Source: Amanita rubescens (Eukaryota > Basidiomycota > Agaricomycetes > Agaricales > Amanitaceae). From it: a stretch of 64,000 bases of DNA. Positions 1 to 64,000 of this stretch are shown piece by piece. Made by a program: the position numbers and the translations under genes. Location of the stretch: contig WION01000005.1 in NCBI GenBank assembly GCA_015039365.1, positions 1,054,001 through 1,118,000 of the forward strand, given 5' to 3'. Numbering within the stretch: position 1 is the first letter of the stretch; every line of letters begins with the position of its first letter. The notes beneath the pieces were generated by a model that was not told the DNA's origin, did not search any database, and saw only the letters and a program-made list of their open reading frames with translations.

Positions 1-2118
1 CGAGAGTCCACACCATCTCCAGATTCCGCATCACAGGACGCAGCTGCAAAGCACCCAAAAATCGTCTCCCTTCCTTGTGCACATATTTTTCATGCTGACT
101 GCTTGATTCCGTGGTTTTCTCGCCCGAGGCAAACGACGTGCCCTACATGCCGCTTCAATATTGACCCCGAAAACCTTACTCGAAGTCGAAGAAGGCGGTC
201 GTCGCCACGAATGCCTACAGGACCCTCACCTGACGTTCCCGCGCCTGACAATCAAACAGAGCAACAACCTACTACTACCGCGACAGGTGACGCGAACAAC
301 ACAGTTCCCACGGCAACCGGTCAAGACAACGAGTCCCCTAACAGGCCTTCTGGTCAATTCATATTTGATCAGCTTCGCATCCCTATTGTCGTTTCTGGTC
401 AAACTCTGTTTCCATCTGGCTTGGGAGCCAGAAATGCTAGCGATGGCGGGCCTAGCCGTGACGTGCTAGATCAGCTTCGGGCATCCATGGAAGAGCGGTT
501 AAGAGGACGGGCGGGACAAGGACCCCTAAATGGTAACTACCGATCGCAAATTCAGTCAGCTAGAATGTTAACATTGGTATTAGGTGGCAATGCGGGATCC
601 AACAATGCCAATGATTCTTCGTTAGCGGATGATCCGATTGCTTCCCAAACATCAGCTCCCCCTCCAACGCATATAAACCCTCCAACGCAACCAGCGACGC
701 CTACCTCGCTCCCACCGCCATCTCACCCTAATACACAGACTGGGTCCGAAGACGACCACGGTGTGACGCACAGCATAGTGTTTGGGTTTGACGTGCTAGT
801 CGGCGGTGCCATAATGGGACCTCGCCCTGAAGGGAACACAATGGACGTTGATGATGGAGTGGGGAATGACGGGGATGATAGAGATTGGATGGGGATGACG
901 TTGCGCGATATTTTTGGTGGCCGTGGGGAGCCTAGAACTGAGGTTCCTGATGACAATAATGCTCAGCAGAATGGCGGCACGAACTTCAGAAACCAAGAAA
1001 ATGACGATTCAGGCATGGAAGCAGGTCAAAATAGGACCACCACGGAGGGGTTGCCGCAATTCCTTAATATGAACCTGGGCAACGGAGAATCATTGCATAT
1101 CGCAAGCGGAAGTGGGCGTACGATGGGCGAAGCGATGGCCCAGTTGTTCGGCGGCATGGGACCGACTCCTTTCGGAACAAACGGTGATGGTCGACAAACC
1201 CAGAACGTGGCCCCGGGCGCTGGCGCTAATACAAATACTGCAACACCAGAAAACGATAATGCACCTCAGAACGAATCCAATGATCGGGATAATCAAGGAC
1301 CCACAAACGGAGGAATGTTTGCAGGGATGGGCATGATGCCATTCCAGTTCATGGCTCAGATGCTAGGATTCGCAACCCCCGGTCGAGTTCGTCGAAGAAA
1401 TGGTCAGAATCAGAACCAGGCGTCCGAGACAGCGGATACCCCTTCCTCTGCTCCCGCTTCTGAGGCTCCTGAAGCGCGCCAAGCTGAGAACACGACAGCT
1501 AATGCCAATAGTGCCCAAGGATCCGAGCAAGGTGCTGCGCCCCAGACTACAACTGGCGGTAACACCAATGACGATAGTCCATTCACTCGTTTCATGCGTA
1601 ATTTGGCTGGAAACTTGCCTCCAGGAGCGGCAGGGCCTCAGGAAGAGAATGTGCATATGCATTTCCTCCCAGGTGGGTTTACAATCCCTGGATTCCCACT
1701 TCGCGGGGATGCTCCTGGCCCAATGCCAACGAATATGCGTCAGTCTGAGAAGAAGCAATGGGCGCCACCCCCTGCGCCTGGACCTACGCTACGCCAGCGG
1801 ATAGAGAAGAGAGAAAGGGAAGCAGGGTTAAGATGTTACGACGTAAGCTGCGGGGTAGGCCCTTCAGATGAAGACCCGCTGATTTCTGGTACGGCGGACG
1901 AGATGAAGCAATTGACACTACGTCCTGTGAATATGGAAGGGTCAACGTGCAGGCACACGTTCCACCGGTCGTGCCTGGTGAGCACGGAGAGAGTTGCGCT
2001 GAGGGGCGCCGATGCGCCAGTTGTAGGTGATGACGTGGAAGTATCTTGTTCGGTGTGCAGGGCGGTTGGAAGAGTGTCGAAGAATGATTGGGAGGAGGGT
2101 GTGCAACAGTTATCATGA
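1..2118 (+). CDS. RING-finger protein, 5' end outside window
   Basis: The frame is open from base 1 to a TGA at 2116-2118, so the N-terminus lies upstream of the window. The first visible residues form the second half of a RING-H2 finger: LPCAHIFHADCLIPWF followed by CPTC, which supplies Cys, His, His, Cys and the final CxxC zinc ligands. About 500 residues of Pro/Asn/Gln/Thr-rich, probably disordered sequence with Met/Gly/Phe patches follow. Near the C-terminus a second cysteine/histidine cluster (CRHTFHRSC, then CSVC) looks like another partial RING-type zinc site. By family knowledge RING-H2 proteins are E3 ubiquitin ligases; substrate and location cannot be read here. No intron is needed in the visible part. 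The RING assignment is firm; the role of the C-terminal zinc cluster is inference. Confidence 0.8.
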   Translation, partial: RESTPSPDSASQDAAAKHPKIVSLPCAHIFHADCLIPWFSRPRQTTCPTCRFNIDPENLTRSRRRRSSPRMPTGPSPDVPAPDNQTEQQPTTTATGDANNTVPTATGQDNESPNRPSGQFIFDQLRIPIVVSGQTLFPSGLGARNASDGGPSRDVLDQLRASMEERLRGRAGQGPLNGNYRSQIQSARMLTLVLGGNAGSNNANDSSLADDPIASQTSAPPPTHINPPTQPATPTSLPPPSHPNTQTGSEDDHGVTHSIVFGFDVLVGGAIMGPRPEGNTMDVDDGVGNDGDDRDWMGMTLRDIFGGRGEPRTEVPDDNNAQQNGGTNFRNQENDDSGMEAGQNRTTTEGLPQFLNMNLGNGESLHIASGSGRTMGEAMAQLFGGMGPTPFGTNGDGRQTQNVAPGAGANTNTATPENDNAPQNESNDRDNQGPTNGGMFAGMGMMPFQFMAQMLGFATPGRVRRRNGQNQNQASETADTPSSAPASEAPEARQAENTTANANSAQGSEQGAAPQTTTGGNTNDDSPFTRFMRNLAGNLPPGAAGPQEENVHMHFLPGGFTIPGFPLRGDAPGPMPTNMRQSEKKQWAPPPAPGPTLRQRIEKREREAGLRCYDVSCGVGPSDEDPLISGTADEMKQLTLRPVNMEGSTCRHTFHRSCLVSTERVALRGADAPVVGDDVEVSCSVCRAVGRVSKNDWEEGVQQLS

Positions 2119-4432
2119 TGCATTGATGCACGAGTGAGTCTCATACCACTTGATGATATCTGTTACATTTACTGACCATCTTTCCAGAATTTTCGAAGTC
2201 GCGACGAAAACACCACAAAACCATGAAAACAACTGAAAATCGATAATATAATACAATACTGTTTCAATATTCCTCCGTCTACTGTATGTTCAGAACGTAC
2301 GCTTGTCTGTTCTAATGTTCTCAGTTGACATTCATCTCCACTTCATCACTGTATTCCAGTTCCATCGTAGCACTTGATCCTGGCCACGCACTTTCTTATA
2401 GCTTGATAGTACCCGCTTCTGCAGAACTTAATATTTATTGATGATTCCCTATCATCATGCCACATGATGGTAATCTACTCTGGTTCTGCTAAGACTGCGA
2501 CTCGGAGTCTGTCAGTCTTATCTGTTATGTTAACGGTGTTTGGCGCGCTTAGTCAGCTCGCGCATCAGTGCCGAACTTTTCGGCGGTGCTTGAACAATAG
2601 TCTATGACTCGGTCGCTGCGTTATGCAGTGCTACAATTACTACCTTTTTTTAGCGAGCTCTGCGTTTTCACCGCCCATCGTGCACAGCTATGTGCGTGCC
2701 CTGTTGCATAAAAACTAGACAAAGACCCACCCGTTAATTCTTCATGAACCCACGATTCTTCTTTACTCATTTCCGTCAAGAGCGCAAGTTGGTTGTGGCA
2801 ATTGAACCCGTAAACGCCGCCAACGCCGCACGGTTACCTCGCGTTATGCCATAATGCTGGCAGGCACTTCGAGCAAGAGATATACCATTGGGGGTATACC
2901 AGGGCGGCGCTTTCTTATATAATGGTTGAAGTACGCGAAGAGCAAGTACAATTGAAGCTGCCATTGTTTCTCCTCCCTCCTGCCCGCACCTTCCCCCAGG
3001 TCCCTAGCAACTATCATTAACCCGCCGGCGGTGTCCACTCTATCTTGCTTTGCCTGCCGCTCTAATCATATGGTATCATCTCTTTCAAGCTTTGGCTCGT
3101 GGCTTTCTGGTTTTGGCTTGCCACTCGATAAGCACGTTGCGATTGTGATTATCCTCTATGAAGATAGCGTGCATCATACGCGTGCTGATAATACTCTGGG
3201 CGCTCTCTCCTGCGGGTCTAGGTGGTCCTTGGCCCCATGCGTGTTTGAGGGTCTGTCTCTTTCTCTCTCCGCTGGCGTCAAAAAAATGGTATCTCCGAAT
3301 CTGGAAGCTCTGAATATGATATTATTACTTGCAACCGGGCAACCAAGGAACTTCGCAATCAAAGCTTGAACGAGAAGTGCGGATAATTGATCATGACGTG
3401 CAAGGTGATAACGTCCTATTCATGGAAGCTTACTATTTCCTGTTGCCCTGTGACGTTTTCCTTGCTAAGCAGCGATGGCCTCGAGCTTCTGGGTGCAGAT
3501 ATTGGAATGAAAACCGTCTTCTCTGGATCCACTGTCATTTTTACCCGAGGCACGGACCAAACCCCTGGACTCGACCTTCTTATCGCATTGTTGCTAAGAG
3601 GAGTTGATTGCGTAAAGCAATCCTCGAGGCACTCCATGATTTCATAATCTGGCTCTCCGCGTTTCGTCATCCTCACTGGAGCAATCTCTGATAAGCTCAA
3701 GCGTAGGCCTTTACTCCGTTTTGCTCCTCGACTTGAAATATATCTCGCGGGGTTTCAAAGCTATAAACACTTGAACATGTGTTGTCGTTCACATCCTTTT
3801 GCATCACGATCAAGCTTCGAAACATCACATTTCCATACTGTCGGTTCCTATACCCCTAAGCTGTCCTCGTCAGCTGCCTAAACTCCGTCCTGGTGCTGCG
3901 TATCGGCCACCCATGGGATCGCTTCTTCTTGTCCCCCGCTGACATATTTGCTGCCTCGTTCCCACCCTTCCGTAATGCTGGTCTCGAACTGCGTTATTTG
4001 GAAAAGTGCGATATCTGGGGTAATAGCATTCGCCAAATCTTATGCTGCCGCAGCTCCCCGCCCCGACTTCCAAATTGGTCAATACGTACGTTGTCCCTTT
4101 CGGTCGACTGTGTCATTTTCTAACTCAAGCTTAAACAGGCCTCATCTCGTAACTTTGGAGAACGTGACTACATTGTTCATTGATATGTTGCATAAACGTT
4201 AAACGGCCCAAGCGCGACTTCAGTGAACGAACAAGTACAGTAAGTAACCAGACTTGTGCTGTTACAATTACATGGAATGCGGAGGAGATGAGGTACATGG
4301 TAGGAGAAGAATAATATGCCAGCAGAATGCGAAGAAATGTGAAGACGATAACCAGATGCATAAATTGAGCTCGAATGCGAAAGAATCGAAGTGAAGACGA
4401 AAGGATGGACGAATCAATGAACCCCACAAGTG
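2119..4432. other. Intergenic region without a supportable gene
   Basis: About 2.3 kb between the RING gene and the convergent DUF6699 gene. Frames of up to about 110 codons exist on both strands but none shows a recognisable domain, a convincing chain of exons or codon bias like the neighbours. The only notable content is a short dispersed repeat at about 3541-3640, listed separately. Confidence 0.5.
3541..3640. repeat. Short dispersed repeat, copy 1
   Basis: About 80 bp here, from the word GGACCAAACCC to TGCGTAAAGCAA and the bases after it, reappear in the same orientation at about 24521-24603 with small indels. Shared words include GGACTCGACCT and GCGTAAAGCAA. Both copies lie outside confident coding sequence. 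Origin unknown: a transposon or gene fragment are both possible. Confidence 0.55.
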
Positions 4433-5859
4433 TCAATGAAACCGGAACCGTGCAACAGTTTGGCGAGTGGCGCTTAAGGGTCTGCATAGGATTTGAGATA
4501 CAGTCGATAATTGATTCCGTCCTTGCTCGATCCCGGCGAAGACTCTGTGGCTCCGAAGAATATCCACGCGTAGCAGGCATTGTCTCCCGTTGTACTCGTA
4601 CTGCCTACGTTTCTCGCGGTGGGGCTCAGCGTGTCTCCTGTCATCGTCTGTTATCCTATCTTCGGCTTTAATGGACCTGTGGAAGGTCTCATAGATGGCA
4701 GCAAACACATCCTTGATCCGGATATAATCTTTACTTCGGACGCGGACGGGCCACATTGCAAAGTATGAGTCACTGTGATATATTGTCATATCTGTTAGGT
4801 GGGCGTGTGTGCAGGCGGACTGTTCCAGGAGATGACGGTCAATTGGCAGCATCATGCCTCGGTCATACACACGGATGCTAGCTCCGTTGTTTTCTCGAGG
4901 ATCAAATGCGATGTCGAAGTATAACGACCTGCTGACACGGCCTGTCTTGTCCATCCTGGGTGGTCTCAGATAGTCGTGCAGCGCGTACGCTGCAGGCTTC
5001 ATCGGTACTATCAGATCGTGGTCATTAATTTCAATCGGAACAGTGACCAACAGTTACGACAACCTACCTCGTGTTATGTAGGCAGGTATGTAATTCGATG
5101 TCCTGATCTGCGTCAACCGGACCTCGTCCTCGTCGCTAACTGATAGCTCATCAGCTACGGCACAGTTTGGAAAAGAAGAAAACTAACCAGGCGAATCACT
5201 GGCTTGGTGTCGCGCAGTGCTATAGCCGTGCGTATTTGTGCTCCTTCGTCTTTCCATTGGCGTGGCTGCACAAGAATCAGCTAAAGTGTGCGAAATATAT
5301 ATGCGAGGGGAGACATGCCATAATGATTAGATTGGCGAACCGATTGTTGGCGAGAAACGCCGTTTTTCACCGACGCATAATGTCCTGTTATGGAAGGATG
5401 AATCAGATGATCACCGCTACCGACCTTAACAGTGACGAACCTGTATGATGCCCCGAATAAATATCTTGCGGCACTGGTGGCCTCGATTGTGGATACCCGC
5501 CCGATGCCTGCACGGGAGGTACGCTCTGATCCTTTGGTCGTTTTAGTATGCCTGATAGATCGATAGATTTGATCAAGAGTTTTTAAAGGATATTAGAGCG
5601 GTCGGCACTTACTGCGGGGATGTCCTTGAGAAGTAGTCCTGCTACGTCTGGGCACCTGAGATGGCGCCTGATAAGGCTGCTGTTGCATCTGCGCCGGTAC
5701 TGGGATTGGTGCAAAGGTTGGCGGGACTGTAGGTAGCGGCCGCTGTGCGTAGTCTCGAGAATTGACTGGAAAGAGCCCCTTTTCATTAACAGCGTCAATA
5801 GGTAATTCCTTTGGGCGCTGTCGGGGTGCTTTGATTATGTTCATCAACTTGACCATCAT
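4433..5859 (-). CDS. DUF6699 domain protein
   Basis: Six exons give 387 residues in one continuous frame: 5613-5859, 5441-5551, 5319-5384, 5188-5265, 5068-5154 and 4433-5007. The start is the double ATG at 5859. The N-terminal half is Pro/Gln/Arg-rich low complexity. The C-terminal half matches the layout of the fungal DUF6699 domain: an LYFDIAFDP strand, a Trp-Pro-Val strand (FAMWPVRV), the IRIKDVFAAIYETFH helix (ITVRDVL-AIY in the family) and RVDILRSHRVFAG (RVDFLRG...F-G). Its molecular function is unknown; the family is expanded in Agaricomycetes. The third intron (5266-5318) appears to use a GC donor (GCATGT); a GT donor two bases on would shift the frame of the following exon. The frame continuity supports the exon chain; splice sites are manual predictions. 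Confidence 0.75.
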
Positions 5860-8800
5860 AACGTTTTAGCTGTGCAGAAGAGTGAGGAAGAGGCGTCGAT
5901 GTTGCGGGAAAGAGAAACGGTTTTGTATAGAATATAAAAGTCGTAAGCGTGATGTCGTGGCTGCGATGGCGCGATCAAGGGTCGATTGCAGTCGTATAGA
6001 TTCGAGTCTTTGGTTTTATCCACCACAGAGGGCCTATCGATGGTCAAGGCCGCGGCCGGGGAGGGGTTTATGAAGCAAACGCAGTGTGGTAGGGGAGCCC
6101 CTTTGGGGGACCCTAAGCCTGCAGTCAATCAGCTTAAGAGCCGTAAGGAAGGCAGGCGAACACGAGGCACCTCAGTTGCCTTAAAGTGGGACAACTCCGA
6201 TGACACTTGATCTAAAGTTGTTATGTTCTCTCACGTGAACGTTTTAGCATTTTTTCTCCCTTTTTACGGTTGCCCCCACACAGAGTATATCCTAGTAGCT
6301 TGAATACATTGGTCACCTACCCAACTTTTTTCCTGAAATTCACAAGCCGACGAGCATAGCCTTGCTATTATTCTATTATTGTTAAGCCCTTCCCGTTCCG
6401 TACCCGGTCAACGCGGGTCAGCATCCGCAGACTCATGTCCTTACGGTGAAACACGGTAATCATCATCATCGTGCAGATAGTGAATCCGGTGAGAACACCT
6501 GTTTTGAAGCGTGCTTCTCCTCCTATCAAAATCGATCGTTAGACTCTCTGCGAGTACTAAGACCGTTTTGCAACGTCATCACTTCCCCCCTGGTGGAGAC
6601 GTCGTGCAGCACTTGACTAAATGGATTCTTTCATTCACACATGTAGACGCTCGCTGCTGACGCATATGGTGCCTACCGGCAGGCGCTGACTGTGCTTGAA
6701 ATTCTGCCATGCTATGCTATGTATGTACCTCACGTTCTACACGTGCAGTACAGCTGCTAGATCTTGGGTTGTAGACTTGTCCCGTTTTCTATCGACTGAT
6801 GGAAATTGATGTAGCGAACCACAGTTAAAAGTAATCACTACTACCCGTAGTTAGACGATGAACTCCGCTCGTCGCTATTTTATTATGAATGTGTTCAATT
6901 AGTACGGTCTTCGTTGTATCATAATCCATATGTCGGAGATGAAGATGGGTCACATGCATGCTTTTAGCTTATCGGACCTCGGGGCGTGCGTTGCTGCCAC
7001 GATGCTCTGGACATCTCCAGAACACAGGGAACTACCCGGAGTGACATGCATCGACTGTGGGTCCAACAATAATGCTCACAAGTCTTGTACTCACGTATTC
7101 GTTCTGCGTTGTTTTACAACTTGCAACTCCGCACCTTGAAGCCCGAGTAAAAGCAACACAAGACGTTCGATGTTTCAGGACGTAGGCGATGCACAGTTGT
7201 ATCACAGTATCAATAATGTAATAATAGATACACGCCCACCTTCTTCGTCCGCTCTAGACACTCGCTGACTATGATTTCAATGATAGGCTGGCTTACTCCG
7301 CCATTCAGATTCTTGCTATAGTTACTGTTTGAATCCCCTAACCCTCGGGACTAGAAGAATTACAAAGTGACATAGGCGATGTTCCGATTAGTCCGTATCG
7401 GCATTCACAGAATTGAAGAGTCGAGTACAGCTCGACAAGCGTGAGCTGCTATCCAAAGCTCGCGTCATGGAAGGGAGAAGATCGTTGCGTCAGATTGATG
7501 ACGTGGTCTACAAACTCATGTTTTTTAAAAGTAACCTCAGCACAGCAGGAATATGATCCGTCAAGTAAAGGAGACTTACATCGTTAACGTATGCACCACA
7601 GCACTTCTGTTGAACACGCATCGATGTTATTTTTACCCGAGATACCGGATCGACTTACGTATCGCGCGATCCGCAGAAGATACGGGAACCCATCCGTATT
7701 TAGGCTGACAGGTGCCATTCGTGGTAAACCGACTCGCAACGCGAGGAAAATGCTAGCAGGAGATATGCGTCGTTGTAAACCCCAGTGGTTTCTGATATGG
7801 ATAGGGCTCGGTCTGCGGGAAATGGATAAGAACGAGGAAGGTGGCGATGGCCGAGCGTTTCCTTTTGTAGAGTTGCCGGCAATAGTTCCGAGACCAGGGT
7901 GAGCGACAAATCCCAGTTCTGGCATAAATGAGGCAATTTAATGTCCGTCATAATGGATAGAGTCGAGAATGTACGGCCTATATGAACAAGCGGGGTCACC
8001 CGGTTTTGTTCTTGGTAGGGTCGATTCATCCCGAGGCCAATACCAGCAAGACATACGGGGGAATGGTTTCGTAAATCGTCGGCGTCATCAGAACAACAAG
8101 GCATCAGAAGGGGAAGCGAGGCAACAACTGTGGTGGCCATCGTTTGTTTCATAGACATGGAATTTCCATAAACTCGTGAAGAAGGGATGTCAGGTTCCCG
8201 AGTAAATATTTTTCTTCCTGATAGAGATTTATCCTTCGATTTTCGGAGTTGCCAATCTTGCACCGAGCGCACGGGCTGCGCCAACAGGGTTACGAGATTT
8301 CTGATCAATGGAAGGCCGGAAAGACATAGCGCTTGCAATATCATGATAGTGGAAATAAGCAGGCATGACGCACCGCATGTCTGCTGAATATTTGAGCGCG
8401 TCTACTAAGGGAAAAATGACAGCCGTCTCCTTCTTGTTTGGGAGCTCGAATGAGCGAGGCGTGCTTGCATCTCACAGCTGCAAATTGAGGCTCAGGGCAG
8501 CGGAAGGCTATGATATTTTCCATGTGTCCCGATTCAACATCGTCGGGATTTGTATATCAGGGAGGGACAAAACCTCCGATGCATCATGGTTCTGACGATT
8601 TGGTATGGCAATAGACATTATACAAGTACATGCCACCCTATTTCCTCCGAACATATCAGAAAAGTAAGTCAATTAAACTGATACGTACTGGCACGAATGG
8701 AGCTCACAGCTGCAATTTGGGCTCAGCATGCTATGCATCGCAAGGCTCGGGGAAATCGTCAAATAATAATCTGATGTCGAGAAGCGAACTATCGTAAATA

Positions 8801-8982
8801 AAGCAACGACCATTAAAATCGGAATTGATACTTATGGGTGTTATTGGCTGAGTGCGAATTACTGTGGGCGTGACATATCAGCGCCGCGTGACAGTCGGAG
8901 TTACGGACCCAATTTGGCAACTCCCGTATTCAGGGCAGAAAAAACCAAAAGTCAAGGTTAAGACGTTGAGGGAGCCAGTAAC
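5860..8982. other. Long region without a confident gene
   Basis: About 3.1 kb between the divergent DUF6699 and NOP58 genes, containing both promoters. The longest frame is 214 codons on the minus strand (7700-8344). It is moderately hydrophobic at its N-terminal end, but I recognise no family, see no convincing flanking exons, and the opposite strand is also open over part of it (7591-7902). I do not call it a gene. No tRNA, CRISPR-like or long repeat structure was seen. Confidence 0.45.
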
Positions 8983-10852
8983 ATGGCTACTCACGCACTT
9001 TTCGAGTCGGCATCCGGATATGCCATATTCGAGGTCAAATTTCTCGAAGATATCGGCGCAAAGTCGTTCGCTGTACAAGAGTCGATAAATGACCTGGCGA
9101 AGTTTGGAAAAATGGTTAACCTGTTGAGCTTTTTGCCGTTCAAAAGCGCGGCTCAGGCGTTGGAGAATGCTAATGACGTTTCCGAAGGTGATTGTCGCTA
9201 AAGGGTCGTGTATAGGTCTTGTGCTGATGAAGGTCTTGTTTCGGGTGCTAGGAATCGTCAATGACCATTTGAAAACATTACTTGAACTGAATCTTGCCAA
9301 AGCATCGAAAAAGTCATCCGTTACGCTCGCCGTTTCAGATACTGTGCTCGCAAGTGGTATCAAAAGTGCACTCAACATCAACTGTGATGTATCAGAGCGG
9401 GGTCAAGAGCTAATACGGGGTATTCGGCTACACGCCTCCAAATTGCTCAAGGGATTGCAGGCAGATGACCTCAAGAAGGCACAACTGGGTCTAGGACACT
9501 CCTACTCACGCGCCAAGCTCAAATTCAACGTCAACCGAGTCGACAACATGATTATTCAAGCTATCGCTCTCCTCGATCAGCTTGATAAAGATGTTAATCT
9601 TTTCTCGATGCGGATGCGCGAATGGTATGGCTACCACTTCCCCGAGCTCGTCAAACTTGTGCCCGACAACCAAATCTACGCCCGAGTGGTGCAATTCATT
9701 GGTGATAAGGAGACATTGAACGAGGACAAGCTACCCGACCTCGCCACCCTCGTCGAAGACAATTCCATACTTGCGCAAAACATACTGGACGCGGCTCGTG
9801 GCTCAATGGGCTCGTCATTATCTGAAATCGATATGCTCAACATCTCGTCCTTTGCGACTCGTGTCGCATCGTTGAGCGAGTACCGAAAGTCGCTCGTATC
9901 CTACCTGACTGAGAAGATGAATCAGGTCGCCCCCAGCTTGACGGCGCTGCTGGGAGAGCGTATCAGTGCACGATTGATCAGTCATGCGGGAAGCTTAACG
10001 AATCTGAGCAAGTATCCTGCTAGCACGGTACAGATACTCGGTGCAGAAAAAGCATTATTCAGAGCGTTGAAGACGAAGGGTAACACACCCAAGGTATGGT
10101 CGATCATTCGTTATTCTATTACCCAAAATTTATCAATTCCACGCAGTATGGTTTGCTATACCACTCGACCTTCATTGGTCGCGCTGGACCGAAGCATAAA
10201 GGGCGGATATCCCGTTTTTTGGCCAATAAATGTTCGATCGCGGCACGTATAGACTGTTACTCCGGTGAGCTCGCTCATTACCACACGCCATCAGACGGCC
10301 CCTAACACACATTTCTATAGACAACCCAACTCCCAAGTTCGGCGAAGCACTCCGCTCACAGGTAGAACAACGACTGCTGTTCTTTGAAAAGGGCGAGCCA
10401 CCAACTAAGAATGCGGAAGTAATGCAGAAAGTGCTAGAAGAACTTGCTCTGGAGCGAGGAGAGGATGGAGATGTAGATATGGATGAAGAACCGGCAGAAC
10501 CAGCGCTGACAACGTTAGAGCCAAGTCCACCCCCAAAGAAGGAAAAGAAAAAAAAGCGGAAGGTCGATGATATGGATGTGGATGAGGAGGAGGATGAGGA
10601 GCCTAAGTCGAAGAAGGCCAAGCTGTCCAAGGAGGAGAAGAAGGCACTGAAGAAGGCCAAAAAAGAGAAGGAGAAGGCTGAGGCTGCGGAGGTGAGTAAA
10701 CGTGATCCTGGTGTCTACTTAAGCTAAGAACGGTATCGTAGGCCGAGTCACCCAAGAAGGAAAAGAAAGACAAAAAAGACAAGGACAAAGACAAGAAAGA
10801 GAAAAAAGAGAAAAAAGAGAAGAAGGAAAAGAAGGGAAAAAAGGCAGATTGA
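8983..10852 (+). CDS. NOP58: Nucleolar box C/D snoRNP core protein Nop58
   Basis: Five exons (8983-9187, 9252-10093, 10147-10264, 10321-10691, 10742-10852) encode 548 residues. The N-terminus ([14 protein letters not shown]) and the segment through [17 protein letters not shown] are the classic Nop5/Nop58 N-terminal domain. The central NOSIC and Nop domains follow, with [27 protein letters not shown] and the conserved GNTPKYGLLYHS junction across the third exon boundary. The tail after about residue 430 is the expected Lys/Glu-rich KKEKKDKK repeat region. Nop58 is a core protein of box C/D snoRNPs, working with Nop56, fibrillarin and Snu13 in rRNA 2'-O-methylation and pre-rRNA processing in the nucleolus. 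Length and domain order are normal for the family. The start at 8983 is the best ATG in frame. The gene ends 145 bp from the end of convergent NOP12. Confidence 0.95.
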
Positions 10853-10997
10853 TCCACCCCTTTTACTGCTAGTATCTTCCTCTCATGATTGTCGCTGGAT
10901 CCTGTAAACCTTATTCACGCACTCGACTTGGAAATTCCGTTCTGCTCGCAAGAACTCTCCAAGTCACCTCGAATCCATCCATTATCGTTGTAGTAAT

Positions 10998-12983
10998 CTA
11001 CTTTTTGGCATTGAGCTTCGCGACGCTCGCCTCGCTCCTCATACGGCCTTTCTTTTTCTTCGGCTCGCTCTTTGCACTCTTCCTAACCCTAACCCGCTTC
11101 TTGCCATCACCGCTTGCCTGATCATTGTCCTTCGTCGTCCCCATCGCCATCCTCGCCTTCTTTTTCGCCAATCTCCGCGCAACGCGGTCTGCGTCTGCGG
11201 CTTTTGCCCGTTTACGCTCATCTTTAGACAAATGGGCCAACTTATCTCCGAGTTTAGGATTGCCCTTTGGCACGATGATGGGTTTGGGCGGTTGAACTGG
11301 TTGACTTTGCTTGTTGGCCTTTGTAGTTTGCTGGGTTGGTTGTGATTTAGATTTCGACTGTGACTGCGCTTTTGCCTTGTTAGTCTTGTGGGTCTCCGCA
11401 GTGAGCTGCTTTGTGGGTAAAGACGATCCGGGTATCGTTTTGCATCTCTGAACCCGTAGCTTGCGCTTGGCAAATTTGAGTTTGCCCGCTTCCAGAGCGA
11501 GAATTTCATCCACGCATTCTCGATCCTGTAAAGTGCGTTCAGCTCGAGGATCATTGAAAACATCGAAATGGACGAACCGCAAACTGGACGTATGCAAATC
11601 CTTTTCCGAGTTGGGTCTCTCGGTCTCTGACAATCCTCACACGAGTGACCCACGCCCGCTCCTTCTTTACTGAACGATTCTTTTCTCCTTCCTCATCCCC
11701 TTCGTCTTCTTCGTCCTCCGACCTTGGCGGAGCTTCTCCTCTCTCTTTCGACACCACACCCTCAAAGAATACTCTTAGATCTTCCTCTTTAGACGCAAAA
11801 TCCAGGTTTCCGACAAATATGGTCAATTTGGGGTTTGCATCTGGATCTCCTGTGGATGATTTACTAACAACATCGACGCGAAGAAGACGGTCCATAAAAG
11901 TCGTGCCGTCGCACTGGTGCGCAGCAGTTTGGGCCGCTTCATAGGGGTCTAATACCTCTTTGCGCAGTTTAGGTTCTGGTGTGGTGGAAGAGGATGGCAG
12001 GGAAGGGAAGACCGAAGCAGGATGGGCAAAAACGACGTAAGCGTGTACTGTGTCGGCTACAGAATGGAATTCTTGGTGGATGAATGCGATTTTCTTCTTT
12101 TGGTTTGGAGTGAGGAATCTCTTCTCGTCCTTGTTTTCGTTGGTGTCTTTGTCGGCTTGGGAATGACGCCATGTAGCTGCGCGGGCTTTGTCATGTTCTC
12201 GTCCTTCTTTTCCCTGATGTTTGTTGGAAGACGAGGTTTCGTCGCCCGTTGTTGTAAGATCAACTGCAGGATCCTTGAATGGGACCGAACGGAACCGAAT
12301 AGATTCAATTTTTGCGGTGGGCACTGCACAAAGGAGGTGCCTTCGTAGTTGCTTTTGAAGGGGCTATGAGGACGAGTTAGTGAGGGTTAGCATTGGCAAT
12401 AATGAATACGCACTCGCTTCTTGACAACTTCAACGCTCAAGTTCCCGACAAAGATGGTCCGAAGGTCCCTTTGTTCCGACGTCTCGTCCGGAGGAACGTA
12501 TTTCTTCTTGGAAGAGGCTTTGCGTGATTTCTCTTTAGGTTTCAAGAGAGATTCGTGAACAATTTTACTGGGGTCGAATGAATCGTCTTCATCGTCACTG
12601 GAAGCGCGTCCATCTTCTTCGTTTTCTGATGAACTCCCCTGCTCTGACTCGGATTCGTCGCTTTCTGATTCATCTGCTGAACGCGTATCTTCTTCCTCAT
12701 TTGTCTTCGTCAGAACAGTTTGAGTCTCCTTCTTTGCCTTCTTGCCAGCTACGCCTGTTGAACTCTCCTTTGCTTCTGATTCAAGCTTCCGCTTTTTGCT
12801 AGTCACATTCTGAGCTTTGACATCTGCCCTGAGCGGCGCAGTGTGCACCTATCGGTATCTCATAAGTTTTAAATTGAAAGATTACATATTTTCGCTCGCC
12901 TTTGATTTGAAAAGATTGTCCAACTCGGAGTCCACGGCCTGCACATCTTGCGCTTTTGGTAATAAGAATGAAGAGAGACTCAT
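10998..12983 (-). CDS. NOP12: Nucleolar RRM protein Nop12
   Basis: Four exons (12886-12983, 12414-12828, 11578-12363, 10998-11525) give 608 residues. The start MSLSSFLLP at 12983 is typical of the family. An acidic/serine-rich stretch (ESESDESESEQ) precedes RRM1, whose RNP2 is TIFVGNLSVE. RRM1 carries a long charged insertion. RRM2 has RNP2 LTIFVGNLDF and RNP1 KGFAYVQF. The tail is strongly basic (RVRVRKSAKSEPKKKKGR), as in yeast Nop12. The protein is expected in the nucleolus, assisting 60S subunit pre-rRNA (5.8S/25S) maturation. All three introns (57, 50 and 52 nt) restore the frame and have GT-AG ends. The start lies about 100 bp from the divergent tRNA-Ala gene, so the two share a compact promoter interval. 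Confidence 0.9.
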
Positions 12984-13085
12984 GGGTGGGTATACCGTAT
13001 AACGCCGTAAATTGCAACTTGGCGTTTTGCAGTGTGTCCCTGGGTGTTGCGAGATTCGAACGTCGACCCTGCAATGTACAAACAT

Positions 13086-13187
13086 GGGCGTTTAGCGCAG
13101 TGGTAGCGCGTATGCTTTGCAGGCCCTGCAGTAAAAGCGCAGATCCTTACTTGTATAAGGTCCAGGGTTCAATCCCCTGAACGTCCA
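13086..13187 (+). tRNA. tRNA-Ala (anticodon UGC) with 30-nt intron
   Basis: A full cloverleaf can be drawn. The acceptor GGGCGTT pairs with AACGTCC, including the G3:U70 wobble that marks alanine tRNAs; the discriminator is A. The D-arm is GCGC-AGTGGTA-GCGC, the anticodon stem TATGC pairs with GTATA, and the T-arm is CAGGG-TTCAATC-CCCTG. The loop reads TTTGCA, giving anticodon TGC at 13118-13120. A canonical-position intron (13122-13151) follows nucleotide 37. CCA is not encoded, as expected for a nuclear tRNA. Confidence 0.93.
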
Positions 13188-13190
13188 ACC

Positions 13191-13198
13191 TTTTTTTT
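13191..13198 (+). terminator. Pol III terminator of tRNA-Ala
   Basis: A run of eight T begins three bases after the discriminator base of the tRNA, the standard RNA polymerase III termination signal. Confidence 0.85.
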
Positions 13199-13504
13199 CG
13201 TCACGCACGTATATTTATAAGGTTGAATCACACAGTCGGCAAGTATGAATGGAATTGATACCGAGGTAGAATTGTTCGGAGCAGGAGGCCAAGCTTCTCA
13301 ACTTCTCTTAATCATGTCCCGGTGTTATTAGAAGAGTAATAATTAAAACGATTTTCGATATTTAGAACTTCATTCCGTAGTGTACGGATGTAGCGGATTT
13401 GCCAGCTATTACTTAAACTTACGCCTGCTGTCAGGCTACACATCCTGCAATGTACGTGATCTTCTCAATTGTTTTGTCTTGAATCGCTCATCGATACGCT
13501 TCAG

Positions 13505-15024
13505 ATGGCAGAAATTGATAAGCGACATGGAATGGAAAGTACACGTGGCCGAGTTGGACCTGAAACGGACGACAGCCATGCTGCCTCGTTTATGACACAT
13601 CCTTTGTCACTTTTGAATGCCTGGATGCCTCTCCATCCTTTTCCCAGTGCTTCGACAGAACCGTAACGAACGCAGGGAAAAAACCACCTCTCTTACCCAG
13701 GATCTTATGCAGCATCATCAAGAACTTCGCCCGGATAATGCCAGTGGTAATTTTGATACTTTTCTCCGCAGCTTCATTTACACTTATCTTCCCTTTCAGA
13801 GCAAGGTGCACCTTATCCTATTCTTATCAGAGGTCATTCCCTCCGGAAATCGCGCGTACCCCCAAGTGCTACAAGTCAGTTGGATGAAAACTTTGACGCT
13901 ATCTCGCAAGACGGCACGACAACCGCGCGCACTCCCCCCCGGCGTCGCGATTGGGAAACCGAACGGACTTCCTCCCCTTTGGATGAAGATTTTGATCTAA
14001 TGACATCCAGTGCTGGAGCAACGACTGCGCGCGGGTCAATATACAGCGATCCCCGACCACTCCCACCAGAGGGAAGTTATAGATACATGCCCGAACGTTC
14101 GCGCGTCTATAGTCCAGACGGAAACAAGATCGGTAACTCCGGGCCCGGGACTCAAGGACCAAGTCGTCATAGTACCATAACGCGGTCGACGAGTAAGCAC
14201 GGGCGCCATGGCTCAGGCTCAGGTCCACAGTTTGAGGTGGTGAAGAGCCAAGTCGTCGAAGATGGTCCTGAGCGCACAGTCACTGTTTCTCTATGGAAGG
14301 AACAGGTTGCAAAATCTATTGGCCCAAACGGCGAGACAATGAGTGTGCACTACTACAGCGCAGAGGAGGTTCTTCCGAATACGATGTACACGAATGAAAC
14401 TCGAGGAAGAAGAGATGAGTACACACCGTCTGAGGTTAGTCACTCATAGCCAACAGAATTACTGTTCTTTGCTAACATCAAGTCATGCAGGCTGGCGATA
14501 CTCGACCAGTTCGGGATATCCCGTCGTCTCCTCGAGATATAACGCCCAGTGAACGAAATTACCGTCACCGCAGTCCTCAGTCTCCTGGACCAAGTTTGAC
14601 GGGGAACCGAAGTGACATATATTATGGACAGTCGCCTCCTCGAATTTCAACTCCTATGAGGCCTATGGGGGGCGCTCAATCTTCTACACCATCCTATTCT
14701 CCTCAACCTGCTTCTCCATCATCAAAAGACAATTCTCCTGGCCGGATAGGAGCCCAACATCATGGTGGGCCAGACAACAGTATAAGCACCATCAAATCGC
14801 TTCCAACCATTGAAATGGAGAAAATTCTCGACTCGTGTGAACCTTCTCTGGTACACATCGCGCCTATTCTTGCTTGTCTTGGTATAACCAGAGAGGAACA
14901 TTTACGCGCGATTATCAGGTTGTCGGAAGAAACGAGGGACAAGGAAGTCAAAGAGGAGGCATTAAGACTCGGCATGACAGTGATGGAGTGGGCGATTCTG
15001 TTGGATAAACTTCACTCTTTGTGA
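13505..15024 (+). CDS. Conserved basidiomycete low-complexity protein
   Basis: The coding chain is clear from about 13659: exon 13659-13746, exon 13800-14434 and exon 14491-15024 join in one frame. Most of the protein is Pro/Ser/Arg/Asp-rich and probably disordered, with two LDE-(N/D)-FD short repeats (LDENFDAIS, LDEDFDLM). The last 70 residues form a compact, well-structured-looking helical domain (ILDSCEPSLVHIAPILACLG ... LRLGMTVMEWAILLDKL) that I believe is conserved in hypothetical proteins of Agaricomycetes. Function unknown. The N-terminus is uncertain: an ATG at 13505 can be joined to the exon at 13659 by a 106-nt intron in phase 0, but this first exon is a guess. Confidence 0.6.
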
Positions 15025-15212
15025 AGTAGGTTTATCGTAGTACGCTCGTGCGGCGTGAATGTACTATACTCATGTTTCTGTCGCGCAATAATACGGACTG
15101 AGTTGTGGCTCGCAAATTCACGTGACAGCGCGTCTTTGTCGCGTAGGTCCAAGTTTGTTCCTTTCAGCATCCTCAAGGTAACAGCAAAGAAGAATTGGAG
15201 AAGCTCTCAGAA

Positions 15213-17467
15213 ATGTCTAGCGATCCGGCGTCACCTGAGCGGCAGGCTCAAGTCAAAACTGCCAGCGGCTCGGATCATAGTACACCAGGTTACGAACGCC
15301 GAACGGGTATATTCCTCCAGGACGCGTGCTTCCTGCATCGATTCATCAGGTCAAGGATAACATCTGGCATAGTCGAGCGTCCAGAACGCTTAAGAGCCGT
15401 AATGGTTGGCTTGTCCGCTACGATAGCACGTTTGGAGGATGCGCTGCTTAGCGGGAATGGCAGTAGCGCGAACAAAGTTAACGTAACCGATGGATCATCC
15501 GCCGGAAACCCCTTCGCTTCTCAATCTGATTTCATTGAGCCAAAATCTGACGTCGGGACGGAAGAACTCGAGGCCGCTATGGGTCGCATCACTATAAATC
15601 AACCGACGGCTCAACAACTTTCAATAAGCCCAGCTGTTCCTATTACGATCATCCAGAGTCAAGCATCTCTTGATCTCTTGAAACATCCAGCTGTCAAATA
15701 TGTCCATGGGGACATCGACAAGGACGTTTATCTCGAGAATCTCGTTCGATGGATGCGAGAAAGCTCTGATAAGATAGCCAACGGAGAGTCTGAAATTCCC
15801 AAGGAACTGTCTCAGGGTGATTTATATCGTCAGTTTTATCTCAAGTTGCTTTCTATGAATGATATTAACATGTAATTCTATTAGTCTGTCCACAATCTTT
15901 GGATGCGGTTCAAGGTGCGCTCGGGACAGTGTGCGAGGCTGTTGATCGAGTCATGACATCCGTTGGGCACACCCGCAAAAGCCAAGCAGAAAGTTCGCCA
16001 ACTCTGAACATTCAGCGTGCTTTTGTTGCGATCCGCCCGCCGGGCCACCATTGCGGCGAGGATACACCCTCGGGATTTTGCTTTGTTAATAATGTTGCAG
16101 TCGCGGCTGCTCATGGTTAGTGCAATCTCCTTCATGCGAAATGTGGAGTAATTTACTCGTTCCCTTTAGCGCACCAAAAATACGGCGTCCAACGGATCGT
16201 GATTTTTGACATTGATCTTCACCATGGTATGTTGCTAGATCTCCCCGAATAGTCGCTTGTCTGACGACATACATGTCCAGGAAATGGCACACAGTCCATC
16301 ATTTGGCAAATAAATGAAGAGACATACCGCCAAACGCTCGAGAAAGAGGCGGGCGGCATTGTTTCGAAAACAGGACCGCAGATATATTATGGTTCGATTC
16401 ATGATATATTGTCTTTTCCATGCGAAGTCAGCCTCTTAAGTTCATTAGCGTGGAAATGCTCATTCACTACATAGGACGGAAAAGTCGAACTCGTCCAAGC
16501 AGCCTCTGCCTCAATTCACAAAGCTCACGGGCAGTATATCGAGAATATACATCTGGAGCCTTATTCTTCGGAAGATCAGTTTTGGGAAGTACTGTACAAT
16601 CATAAATACCGCCGGCTGCTCAAGAAGGCCGAAGAATTCCTCGCTGATACCGGCGGACCCGGGAATGATGTGTTGGTTTTCATCAGGTCCGTTTCTTCTC
16701 CTACTCCGTTCTCGGAGGCTAAGCCGGCAGAGTAGTTGTGGAATGGATGCTTGCGAACACGAATATGAATCCATGTCTCGCCATGGGCGCAAAGTTCCGG
16801 TTTCCTTCTACCACCAATTCACACGCGATGCGTGCGCATTTAGCGACCAGTTCGCTGATGGGAGGATCATCAGCGTACTCGAGGGAGGTTACAGCGATCG
16901 GGCATTGATCAGCGGGACGATGGCGCATATATCTGGACTCGTGACCGCACATAATCACAACATGGATGATAAGGTGAACAGAACTTGGTGGGATGTCGAT
17001 AATCTTGCAAAGGTTAGTCCAATCTGTCATCATATTGATCACGTCACAAATAGCAATACATCACTCGACAGTTGGAAAAGGCGACTAAACAGCGTAAAGG
17101 TCCTGGGGGTAGAAAATCTCTGCAGAGCCAGGAAGCAACGGAAAAGTGGCTGCAGCGCACGGCAGAGATCTTGTCTTTTGTGGATACTGGGGCAGCTATT
17201 CGACCGGCAGAGTCTAGAAGGTCTAGTGAACCGCCCTCGATGACATTGCGCGATCGAGGTAAGAGGGGGAAAGACACGACGGCTTCTCCCCCTCGCGCGA
17301 GCCAGTCTACCTGGGGAAGAAATGGAGGGAAGCAAAGGTCTGCGAAGATGCCTGAATCTGTGTCCCTTCCTGCTGGAAATCCGAGGGGAAATGAAGGCGA
17401 ATTAAATGAGCAAGGACAGGCGAAGAAGCTGCCACGCGTAATTTTGCGTCTAAAACCTGAGACGTAA
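15213..17467 (+). CDS. HOS3-like class II histone deacetylase
   Basis: Seven exons (15213-15828, 15885-16115, 16170-16226, 16281-16426, 16475-16686, 16736-17012, 17072-17467) encode 644 residues. Deacetylase signatures are complete: FLQDACFLHRF near the start, RPPGHHCGED with the tandem catalytic histidines (about residue 256), SGFCFVNNVA, the zinc-site strand IVIFDIDLHHGNGTQ, SCGMDACEHE and the glycine-loop LEGGYSDRAL. The long substrate-pocket insert and RHGRKVPVSFYHQF resemble fungal Hos3 enzymes rather than Rpd3 or Hda1. The tail after about residue 520 is basic and low complexity and ends in PRVILRLKP, a terminal motif I associate with this subfamily. Expected role: zinc-dependent removal of acetyl groups from histones or bud-neck/septum substrates. 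Every junction keeps the frame. The start is the first ATG of the open frame. Confidence 0.88.
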
Positions 17468-17581
17468 TCTCGAGGGCGTCATTCGGTTGATACCCTCATC
17501 GTGATACCCACTGAATTATTTGTATATTGGCAAACTTATCAAGCATGATAATACATGGATGAGGACATTGATGTTATGCGC

Positions 17582-19219
17582 TTACTCATCTGCGACTACG
17601 ATTACAACTTTTGCCTTGTTCTGTCCTTTCTGGAGAGCCAAAAAAGCGTCTGCTACTTTGTCAAGTCCCCTATGAACCTCTTCGCCATATTTCAGCTCTC
17701 CCTTGACAAGGCGAGGGATCACGAAGTCTTGATGATCATTCTTCCACTTGGGTCCAAGGTTTGATGCATTGAACCCCGACAAAGTGATTGACTTTGGGAT
17801 TATTTGGACCAGGTTCTGCAACGAAATAAGCAAAATGCACACCATGTGAACGACGAGCGACGAATTACCCGAACGGAAAAGTTGCCATTGGCATATCCTA
17901 AGGGAGTTGTCTAGTTTACATGTTTTCTTTCTGACGATTTAACATACCTGATACCATGCCGCATTCCTTTGCCGCAAGTGAAGATTAGAACTTCATTGAT
18001 GAGATAACGATCAATGGACAAACGTACAAGGAGTCGAGCACCAACATTGGCGTTATCAATTGCCGCTTCCAGAGTTTCGCCGCCTACATTATCCCAGAAG
18101 CTGTGTTATCGATATATCAAAGAGTCTTCGTGAAACATCAAGCTATCACGCACATATCGATAGGTCCTTCCTTTTTCAGGACTTCTTTTGTGTCCGTTGT
18201 CTTGTAATTAAATACAACATCAGCCCCGATCTCTTTCATGAATTGAACCTTTTCCTCGGAGCCGGCCGAGGCGATGACCTTCAACCCATCAAGCTTGGCA
18301 ATTTGAATGACCAATCTGTGTGTATACAGTCAAAGTTGAACAGAAAGGCGACTCGAGAGATGACACAAACGATCCAACAGCACCTTGTAGTCGAAGGGTT
18401 AGTCATTTTCGATCGATAGATTGGGCGAGTGGTAAGACTCACTTGCTCCTGATGACACGAAGACCGTTTCACCCTGATGTCCGGTTTGGTCATTACTTAT
18501 TAGGACAAACGGGCAAAAATAAACCTCACCTTTTTGGCGCGAGAGTGTTCACGCCATCCTGCAAAAGCAGTCAAACCTGAAATGAAACAGTCATCAAAAT
18601 GCGCAAAAGATCGTAACATGCGTAGATCCCTTACCTGGCATACCGGCCACTCCGATATAGACACTCCATGGGAGGTTATGAAGATTTTCGATTTTTGATA
18701 AACCGTCGATGTTAGGAATGATACTGTATTCTTCATGTGCTTCAGGTCCATCAGCATGATTCCAGAACTAGGGTTCCATCGCGTACCCAAGGATCGCCCA
18801 TATAAGTGGTCTCCAGGCTGTACCCCTGGGAACTCGGAGCGAAGGACGACACCGACGCCGTAGCTCCGAATGCTGTATTGCCATAGTCAAAAGGACATTC
18901 TTATTAAGCCTATCCGAGGAAAGTAATTACGGTTCACCAAGCTTGAAGGGCTGGGTTTAATCATCAGGTGAGTTTCTCGATTCAGACGCGGCCATACACC
19001 ACCTACATTGTAAAAGTGTGGCCCCTCTCGCATCATTCCGCCCATGTAAATATCGAGCGAAAGGACAAGTGTCTTGAGTAGTAATCCACCGTTAAGTTGT
19101 GCATGTTCGAGATCGATGACAGAGGAGGTGTCGTAAACCAGAGTCTTGCCTGGTTCTACAAGACCGCTAGCAGGAAGCCAAGAGTTGAGTATGACACGGC
19201 TGTTAGAGACGGGAGCCAT
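17582..19219 (-). CDS. MDR-family NADP-dependent oxidoreductase
   Basis: Start ATG at 19219, stop at 17582, with roughly eight exons. Recognisable pieces in order: TLVYDTSSVIDLEHAQLNGG and LVLSLDIYMGG at the N-terminus, SYGVGVVLRSEFPGVQPGDH, EEYSIIPNIDGL, LPWSVYIGVAGMPG, LTAFAGWREHSRAKKGETVF with the nucleotide-binding AxxGxxG turn, VIASAGSEEKVQFMKEIGAD, FWDNVGGETLEAAIDNA and the C-terminal LVKGELKYGEEVHRGLDKVA. This is the leukotriene-B4-12-hydroxydehydrogenase / CurA-like group of medium-chain reductases, which reduce alpha,beta-unsaturated ketones with NADPH and lack catalytic zinc. Several introns are about 50-60 nt; the exon ends in the 17.9-18.5 kb part were not all fixed. Substrate unknown. 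Confidence 0.82.
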
Positions 19220-19400
19220 CGTGAATGTTGTTGTATTCCGAATAGAAATTAGACGGTCATATATATACCTGAGCACCAGCCAGCAGAGAATTGTTCATCT
19301 TGTCGGATGTCTTCCGTGATGCAGGCTTTGAGTGAAATCCGTTCTCGTAATAACTCGCGATCGGTTATTTGTCACAGAACCCAGTTACAAATTCCCGGAG

Positions 19401-19527
19401 GCACGCAGACTCCTACCCAGTCCCAACGGTGCTAGCTTGACGATGTTATGTAAGCGTGAAGCACCATACGCTTACATAATATCGTCAAGCTCACTCCGAG
19501 GGACTGGGCAGGAGTCTGGGAGGCACG
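19401..19527. repeat. Imperfect inverted repeat / hairpin
   Basis: Two arms of about 56-59 bp (19401-19456 and 19469-19527) are reverse complements at roughly 80% identity and are separated by a 12-base loop. The innermost 22 bp, from GAGCTTGACGAT outward to ATGTAAGCG, are nearly perfect. It lies about 180 bp upstream of the MDR gene start. It could be a foldback transposon remnant or a transcribed hairpin. Confidence 0.8.
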
Positions 19528-20329
19528 GATCACTTGCGCGTGCAGTTGTCTTGTAAGGACTAATTCTGACCTCGCTGAAAGTTGCTGTCCGCTTCAGCCG
19601 CGGGGTTCTGTCTGATTTTTTTACCACCACGCAATCTGGGTAAGCCCTCAGCTTACTAATAGTCCAAATGAAACGTATTAGTATTACGTCGCTTTCATGA
19701 GTCATCAATCTGTCATTGCAACCGTGTCGAATTCGACACAGCACATTTCCGGGACGCGAAACCAGCCACCATACCATGCTAGCTACATTAAGCCTAATCT
19801 ATGACATCAAATACATTCAACAAGGGGTGGGCGATGGGAGCGAGTTGAATCATTACCAGCTCTTAAAACATCCCGCAGCAGGTTCGCAGGTATTCTAGAG
19901 CAGGCATAAGGGTCAAAATCGCGTCTATAGGACATACCAGAGCAGTATTTCTCTCACGAAGTGTACGCGTAGCTGATATCACTGGCAAGGGGAATATTAG
20001 ACAAGAAAGACGTGTCAAACGGTGTTTGTATTTTGCATTGCTCGAGACCTATATATATGCCTCCCAACTTCCAATGAAACCACGAAAACAACAAGTCAAT
20101 CACATTAGTTACGTTGATGTCGCCAGAGCAGAACTTCCTGCTCGAAAGCATTACGTGCGCAGCCTCAGAGCACTTCAAAATTATCACTGTTGTTTGGCAT
20201 TAGGCTAAACGTTTTTCTGTGATTGAACGAAGGGGTGCACTTTCAGGTACTAAGTCGAACACGGAGACGCTCAGTCTCCGGGGTGTTCATAACATTGAGC
20301 GTTTGAGCGCATGATGATCGGGATTCGGA
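19528..20329. other. Intergenic, nothing recognised
   Basis: Only short frames of 60 to 100 codons without similarity to any family I know. No exon chain or RNA gene seen. Confidence 0.5.
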
Positions 20330-21612
20330 CGCGTCTTTCGGTTCGGGAAGTTCCGTCAATTGTTCGGAGCCCTCCGAACTTATCCTTAGATAAGCGCTCA
20401 CGATCACGTGTACGCCGCACGGACCCATGATTGAATGTCTCTTGATGGTAATTCTAAGCTAGCCGAGGGATGAGGCGTGGTGTAGAATGTAGTCTAAGTG
20501 TGAGGTAGCGAAGTGGCTGTGCCACGGTCTCCCTTCTCTTTCCTGCCACATCAAGACAGCGAGACCCGACGTGACCGACTCCAGCTCGCTCTCGTGACGC
20601 GCCATTAGAGCTCCTCGGTTGCATTACAGCAGCTTCCGGATCTTTTCGCGCCCCACCCGCCACTCCCTCTCTCAGGTCTGTACTAAGGAAGATAAGCCAC
20701 CCTTCAGACGTCTTCCTCCCTTCTTAGTCCGACGTGCTTTTGAAAGGTCGAAAGGCTGACCTGCTCGGCGCCCACCTGCCCTCACAGCTCGCCTTGCCGA
20801 CCCCCAGCGTTTCGGGCCGGGAGTCCCTCCCGGGGGCTTCGCCCATCCATTTTTAACTCAAAGGCTCACTCAAGTGAAAACTATACCCTTCCCTCTCGTG
20901 AACGACCCTTTTCCTTAAAAGACATCTGAGCGTCGAAACGCGTAGATTGAATGTCTCATGCGCTCAAGTTTCAACACGAATCAACTCCGCCATGGCCACT
21001 ACTTCGTCGACCTTCGCATCGTCTCCACCCGTAACAGTCACGGCAGATGGACTAGCCCATGCACTCGATAAAATGGGACTTACCGAGTCGGTATCAGCGG
21101 CATTGCTATATGACACAATTCTGCAACTTCAGTCCCAAACCACCCCAGGCCCTGGTGATGCCATCCCTCAGAGTATGTCAAATTATGACATTCTTATGCC
21201 GATAAATAATATATTCTTCAGCCACTAACGAAGCTTCCCCTGTCGAGCACCGCCGTCCGTCGTGGTTATTTAACCCCAGGTAGATTCTTGTTTAGGTCGT
21301 CGAAACTCAGTCACCAAAACATCTGACGCGTTATCAGGCCGACATCCGATATCCCTCCAAGTAAGTTATTGTTACAAGTCGATTCGGTGACACGACGAGA
21401 CCAGTCGGCTTTTTCGACCCAGTTCGTGTCGAGGAACGCCGTAAGATGCGGGAAATGATGAAGGCAGCTTACCCCAATGGCCCTCCGTAAGCGCAGGCAG
21501 GGTGCATGTAGGTTCTTATTTAGGTCGTCGGGAGATCAGGCTGATAACCCGCTCTAAGGATAAGTTCTGAGGGCGCTGATTGATTTCGGCAATTCCTCGA
21601 TCCCGAAAGGCG
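20330..21612. mobile_element. TIR-flanked element, family unknown
   Basis: The 22-mer ending ...GAACTTATCCTTAGA at 20369-20390 recurs inverted at 21553-21574 with one mismatch, and a weaker match of about 60% extends 30 or so bases outward on both sides. The interior contains a C/T-rich stretch (20500-20900), a possible short coding start MATTSSTFASSPPVTVTAD at 20992, and two similar words (TAGATTCTTGTTTAGGTCGT and TAGGTTCTTATTTAGGTCGT) at about 21280 and 21511. No transposase is visible, so a non-autonomous element or decayed retroelement is inferred. Exact ends and target-site duplications were not established. Confidence 0.35.
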
Positions 21613-22055
21613 GCAAGGTCATCTTCCTTCTCCCAATGCTAATCATGTTTGGAAAGGACATCCCATAGCTACTCCTCTTTCCTAGACTACTGTCACTGCC
21701 TCAGACCTACACAGAAGTGGGGGATGACGAATCCTGATATTTATACATGGCATCATCATAATCACCCTGCTGGCTAAGGAGTGCGACAACGTAGGCTCCT
21801 GAAACTTCCAATGAAAATCGACGTCTGCGGGAAAATATAGGCACACACAGATACATCGCATACAATGCAGGACATCGAGGATAGACTAACTGTTGTAAAC
21901 GAACGACCTGCATGCAAACGCATGGTTATTCTGCAATGCGTCAGACGCGTTGCTATCTAGAATTGACTGGACTATCACCCTAGATGGTTTTATTTTGTAA
22001 GGTCCAGTATGCCGCTTCTATACCTTTCGTACATCATATCATGTTAAAAAGAACA
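21613..22055. other. Intergenic, nothing recognised
   Basis: The 3' flank of the Crinkler-like gene. No open frame with a recognisable product. Confidence 0.5.
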
Positions 22056-24283
22056 TTACGTTAACAGAAACGATATCATATCAATGTCATGCTGTTCGGT
22101 GATTGGCCCGCCACCCTTCACACCATCTGGACGCCTCACAGTTATCTTGTTGACATCAGCCGGGTACTTGGCCTCTCCAATAGGCCCGGCCCAATCGAAG
22201 TCGATTAGGTGAATCATCACGTCATCAGATGTAAGCGACTCAACGTCGATAAGAATATTAGATTCTCGAATGTCTCCATGAACAAACCCTGCTTGATGTA
22301 GTGTTCGCATCATGCTCGTCACTTTGTGACGCACCTTCTCCTTGTCTGCGTCAGAGAGGTTTAGACCATAGAGCACTCGGTGCTTCGATTTATCCATGAT
22401 GACCGCGATCCAATCCGCAGATATTCGAACGCGTCCCCTAAGTCTCGGTGCTAAATCGTGGGATGCCAGATAGTTATGCGCGTCCTCGGAACCGCGACGT
22501 GAACTTGATGAGGAATTCGTCGGAGTCAGGCTGGTTGACGATGGCAGCGCAGAAGACAAGCTTTTCGTCATGGAGCCGCTCATTGTACATGAAATTTATT
22601 TCCTGTCCGTTGTCTCCGTAGGATGTCAAGAACGGATATCCGCGAGCTTTCTGAAGGTCAGGATCGTACACCTGTGGTGGGGTTGGATTCACCCTAGCCT
22701 CGGCTTCAATTGAATTATAATGTGCTTCAATACTGTCAACAGCAGCCGGGAGCGCATCAAAGGCGGCTGCCATCGCGCATCTGGCTTTGGCTTCCCTCCA
22801 ATGGGTCGACAGATCGAGGAGAGGCGTGAGAGGTTCGACCCTTACGCGCTTCCCATCCCATACAGCGCCGTAAAACCCCAAATACGAACCTGTATATACC
22901 ATAACAAGTGAAAGGACGATAAACGAGCAGACGTACCCATATCTATCATGAGAATGCTGGGAAAACATGTGTTGAAGTTGTAGAAGCGGCGGGGATGGTT
23001 AAGTGCTTTGCTCAGAAAGTTTGCATAGTATAGGAGGGCCTGGTTGTTGAGAGCATCTCCGTGCTCGTTCTTGCATTCTCGGAGAGCTGCCGGAATGACG
23101 ATGAAGGCAAGGTTTCCACCGGTCACGAATTCGGTACCCGGAACCTTCTGCTCGCAGAACCGGAGACCCATGTGCTGCTCGAGTATGGACTGAATTTCTG
23201 TCCTCCGGGTGAGCTCGTGATCGTGCCATTTGCATGCGACAGGGACGAGTTCACTGAGACAAACGAGTGCTCGCGCCGAAGGGGCCTTTTCACACCTATC
23301 TTTGAAGATCGCAAAAGCTTCGTGAAGTAGCACGAGAGGGATCGTAAAGGGTTCAAACGGACGATTAAAGGCAATTACATGATCTGGTCCCGCGATTTTT
23401 TTGAATTGGGAAGCATTAGCCAGGACCGACGGCGCGTCCGCAATTTTCATCCTCAGACGCTTGACTTCTGATGGCGGATCGTCATTTTCGTCATGTTTGC
23501 GCTTGTCCTTCCGGATATCTACGACGGTAAATCACTTGTATAGCAGTATTGAAAGAGAGCACATACGGGGCAACTGTACCAGTAGTATCTCGTCCGGTGG
23601 CACCTCGAGTTCTAACACATTACTCGCTTCAAAGAGCCTCGCGGCGTGCTGATTGTTAGAAAGGTCAAAGATGTGGACACGTGCCTTGAATGCTTGGCCA
23701 TCTTCTTCCTTTCCTTGTAACTTCAGACCAAGGCATCTCCACACCGAGAGTTCGGTGACGCCAATTTCGATACCGGAGATCGCTAAGACCATCTCCATCA
23801 CGTTCAAGACATCGGTCCCAGGAAATATGGTGACAGAGATGATGTTGCTAACAGGCTTCTGATCAAGATCGACAATGAGGCACCAGAGGGGACCTGACAT
23901 GACGGTGGTGAATCACTTGAATATAGCAGGGGTAAAGGAGAGTAAATACTGGGCAACCGTACCAGTAGCATCTCATTCTCTTGCATACCGAGGCTTGACA
24001 CATTTAGACGATTATGAAGTATCCGGGCGGCAGTCTGGTTGTTGGAAAAGTCGATCCTGCAGAGACGTTCTTGGCGTTCTTTAAGGTCTTCATCGACGAC
24101 ATTCAGGGCAGTGCATCTCCACACCTCGAGCATGTGGATGTGGACGTCGCCAAAGATTATTGGTTCCATCTCCTTGAGCAGCTGCTTCAGTTCGAGGATA
24201 CTCGTTTGAAGGGATATGGGCACAGCCGTCTCGCCAAGAAAATGCTTCATAGAATCGGTAACGAGGCACCAGACGGATGACAT
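22056..24283 (-). CDS. Crinkler-type protein, two N-terminal domains plus kinase-like tail, frameshifted
   Basis: Four exons: 23950-24283, 23567-23893, 22937-23518, 22056-22889. Exons 1 and 2 each encode a ubiquitin-like Crinkler N-terminal domain: both begin with a WCL(V/I) strand, carry a (V)WRC core and end with (E)xxLLV(R/Q)LP. They join directly in frame, so one protein carries two such modules in tandem. A basic RKDKRKH stretch (possible nuclear signal) follows. The C-terminal part resembles fungal kinase-like proteins: FVHGDIRESNIL catalytic loop and LIDFDW metal-binding motif, without a recognisable N-lobe glycine loop. The exons total 2077 nt, one more than a multiple of three: a single extra base near 22497 shifts the frame between IKFTSR and SEDAHNYL, and no intron can bypass it. 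It is either decaying or a sequence error. Crinklers are known as host-directed or inter-organismal effectors; the role here is unknown. Confidence 0.72.
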
Positions 24284-24520
24284 GATGGTGTTGAATGGTA
24301 CTTGCTAGTTGACGGTAACGCAAAGCGGTTTGCGTCGTGTGACGTCGACGCTCACAATGTCTTTGTTTGTGTGGGTGCCCGAAATTGAAGGAATAAGTTG
24401 AAGCAGATCTACTAGGCCACCAGTTTATTTGCTTTGCTTGTTTACGATGCTGGGGCTGGATGAATGGCTCTTGTATGTTCTCAACAACCGCGCCTTGACT
24501 CTAAATTTTCACCTGCCGCA

Positions 24521-24603
24521 CGACGAGCGGGACCAAACCCCCGGACTCGACCTGTATTGTTGAAGAGGAGTCGGTTGCGTAAAGCAAGGCTCGAAGCATT
24601 GAC
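24521..24603. repeat. Short dispersed repeat, copy 2
   Basis: Partner of the repeat at about 3541-3640, in the same orientation, sharing GGACCAAACCC, GGACTCGACCT, AAGAGGAGT and TGCGTAAAGCAA in the same order with short indels. Confidence 0.55.
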
Positions 24604-24781
24604 AAGGAATAGGCATTTTGAAGTTAAAGTCAAGATGCACGGTAAAAGTTTAGCGTGCGAAACATATAAGCCAACTAATGCTACGACGACGATCATATCC
24701 ATTACGAACGTCAAAATACGAAAGCAAGCCCACATAACTGGCGAAATTGAATAATGTTACAAACCAGGGCCATACGAGCGC

Positions 24782-24803
24782 AAAAAAAAAAAAAAAAAAA
24801 AAA
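24782..24803. repeat. Poly(A) homopolymer tract
   Basis: An uninterrupted A run of about 22 nt lies 30 bp beyond the stop codon of the minus-strand DUF2235 gene, so it is T-rich on the coding strand. It may be a polyadenylation-region T tract or the scar of a retrotransposed tail. Confidence 0.8.
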
Positions 24804-24832
24804 GGCATAGCGGCAGACGCATCGTCAAGCCA

Positions 24833-27096
24833 TCAATCGATCCAATGAGGCTCAACGTCGAGATTTGCCTGGGGTTCATACTTGTCTTCTTTTCTTTTAA
24901 ACTTAGCCTCCATTCTGAGTTTGACCGATCGGTGGACTTTGACACCGCGACTGCGCTGCCTCGGAATGTCTCTACCTTGTCCCAAGTTGAATCTGTCAAA
25001 AAGCTTTGGATTAAGATCAACCTATACTGTTGCTTCACGTACCCAACTTCCGACACCCATTGATTATTCTCCTTCTGATGTCTGATCGAAATCGGCAATA
25101 TTTCCAAGATCCACCAAATCCAGCTGATATCGAGCTGATCATACTTGGGCGATAACGCATCCCTTAGCTCCTCGTCTTCCTCGTTAATAAATGGCTGCTG
25201 CGAGATCTTCTGTGAATCCGCCTGTACAGAATTTCCCGTTGCCTGAGAGCTTCGGAACAAGAAGCTGCCTATCCAAGACAAAAGCGATGTGGACGGCGGT
25301 TGTTCAACGAATTGGGTTTTGGCACGGTCAAATAGAGCCGGAGGGCGTGGAAGTACAGAAGGATAGATCGTGCTGGGATCTATCCCGATCTCGCGTAACG
25401 AATCGGTCCTGAAAATGATCCCCGAGTTTGTTTTAAAGCATTCCCTAACCATCCATCGGAGAGGAATCCGTGCGAGGCAGTATCGGGTCCCGTTTTCGAC
25501 GGAACCACCACCGATGTCTGTTAGTAATGTGTCAGTGAAAGACGTAAAGGCGACACATAATATCGCGTACCGCAATGGCATCCTGCAAACCAAACCTCTT
25601 CCACATCCGTCTCCTCTTTCTCTGGGTCGGCATACATCACTTCAAAGCGATCCAACGTCTCATCGGCACCGGAATTTTTTATAGTCAAAAAATTCCCGAA
25701 GTGCTTGGGGTGATGGGAACTACCACCATTACCGTGATTTCCCTCCTTCGATACCGACGTGCCGGAACCTTGCTCAAGGTGTGCCCCTTCATCACGCAGT
25801 TGAGGGTCTTGAGGCTGGCTTGGGCTAACGTCCAGCCCAAGATTTTTCTCTTTTTCTGTTGGTCGATTCCAGAGGTTCTCCTTAAACCTGACGCGCCGCT
25901 CATCAAGGGATACGGCATGTCTGAAGGTGCGAATAATGGTGTTTGAAGTGGTAAAAGGAAGACGTTTGGGAATGACCCCAACGGAATCGACGGTATCCCT
26001 AGTGGTCGGTGAGCTCGCTGCACTAGACCCTGCAATAACGAGTGATGTGCATACCATACACCAACAAAATGGATCGGAACGTCTACCGAAAACGCCTTTT
26101 TAAATCCGTTCGATTGATCCCACCCTACGGAATCTGTCCTGGTGTACATCTTATAGGCAAAAGGAACTTGCTGTCGATTGTCCGCCGGTAGCAGTCCAAC
26201 TTTATGAACCATTCCTGCGAGACTGGACGAGGCATAAGTAGGTCAGGTTGAGATTTGAACAAGTAGGGGCTACCTCCGTGCCGTATAAGATCCTCGAGAG
26301 AACCCTGAATGTCGATATGGATGTAAATATATGCTGCCGTAATTCGATAGGAGGACGAACCGAATATACATATCCTGTCCCCCGCAATATCTGTCGTTAA
26401 AGCATCGATAAGACCTTATCCCGCATCGGACCTAGAGTGATACGAAAGTACGTACAGTTCTGCATCAAGAACTCGTAACCACCTGTAAACTTGATCAGAG
26501 CAGGTCCACTACTGAATCATGAGAATAAATACCCATAACGTGTGCATCAAGATTCCATGCCAGCATTTCGTCCAAGATCTTGAGTTCACGGGCATAGGTA
26601 AGCTACGGTTGGAATGGATATGCGAGGGGCTCACTTTGGAAATGTTGGACATGAAAGGTGTAGCTATCTCAGGTGTGGTGTACGTCCCAATGCCAGCCTA
26701 CAAGAGCGTTACATCGATATAAAGAAAAGAACGAGTGTGACGCCTAACCTGATAATAAACCATCTGCTTCGTCTTATCATCCTTCTTCAACATCGACACG
26801 AGCTGCACAATGTTCGAATTATCGGAATCGAATTGATCTCCCGTTCCATCGAAGCATAGAACTAGCGTTTTCCCCGTAAACGGCGCGGCATCAGGAATAT
26901 AAGCTGGGAGGGAGAAATTTGGGCCATTGTGTTCGCCAGGAGGCGTTGTCTGCTGGTCTGCCTCAAGTTCTTTGTCTTTGTCCGGGTAACGAGTAGTGGC
27001 GGCCTGCCCAGATTCCCTATTCGGGTGATCAAAGTTATTGGTATTGACCACAGTTGAAGCCGTAGATAATGTGGAACGCTGTTGTATGTGTGCCAT
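24833..27096 (-). CDS. DUF2235 (Tle1-like phospholipase fold) protein
   Basis: The start ATG is at 27096 and the stop at 24833. Exon 1 (26749-27096) and exon 2 (26635-26697) are well defined; several more follow. The N-terminal 70 residues are polar. The hydrolase domain begins with TLVLCFDGTGDQFDSD, followed by NIVQLVSMLKKDD, VYYQAGIGTY, the nucleophile elbow FGSSRGAYTARALAGM (G-x-S-x-G) and VWFAGCHCDIGGGS. The C-terminus NLGQGRDIPRQR ... GVKVHRSVKLRMEA is typical of the fungal branch. DUF2235 proteins share the alpha/beta-hydrolase fold of bacterial type VI lipase effectors Tle1; in fungi the substrate is unknown. A low-complexity insert lies between the catalytic core and the CHCDIGGG segment. 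Splice sites in the central part are approximate. Confidence 0.82.
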
Positions 27097-27472
27097 CGTT
27101 GCTCACTATGGGTTCGTCTTAGGTTCAGCTGGTGGCTGGCCCTAGGACGTTGATAAAGGCGGGGGTAGACGACCCCATGAGGCAGCGGAGATATATATCG
27201 GTTACACGACTAAACATTTTGGGTGTCAGACGGAGCTGATCACGATCATGATGCATGCATGATACCTCGAATCCCACACGTGTCCTCATAGGCTTGCGGT
27301 GGGACTGGATCAGGAAGTATGTTGAATGAGCTAGTTGCCAATTTTAGCAGGGCCAGCGCCAGGACATTGGCGCTGACTCGGCCCCGGGGGATTAGTTACC
27401 CGAGCCGGATGCCAGCTATTTACCCATCTTACGCACGATTGGATTCTAGAAAGAACACATATACGGCTAAGT

Positions 27473-29298
27473 TCACCGGCTACAAGAATTGTCAGCTACG
27501 ACTCTACCAATGGAACCTCTGGAATTAAGACCGGAAGAACGTAAGCCCACTCCGACGTCCAACAACCCAAAAACAATTGCATCGTACAAGACATTGTCAA
27601 TTTCAGGATCACCATACTCCTGCACGTCCTCAGAAACTAACTCCTTTAGTGGAGCCATCACTTTCATTGACTGTTCTGCTGGTAACGTCTCCACCAACGT
27701 TCCGAATGGGTTGATCTGTATGATTTCCTTGCGAGGCCGAATCATCTCAATTATATCGGATGCTCCCGCTACGAGCAAAGGCAAGACCTTTTCTACCATG
27801 CCAAGCACATACAGGCCCGCTTTTTCGTCCTTTGATGCGATCTGATAAACCTGTCGTGCGCGATCGTAGTTTGACTTGCAGGATACCTTGCCTGCACTGA
27901 TGTCATCTAGAAGTGCATTTATTCGCTTATTCTTCTTGAAATCTGTGCGGAGGAAAACATTGGGAGGAGGACTGTTGCGCAAAGAATCTGATGCACCATT
28001 TGATTGTGCAGACTGACCAGATGGTGTTGAAACGGCCCCCACGACTCCGTTGATCAACTGGTCCATTAGCGATACAAAAAGGCTTCTGTTTTCCGCAACT
28101 AAAGGGCCGCTAAGACCCACGTATTTCTCGACTGTCTTGTGCATAGCATCCTTCGACAAGAACGTGATAGATCCACTTGTATTTGCATTAAGCAAGGTGG
28201 TAGCGTTCACGTTTTGTGTTTGACGTTCGGTCAACTTTGTGATCTCGAAGTGAACCTCATCGCGCTGACTAGCGGCTGATGCTTGATGATGAAGCAGCTC
28301 ATCTACGCTCATATCCACGCGTCCGTTTGAAAAATGGATTTCTACCCGCTTGATCGGGATATCAATGAGCGCACTGTGGACAATGATGGAGCTGGAACGA
28401 GGAGCATCTTCGGCGATCAAGTTGGACAGAAGGATGAGTGCCACGCGAGGGCTGACGATGAAGAGACGATGTGCGTCTGGAAATCCGTCCATCTTGCCCT
28501 CCCACAGACCGAAACTATTGTTGCTCATAACAAACTCCGTGCCGTCTGCCGCCTCTACGACACCGAGATGGAAATCACTGGCTAAATGATTGTAACTGTT
28601 AGCAATGAAGTCTTATGCGGTCACATTGCTGGGCCAGCAAAAACCGAAGATGCTCCGAAACATCATGTTGAGGTCGACCTTGTGCTCAAAGCGGTGCGCT
28701 CGATCCACAAGATCTTGGTGAGGTGTCCTGAGAAAATAAGCCAGGAAGTGCAGCCAGACTTCGATCCCGTTATTGAGACCTTCGCCCTCTCGCGGATTGT
28801 TCAAAAACTCTGCGCTCATGGAATTATCAGGATGAGTATCGTCGAAATATAATGTCTGTTTTCGACAGCGCATGATCTGTATGAATTTTCGCAGAGCGTG
28901 AAGGTCTCTGCGTTCGATTTGGAACCGACCGCGGGGCAGAGAGTCGTGCATTTTCCCGATGATACCTGCTGCCTGGTTTTCCAAGACGGACAACTTATCC
29001 TCTAAGTAACGAGCGTTGCCGGGGTTCTTCACATCCTTGTACAAGTTAACGATCCCGTACGTCCCGGCAATGGGACGTATCTCCAATTTTCCAGTGCCAA
29101 GATCAAAGCAATGAACCACGCCTTGCTTATCGAGATGTGCCTTTTGATCGCCTTTTTTCTTCCGTTTGGGTCTAAAGGACTATCAGCGAAATGCAGAAGG
29201 AACGTCTTCCGAACGCACATAGGAACGTTTTGTAGTTTGAAATTACTAAGGATAAACCTCGGGATATAATGGTGGTATTGGTCCTGGGCAGGCGGCAT
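27473..29298 (-). CDS. DUF4238 domain protein
   Basis: Three exons (29219-29298, 28645-29171, 27473-28581) give 571 residues in one frame. The N-terminus MPPAQDQYHHYIPRFILSNF is the DUF4238 signature (HHYxPxFxLxNF). It is followed by LGTGKLEIRPIAGTYGIVNLY, FQIERRDLHALRKFIQIM and a C-terminal VLYDAIVFGLLD helix, all in family order. The biochemical function of DUF4238 is unknown; the family is very common and recently expanded in Agaricomycetes and occurs also in bacteria. The introns are 47 and 63 nt. The gene is transcribed in the same direction as its DUF2235 and Crinkler neighbours, with separate promoters. Confidence 0.85.
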
Positions 29299-30311
29299 AG
29301 TATGTGCGTACGATGGTCACGAGCGCTGGGGACGAAAGTCGTTCTCCTCACTTATAAGTGTTTTCCGTGGCCCGCTTCGTCCTGCATTTGAGCCTATCAG
29401 TGGAAGGGTAACTTAATTTGACAGACGGTACATTACCGACTATGTTGACACTGTTGTCCTCTAGACACTTTACGTAGATTTCTGACCGGCCTTACACTAC
29501 TTCTTCCGTCTTTGTCACTGAAGACGGAACCCGGTGGCCTGGTGTTCTGAAATGAACCAAGCGTGTATGCCGCAGCACATCACGTTGAGGCCTTCCGTGG
29601 ATCCAACATTCGGAGGCTATTACTGAAAAAAAAATCAATTTATTTAAATAGAGTACGGCCGCAGCAGCAACTTGTTGCGCGGCGCGGCGCTGAAATGTGC
29701 GAGCTGTAGCCTGTAGGTATCAAGCGCTTAATTCAGAAAGAAATTCGGTGAGCGAGAAAGGGGAAGGCTCCAACTGAGATCTACTCACCTTACGGTATAG
29801 TCTGTCCGTCGCGAAAAGAGGAGCGGCGTACTCAATAGAACGTAAAGCTCGGATATGACCGGCGTGGAATGGTACAAAGTCCGTACGGATCACCGTAGGG
29901 ATGATCGTTCCCGTATTGTCGACGTTTCTTCTAGGTTGCCCGTTGTTACCGGTACTATCTGGCAGAGGTAGCGCTCAACGTCAACGATGGGGTCCCGACT
30001 GAAAATGGGGTTCGACAACTCTGCAGGACCTCTTAACACCGTCAACGATAGATGGTCCGAGTTTCTGTTGCGTAGAAAGATATTCCGCAGTGAGGGATTC
30101 TCTGACCAAATGGGGAAATGACAATAACTATTAGCGGTGGCAGTGCCAGGCCATGATAATCATACATTACTGATACATTCTCTTTGTGCTACGGGTGCGA
30201 CGAAAGCGTACAGATATCTATGCAAGTATATACATATAGTGCGGTGGGACGGGATGTAATGTGTAGGGTATACCGTATGATGCGGCGCCACTTGGTGCCT
30301 GGAGGGCAAGT
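29299..30311. other. Intergenic, nothing recognised
   Basis: About 1 kb upstream of the DUF4238 gene and downstream of the coiled-coil gene. It includes an A-run/AT patch near 29625-29650. No recognisable gene. Confidence 0.5.
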
Positions 30312-32013
30312 CTACGAACGATTGTCTGGTAGCGCAATCGAGGCAGCTGGGGGACTTGACACGTTTATATTAGGGGCTGGCCCAATCAGCCGCAGCAACA
30401 ACTCCATCCGTCGCTGCTGGTCAAGGACTTGCTGTTTCAACTCGTCTTGTTCTTCCTTCATCCTGCGCTCTTTCTCGTCTTGTGCTTTCTTCATCCTGCG
30501 CTCTTTCTCGTCTTGTTCTTTCTTCATCCTGCGCTCTTTCTCGTCTTGTTCTTTCTTCATCCTGCGCTCTTTCTCCTCTTGTTCTTCCTTCATCCTGCGT
30601 TCTTTCTCCTCTTGTTCTTCCTTCATCCTGCGTTCTTTCTCCTCTTGTTCTTTCTTCATCCTGCGCTCTTTCTCCTCTTGTTCTTTCCTTAGCTGACTCC
30701 TCAACCGCTGTTCATTCACCTCTTGCTCTTTCTTCAGCTCCTTCCTAAGTCGCCGTTCCCTCTCCTCCTGCTCCCTCCTGAGCCGTCGCTCTCTCTCCTC
30801 CTGATCCTTCTTCAACTGCTGCTCTTTCTCCTCCTGCTCCTTCCTCATTCGTCGCTCCCTCTCCTCCTGATCCTTCTTCATTTGACTCGTCAGCTGTCGT
30901 TCCCTATCGTCTTGCTCCTTGGAAAACCTTTTTCGAATTTCCTCTTTACTTCTCCACTCATACTCCGCACGCTAGCGATCTCTGTCAACGCCGCGGAAAT
31001 GATGATACGAGAATTCGAACCTTTTCCTCCATCAAGCGCCTCCCCTTCATAAAATTGTCCCATATTCTCTGCACTTGATTTGGATCCCTCCGGTAAACTG
31101 GAAAGATTTTAAAGCTCCCCGTCGAAGCCTGGCGCCATTTCCTATCTCCTATTGTAGAAAGGGTGCCGTTATCGTGTTCTTGAGCCCACATTTCCAGGGT
31201 CGCAAAAACGGTATCTGCATGCCAGTAGCATTGACTGGCGAGTATCGAGTATATGTCACTTTCATTATACAGGACGTCAACCAGGACCATGAGGTCGCAA
31301 AGGTTCGGACGCTGGGTAGGATCGCCACTGAGCGTAAGGGTTTTGAGAAGCAGAGCATTCTTCGGGTGGCTCTCTATCCTGGTTACGGCATCCGCAGCGA
31401 GGTGCTGTTGCAAACTAATGCCAGAAGAGCGAGGTAGGGAGCTCTGCGATAAGCGGTGTGTCTTGTGCTCGAGGGAAGCGGAACTTTTAGTCATGCGCGC
31501 CTTCAACGACGAAACGGATTTTGCTAATAGCGAACCACGGGGAGAACTGCGAGAGGAACCGCCTGAAGAACCGATATGCGACTGGGCCACAGAAGATCGG
31601 GTAGCACTGGTACTCGCCGTCCCTGTCGACGACGGTACTGAGCTCATCGAATCGCTATCCTTGCGTTCGCCTGCTGATCGATCAAATCTCAGCTCTAGTT
31701 TGCCGTTCTCCTTGCTGGAGAACTCGCAGATGACGTATTCGTGCTCGTTCATGGTACCCTTCTCTTTGACATGATGCGCCTTGTCCAGTCGATAACCATT
31801 CAGTTCCTCCCATATCTCGACGCTTTCTGAATCCCAGGGTCGTATGCCCATATGGACGAGTCGGATCCACGACCTGACCGACATTTCTTCGCCAAGGGGA
31901 GGGAGGGATTTGGTACCGGCTGCGGTACCCAGAGAATTCATGATGGAAGCTGGGAGAACGGACGACATGAGGGCACGGAGGCGCTTCCGCTTGTTCTTGA
32001 AGATTGGCGGCAT
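30312..32013 (-). CDS. Basidiomycete hypothetical protein with C-terminal coiled-coil repeats
   Basis: Two exons (31021-32013 and 30312-30971, intron 49 nt) encode 550 residues. The N-terminal part has a conserved-looking globular region (SVRSWIRLVHMGIRPWDSE, YVICEFSSKENGKLELRFD), a Ser-rich linker, then TLSGDPTQRPNLCDLMVLVD ... QCYWHADTVFATLEMW. This CYWxADTV arrangement recurs in uncharacterised Agaricomycete proteins. The C-terminal 200 residues are almost pure charged heptad-like sequence built from imperfect 11-residue units such as KKEQDEKERRM, predicted to form a long coiled coil. It ends in a short hydrophobic segment (LLLRLIGPAP). Function unknown; the coiled coil suggests oligomerisation or scaffolding. 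Confidence 0.75.
30440..30700 (-). repeat. 33-bp in-frame tandem repeat coding for coiled coil
   Basis: About eight imperfect copies of a 33-bp unit encode the 11-residue repeats (KKEQDEKERRM and variants) of the coiled-coil gene. The repeats continue in more degenerate form to about 30890. Confidence 0.85.
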
Positions 32014-33616
32014 GCCGAGCTTGACTCTGATTTATATGGCGGAGGACAAGTCGTTGTAGTTGTTTAATGTCCTCAAGGCGTCCACGGTTGGCAATGCCAT
32101 AACCCTTGTTTAACCTTGTTGGGCTACATGCTTCCTTCCAGAAATGGCAAGTCTCTCATCCTTGTGCTATGTCAGACGACATAATTGTGCTGGCAGTTTG
32201 CACCTCGAGGCTGACAACTTAAAAGTCGAGTCAAAGGTCGAATCACGCCCTCTTTTGACTGCAGGAAGTCGTACGCCTTTAATTTAGTAGGTCTCTCGGA
32301 GATTCAAGTTGCTTTCAAAGTCACCGTCCACCCCGCACTCGAGTCTGCCACCCTTGAAACAATCTCCAATCATCGCAATTGAACAATGGTCACCTCATTA
32401 TCCCAAGCTTAAGCCATTTAGGGATTCAAACACAGGATCCGGGTGACTGTTCCTTGCTACCCACCTCTTATTGTTTCGATAAAACAGGCTAGTTCGGCCC
32501 TCGGTCGAGAGTCGGCAGGTCAAACGCGAAAATCCCGCAAAGCGACGAGAATGAACAAATGTCTTCGAAGGGTTTGTCGAATTCTTGTATTACGGTTCTC
32601 TGAGGAATTGCAAGCGCGCAACCCCGATTTGCGTCAGTCTCTTTCGCCCGTTATATGGTAATCCGCGCGCAGGCGAGGTCCACAGGAACCCGTTTAGGGA
32701 TGACTCGATATGGTATAACCATTCAAAATCCTCACACCACGCACGTGTCGAGTTGTGGGTCCAACTGATACGTGAAAAAGTACAAACCGGAGTCGACAAC
32801 CACAGCCTTTAACGTACACGCGTTCAACTCGAGTCGTGGGTCCATGTGAAAGTCCAAGATCCACTGACTGTTATCAAGACATAGCCCGCTGATGGCGCAG
32901 ACAAAGACTCGAAAACCCGTCAACTTGAAGAACACCACAATGGCTATTGTATATACCCCTCCTGTGCTTCACTCGGGTTCACTCCCTTTCCGCATCCAAG
33001 TTCTTACCGGACTATTTCAGTTATTATTGTTACCGCTGATACCACGCTGACACGCTCTACGGGGCTTAATCGATGGTCAGTACGGTCAGTAGTTGACTGG
33101 TCCATCGATACCTGCGAAAAACAGGAGATCAGTCAACCTGCACGGAAGCTACGTCGCCAATAGCAGATCGAGTCGGCGTCTGACGCTACATGAATTTGCA
33201 GGTGGTCGCCACCTCCTCCTCGCGGCATCGGAAATGGCTCTCTTTACTGTCCTTCGTATTGGTAGGTCCGGAAGATTATGCAGTACTTATTAGGATTGGG
33301 TTTAGCTCATCACAGACCCGAAACTTTGCCACACCATAACAGCAGCGATCATATAACGGTAAAAGATCCCAAGCCTGCCAGGGTTCGTGACCGCATCATT
33401 TTAGATAGCGCGGGCTAAGCGTCAATGACATCGGTGGCTAGTAATCCATTCGTTTTTTTTTTTTGTTTTATGCTGTACGATTTGAGGGTTAGGTCCCTAT
33501 AAAAATATCATATTGCCCTACATACCAATCTACAGTAAAAATTACAAACGTTACAAAGAGGCTCCAATTGGGCAGCTCTACCAAATTTAATCCATCGTCA
33601 TCTACACGTCTCTAGC
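32014..33616. other. Intergenic, nothing recognised
   Basis: About 1.6 kb. A short direct repeat (CGAGTTGTGGGTCC / CGAGTCGTGGGTCC near 32748 and 32830) and a T run near 33455 were seen, but no gene. Confidence 0.5.
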
Positions 33617-35862
33617 TTAAAGCTTACTCCTGACATTCTCCCGAGATATGCTTTTTTCATATCTTTCCTGTAACTCCCTCCTCAAAACCTTTCCAGTTGG
33701 TGATTTAGGTATCTACATCACAACGTTAATCCACCAACAAAAAAGCGAGCGCGGCTACTTGCCTCTGTCACGACTTCGATGCCGCCCCTTAGCCACTTGT
33801 ACTTGCTTAGATTCTCCCGCTGCCAACCGTCTAACGCCTTCACCACCCTATCCGCGCCCAGATTCTTCCCCTCGGGACTAAGAACGATCCACGCTCTTGG
33901 AACCTTCTCGTCGGACGTCCGGCCTCCAGAAACACCCGCAACTGCAATATCTTGTATAAGCTTTTGCGGATGTGCAAGGAGCACGTTTTCGATTTCAACA
34001 GGGGAAACCTGAACTCCAGAAACTTTGAGGGTATCCTGATTTCGAAAGGTACTTTTAAACTTTGAAGAAGGAGAAAGGGAGAGGGAGAGCGTACCTTTGC
34101 TCGATCTGCAAAACTGCGTAATATAGAGTCCAATGGTCAGCCACTTTGCTCCAACCAAGGAAAAAAACGAACTCCTTACTAAAAATATCCGTCCTCGTCC
34201 ACCCAAAATTTATCACCCGTCTTCAACCATCCATCGACGAACGTTTCTTTCGTCGCTTGCTCATTATTCCAGTACCCCAGGGCGACGTTGCCTCCTCTAA
34301 GCCACAAATTCCCAACCTGGTTTAGGACGGCGGGTGTCCCGTGGGGCGTTCCGCCGTCTTCCACGATTATGCGTGCTTCCATCCCTGGTGTGAGGGTGCC
34401 TATCGTCCCACGTTTAGGTCTACCTTCTCCCGTGAGCATCTCGTTAACAGGTCGACGCAGCGCGCTTAAAGTCTGCGAAAGTAGACAAGGCGACTTAGGT
34501 GGGCGCGAAAATGTTGAAGGAGGACGGACTTACGCATTCTGACATTCCGTAACCTAAGTACGTTGAGAGAGGAGTGTCGTCAATGATTAACGGCGAACGC
34601 ACCTTCGTTAAACTTAGCTTGTACAGGAGTGAGAGCGGTCAGTTGGTCTTTAAGTTCTGGAGGGAGATAGGCTGCGCCGCTGATTAGTTCAGCGACAGAG
34701 CTCAAATCTGTGCTTGAGGTCTTCGGGTCATGCACAAGTTGATGTACGATGGAAGGTACAAGTGTAAGATGAGTTATTCTGTATCTGATTATATTTGTGT
34801 AAGTAACTCTGAGGTTGTGGCTATAGCGTGGAACGTACTTGGGAATAAGAGATAAAGCCATATCCAGGTCCCATGATGGCATAACGATCAGAGTCGCAGG
34901 TATCAGGAGCGATCTGAAGCAGTAGTAAAAGAGGCCATAGCAGTGGTGTATCGGGAGAAATGCTAGGCATCGCGTCATGCCGTCCGGGGCCTTTTTCTAG
35001 GCCCAGTTAATTACAGGCCGGGCCTTGGTTGACCCAAAAATACTCACCGTGTAAATATTATTTGCCAATGCAGCCTTCGCTACTATAATAAACTGATTAA
35101 TAACAAAATTAATATTTCCATGTGATATCATCACGGCTTTCAACAAATGCGTCAGTAAATAGGGCCTAGGGTTTTATTTATAAGTACCTTTCGGCAAGCC
35201 GGTCGTGCCGCTGGAAAAGACAAGATACGCTAACGTATCTTTACGAGCGGGCCGCACCGGGATGATATCAGCATTTCTCGTCCGCGTTTCGTCGATCAGC
35301 TGGGAAAAGCTCCGTCTGTTCGATAGTATGGGACTGGACAAGATAAATATTTTTTGGGGGGAGATCCCGAGTTCTTTCGCCACAGGAAGCAGGCTAGAGA
35401 GAAGTTTTTCATCGACGAAGAGGCAAGTTGCGTTTGATAACCTGAGTGCATTTTTGAGTTCAAAAGGTTTCGGGAGTGCTGAGATCAGAGCGAAAGGGGT
35501 GGCGATGTACAGGCAAGCGTGGATCAGGGTGATGTAGTCCTGTTCGTGCGCGACTAAGCTACGAGTTCCATGGAAAAATAACACTGATTGCTCACCAAGC
35601 AATTGTGACTTATAATTCCGACAATATCCCCATTTTCTGGGGAAAGTCCCAGCCCTCCTTGAGAGACTGGTGCTCCCAGAGCTGTAGCGGCGTATTGAAC
35701 GCGTTCCGCAAATTCGTGGAATGTGCGTGTCTTTCCGGTCGGGGCGTCAATGTGAAGTGTGAAGTCGGGCCATTCCGCTTGGTCTGGTCGACGCAGGAGG
35801 GTGTAGTGGGCATTGGTTTCCGACAGAGGTGGAATTTCCGGATACACGGATTGGATATGCAT
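33617..35862 (-). CDS. 4-coumarate-CoA-ligase-like acyl-CoA synthetase, peroxisomal (copy 1)
   Basis: The start is at 35862 and the stop at 33617, in about nine exons. ANL-superfamily motifs appear in order: TLAYLVFSSGTTGLPKG (ATP P-loop, around 35200), VMISHGN, FLPIHHCYGLFYY, GYGMSE, WLKTGDKFWVDEDGYF, RAKDTLKVSGVQVSPVEIE and the catalytic lysine motif IPKSPTGKVLRREL. The last residues are SKL, a canonical type 1 peroxisomal targeting signal. The reaction class is ATP-dependent adenylation of a carboxylic acid and transfer to CoA; the substrate (phenylpropanoid, medium-chain or other acid) is not predictable. A close paralogue lies at 43605-45848 and a relic at 39430-39730. Exon ends were set by frame and motif continuity, not all checked individually. 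Confidence 0.85.
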
Positions 35863-36985
35863 GGCGTGGTTAGTTGAAGCTGACGAGGGAGGGACGTAAG
35901 CTGCCAGAAAAATCCTTAGCGATAGGCTTTAAATATCAAAATTTCGAGTGCAAAGGTTTAACAAGCCATTGTGGAACGCTCTGGCTCCTGGGAGCAAAAG
36001 AAGGATACCGGCTACTCTGAATGCCGGTGATTAGCGTTTTTCGACAGATTATGATCCTGATCCTTGTGGTGGGGTGAGGTAATAGACGCGCGAGTACCTG
36101 TAAGCGGTCCGGGTTTCTCCAAGGCTTTAAGCGATTGTGAAGATACAATTATATGGTGAATATAGTTAGGATTTCATCGACTTGTCTATGTGACAAAATG
36201 TTGGGACTACGCCACTGGGCGTGACGCGTGACGCGTGAGAACTGGACCGTCCACATGCTAGTAGGACTCCGTTCCTGTTATCTCGTTCTTAGCTGCATTA
36301 ATATGCGACCTATGCTGTACGTGCGAAAGTCGATGCGGACGCCCCCTCTTCCTCTCCAACATTCTGCGCTCCCCCCTAGCTGTGTTCATACCCCGGAATC
36401 CTAATGGTAGATAGCAAGTTGTCAACGCGCGTGAATACACAAGGGAACAGAAGCAAAGCTTACTTTCATTGGTATCATGTCTCAGAATAAAAGAGATGAC
36501 AATCCCGTTCAGTCAGTACAAGTAGCGTGCCAGGAGCCATACGGGCTCATGAATCATACATATTACCTGAGACCTGCCCAATCGCGAAGCTGATGGACAG
36601 TAACCGTAACTTGCCCTGCATATAAACGAAGCCATGGAGAGCACTTGGGAGAAGAGGGTTGTGATAGACTCTGTTTCGCGGACCGAGGAAGAATAAGCGA
36701 TGAAAGAGTTGGGTCCGAACGCGCATGGACCCACATCGACTCCTGATGAGGGATGGCGGTAAAGCTTGAAGCGTGAAGGAGGGGATGGCGATGAGGGATA
36801 AGATTATAAGCAATAAGCAAGCTAAGCGCGGCGCGTGGATTTGGAAGTGGCAATGCGCGTCCGATCTCCATCATCCTGGCCAGGCACGGCGCGTTCCCGG
36901 AGTTTCCCGGTCCCGCAACATGATTCTCGGTACCAACGCTCCGCATCACACCACCGCTGCGCTGCCATCATGCTGAACAAAAAAG
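35863..36985. other. Intergenic between divergent cluster genes
   Basis: About 1.1 kb. It holds the ligase promoter and the upstream region of the dead secreted-protein copy. Frames present are short and without recognisable product. Confidence 0.5.
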
Positions 36986-37080
36986 TATAAATCCGCGCTT
37001 TCCTCCCCTACACCCCAGAGCTGGTCTCTGTTCTGCCTATTGTCCACCTTGTGAGTAATTCAATGCGCATTCTGCCCCCA
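36986..37080 (+). promoter_or_regulatory. Conserved TATA / start / 5'UTR-intron module, copy 0
   Basis: TATAAATC at about 36987, the element CCCAGAGCTGGTCTC near 37013 and a donor-like GTGAGTAATTC near 37050 match the same three elements, in order and spacing, upstream of the intact paralogues at 40831 and 42278. Confidence 0.55.
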
Positions 37081-37750
37081 ACTAACGTGTCAAGGATATA
37101 TCCACGTGTTACTTTTCCTCAGCGCTCCTGGGTTGGCGGCCCCCGTTGATTTTTCCAAGCGTGATTACCGGCCGCCAAAAACAACCTTCGCTTCCCGAGA
37201 GTGGTTACATCCGCTGGTTACATGTACCGCCTACCTGAAACAGACGTAAGCGCTCAACTTATTTTTGAAAGATCCGCTTGTCCCTTACTTATATCACCCA
37301 GCCAAAGATACCATGGTAGTTCGGGGGCGGAATAGTTTGATAGAGCTCAGTAAATTGCCAAATGAACCTCGGCCAGGGCCTATGGACGCTGGACTCAAAC
37401 CTGTCGACTTTGAAAACTCTGAAAAAGTAGCGCATCTCGGAGGTTAGTGCTTCCGTTTCCAACTGTCAGTGATCCACTGCAATTTTTCAAAGGACTCACG
37501 CGTACCACCGAACTTTACAGGGTGAAATTGGATTGTAAAAAACTGGTTTACGTCAAAATACGACCCGGAAACGGATTCAAAGAAACGCTTCGACGCCATC
37601 AGCTTCGCGTTAAAGCCATAAATAAAAATTGAGCTGCTAGAGGTGTCCACGCTATCCGAGATTAATGGCTTCTGGTACAATCTAATCGTACCCTTGTCTG
37701 GTTTGGACGGTGCCTCGTCGTCGTGAGTACGCCATCTGACCTCAAATAAA
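37060..37750 (+). pseudogene. Degenerate copy of the two-module secreted protein family
   Basis: This segment aligns with the intact genes at 40831 and 42278. Matching pieces are the signal-peptide remnant (LLFLSAPGLAAPV), a segment ending YMYRLPETD before a GTAAGC donor, the module-1 exon (VVRGRNSLIELSKLP), the intron word CCAACTGTCAGTGATC, and ELLEVSTLSEINGFWY from exon 3. It is broken: no in-frame ATG before the signal peptide, a stop where the paralogues have Trp-Trp, and a frameshift near the AAATAAAAATTG stretch at about 37620. Its promoter elements are still present. Confidence 0.65.
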
Positions 37751-38532
37751 AACATTTTCAAGTCATATATTTGCCATTACTTAAAGCGAGCGAAATTAGT
37801 TCAAAAGGACAATGCCGTTTTCCTGATGTGCACGAGGCTTGCCGAAAATAATAATTTCGGCTATCCGCCCCTGTTTCGGACGAGCCGAAACAATCGTGAA
37901 AACGTCGACTTTCCGGTGTGAAAGGATTTTTTTTGTTGGCCACTGTCCAACAATTTCGATGACGACTAAGTGCCGTACACCAGTGTTCAGTGCAATTTTT
38001 TTCCCTAATAAGGGCTGGTAAGTCGTCCCCCGGAATATCTGAGATGTTTAAAAAGAGCCTACATTTATTCATGAACCCGTTCTCCCGCAACACAGGCCAC
38101 AACAAAAGTCAGCTAGAGTTGCAAAATTTGATCTGCCTTAGTTTCGACAAGGCAAACTTGCGCGAAAATTGCATCGCTAGGTCCGTAATAGTACCGACAT
38201 AAATTTTCGGATGCGCTCAAGAAGCTGATGCACCATCTGCCACCTTTCATATGCCGGGGCGGCCGTGCTTCATGAAACCCAAACGCCAGTCCCAAATTTT
38301 CAAAGAGGTCCCAGGGCCAACGAGATATTGATATTAGGAGGCTAACTTACGTGCCAGGTGACGATGCCGCTCGTCTTGGCAAGAGTTCTTTGCGCATTAG
38401 AACGGGTTCCTAGAGCGTTTTTCTTTTCAAGAGCGCTCCGCAAATTCTCGCGAACTCGAATCCGCTAAGCCAATTTTGGCATTATTCCACGTCGATCCGG
38501 CATATCTCACCGGTGGATCCGAACCATTTCTC

Positions 38533-38540
38533 TATAAAAG
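38533..38540 (+). promoter_or_regulatory. TATA box of secreted beta-trefoil gene
   Basis: TATAAAAG lies 53 bp upstream of the ATG at 38593, in the usual position for a compact fungal promoter. Confidence 0.6.
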
Positions 38541-38592
38541 CTTGGATAAAATCTTAACATATGGTCGACTCTCCACTTCAGTCTGTATCACG

Positions 38593-39180
38593 ATGCGCTT
38601 TACCCTCATTGTCACCGCCCTCGCTGGCATCGCCGCGTTTGCCAACGCTCAACGTCAACAGTCACCTATTCCTGGAACGCACTTCATCGTCAACAGTGTT
38701 CCCTCTCCGGCTGGAGATAGACTGGCCGCTACCTTTCAGGATGGACAAAAAGATGTAACAGTTACCCCTTTGACCGGTTCAGAAGCTCAACGTGTATGTT
38801 TTTGATTTTCAATATCTTTTAGGGTATATCTGAACCGTCGCATTTGCAGTGGATCATATCGGATGCCGACACGAATGGCGCACAGTTTATAATTTCCGTT
38901 ACCGCTCAGAGCGAGGCTGCTGCTGCGGGTGACAACGCTGTCATTGTTCTCCCCAAGAACACCTTCGCCTGGACTATTCGCAACCTTACCAGTGAATATT
39001 TTACGTAAGTTTACTGGCGTGGTAGAACACAACCCCAATCTGATGACGACCTTCCGCATTGAGAGTTCCAATTCACAGTTCTGGGGTCTTGATAATCCAG
39101 ATGATAATGCAAATGTCGACCTTGGACCTAGTACTGGGAGCCAGACACAGAACTGGGTTCTCGACCTGCTAGAGTACTAG
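38593..39180 (+). CDS. Small secreted beta-trefoil-like protein
   Basis: Three exons (38593-38793, 38850-39004, 39066-39180) encode 156 residues. The first 19 residues (MRFTLIVTALAGIAAFANA) are a clear signal peptide. The mature part has three spaced aromatic strands, QRWIISD, FAWTIRN and QNWVLDLLEY, fitting the Q-x-W-like triplet of beta-trefoil lectins and inhibitors (ricin-B/CCL2-like or mycocypin-like). No catalytic residues are evident. Expected role: an extracellular carbohydrate-binding or inhibitory protein; the ligand is unknown. The third exon start at 39066 keeps the frame. It sits inside the ligase/secreted-protein cluster. Confidence 0.75.
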
Positions 39181-39429
39181 ATAGATAATATAAACTTGTG
39201 AGTAAGATAACCCGACATTGTTGCTGAGCTTCGCTGATGTATTCAACTTTCGATGATACTGAAAGATTGTCCCTGCGATTATCATTATCACAACCAGTGG
39301 GCAAGGTTTTCGTCAGGATAACGCGACAACTCCAAGATAGACAGCCCGAGATCACCGTTCCATCAATGGGTGTATTCTAAATAAGTACGATGAATAAGTC
39401 GACCCGTCCGTGCGACGAACGACTTTTAA

Positions 39430-39730
39430 AGATACAACCCACCACCCAAAACTTCCCCAGCTCAAAGCTTGCTTTTTCTTAACCTTCTTCCGCCCCAAGC
39501 TACTTCATACTTGTCTAGCCGAACTGGAATAACGTCGCGTTCTTAAATCTGCGTTTCGTCGACGAGCCGGAGATGCTCTGCCGGCCTGATACGTTGCCTG
39601 ACATGATGAGTACCTGTTTGGAGAAGATCCCGAGGAGAGGAGTTTTTCATCGACGGAAAGCCAATGTGCTTTTGAAAGAATGTTTGAAGTTGAAAAAGGG
39701 AACGCACCGAGCGGAAAAAAACTCGAAACT
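39430..39730 (-). pseudogene. Relic of a third acyl-CoA ligase copy, internally deleted
   Basis: Bases 39430-39510 match the 3' end of the ligase at 43605, including the SKL codons and the region after them. Bases 39540-39720 match the same gene about 1.6 kb further on, around the segment upstream of the ATP P-loop (GCCTGACATGATGAGTA, TTTTCATCGACG, AAAGCCAAT). Everything between is missing, so a large internal deletion has joined the C-terminal coding end to the middle of the gene. Frame is not maintained. Confidence 0.75.
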
Positions 39731-40497
39731 CGCGTCGCGCCTTCATGTCATCGATCTCGTGTCCTTTTCCCGAGCATAACACCTAGTTTACATCTGCCAT
39801 GCTCTCCCCAGGGTGTTGCTCCCTCAGGCTGTCTAGAGTGCGAGGAAAACAAGATGGAGTACTGGCCAACTAATCACGCTGCTGTGCCCTAAGATTGCCG
39901 TCCCATCAAGGAGAAAACTCCACCTTGCGTTGGCCGGGCACTCCAGATTGGTAAAAGCTAGGGTAGCAAATGCCTAGCCCTTGTAGTAGAGTGAACAAAG
40001 CGCTCCTGCACTCATAACTGGTCTTGGTACATTTCGCAGAGCTTCCAGTGATTGCAGTCGTATGTTGCCAGACCTGTAGAGCGTTGATACAGCATTGCGG
40101 CCCCTACCACTATACGTGACTTGTCTACTGACTTCATGCTGTGATACGGACGGTCTCCCGCATAAAGGAGGCGGCGGTGGCGCGGCTGCGCTATTCGACT
40201 GGGATGAAGTGGGTGACTGTGGACGTGGATCCGTCAGTTGGTTTATTGCTATATCGGGAAAGGGCGCTTAGCAAGCAAACCTGTCTCAGGTTCATCATCA
40301 CATAATAGCACGCAGCAACACACAGCTCTAGCACGTAGACAGCCGTTCCGTCAAAGGGTTAATGGGCCAAATGTGCGACTATGGTGCGGATGCAAGCGCT
40401 AGGTGCGCTAGGTATGTAAATGGTTTGGATTATATTGTTTTTACGTGCCGAAGAAGGACGCGGTAACTGAGCAATAGGCAAATCGTGCTCAACGTTT
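39731..40497. other. Intergenic, nothing recognised
   Basis: Short frames only. Upstream flank of the tandemly duplicated secreted-protein unit. Confidence 0.5.
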
Positions 40498-40704
40498 ATC
40501 AGCGATCAAAAGTAGGCAGGTACGGGAGGGTACGGGCCTACGATCTCCTATGATGCATTGATATCGGCAATTACTCGTCTGATTCAGAATACCAAAATGG
40601 GATGGAAGCTGAAGCGCTGATGGAAGATTGTTTTATCGCGCGCCGGAAACGCCGACCAGGGACAGGATCCATCGTTAGGCTGCGGCACGTGCTGAACAGA
40701 CAAC

Positions 40705-40830
40705 ATATATATCTGCGATCATTTCCCCCCACATCCTAGAGCCGGTCTCTCTTGTCTAAACGCCTGTGGTGAGTAATTTAGTATATATCCCACCTTCAAT
40801 AGCCGACGCTATCTTTCAAGGTCATTAATT
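40705..40830 (+). promoter_or_regulatory. Promoter and 5'UTR intron of secreted gene A
   Basis: A TATATATA box near 40706 is followed by CCTAGAGCCGGTCTCTC near 40735 and a probable 5'UTR intron (GTGAGTAATTTAG ... TTTCAAG) that ends just before the ATG at 40831. The layout is shared with copies 0 and B. Confidence 0.6.
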
Positions 40831-41913
40831 ATGTTGTTCTTCCAATTACATGCTCTGCTTTTCCTCATATTATCCATCACCCCTGTGTTCGCGACCCCCA
40901 TTCCTGCTCTGCACGAGGACCGTAATCAAGCGTTGGTTCCCTACTACCCGGGCATCAAATTTTCCATAGCTAGAGGTATAGATCCCATCACCTTGTACCG
41001 CGTAATCGATTCCCATACAGACGTAAGCAAATAACTTCCGAACCGAATTTGTGCGCGTCCAACTCATGTCACATATATAGCCAAAGTTAGCAAACAATGT
41101 TTTGCAACTTGATGACATTCATGGATCCCAACCCGTACTGGTTGCGGAATTGCCCCGAGACCGGCCTTATTCTCTCAAGTGGAGCCGCCGGGCTGTCAAG
41201 TTCTCTGTCCCCGATCAAGTAAGACTCGTCGAAGGCTGGTGGCTTGCGTTTCCGACTGTCAGTGATCAATTGGACAATCTTTCACAGGTCTAACATATAT
41301 TGGCAACATCTGCAGTCTCTCCACGCTGATTTTGATTGTCAAATATTGGTGAACGTTCAATTCAAACAGAATCATTTTGTGGCGAACTTTATCGACTTTA
41401 AACCACATATAGACGGTAAACTACAAGAAGTGTCAAGACTATCCGATATCAAGGGCTATTGGTATCCCCCAACCACAGGCTTCTCTGGGGTAGAGTTCGT
41501 AAGTGATACTCTTACTGCCAAACACCGATGATAGCATCGTACTCAGGTCACGAAGGCGCCAGTAGCCCATCCCGGTAGGGTTGTACAAGTTGTAGACGAT
41601 GAAACGATACATGTATGGGGCACAACTTTAGAGCCTGGCGCTCTGCACTACGATCCGCTTGTCGTGACCATTAAAGAACCTGCTTATCTTGTCCAATTCA
41701 GCGGCTGTTGGATTCGGTATCCACTTGTCAGTGATCTACTGCAATTTGGAAATCCTAAAAGTATCTCACAATTACTGGTAAATCTTTCAGAGGAACATCG
41801 GGATTGAGCAGCGTAGAGAAGTAGTTTGCGTCATACAAGACCACGATAAAGAGTGGAAGGCGTTCCGTGGGACTTGGGAAGTTGATACAAGCAAACCGCC
41901 AACTCCAAACTAG
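40831..41913 (+). CDS. Two-module secreted protein A
   Basis: Exons 40831-41022, 41081-41218, 41316-41498, 41580-41716 and 41793-41913 give 256 residues in one frame. A hydrophobic signal peptide (FFQLHALLFLILS..PVFA) is followed by two modules of about 90 residues. Module 1 (VLQLDDIHGSQPVLVAELP ... then CQILVNVQFKQNHFVANFID) resembles module 2 (VVQVVDDETIHVWGTTLEP ... then REVVCVIQDHDKEWKAFRG), suggesting an internal duplication of a beta-rich domain. I do not recognise the family. Intron 2 contains an open stretch (EGWWLAFPTVSD) homologous to the exon 4/intron 4 junction, so the true exon 2 may run to about 41245 and end at a GTTTCC donor, with exon 3 starting after the AG at 41287. Both versions keep the frame in this copy. 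Function unknown. Confidence 0.68.
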
Positions 41914-42147
41914 TACAATCCTATTGTCCGTGTAAGGTGAGAAAGAATAGAGAAAGTAGTATTGGTCCTTGTGGTAGAGCAAATCGGGCCAGTCTGGGGT
42001 TTTTCATCAGCGATCAAAAGTCATGGATGTGGGCCTATGATGCATTGATATCGGCAATTACTCGTTTGATTCGGAATACCAAGCTCGAAACCATTCGAAC
42101 TCGGCGTTAATTCCATCAATCAATTCGGCGGCGCGTGCCGAACAGAA

Positions 42148-42277
42148 TAAACATATAAATCTGTGATCATTTACCCCACACCCCAGAGCTGGTCTCCTTG
42201 CCTAAGCGCCCGTTGTGAGTAATTCGGTATACATCCCGCCCTCAATCGCTGACGTTGTCTCCCAAGGTTATTCATTT
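42148..42277 (+). promoter_or_regulatory. Promoter and 5'UTR intron of secreted gene B
   Basis: TATAAAT near 42153, CCCCAGAGCTGGTCTCC near 42181 and a GTGAGTAATTCGG donor with acceptor CCCAAG before the ATG at 42278, as in copies 0 and A. Confidence 0.6.
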
Positions 42278-43364
42278 ATGTTGTTCTTCCAGTTACAAGC
42301 TCTGCTTTTCCTCATCTCTAGCATTCCTGTGTTCGCGACCCCCATTCCTGTTGCACCCCATGGTGACAGTCTTTCACACCAGCAGAACATCATCTTTTCC
42401 ATAGCTGAGGGATTAAGTTCTATTACATTGCACCGCCTAATCGATTCCCATACAGACGTAAGCAAACAACTTTCTGGAACCGAATTTGCGCGCATCTAAC
42501 TCATGTCACATAGCCAAAGTTAGCTGACGACGTTTTGGAACTTGAGGAGAAGGGTGGAACTCAATCTGTATGGCTTGCGAAAGTGCCCTTTGACCAACCT
42601 CATTCTCTCGGGTGGAGTCGCCGGGCTGTTAACTTCAGAGTCCCCGCTCAAGTAAGACGCGTCGAAGGCTGGTGGCTTGCGTTCCCAACCGTCAGTGATT
42701 CAATGCAATTGGGCAATCTTTCAAAAGTCTAACGTATATCTGTCAAATTTACAGTTTCCCAATGCTGAGGCTCACAACAAAATCTTGGTTCACGTTCGAT
42801 TCGATCGGGATCGAAATGTTTTTACGGCGAACTCTATCGACTTCAAACCACGCTTAGTAAAAGGTAGTAAATTGGCAGAAGTGGCAAGGCTATCCGATAT
42901 TCAGGGTTACTGGTATGCCGCAACCACTGCGGACATTTCTGAGATGCCCGCGGTAAGTGGAACTCTTATTGTCGAACGATGATAGCGCTGTCTTACTCAC
43001 GCCACATTGAAGGATTCGGATCTAATAGCCGATCACGATTCGATTATACAAGTTGTAAATGACAAAACGATAAAGGCATGGGGCATCACTGGGAATCCTG
43101 GGGTTCAGCACGGCCATACGGACGTCGTGTCGATTAACGAACCCGAATTTCACCGCGTTTTCAGAGGCTGTTGGATTCGGTATCCACTCGTCAGTGATCT
43201 ACTGCAATTTGGAAATGCTAAAAGTATCTCACAATTACCTACTTATCTTGCAGAGGAATATCAACCTTAACCAGCGCAGAGAGGTAGTTTGTGTCAAGTG
43301 GGCTGATGCACGGTGGAAGGCATTCCGCGGGACTTGGGAAGTTGATACAAGCAAGAAAGCCTGA
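42278..43364 (+). CDS. Two-module secreted protein B
   Basis: Exons 42278-42457, 42514-42651, 42755-42952, 43013-43179 and 43256-43364 give 263 residues. It is a paralogue of protein A with the same signal peptide, the same five-exon plan and the same two-module build (VLELEEKGGTQSVWLAKVP; NKILVHVRFDRDRNVFTAN; IIQVVNDKTIKAWGITGNP; RREVVCVKWADARWKAFRG). The C-terminus GTWEVDTSKKA is close to that of A. Unlike in A, the longer exon-2 version would shift the frame here because the corresponding acceptor lacks one G, so the GTAAGA donor model is preferred. Function unknown; secretion is inferred from the signal peptide only. Confidence 0.68.
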
Positions 43365-43604
43365 TCCAATCCCATTGTCGGTGTCAAGTGGGAAAGGCTA
43401 GGGAAAATATAGGAATGTTTGGTCTAGTGATAAGCACAAATTCATAACCGATCTTGCGTCGGGTCGGTCAGGGAATGTTACTGTAACGCGCATTCCCCGC
43501 TCTACAACTGCCTGGGCCGTAGGCGCAGGCATGATGTCAGCCGAATGTATAGGCGGCCCAATAAAAAGGTACAAGAGTCCACCATCGCCCAAGACCTCCC
43601 CGGT

Positions 43605-45848
43605 TCAAAGCTTACTCTTAACTTCCTTCTTCCACCCCAAACCTTTTTCATACTTGTCCTGCAACTCCCTCCTCAACACTTTCCCCATTGGCGATTTAGG
43701 TATCTGGATCAACGTCTTCCGTCGTCGAACAATAAAAGCGAGCTAAAGCAGCCACATACCTCTTTCACAACCTCGAATCCACCTCTTAGCCACTTGTACT
43801 TGCTTAAATTCTGTTGCTGCCAATCATCCAATGCCTTCACCACCTTACTCGCGCCGAACTTCTTCCCCTCTGGACTAAGAACAACCCACGCTCTGGGAAC
43901 CTTCTCGTCGGACGTGCGGCCTCCAGAAACGCCCGCGACTGTCACATCTAGGATGAGCTTTTGCGGATGTGCGAGGAGCACTTCTTCGATTTCGAGGGGG
44001 GAAACTTGGGCTCCAGAAACTTTGAGAGTATCCTGTTTCAAACGGTGCATCCAATTAACAGTCGACAGAAGAAAGGGGAATAAAGCGTATGTACCTTTGC
44101 TCGATCTGCGAAACTGCAAGTTGCGTAATCGATGTTGCCAGTCAGCATTTCGCAAGAAGAAAAAAGGACTGCTTACTAGAAATACCCATCTTCGTCCGCC
44201 CAGAACTTGTCCCCCGTCTTAAGCCACCCATCGATGAAGGTTTCTCTTGTCGCTTGCTCGTTATTCCAGTAACCTAGGGCGATGTTGTCTCCCTTGAGCC
44301 ACAAATTTCCAACTTGATTTGGGCCGGCGAGCGTCCCGTCGGGTGTTCCGTCGTCTTCGAGAATGATGCGAGCTTCCATCCCTGGCGCTAGGGTACCTAA
44401 ACTCCCGCGTTTACTTTTGCCATCTGGGGTGATTGCATCATTGAAAGGTTGGTAGATGGCGGTTAAAGTCTGGGTACAAAAAGTGGGTTTTGGGGGTTTT
44501 ACGAAGAATGACGGTACTTACGGATTCTGACATTCCGTAACCTGAGGGGGGTACGTTGAAACAAGAGGGTTTTGTCATTGGTTGACAGGAAACGCACCTT
44601 CGGCAAACCTAACTTTGGCAGGAGATAGAGCGGTAAGTTTATCTTTTAGTTCTGGAGAAAGATAGGCTGCGCCGCTGTTCAACGCTACGACAGAGCTTAA
44701 ATCTGTCTTGGCTGTCTTTGGATGATGTACAAGTTGGTGTACGGTTGAAGGTATGAGTGTTAAGGTTGTTATTTTATATCTAATTGTACGTGATCAAGTT
44801 GCTTTCTAACGCGTTGTACGATGGAACGTACTTGGGTATGAGATCTAGAGCATGGTCCAGGTTCCATGATGGTACGATGACCAACGTCATGGGCGACAGG
44901 ACGCATCTGAAGCAATAGGTGAAGAGACCATAGGAGTGGTTCATCGGGAGGCAAGCTAGGTGCCGGGAGAGGCCATCCGGCGTTGGTAACTTCGGTGGCT
45001 GTCCCTCGTTAATCACGAATCTTGTGCTTGACGAAAGGGTACTTACTGGCATCGACTGCATCGCGGCCTTTAGTAGGATTAAAAATTGGCGAATGGCGAA
45101 AATAAGATTTCCGTGTGATATCATGACAGCTTTTGGACCTTGTAAGCGAAGTCGATCGTTTATTTCAAGTACGGTACCTTTTGGCAAGCCGGTGGTTCCG
45201 CTGGAGAAAACGAGGTACGCTAATGTATCCCTGCGCACGGACCGAACTGGAATGACTTCAGGTTTTTTGATCTGCATTTCGTCGACGAGCCGGGAAAAGC
45301 ACTGTCGGCCTGATACGAGGCCTGACATGATGAGTATCTTTTTGGAGGAAATTCCGAGTTCTCTTGCGATAGGCAGCACTGTGGAGAGGAGGTTTTCATC
45401 GACGAAAAGCCAATTTGCTTTCGAAAGCTTTAGCGAATGTTTGAGTTCAAAAGGTTTCGATAACGCCGATATAAGAGCGAAAGGGGTTGCGATGTAAAGG
45501 CATGAATGGACAAAGGTTACATAGTCCTGGTGTTACGCAGCTAAGAGAGGTACGATAAGGGAAACGACGATAATTGCTCACCATGCAGTTGTAGCTCATA
45601 ATCCCTATAATGTCCCCATTCTCTGCAGAGAGTCCTAACCCACCTTGAGAGACGGGTGCTCCTAAAACTGTGGCGGCATACTGAACGCGTTCCGAATATT
45701 CACGGAATGTACGCGTTTTACCGGTATTGGCATCGATGTGGATGGTAAAGTCGGGCCATTCAGCTTGGTCTGGGCGGCGTAGGAGGGTATAATAAGCATT
45801 GGTAACGGTTAGTGGGGGAACTTCGGTGTGTATGGACTTGATGTGCAT
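43605..45848 (-). CDS. 4-coumarate-CoA-ligase-like acyl-CoA synthetase, peroxisomal (copy 2)
   Basis: A paralogue of the gene at 33617-35862 with the same start context (PPLTVTNAYYTLLRRPDQAE), exon plan and motifs: LAYLVFSSGTTGLPKG, AVMISHGNLIFAIRQF, LPMNHSYGLFTYCFR, WLKTGDKFWADEDGYF, DTLKVSGAQVSPLEIEEV and a C-terminal IPKSPMGKVLRREL with the catalytic lysine. The proline-threonine of copy 1 is proline-methionine here. It also ends in SKL, predicting import into peroxisomes. Start at 45848, stop at 43605, about nine exons. The 3' end faces that of secreted gene B, 240 bp away. Substrate unknown. Retention of an intact active site and targeting signal in both copies suggests that both are functional. 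Confidence 0.85.
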
Positions 45849-46333
45849 GGCAGTTGAACCCGACGTGTGAGCGCCCAGAGAAAGTGCCTGTGATTTTTAG
45901 ATATCGCGGTTCTGGTGCGGGGATTCGGGCAGATCATTTCAAGGGGTGCGGGTGCAATAAAGAGTTCCGGCAAAGTTGAATGCCGGTTCCTGAGGTTCTC
46001 ACCTTTGGCCCATGATTCCGAGTCGAGTAGAGTGATCAGCAGCTGTATCACCATAGTCGGTCTGAGGTTCCCTGAGCTCGAGGTGAGCGGCGGTGGTGAA
46101 TGGGTCAATCGTAGTTTACCCAGAGTGCCAGTATCGTGACGTGAGATCCTGCTGGCCAAGGGAATTGTCAGCGTCACTTAATATTATGTTATCGCGCCGC
46201 TCCAATAAGATCCTCATTAAACCTGGCCTCGCAGCGCCCATGACTGCACAGCGCAGTCGTGCTGAAGGCTGATGCCAGGCTAAACACAAGGCCATGCTGT
46301 GTCGAGCAGGTATTCCCACGCAAACACTCCTTC
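45849..46333. other. Divergent promoter interval
   Basis: 485 bp between the divergent ligase copy 2 and RhoGAP genes. No further gene seen. Confidence 0.5.
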
Positions 46334-48581
46334 ATGCCCCCAAAGCTCAACGTCAACCTCAAACAGCGTCTCGCCGCTCTCTCTCAGGCAACCACCTCTC
46401 CCACCGCTCCAAGATCACACTCATTCGACTCTCACATTTCTGCTGAAACCCTAAAGCGAAAGTTCAACACATGGGTGAAGAGGGATCAAGCGCTGGACAG
46501 TGATGTATACCAAGACGACGACGCAGTGCAGAGCGTTCTTTCAAAGATGATATTCCAGGCGGGAGTGGATTACGAGTGAGTTTTAGTGACTCTAGATTCA
46601 ATGCTTTTTTACTCACTTTCGACACCGCAGAACAAAGCCAATGTGCGTGTTGAGATTCGCGGCTTCGCTTCTAAATCCTAACCTTCCCCTGTACAATAAA
46701 GGGTTGTAATTAACGCCTCGGCTCTTCCAGACCCTCAAAAGTTCTCCTATGACGTGTTGTTGTCGTAAGAGTCCACTCTATCCAGTCTAAAATGCTTAAA
46801 CCTTATCGTGCCTTCTCCAGCCGAATACTTGATTATCTCAGTTTGTATGGTACGTTGCTATAGTAATCTTTTATTTATGACTTGACAACACGCATATATA
46901 GTTGAATCGGATTACACTGTTGTATTTTTTGCTGCTGGCGGTAGACATACTCCTGGTTGGAACTGGGTATGGAAGGCATACCGTAGTCTGAGCAGGAAGT
47001 ATCGCAAGAATCTTAAACAATTGGTGCGCTTTGCCTCATGCGTTCTATCAACTAGCTGACAGTTGTCATAGTTTATTGTACACCCGTCGTTCTTTACGAA
47101 AAGTGGGCATATGCGGCGTTACCGTCATTACACTCGCTCTAACTCGATGTAGTGCTTTTCTCCCTGGCTGGGGCAACGATTAGGTTCGTTCATGCGCTCA
47201 TGAGAATTCATTTCTCCTTCTGATGGACGTTCAGCCCTAAATTTTTCCGCAAGATTGCTTACATCGAAACACTCTCGGACTTGGCGCGCCATGTCCCTAT
47301 CACGCAGATCGACATCCCGCCTGCCGTATACCGGTTCGTACTGGCGATCCTTGTGATTGTCTCGCTCCTAACCGCACTATGCATAGGGAAAACCTCAAAC
47401 ACGAAGCTAAAATAACTCTTCCAGTACCTAGCCAGTCAAATATCTTTGGTGTACCACTAGAAGAATCAATGGGGCGCCGCGGCGAGAAAGGAGTGCCGAA
47501 AGTTGTTAGGGATTGTATACAGTTCTTGCGGGAGACAGGTGGGCTTCATATCCTCTTCTCTGATTTTCGCTGATATCATTTGCATAGGGTTGCGTGACGA
47601 AGGTCTCTTCCGACGTTCTCCCCAGTCTTCTATGCTCCGCGCAGCCCAGGAGGCGTATGACCGAGGTTTGTTGTCCTGCGTCAAACTTCTGACGTATCTG
47701 ATTTAACAACCTCCTATTCCAGGCAACGTTGTTTCATTACGGACATTCGGCGACCCGCATATAGCAGCCGTGCTGCTGAAGAAGTTCCTGCGCGATTTGC
47801 CGGATCCCATCTTTCCTGAACGTTTATACCCCATGATTCAGCGGTGTCCAATACCTGGCCCAGATCCCTCACCAGCCATACATTACATTCGGGAAACGCT
47901 ATTGCCGGAGCTGGCTCCATGCGCGTTTATCCTTCTAAGTCATATACTCTGTGAGTAACCTCTGTTTCTTTGCATTGATGCGACGCGTCTCATGTGCATT
48001 CTTTAGATCTGATGCACGATGTTTCGCTGCGGGTGTCTGTCAATCGGATGGATGCTCACAACCTAGCCGCGGTGTTAGCCCCCAACTTGATCAAAGGCAA
48101 GAACCCCACTCGGGATGTCATCCTTTGTTCCGTTATCCCAGGAGCTTCTCCGTTCGAGGCACAAGCCTCGACTCAGTCCTCGCCGTCAGCCAAGGACCGC
48201 GGGACTCTAGGAATGATCGTCAAGCTATTTGTCGAGCGGTACCACGATATCTTCGACGGTCCCGTCGAGGTGACGAGCACTATGGCTGCTATCACTACCA
48301 CAACAACTGTGGACTCGGATTTGGATCTGACAATGACAAGTATGAGCACGGCAACCTCCATGGCTAGTTTGGGCGGAAGTACGGCGGTAGAAAGTCCGTA
48401 TTTGGGTGGGAAGGGAGGAGAAGAGGATGAAGAGATTGACGATGCGATGTTGGTTATGCCTATTGGGCTGAGTAATGGTCGAAATGGGTCTGCGTCGGGG
48501 AGTGTGGGTAACGTGGGCATAGGTATGAACGGTGCGAGGCCGAGATACAAGGTTCGGCGGTTTGGCAGCAAGCCGACTTGA
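46334..48581 (+). CDS. CRAL-TRIO / RhoGAP protein (p50RhoGAP-like)
   Basis: Twelve exons sum to 553 codons: 46334-46575, 46631-46642, 46702-46764, 46821-46849, 46902-47023, 47072-47102, 47153-47183, 47235-47333, 47387-47538, 47588-47665, 47723-47950, 48007-48581. The N-terminal half is a BCH/CRAL-TRIO-type domain (KPMVVINASALPDP, YTVVFFAAGG, SRKYRKNLKQLFIVHPSF, FRKIAYIETLSDL). The RhoGAP domain starts at GVPLEESMGRRGEKGVPKVV, has the arginine-finger loop GLRDEGLFRRSP, FLRDLPDPIFPE and DAHNLAAVLAPNLIKG. The order matches ARHGAP1/p50RhoGAP and fungal relatives, which accelerate GTP hydrolysis on Cdc42/Rho GTPases, often at membranes. The tail is Thr/Ser/Gly-rich. Exon 2 is only 12 nt. A dead copy lies at 61575-62470. 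Confidence 0.9.
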
Positions 48582-49026
48582 AAGTGCCGAATGGATCTTG
48601 AGGTTATTGATCTGGAATGTGCTTTTAGGATCTGGTTAGGGCAGGCACCTTGTGTGTAGTAGTTGCAGATATGTTAGATTAAGTTATAGACTACTCTGTG
48701 GAACATGTTCAAGTTAATGATTGAGTGTTGACATGTGCTGAGTGTTAGCTGTTGTTGCATCTGCAGCCTATTCACAGTGTGTTTCTTGTGTCTGCAGTGG
48801 GACCTGAGCTAGATAGAAATAATGATTTTGGATAAGTTGCAAACATTTCTGGGTTAGTATGGCTGTTTTCTATCCTTGGAGTCAAGTTCAAGTAACAAGT
48901 TGTTCAAATCAGCTGAATTACATTTATAAGCTGATAAAGTCTGTACCCAGTGCAGAAGGGACTTTCATACATGACAACAGCTGTAGCAAAAGTATGTGTA
49001 CATACAGAAAGCAAAAGAGAATCCAT
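48582..49026. other. Convergent intergenic; left edge of AT-rich island
   Basis: The 3' flank of the RhoGAP gene. Parts of it (about 48650-48760 and 48798-48865) recur at 62476-62560 and 63031-63100 as the far end of the same segmental duplication. Base composition turns AT-rich here. Confidence 0.6.
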
Positions 49027-52000
49027 TCATTCAATCAGAAGGGGCTGTGGAGGTGATGGTATAACTTGGCAAAGCTGTAGTGGAGTATAAATACACACCA
49101 GGTCACATGCTGGGTGGGCAATTTGATCATACAGGAATGCAATCAGTCTCTGATGATCAGAAGGCATAGAACCAGCCCAGGTAATTTGGCTCTTCAGTTT
49201 CTCCACATAGCCTTGCTGTTTAAACTGGTACAAAGCATCTGCAACAGTTTTGTGGAATCGCTCTAATGTAGAAAATGATAGCTTGCAAATTATAATGGTT
49301 GCTTTGCTACATTAGCCAGGTATATGGATGAAATGAATATGAACTGTTACCAGCTAATATTTGGCAAGCTGGAGGCTAGCATAGCATTAGCTTTAATTGA
49401 GCATCATTGAAACAAACATAATTATTACTGTTACTGAGAATTTGGTAGATTTGCCTTCAATTCCATTTTGGAACAAAAATAACAGCTCTTCCTGATGGCA
49501 AGTAACAATGAGACTTGAAGTACATTTCATGCCAAGTGCACATACAGTCTTGCACATAAATTAGCATATCTATTGGGAACTGAAAGCAGCATCATACCAA
49601 CTAGTAGTTATATCAGAAATTTGGAAAGCGAGCCTTGTACACTAGCTTACTTTCTGATCAGAGTCATTTAGAATCTTGGACATCTCAGAAGCACAGTATC
49701 ACTCACTCCCTGTATGCCATGGGATAAGATGTGATGAAGATGGTGCAGTGGCACTCACCAGCTAAGATCATGGGAAGTGAGATGCGATGCAATTGCTTGT
49801 AAAACACCTAGAGCAAGGGCAATGTCACTCACACTCTGTTGGCCATGGGATCAGAACTGCAGAAATAGACAATGAATGAGGCATCACTCACCTCCTGTTT
49901 GTCATGGAATCAGATACATATATTGAGACTACATGTAAAATGCATTGTCACTCACATACTGTGGTTCATGGAATGAGACAAGTTGTGATATTTTGAGAGA
50001 CAATAGTGAAGTGCCTCACATGCTGTTGGTCATAGTATGAGATGTACTGTGACCAGCAAGAAAAGACAATACAGTGTTACTCACCTCCTGTTGGGCATGA
50101 GATGAGATGTTTTAAGTGCTGCTTGTTAAATAATGTCATGTTGTTCACTTTCTGTTTTTGGTGACACAGGATGTGCTGAGATCTGAGCCTGATCAAGGAT
50201 GGTACAGTCCCACTCACATCCTATTGGTTCATGCAGTGATGTATGAGATTACCACAGGAGAAGTACTGTGTCACCACTTACAATCTGTTGGGCATGTGAG
50301 ACATGCAAAGGCTGTTAGCAGTGTCACTATGTTACTCACATACTGTTGGTTGTGGATGAGGGAGTTGAGGGTGTCTGGAAAAGAAAGTGTAGTGTCCCTC
50401 ACATACTGGTGATCATGGGTGAGACATGATGAGACTATTGGAAAGAAGACAATGCTATGTCACTGACATTCTGTTGGTCATGGAAGGAGATATGAAGAGA
50501 TTGCCTGTAAAGAGACAGTGGTGTATTACTTACTTCCTGTTGGCCATGGTATGAGACATGTAGACATCATGATGCCTCTCAAACAACAGTGGGATGCCAC
50601 TCACACCCTATTGGTCATGGTATGAGATACTGTGGAGCTACATGAAAGAGACAATCAATGTCACTCACCCCTCCTTTGTCCTTGAATAAGATGTAGGGAT
50701 TGCCTGTAAAAATGACTGCCATGTCACTCACTTGAACCTGTTTATTGTGATATGAAATATGTTAAAGATGCTGGCAAAAGATAGTGAAATGCCACTCACT
50801 GTCTATATATTGTAATAGTATGACATGTGTTACATATATCTACATAGAAATAGTGCAGTGTCACTCACAACCTATTGGCCATGGCATAAAATGTGCTGAG
50901 ATGTGCATGAAAAGACAGTGCAGCATCACTCACTCCCTGTTGGTCATGACATAAGAGGCTTCCTGAAGGAGAGGACTCATTGTCACTCACCCCCTGTTGG
51001 TGAAGATGTGTTGAGATTATCAGCAAACAGATGGTAATGTTGCTCACAACCTGTTTATCATAGCATTGGAAACTGCTGACAACAGACATTGTAGTGCCAC
51101 CTACTGTCTATTGGTCATGAGATAGGGCATGTCATATGTAACTACCCAGAGACAACACATTGTCACATACAACCTGGTATGAGATCATGAAACCTTCCTG
51201 AAAAATGACAAGTGTAGTATTACTCACTCCCTGTTAGTCATGGGATGAAACATGATAAGATTGGGTTGAAAAAACAAGCATCACTTACATGCTGTTGTCC
51301 ATGGGGCATGATAAATAGAGATTGTGGGAAAAAACTTAAAAAGGCAGTGCAGTGCCTGTCACTTACTCTCTATATGGATTGTTATTGGGTGTCCAAAAGA
51401 TTTTATCACTCACTTCCTGTTGGTCATTTGATGAGATGTGTTGAGACTGTCTGAAAAAAGGCTGCAGGGTCATTTACCTGAAGCTTATCATAGTATGAGA
51501 TGTAGTGAGGCAGATTATTAAAGACAGTACAGTGTCACTCACTTTCTGTTAGTCAAGGATGGGGTGTAAGGGAGTTGCCTGGTAGAATACAGTGCATTGT
51601 CACACACTCCCTATTGGTCATAATTTAAATTTTTTCAATCTTGCTAGACAACAGACAGTGTGGTGTTGCTCACTTTCTGTCATTCATAGGATGGGGTGCA
51701 ATGAAGTACATGGAAAGAGATGTAATGTATCACTTACTTTCTGTTCATTGTGGCCCATGAATGAGATGAGATAGTGTCCAAGATGGATTACCTTACTCAC
51801 AATCTGTTGATTGTGAAATTATAGGACTGGTGGTCAGAAGCCAATACATTATCACTCACAGCCTATTGGTCAAGGGCAATGAGACTAGGAACAAGTAATA
51901 CTTTTCACTCACTTGCTAACAATCATAGGTTAAAATCTGTAACAAAGTGACAGTGTTACACACATTCTGTTGTTTATGAAATGGAGCATTATTAAACAGC

Positions 52001-53760
52001 CTGGCAGAAGATGTGTAGCATGACTTACTCTCTAGTAATGGGAGAAAATGTGATATGACTGCTATACACAGGCAAGTGTAACATTACCCACAAACTGTTG
52101 GATGTGTAGTGCAATGTGGTGAACTGTTTGAAAGGAAGAAGTGTAATGTCACTCACATCCTGCTTGTTATTGGATCACAGCTCATCAAAATCAAGACAAT
52201 AGTACTTCCCCATTCCTATCCATAGCATTAGATTCAGTAGCAGAAATATTTCTATGCTGACAAGTGCATTGATCTTTTGAAACAAAGATGATTGTCAAAA
52301 CCCATCCAGAAGAGATACAATGCCACATACATCCTGCTATTTGAGCAATCCAATTTGATAAATATTTGGTGATCAAATTCTTTGCATTAAAACTTACCCT
52401 TTTCAAATCGGTAACCTATTCACAACTCAGCTTCTGACATCAGCAATAAACAGTTGTCACTATACCCAGTAATGTGGAAACCTGCTAGCAACAATATAAA
52501 CAACATCTATGAATGTAAGTTCAATTTTTGAATTCAAGGTATATCTGGAGTCTGTCAAAGTTGGAAACTGGGACATTTAAAGTAAATCTCACTGAAGTGC
52601 TGCTTTGACACAAAGATGGAGGTTGTTCCTTTGTGTTGAAATGAACACTGCTTGTAAACTAGTATCATCAATTGCATTTGCAGTTTGCTCTGTCAATTCA
52701 GTGCAGTTCTTCTCTGCAATGTGCATATCTATTAAAATAGGTGTATCTCATGAGGACCATACAGTGTAAATGTCCATATCCTACCTTCCAGTTTCACATA
52801 TGCTTTTGGAGGATAGTTAGCTTTCAAGACTTTAGAAAGATAAACTTCTTTGAATGTGTTGTCAGCATTTGCCCTGGCCACATGCCATCTCTCCTCTACA
52901 TCATTCAATTTGACATATTCCTGGATTATTTGAGCATCAAATTTGGTGAATATGGTGATCAAAGGAACTATGGAGGCACCATTCATTAGTCAGTAAACAG
53001 GTTGTATTGGGTGGAATGCAAAAAAGTAGAATTTAATATTGCAAGTGCCTTACCATTCCCTGTCCCTTTGGTAAAGAACTCAAGCTCTGCAGATAGAAGA
53101 GGACGTGAGCCCTCCATAGGAATGCAATACCTGCAAAATCCAGCATTAGATCCCTTGTATGTATATGATGATTAATGCAAAGATACCAAATTGCATGCAA
53201 TTGGTCTTTCAACTTAGGTGCAGCAGATCTCTTCTCAATGAAATTCCAAACAGTCTCCATCTCCTCATTTGCACCAGCTTCAAAACCCTGAGAATCATGA
53301 AAGATGAAGTTGCTTCCAGGGTATGTGATCTGGTGCTCAATTTCATGTATTCCTCTCTGAAAGTTGGCAGCATATCAATATCTGGAGCCATTCATATTGT
53401 ATAATTAACTTGCCTGAGGTGATGGTTTTAAATGTGTATATGATGATTCTTGTGACATTTTCTTTCCCAAGACATGCTGAAATTTTGCAACAAGCTTGTT
53501 AGGTTTGTGGAGTATGCCACCCTTCTGATCATAGATGATGGGTTTAGTCCCCTGAGCTACTCCACAGACTTTCTCCAGAATGGTGGTCTTGCCAGCATTA
53601 GCCCTTCCTATGACAAGAATACGGAAGTGGGGACATTTGTAGTGGTCCTTGAGGAACCTGACATGTTCTGCATCTGCCTGCAAGTCAATTTAGGAGTTTG
53701 GACATAAAATGACTTACTTGATGCATTTACTGGCATATTGATGGTCTCCGAGTCAGTCAT
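49027..53760 (-). CDS. G-domain GTPase gene with 45 in-frame micro-exons
   Basis: Ordinary exons: 53718-53760, 53414-53673, 53187-53356, 53054-53130, 52785-52967, 52593-52728, 52466-52484, 52398-52415; then 45 micro-exons (next entry); then terminal exon 49027-49260. Total 1290 nt, 430 codons, no internal stop. The G domain is clear: LVIGRANAGKTTILEKV (P-loop G1), FIFHDSQGFEAG (G3 DxxG), FIEKRSAAPKLKDQLHAIW and ITIFTKFD (G4, TKxD). It belongs to the large fungal family of AIG1/septin-like G-domain proteins common in Agaricomycetes. Intron 2 uses a GC donor (CAG|GCAAGT). Exon 7 supplies RFPHYW. The terminal exon encodes 77 residues (RFHKTVADALYQFKQQGYVE onward) of unknown fold. The GTPase part is secure (about 0.85); its continuation through the micro-exons is inferred from splice signals and frame. 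The gene might instead stop shortly after exon 6. Confidence 0.65.
49351..52333 (-). repeat. Array of about 64-bp intron-like units flanking 45 micro-exons
   Basis: On the minus strand each unit ends ...CATGACCAACAG, then carries three variable bases, then GTGAGTGACA. Triplets (first base, + strand): 52331, 52157, 52092, 52029, 51964, 51913, 51860, 51801, 51738, 51674, 51608, 51543, 51414, 51367, 51289, 51228, 51171, 51105, 51048, 50991, 50934, 50869, 50800, 50605, 50534, 50468, 50403, 50340, 50282, 50218, 50149, 50085, 50020, 49956, 49892, 49833, 49759, 49707, 49651, 49598, 49546, 49351. Longer: 51478-51483, 50732-50737, 50669-50680. All 45 are followed by GT (26 GTGAG, 7 GTAAG, 4 GTATG, 2 GTGTG, six others) and preceded by AG. 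Spacing is mostly 52-78 bp; two gaps are about 171 and 192 bp. Seen by another eye this is a degenerate satellite. Confidence 0.85.
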
Positions 53761-55439
53761 TTGTGATGGTTGTGCTAATACAACAGAGGCTTTTTACAAC
53801 AAATAGTACTAGAGGAGTATGAGGTAGGAAGTGTGATATAGTAGTAGGGATGGAATATGTGACAGTGGTGAAGATGTGGACCACAATCCAGGCAGTGTCT
53901 TGAGTTAAAGTGAAGAGTGTTCAAGGCGTGTAATGATCTCTTGAATGGCAGAGACGATTACCTTGCCACGCAGTGCGACTCGGAGGTGAGTTGATCAACG
54001 GTCGATGCAGTCTCGTGGTGCGTACTATGGACCAAGAACTAGAGATAGTGAGGAAGAATGCCTAACCACCCAAGTGTGAGGCGAGAGACGGTGTTAGATG
54101 ATTCTGATCGATGGCGGGAGGCAAGCGGCGTGGCCAGGAGGTTGGAACTCCGACTCATCCCCGCGTTGTTTTGTAACTAGCCGTTTCTCTATAACCCCCT
54201 TGTCCACTATCTTCTTTCTAAGTCTTTCCGCGGCTTCAGTGGACATGGCCCTCGAGCGTTAATCAACGACTTTCAATTTCGATCCCTGGACAACTTCCGC
54301 TACGCCATCGGTTATCCTTTTCACCGCTGTCCCGGCTTATGGAGCTCAAGCATCGCGAAGCATGCTAGCAAGCCACTCTCGTCTCTGCAGCCAACGGTGC
54401 CCTAGCTGCTTTCCTTACCTACGTCCACAGGCCCTCTACGCCCTCTGCGATCCGCTCTCCCAACATTTTTGCAGTCCATCAATCCCAAAATACGGCCACT
54501 TGCGACATATTACCCTTCTTTGAGCCATTCAGTCTCCCACAATGACCCAGATTGACGAAGACACCACTTCCTTCTGCCACTATCATTGTGCCATAACCCA
54601 TGCATTTCTCTCTACCTTATGTTCCTTCTAACGTACCGATCTTCTCAGACCGACATCGAGTCGCCTCCCTGTCCGAAGAAACACGTTCCTGTCGTCAACA
54701 TCCCATTTCCGGACCTCTACGAATTCGATCCAGGACGGCGTTGATTCGATGACGGCCACGGGATTTCGCATGACATGCTTGCCGCAAACAGTCACCAAAA
54801 TCTTCGAAAGGGCCCCTCTACAGACCTCCATCCTACGTCCGCCTCCACCTTGAAGAAAATGAAGAGGAAACTTATATTCATTGTCGACGACTTTAACGCC
54901 AACCTTGGTCCACGTCAAAATAGTTCTCTTACTCCCGACGAAACGGTGCCAGGGACAATACATAATGATGTCGTGGGCGTTTTCGGCTTCGATGTTTGGC
55001 CAATTCGGGCTCAACGCCCATCCTTGTCTCCAGACGTCTTTCCCGCAATTATTTCATTCCTTTTCTCAACCCTTCGCGCTTTCAGTAGACGGGACCCTGT
55101 GTCCTCCACGCTTGTACTGTACCTCCACCTCCGATGTTATTCACATCATTCACACTTTCGCAATCCTGATATGGCTGTTTGCCACATATATTTGATTTGA
55201 TTATATTAGGTTACTGCTACCTATGGATATTATGTGTAAAAACAGGAGAGAACACGAAACACGTTTTACAATTGTCTGAAAAAGCAAAAGGAATAGTATC
55301 GCGTGGTGGTATGATCAGATAAAACGTAAATCCAGTTGTTCATAACAATCAATCAAGGTGGTACGAGGGCTCTACTTGCAAATGTCTGACTTGAGTCCTA
55401 AGCCGAAGTATTTGCTCGCGCATCTTTATCTCCTTCGTT

Positions 55440-55575
55440 TATTACCGGCACCGCTTTCGGACGATGAGGCCGAGCCAGGCCCGCTGCTAGTGCGTATCGA
55501 TTATCTCATTGCCAGCCCGTCCATCTCCTGTTGCGCAGCCTGGAGACGCTGGTTGATCTCCAACTGGCGTGCGGC
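55440..55575. repeat. Duplicated block X, copy 1
   Basis: It shares GACGATGAG, GGAGACGCTGGTTGATCTCC (GTAGATCTCC in the partner) and CAACTGGCGTGC with 60838-60975. On the minus strand both copies read as a coiled-coil-like end (ARQLEI-QRL). Confidence 0.6.
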
Positions 55576-56824
55576 CCAGAGTTCGTTTTGGCTCTTTGAG
55601 CTGTATCTATGCGGTGACTACCCCTGCTGAAGCGGCCGTATGCGGCGAGCATTGCCGTCAGTCGATCAAATTGGGAAATATATTCTCATGGGCATAATCG
55701 GAATCATTTCTCCGCCTGCTCCGACTCCACCCGAAGTCCTGCCACGCCTTCCATAGAAGTCACCTCTTTTCTCCTCGACGTGCACCGCTATGAGCCTATT
55801 TGGCTTCAATCTCACCTTTTCTCTTGCGCAGCCAAGGCGCCCTGCTCCCTGTTGTACTATGCAAACGAACGAGACAGGTTGTCGTAGGGCTAACAAGTTC
55901 AAGACTTGCTGGTGCACCAAGCCCTACTGGACGAAGCCCGCCTTTGCATTCGCACTTTTGCCATTTCCCCCGGCGAAAACTGTCGTGCTGTCGTTAGAGG
56001 CACGCTCAGATACAAGAATCCTCCTCTCTCGACCTTGGTCTCAAACTCATAGCACTTAGGACCCCCATTTATCCGTCAATCCCCCATATCAATCCGAGAT
56101 ACCTTTGGCTCGAACTTTGCTCCGCTAATAAAGTCTCCCCTAGAGCTGGCATTCTACTCTCCGCGCCCAACTCCGGACACTGATAAAGTACAACGAAGGA
56201 GCGCGCGCTCTTGTGATGGCAGGCAGGTTAGTACTTAAGTTATTGTTGCGTTCATACAATAAAGGATCAATCTAGCAAACGACCGCATCAGACGCGTACG
56301 GCACTCGGGGCGGCTACTCAGCTCCGGAGGTCGGCTTGTCCTGCTGTCCGACTCGATTTTTGAATGGTACCCTTAACCACAAGAGTAATCGAGCATCTTA
56401 TTCCGTCTCATCTGGGAAGGGGTGCACTCGTTTGAAAGAACATACATGTATATTCAGATGAGCTCAAATGACAATGACTATACATGTAGATGAATACCGA
56501 ATGTATGCAGTCTGGTGTTGCTAGAGGAGACAAAAATGATATAATGAAACGAAATTATTCCTTTCCGTGCATGACGTTCTGGGTGGGTGAGACCCTTGCT
56601 GCCTCGTCGAGTCCTATTGGTCACGCTTGGTTTCGACCCACTCTTCTGATACCACCATCCTTCCCGGGCCGGCGCCGGAGAGCCCCTGCCGTGGTTCAAG
56701 AACTCTGTCAAACCGAGGGAGTTCACTTGCGCGGGCCCGGTACATTGGGTTTTGTCGGCAGCATATCACCGAGCCGTAACGTACAGTTGTTACTCTGGTT
56801 TATAGAACCTGGAACGAGACGGCG

Positions 56825-57500
56825 TTCAAGTCAAAACTCACTCTAGATGTGCGCAAGCATACCTTTCGATGAATGGATATGCCGTTTTAGATCAACAACG
56901 TAGCTCGTTGGCAGCGTGGGGTCCAGCATAAAGGAGTGGGAACACAAGAAAGGATATTTGTGAGCGCTGACGGCCTGGCGCAGTGAAAGATAGCTGTGGG
57001 CGCATTAATCAAATTTGACTAGCAGGACCCGGAACATTTGAGCTTCATGGCCCACGGTGACAACGATGGCGAGAAGAGGAACGCTGGGTGCTTGGGCAAG
57101 ATCGAGTAGAATGCATCAGTGTATCTTCAAACGACCACTGTAGCAGGTTGTGTGCCTAGATGAGCGAGCGTAAGCCATAGAGTCTAAAAGAGTGACCAGG
57201 GGTCAGATATTTTCATAAGTTGTTAACCTACCTCAATGCTCTGACGGAACACCCTTTCCATCGATAAGACTGCGTGTTCGGGATCCAGTAAACCTGCAGG
57301 TGGCTGCATGCGCTGCTTCACGGTCACAAGATCCGCTCTTGATCCCTTCTTCAGGGTTACAACGAGTTACGACAGCTAGCACAGCGGCATATATCGGCTA
57401 TCCCATCCGCCGTCTCGCTGGGGTACGAGAACGTATGGCGACAGAGGAGCAGGGGCGGAAAAGAAAACTGAACGTCGAAATGACACGTGAGTCAGTGCAT
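56825..57500. repeat. Duplicated block Y, copy 1
   Basis: It aligns along its whole length with about 60030-60690 in the same orientation at roughly 75-80% identity by eye (for example TGACTAGCAG(G/A)ACCCGGAACATTT and CGATGGCGAGAAGAGGAAC). On the minus strand both copies contain a related frame fragment (PIYxxVLAxV). Both are disrupted. Confidence 0.65.
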
Positions 57501-58683
57501 AGTATCGACCTCGTTGTCATTCAAGCTTTTTACAAGCTTGTGAATATCTGAGGATTTTGAAAGGTCGATAAGGTTCTTTTGCAGGGCCATCTGCGACGAC
57601 GACACAGTCCTCTAACAAGAAGAAAGAACCGTCTACCCAACCCTTATCCAACTATCCTCAATCTATACGGGAGGGTTTGCTTGATGACCTGTTCATGCGA
57701 TCTGCCGACATACGATGTTGCCTAATAGTAGGAGCGAACCACACCTCTCTTGGCGTTTTCCTTTTCCTTCGGACCATCGGACAATGCGGCGAGAACGCGA
57801 AGGAGGAGCTCATCCAATTCCACCAGACTAGAAATGCAGTAAGATACGGGTCGGAGGACGCGGAGAGCAAAGGACGAGATCCAGAACAAGCGCTGCCGAG
57901 GAGGACAGGGAGTTCGCTGACGAACCTGGGGAGCTGTGGCCGATGCTCTTGCGGAGAAAGGAGGGCAAAAACGGGGCGGCATAGACGGCACGCAGGAGAT
58001 GGGCGAGCGCGGGCAGGTGCATTAAGTGCCAAATCCCGTTCAGGACAGAAGGTGCTAAAAGTAGATGTGCCTTATTGACGTGAGTATTTACCACTATTAG
58101 GCCGAGGTTTTCAATATGTGACCATCAGGGGATTCCCCATAGTCTTGTCAATCAACGATCGCGTCTAACGATTTTTGCTTGAGGGTGAACAACTTGGAGC
58201 CTCAGGATTATGGATTTACCTCAACATAGCGATACACAGACGATCCACGGACGATTCGCTGATGAAAATCAGAGTTGAATCATTATCTAATCGCTTTCTG
58301 AATCCGAATCGCCGTTGACGACTTACCAGGCCGCTAGTATCAGTGGAGCTCCGACGTTCATGAAGCTCTAACGCTTTCCAACGTATGTCCAAATTTCGCT
58401 TCCTTCACACTTCTTATCGCCTTGTTATCACCAAATTGAGGACGACGATGTGGGCCGTAAGATCTGTACCCTTCCATATTCATTATGAGAAAGGGGATGT
58501 TGCTGAATTCGAATCCGTATTGAATCTTGATACAGAATGGATTCTTTGGTCTTGGGACTCTTGGCGGGGGTCAGGTACACTTTCTGGCTGACAGCTTGAA
58601 CGTGACGAGAATAGTTTGGAGCATGCCATGGACATTTAAAAGTGGCCATGTTTTCGGCATCCCTTCAGCTTTTCCAGAGCACT

Positions 58684-59319
58684 ATGACTACTACTGAACT
58701 TTCTCCAGGCATCTATCGTATCGCCGTGGCTGGCAGACATGACAATGTCGAGCCTGCACTTCTAACTCGCCATGGGGAGGGTGGTCACGTCACCATTCTC
58801 CCTCCTAGTGCCCAACCTGACCCCAAGCAGGAGGTAATACGTCGCCTTCTGATGAGCTCATTGTCTGTTGCTCACCAGCTCCTTTAGTGGGGAGTCATGC
58901 ATGGTAAAGAACCGGGCAACATCATCATCGGGCTCCCTACCCGGCTCTGGCCATCCTCTTACCTTACTTACAATGGCGCTCCCGAAAAACCCAAGCAAGG
59001 CAACCGGGTCGAGTACCGGGTTTTTGAATTCCACGAGACCGAATGGCACCTCGACGCAATTGTGCCTGGATATCGTTACTTGTCAGTCTCAGTCCCATCT
59101 TCTCGCGCGATGTCGAGTTGACCCTCCTCTCATGCAGCCTTCATGTCGCCGGTTCGCATCTCGGTATTAGGCTTTCCCCGGCGACTATTCATCCACCCAT
59201 CGTATGTCTCGTTTTAAATGCCACGAGAGCATAAGGGATTAACCATCTTGTAGCTTCAACTCGGGATCGAGCATCAGTTGGAATGGAGGTTTGAGCGCGT
59301 GCGTGATGCAGAAGTCTAG
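58684..59319 (+). CDS. Cytosolic beta-trefoil protein, I66-type inhibitor-like
   Basis: Four exons (58684-58833, 58888-59081, 59138-59201, 59254-59319) give 157 residues without a signal peptide. The sequence starts with LSPGIYRIAVAGRH, continues GGHVTILPPSAQPDPKQEWG, NIIIGLP, WHLDAIVPG, HLGIRLSPATI and ends LEWRFERV. PG-x-Y-x-I near the start, a repeated hydrophobic strand pattern and the length fit beta-trefoil proteins of mushrooms, best the MEROPS I66 serine-protease-inhibitor group (cospin-like), which are cytoplasmic defence proteins. A ricin-B-like lectin is the alternative. Introns of 54, 56 and 52 nt all restore frame. The assignment to I66 is from general pattern, not from a search. 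Confidence 0.65.
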
Positions 59320-60029
59320 TGGTGGATGATGAATTGTGATTCGACTAGTAGTAGTACTGACAAATAGCCTCAGATGATCAGATTGTACAAATATATTTGC
59401 GTTGAACTTTGTGATTTCAAGTTGGCGCGTCTGTTCTCATTAGTCGTACCACTGTTATTCAAAGCTTCATCTCTAACTCTGGAGACCGCATTAAGCTGAA
59501 TTGATAGCCTACTAGTATCGGTGCCAAGACTCTTATCATCGTCCCAGTGACGATCAGCACGAACATTCTTCTTGGGATGATTGCAACAAATCTGTCATGA
59601 AGCCCGCACACCTTCCTCTTTGCCACTCTCCGATCAGTGATGCACGCAACCAATCCTATCAGGAGGCCTCACGTTGAACAGATTAGTGTTCAAGAGCTCT
59701 CAGTGGTAAGACCGACAGGGCCCGTGGCTAATGATCTTGGATTTCGTACCTCCGCGCCAGTAGATCGTTTTTCTCAAAATTAGTCTTAATGACACCGGTG
59801 CATAGGTGTGGGAAGGAAGCAAGACAAGTGAGTTCTTCCAGGTACGAATGGGTTGGGAGGTTTGCGGTAAATCATTACTATTATTAGCTTTACGTCTATT
59901 CCCTCTTTCCTCCACGCTTTCCTCCACGCAATTGACACCTGCGCCTAAAAAGGGACGGCTTCTGCGATCGCGCCCGGTCAGATTAGGAATGAAATTCTCA
60001 TGTGCATGAACTCTGTCAAACCCCTAGCG
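59320..60029. other. Intergenic, nothing recognised
   Basis: Only short frames without a recognisable product. Confidence 0.5.
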
Positions 60030-60690
60030 GTAAAGGTTAAAACTACACTCCGGATGTGCGCGAGCATACCTCGATGAACGGAAACACCGTTTTAGATCAA
60101 TAACAAAGCTCCTTGGCAGTGTGGCGTCCAGCGTAAAAAAGCGAGAACGCGAGAAAAGATGTTTGCGATCAATGAGGGCCTGGAGCAGTGAAAGACAGCA
60201 GTGAGCGCATCAATCAATTTTGACTAGCAGAACCCGGAACATTTGGGTTTCGTAACTCACGGTGACAGCGATGGCGAGAAGAGGAACAACGCCGGGTACT
60301 TGAACGAGATCGAGCAGAAGGCATCAATCTCTCTTCAAATGGCCGCTGTAGGAGGCTGTGGGCCTAAATGAGTGAGCGTAGGCCACAGGCACTAAAAGAG
60401 TGACCGCGGGTCAGATATTTAGGTCGTGGTGGCCTCGCAATCATATTGTTAAAATGCCCTGACGGAACATCCGCTCCGCCCATAAGACTGCGTATTCGTG
60501 ATCCAGTAAACAAGTGGCTGCAAGCGCTGCTTCATCCGCTCTTGATCTCCTCTTCAGTGTTTTGCACGCTACAACAGCAGCTAGCACAATGTCATATATT
60601 GGCTTTCCTGTCCGCCGTCTCCCTGCGGTACGAGAGTGTTCGGCAACACAGGAGCAAGAGCGGAAGAAAACCGAACGTCGAAATACGAGG
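60030..60690. repeat. Duplicated block Y, copy 2
   Basis: Partner of 56825-57500. The minus-strand frame 60441-60740 is open here (KPIYDIVLAAVVACKTLKRR, DEALAATCLLDHEYAV-like) and could be a surviving exon, but no start, flanking exons or known domain were found. Confidence 0.6.
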
Positions 60691-60837
60691 GATCTGGGCA
60701 GTGGGAAGTCGTCCATTTTGGAACTAGACAGCATGAACATTGTAACAAATGGGAGGGAAGAGTTTTCGAGTTAAGATGTTGAGTTTGGAATCTTGGGTTA
60801 AGGATGGAGGTCTAGACCGTTTTCTGCCTTCTAGCAC

Positions 60838-60975
60838 CGCTAGACGATGAGATTGAGTCAGGCCCTCTGCTAGTGTGCATGGTCTGCCAGTGTCTCGTTT
60901 AAGATTGTCCATCTCCGGTTGCGTCCCAGAGACGCTGGTAGATCTCCAACTGGCGTGCTGAGTTAAATTCGTCTC
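60838..60975. repeat. Duplicated block X, copy 2
   Basis: Partner of 55440-55575, but here it follows block Y instead of preceding it, so at least two rounds of duplication or loss are needed. Confidence 0.6.
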
Positions 60976-61574
60976 CAAGAATCGTCGTCATTTTTTGCTA
61001 GATAAATGGTTCGATCAACCCCATTGAACGAACGTAGCACACACACTGACCTCGCCGTGATTGTCTTACAAATACCACAAAACCGTGCTCCCCTTCGTCC
61101 TATTCGTCAAAGCGTCACCGAGTAACTTGGGTAGACTTTCTCAACGGAGAATAAGCTGTGAGCCAGAGACGATTCGATTCATTGTAGAACTTGCGAATCC
61201 GAATGACTGTCCTATATCCTGTTTGAGCGTACAAGTATGTATCGAATTGGCAAGGATGCTTACGCCTCGCGCTCGATCAGTTCTTCTTCACTGCATAAAC
61301 AAAGTTAAGCTGGAGGTAGACGCTGAGCGCACCCGGAGCGGCCCTGGCGACTGGCCTCTGCTCACGTAACATGCCAGAGTTGAGTAGAGCGGGATATACT
61401 CTGACAAAGAATCAAGAAAGTCCGCAGCCAAGCACCATGATGATCACAGGAATAGACTGGTGACCTACGCTAGGGAAGGACATAGTCGATCTTGAGTCAA
61501 ACGCGTTGAGCGTATGCGGACTAGAGGAGGCACGGGAATTTATTTCCTATTCAGATAGGCTCAGCCATCCAAAG
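60976..61574. other. Intergenic, nothing recognised
   Basis: A plus-strand frame of about 100 codons at 61061 has no recognisable features. Confidence 0.45.
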
Positions 61575-62470
61575 CCATGCCGGAGCTGAGCTGGTCGTTC
61601 CACGCAGACACTGCAATGCTCCAAAGTTCACGTTCAATGTTCAACCTCAAGCGGCGCCTCACCATGCAGTCGTTCCTCCACCATCAGACTCTCTTTCCAA
61701 TTCACAACATACCACGATCAATCGCTGGACAGCGACGTATATTAAGACGACCGTAGGGAGTTCTTTCAAAGATGATATAAGTGGATTACGAGTGAGTATT
61801 AGTGACTCTGAGTCCAACGCGTTTGCTCACGTTCAATCCGCGGATCCCCTAGAACAAAGCTTCCTCAGCCTTTCACAATCTCAAATCCTAACCTCCTCTA
61901 CGATAAAGGGTCGTAATTATTGTTTCGGCTCTTCCAGACCCTCAGAGGTTCTCCTATGATGCGTTGTCGTAAGGATGAAATGTTTAAGCTTTGCCAGTGT
62001 ATGCGCCTTCTCCAGTCGTTGATAACCTCAATTGGTTGATGGTACATTGTTATAGCAATCTTTTCAAGTCTTCGGATAAACTGATTTCATGCCGGCTCCG
62101 CCTTGCCATTACGTATACAGTCGGATTGGATTACAGTGCCGTATTTTTCGCTGTTGGCAGTCGGCGTACTGTAGTTGAGCAGGATGTACCACAAGAATTC
62201 CAATTAACTGGTACGCTTTGCCTCCTCCGTCCTATCCACTAGATGACAGTTGTCATAGTTTATTGTACACCGCTATTCTTTGAAAAGTGGGCATATGCGG
62301 CCCTAATGTCATTGCGTTCGCTTTACCCGATATAGTGCTTTTCTGGCCGAGGCAACAGGTTCGTTCATGCACTCATGAGAATTCATTTCCCATTCTGACG
62401 GACGCTCAGCCCTTTATCTACACTCTTAGACTCACGCTGTGTCTATTTCACGCAGATCAACATCTGTAAA
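61575..62470 (+). pseudogene. Dead copy of the CRAL-TRIO/RhoGAP gene
   Basis: Exons and introns of the gene at 46334 can be followed from its start region (AACCTCAAGCGGCGCCTC) through TGGATTACGAGTGAGTxTTA, CGGCTCTTCCAGACCCTCA, GGATTACA-TG--GTATTTTTCGCTG and TTTATTGTACAC to CATGAGAATTCATTTC and the following exon start. Stops, frameshifts and small deletions interrupt it throughout, and everything corresponding to about 47340-48640 (the whole RhoGAP domain) is missing. The copy resumes with 3'-flank sequence at 62476. Confidence 0.85.
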
Positions 62471-62475
62471 GAACC

Positions 62476-63100
62476 TTGTGTAGCTGCAGATATTTTAGAT
62501 CAAGTTATGACTACTCTGTAGAACAAAGTGCTGAGCATTAGCTGTTGTTGCATTTGCAACCTCAGGCTGTCCTGCTGCTTCAAGACATTTCTCTTTACCC
62601 TTGCTATTAATATTATTTAATTTATCTGTTGCACGGTGAAACGATCAGAAGAAGGCCGATGCGGAAGTGCGTTCGGCCAAAAGGGACTACGGAGGTCAGT
62701 CCGAAGGGAGTCTCGGGTGCAGAGAGGGTGCCGAAGACGAAGGTGAATGAGTGGAAGGTGTCCGAAGCGCCGAGGAACGAAGGGAACGAAAGGAATCGAA
62801 CTCGGAACGCAGATGGGGTGATAATTCGCTAACTACAACTACGTACACAATGGTATATATACTACGGAGGCACAAGGTGACCATGTGATGAATCCTGTGC
62901 CGAGTCCGAGGCCTGTGCATGCGTCTGAACACAAACGATCATCCTCCGGGGTCGAGTATAGGCTCAGAGTGCTTTGGGGAGCTTCGGAAGGTTTCGGAGA
63001 TCGGTTCCAACGTAGCCGGAATCGGCTCATTACAACGGTGGGACCTGAACTAGATGCATGATGATGATTTACAAGTTGTAAACATTTCTGGGTTAATATG
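62476..63100 (+). repeat. Duplicated 3' flank of RhoGAP gene, split by an insertion
   Basis: 62476-62560 matches about 48650-48760 and 63031-63100 matches about 48798-48865 (TGGGACCTGA-CTAGAT, AAACATTTCTGGGTTA). Between them lies roughly 400 bp with no counterpart in the parent copy. Confidence 0.75.
62628..63033. mobile_element. Insertion in the duplicated copy, possible solo LTR
   Basis: About 405 bp absent from the parental locus, starting TGTTGCACGGTG and ending CTCATTACAACG, with an internal TATATATA near 62853. Size, TG/CA-like ends and TATA box suit a solo LTR. No target-site duplication could be fixed, because the parental junction has also diverged. Confidence 0.35.
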
Positions 63101-64000
63101 TTTTTGATCTTTGGCCCAGGAGTAGGGATTGGCGTGGGTTGGCCAAACCCTTGAGGGTCTTGGGTGTGGGTGTACAGTGGGTATGGGTGGGGGTACAGAC
63201 TCCATGGACCCTCATTCAAACCCATACCCTCAACGTGGGTTTGGGTATCATCAGGCATACCCACTCCTGTACCCACTCCTATGTCAGGATAAGGTGGGAT
63301 GTGGGTAGCTCTGTCGGGACAGAGGCCAGGCCCAGGTCACAAATGCAGCCTGTGTGGGTGTCTGATAGTTGTAGGGGGGCAGGGGGAGCCTTGGAAGCAG
63401 AACCTGTGAAGGGCCACTTGGCCACATGCATCAGTGGCTCACTCCATGGGTCATGATGATGGCAGAGGGTGGCAATTAGTACAGGTGTGGCTAGAGAGTT
63501 GAATTGGGGGTGGCAGTGGGGACCTCAGGTGGAGGGTGGGGGATCAGGAGTGTGGTCCATGGGTGCAATGCTGGTGGGCCTGTGGGGTCACTTCTCTGTC
63601 AGCCAGCAAAGGAAAGGGACAGAGGGGTCAGAAGGGAATGGAGGGGAAGGAGACTCCTGGTCCTGTTTGCTTCAAATTGTCTCACATGGCTTAAAGGAGG
63701 TGGCAGTGATGGGCACCATTGGAGGCTGGACTGGGCCTACTAGAGTAGGGGGATGTTGATGGGATATGATTTTGAATGGAAAGGCCAAAAGGGAAGGTGG
63801 TACTCACCTTAGTTTCAATTACTAGTTTTTTCTTTTCTTTTTCATTTTAATTAACTTGTATTACACATATCATTACCTTCATCAAGGGGTATAACCCATA
63901 AGGGTGTGGGTGTGGGTATGGAAGTGGGTGTGGGTATGGGTCAGCTTGCCATGTACCCTGATCCAAACCCATACCCAGAGTGAGGGTATGGGTATGTCAC
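63101..64000. repeat. GTGGGTATGGGT-type minisatellite and G-rich DNA
   Basis: Degenerate short repeats of GTGGGT(A/T)TGGGT occur at 63125-63310 and 63900-64000, on both strands (ACCCATACCC also present), with purine-rich non-repetitive sequence between. Frames here are long only because the sequence is G-rich; none is called a gene. Confidence 0.6.

Follow-up and report, generated by a model that had tools for sequence, protein, structure and literature searches.

Predicted arrays of one-codon exons in a GTPase gene family of Amanita rubescens

Structure of the GTPase gene

The window, a 64,000-nucleotide stretch of the Amanita rubescens contig WION01000005.1, carries on its minus strand a gene whose protein is a P-loop GTPase, as judged from the P-loop and the G-domain fold. 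The P-loop GxANAGKTT is nearly invariant in 24 proteins. With five proteins no Pfam family scored above its cut-off, the best value for PF01926 (MMR_HSR1) being 21.2 bits (P0001) at a gathering cut-off of 21.9, and a sequence search of the PDB gave no match. A structural model of the intron-less JGI protein P0029 matched PDB entries for IRG, septin and dynamin-like G proteins with E values of 3.5e-5 to 1e-3, at an overall TM score of just 0.2-0.36.

Table 1. Predicted exons of the GTPase gene in the window
Feature	Position	Strand	Basis or remark
Exon 1, start codon at 53760	53718..53760	-	Same N-terminus as NCBI protein P0001
Exon 2, P-loop GRANAGKT, GC donor (GCAAGT) at end	53414..53673	-	Boundary check; paralogue P0002
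Exon 3, G domain	53187..53356	-	Homology to intron-less JGI proteins and boundary check
Exon 4, G domain	53054..53130	-	Homology to intron-less JGI proteins and boundary check
Exon 5, G domain (TKFD)	52785..52967	-	Homology to intron-less JGI proteins and boundary check
Exon 6, end of G domain (...VKAAL)	52593..52728	-	Homology and boundary check
Exon 7, QYTLNSKIELTFIDVVYIVASRFPHYW	52466..52544	-	Homology to P0020 and P0029
Candidate small exon VTDLKR in place of GAT 52333 and ATCAATGCACTT 52273	52398..52415	-	Own TAG and GTAAGT
Array of 44 chained micro-exons (40 x 3 nt, 2 x 6, 2 x 12)	49598..52333	-	First two exons ambiguous
Ordinary exon EELLFLFQNGIEGKSTKFSVT	49429..49491	-	Homology and boundary check
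Ordinary exon PPACQILA(A)	49351..49375	-	Homology and boundary check
Terminal exon TIIICKLSFSTLERFHKTVADALYQF...LLIE and stop	49027..49301	-	Homology to P0020; start at 49301

The exon model is listed in Table 1. The exon 2 segment is read through by the paralogue protein P0002, and P0001, the NCBI model of the window gene, splices earlier and lacks the array. At the donor of exon 6 an in-frame TGA would follow if the intron were left unspliced. The array spans 52.47-49.49 kb, where a chain with fixed ends and free exon lengths placed 45 introns and 44 exons. The introns measure 44 to 132 nt, mostly near 60 (mostly 44-75 nt). Although the exon lengths were free, they add up to a multiple of three, and the joined reading contains no stop, as originally predicted. 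Between 53800 and 49000 there are 45 YAG-NNN-GT sites, a few of which overlap or fall outside the array; these sites are not the 45 micro-exons, 42 of them single codons, that had been counted earlier. The long one-codon series of that count is real, but its numbers gave way to those of the chain, in which the first two exons are ambiguous.

The upstream part of the original prediction is compatible up to ...RFPHYW (52466), probably with VTDLKR and the codons D, D, F, R, N and Q, instead of which the present chain has GAT and ATCAATGCACTT. Homologues start V-x-R after HYW, at the place of the VTDLKR candidate. At the 3' end, a 78-codon terminal exon entered straight from the micro-exons and a total of 430 codons had been proposed; neither figure stood, since two ordinary exons behind the array had been overlooked. 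The repaired model, its 3' end drawn by homology with intron-less JGI proteins, comprises ~488 residues and 53 predicted introns. From these data we infer that the micro-exons of the window gene are spliced.

Array triplets as predicted codons

At the level of sequence, the array triplets avoid stops in the way that translated codons do. No stop was present in the 622 three-nucleotide exons of 15 arrays, compared with 34.4 expected from position composition, nor in a set of 16 arrays with 799 core exons, 781 of which have 3 nt. Genome-wide, TAA or TGA occupies one of 2177 strict sites, whereas AAA, CAA, GAA, AGA, CGA and GGA are common in array triplets. The concatenated codons of 17 arrays contain 0, 7 and 114 stops, depending on the reading frame, and stop avoidance holds also in arrays with diverged introns. 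The spacer is exactly 3 nt in 2177 of the 2252 sites with a spacer of 0-15. In a parse limited to multiples of three, the core exons other than the 3-nt ones have 6-15 nt, and a free parse gave lengths that are not multiples of three in 9 of 799.

In several paralogue pairs the codons are no better kept than the introns (0.791 vs 0.796 for the window and L012, 0.477 vs 0.602 for L010 and L014), and purifying selection on the residues is thus not general. Among 149 changed codons in 11 overlapping paralogue pairs, 9 changes are synonymous.

Array residues were also found in intron-less JGI proteins. P0029 (478 aa) derives from an intron-less 1486-nt (~1.5-kb) contig; because of their length and lack of introns, this contig and that of P0044 are presumably cDNA. 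The JGI contigs also lack the ordinary G-domain introns, as cDNA would. P0029 aligns codon by codon to the array of the paralogue L015, even with an aligner that used GT-AG and a flat intron cost and nothing else about splicing. Its tail gave 34 one-codon exons, 30 of them identical; in 40 shuffled controls the number of identical ones never exceeded 10. When splice-site weights were applied, L015 was the best of 17 loci, with 42 one-codon exons, 35 identical. P0044 aligned to L023 with 38 one-codon exons (25 identical). Both proteins are relatives of these loci, not their products, and do not come from this genome. Weaker alignments were obtained with P0017 (22 one-codon exons, 13 identical), P0020 (27, 13), P0083 (6, 3), P0046 (20, 13) and P0090 (15, 10). 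The window array itself aligns to P0020 and P0029 in part only, and the exons on both sides of it are conserved in the intron-less JGI proteins.

Arrays across the genome and their codons

Micro-exon arrays were present in 24 of the 25 GTPase loci examined. A frame-free search found them in the window and in 19 of the 20 loci fetched first, which argues that the window array is not a chance pattern; further arrays lie in L030, L031, L033, L034 and L035, those of L031 and L033 being called solely from gene-strand YAG-NNN-GT counts (42 and 34). L024 contains 70 three-base exons in a row. The fetched arrays belong to this GTPase family except for L029, with no GTPase match in the 2.4 kb fetched upstream, and L032, whose 1.5 kb fetched are too short to tell. 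In L027, the twentieth of the first-fetched loci, no array was found within the fetched part; its sequence diverges from its haplotype partner L016 right at the array start, and the reading of L027 as an array-less allele was not adopted. Genome-wide, three-base exons are estimated at ~11,000, duplicate contigs counted in. The array pattern had no match in viral contigs. Stop avoidance, arrays in nearly all GTPase loci examined, conserved flanking exons and intron-less proteins all agree with the prediction that the array consists of dozens of one-codon coding exons of the GTPase gene. What had been proposed as one extreme fungal gene is a large family.

Young arrays repeat a 62-base intron with hardly any change, while the codons between the copies differ. 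The 62-nt intron has 352 exact copies in the genome (reversed control, 0), and the identical 62-mer is present on several contigs. L025, L034 and L035 have flanks 97-99.5% identical and unrelated codon series, their order being no more alike than shuffled; they therefore cannot share one pre-existing exon. Their 57 young introns have two mismatches, i.e. 2 substitutions in 3534 counted bases. Such frozen introns beside unrelated codons call for a route of codon renewal that point mutation cannot supply. Neighbouring codons include equal runs, but most neighbours differ. Frame +1 of L025 reads, by eye, as an acidic peptide.

Several origins of the codons were weighed. Fast codon mutation after array birth is not visible in L021 and L022, which have equal codons in 29 of the 31 units parsed. 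Tandem duplication of intron-codon units was rejected as the sole source in young arrays because identical introns separate differing codons there; it does play a part in L030 and L037, where segment duplications were seen by eye. Intron insertion into one pre-existing exon was rejected on the unrelated codons of the three copies with the same flanks, and no contiguous copy turned up in a search without positive control. It was also considered that young-array codons are drawn from another reading frame.

A reading of the array as a tandem repeat without coding function, placed inside a single large intron or downstream of the gene and with AG-NNN-GT as conserved repeat core, would account for the shared sequence and unit length of young introns and for the NCBI model that ignores the array, and duplication alone could give the constant 3-nt spacing. 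It is nevertheless extremely improbable, as TAA and TGA are missing where similar triplets abound, free-length exons stay in frame in the window with few exceptions elsewhere, and intron-less proteins hold the array residues in order; a satellite or a single large intron was rejected on the same grounds. We also regard it as very unlikely that the JGI proteins stem from species or loci in which one ordinary exon encodes the linker, the A. rubescens arrays being later intron insertions that are perhaps no longer properly spliced. Identical introns between different codons do look like insertion into existing sequence, and the JGI proteins are intron-less and foreign to this genome. However, their contigs also lack the ordinary introns, three copies with the same flanks differ in codons, and stop avoidance persists despite diverged introns; six array peptides gave no contiguous genomic match in a search run without a positive control.

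Known systems and a proposed mechanism

The open-access papers searched contained no description of arrays built from one-codon exons. Aphid bicycle genes have many small exons, and the exon lengths of the Schistosoma mansoni micro-exon genes (MEG) are multiples of three, as are nearly all core exons of the Amanita arrays. These arrays share with the MEG, for which exons of 3-81 bp and secreted proteins are described (PMC10526429), many consecutive tiny exons. The MEG, however, have mixed exon sizes and secreted products, with introns that reach 5 kb, whereas the Amanita exons are almost all 3 nt long, with introns of ~60 nt, dozens in a row and in a GTPase. The bicycle genes likewise are a divergent family recognised from gene structure, and the accessible part of that account describes no one-codon arrays (PMC9168663). 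That a one-codon exon can be spliced is indicated by a single 3-bp micro-exon of Drosophila homothorax (PMC7392893), which is isolated amid ordinary exons and not in an array. The exact 62-mers resemble the many near-identical intron copies of introners in fungi and other eukaryotes, for which target duplications of 3-9 bp are described (PMC9860276; PMC4457414); the Amanita copies differ in that they follow one another head to tail, 3 nt apart, in a single gene family.

With a probability that we put at roughly 0.88, the 3' half of the window gene consists of 44 predicted micro-exons in a row. Forty of these are single codons, and the spliceosome would link the whole series into a stretch, likely variable, that connects the G domain with a conserved C-terminal domain. 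Because three nucleotides hardly suffice to define an exon on their own, each short intron (~60 nt, donor GTGAGT or similar, YAG acceptor) would be recognised singly, by intron definition, and the introns would be removed one after another. This linker would thereby gain one amino acid from each one-codon exon, and since nearly all micro-exons consist of a single codon in phase 0, the loss of one exon would cost a residue but leave the frame intact.

Arrays may begin as near-identical copies of one intron parted by different codons, age through point mutation of the introns, and spread units by segment duplication and by recombination within the intron that they share, the codon acting as an exchangeable cassette. 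The array-encoded stretch likely diversifies unusually fast, and young arrays look like a codon-cassette array that renews its codons and keeps its introns. Tentatively, the arrays could be a diversity-generating system, an invariant self-copying intron with exchangeable one-codon cassettes, rebuilt with new codons while introns and gene flanks stay and yielding a repertoire of GTPase linkers, like immune receptor cassettes. It seems rather doubtful that, in real and spliced arrays, codon diversity arises solely because gene conversion makes the introns uniform and selection maintains the differences between codons. The mosaic introns of L030, the same 62-mer on several contigs and the few synonymous changes are in line with it, but conversion tracts would need to halt at the 3-nt exon repeatedly, and L021 and L022 are without rapid codon turnover.

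If splicing is as predicted, public annotation lacks a stretch of the window protein (P0001) and probably also parts of related proteins. The arrays range from identical to diverged introns, so that the birth and ageing of introns can be observed. If the arrays are spliced, one eukaryote handles dozens of successive 3-nt exons in many genes, and the family would lend itself to tests of intron definition, of the smallest exon and of the distance from a 3' to the next 5' splice site.

Gene structure and predicted product

The assembly holding the window comprises 75.7 Mb, and the GTPase gene is matched by P0001, an annotated Amanita rubescens protein from which the array is absent. A chain search that anchored both ends but let exon length vary gave a best chain of 40 three-base exons, two of 6 nt and two of 12 nt, whose total is a multiple of three and which contains no stop. 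This agrees with the in-frame, stop-free series of the original prediction, and a consecutive array is present, with 44 micro-exons (40 of 3 nt) instead of the 45 (42 single-codon) claimed. Past 52466, the initial one or two small exons are ambiguous and can be read as GAT plus ATCAATGCACTT or as a VTDLKR exon, apparently the choice in the earlier model. The last exons of the window gene are homologous to the ends of the related proteins P0020 and P0029, and two of them lay outside that model. Its product of 430 codons had to be replaced by a predicted product of 488 residues (computed translation 487, ending one codon short of the stop).

Coordinates of the window gene and of other features and loci discussed
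Feature	Position	Strand	Remark
Window gene, seven ordinary exons	last residues at 52466	minus	G domain, ending ...RFPHYW
Window gene, micro-exons	after 52466, reaching 49598	minus	n = 44
Window gene, VTDLKR exon	52415-52398	minus	alternative reading
Window gene, three ordinary exons	stop at 49027	minus	downstream of array
33-base tandem repeats	window 30441-30880		no relation to GTPase array
L027	C170:38500-46000		haplotype partner of L016
L029	C3:124000-132000		~80 one-codon units in fetched part; strict sites run on to ~C3:135643
L037	C79:251800-257200		~15-unit block present twice

The G domain is that of a P-loop GTPase, with a score slightly under the Pfam cut-off, and a sequence search of the PDB with it gave no match. 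In a structure model of P0029 (mean pLDDT 76), the array-encoded residues 328-373 fall largely in a stretch, 315-359, of pLDDT below 50, which is followed by a predicted helix (361-382) and a predicted helical C-terminal domain. The best PDB folds for this model are mouse immunity-related GTPases (TM ~0.35), with septins next; this modeled similarity is a lead rather than an assignment.

Arrays in other loci and intron-less relatives

A chain search without a frame rule, applying splice-site weights taken from the window's array, found arrays downstream of 19 of the 20 first-fetched loci. The 20 include L009, which duplicates the window gene exactly, and several loci that nearly duplicate one another. 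The remaining locus, L027, shares 99.8% identity with L016 over 1131 bases and then diverges right at the first array intron; the break, just past the donor, looks as it would after an insertion. Arrays were also found in five more GTPase loci: L030, L034, and L035, and, by site counts only, L031 and L033. In total, 24 of the 25 GTPase loci examined carry one. When 16 arrays were parsed with GC donors allowed, the free parse gave 799 core exons, 9 of which had lengths not divisible by three; with the parse limited to multiples of three, 781 of 799 were 3 nt long and none contained a stop. The longest run noted was 70 consecutive three-base exons, in L024. The locus L029 has GC donors in some units, and no GTPase match was found in its 2.4 kb upstream.

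Stops were absent from the 622 triplets of 15 arrays, with 34.4 expected from per-position base composition; this set comprised the window gene's array and those of 14 of the 20 first-fetched loci, L009, L011, L013, L020, and L022 (near copies) and L027 being left out. The commonest triplet class was NAA (GAA 68, CAA 52, AAA 38), with TAA at 0. A strict pattern, CAACAG-NNN-GTGAGTGA, had 2177 matches across the genome (backwards control 2), of which 1 had TAA or TGA as NNN, the same as in the backwards control. Widening the spacer to 0-15 gave 2252 matches (control 9), and the spacer was exactly 3 in 97%. A looser pattern matched 10,421 sites (control 3,009), which with its recall of 422/622 suggests ~11,000 three-base exons in the genome; correcting the strict count for a recall of 109/622 leads to an estimate of ~12,400, both figures counting duplicate contigs separately. 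NNC and NTA triplets are rare (C-ending micro-exon triplets 0.5%), and NTA ahead of G would create a second TAG acceptor. Judged from the sequence, the array triplets behave as codons.

Several of the related JGI proteins sit on contigs of ~0.9-2.1 kb, and P0029 and P0017 occupy most of theirs without even ordinary introns, as cDNA would. Protein-to-array alignments were tried on 17 loci. When the aligner was given no splice information beyond GT-AG and a uniform intron cost, the alignment of P0029 with L015 spanned the array. Its tail falls on 34 single-codon exons, 30 of them identical; when the P0029 linker, its array-encoded part, was shuffled 40 times, the mean was 5.5 identical and the maximum 10. 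P0044 was aligned with L023 over 38 one-codon exons (25 identical). Weaker alignments were obtained for P0083 (6, 3 identical), P0090 (15, 10), P0046 (20, 13), P0017 (22, 13), and P0020 (27, 13), a fit that is expected if their own genes lie outside the 17 loci, which is no proof. The predicted one-codon exons are supported at the sequence level by codon-like triplets, conserved splice signals and intron-less relatives carrying the array residues in order. Two more distant intron-less relatives on short JGI contigs, P0126 and P0158, have odd low-complexity linkers at about the equivalent place, which may represent arrays beyond Amanita.

Linker divergence and proposed codon renewal

Thirteen overlapping paralogue pairs were compared. 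Two showed no codon change; in the other 11, 9 of 149 differing aligned codons were synonymous. In some pairs exons were more alike than introns (L018/L024, identity 0.942 versus 0.844), in others the two were equal (window/L012, 0.791 versus 0.796) and in others again exons were less alike (L021/L025, 0.532 versus 0.913, unrelated young parts included). The first part of the array is conserved in L021, L025, and L030 (GAG TGG TTT GAA ...). Given these mixed identities, the linker appears weakly constrained or diversifying, except for stop avoidance and the conserved first part.

The mean identity of neighboring introns was 0.55-0.69 in 14 of 17 arrays, about equal to random intron pairs, and 0.75-0.82 in L021, L025, and L030. 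In a run within L025 a single 62-nt intron recurs with 1 mismatch in 24 counted copies, the codons between them reading CTT CAA CGA CGA GGA GAA, and it has 352 exact copies in the genome. The loci L025, L034, and L035 hold copies of a single gene, with flank identities of 98.7-99.5% over the upstream 2 kb and 97.5-99.4% over the downstream 480 bases (gapped columns omitted: 12, 136, and 146 upstream, 0-2 downstream). Their 57 young introns, counted without the 65-nt first and 61-nt last copy of L025, have 2 mismatches per 3534 bases, but their codon series (24, 11, and 22 units) resemble one another no better than shuffled series do, and shuffling reached the real score in 279/300, 300/300, and 234/300 cases. 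So few intron changes beside so many codon changes indicate that point mutation is insufficient as the codon source. Nor are the codons simply hypermutable, because L021 and L022 (the latter parsed as two stretches, its middle being interrupted) agree in 29 of 31 codons, and most of their introns differ by 0-3 mismatches. Intron pairs with at most 1 mismatch share their codon in 56/276 cases (20%) in L025 and 42/198 (21%) in L030, somewhat more than the 12% and 11% expected from whole-array codon make-up. Every young array uses its own small palette of codons.

Segment duplications are visible as a repeated CAA AAA CTT in L030 and as the duplicated block of L037 (TTT ATG CRA GAA GAT GAT CGA CGA ...). 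The spacers of five young arrays comprise 152 of 3 nt, two of 2 nt and two of 4 nt; the 2- and 4-nt exons, which shift the frame, occur in the youngest arrays, L034 on C599 (CAAT) and L036 on C13 (CATT, CA, CA), and may reflect either faulty joining while an array forms or mistakes in the assembly.

No earlier report of arrays of one-codon exons was found in the parts of the open-access literature covered. The array introns would be recognized by intron definition and taken out one by one; exon skipping would stay in frame and could be harmless or useful, and cassettes could be exchanged within shared introns. We read these data as arrays that form, or are formed anew, with identical introns but differing codons and that age afterwards.
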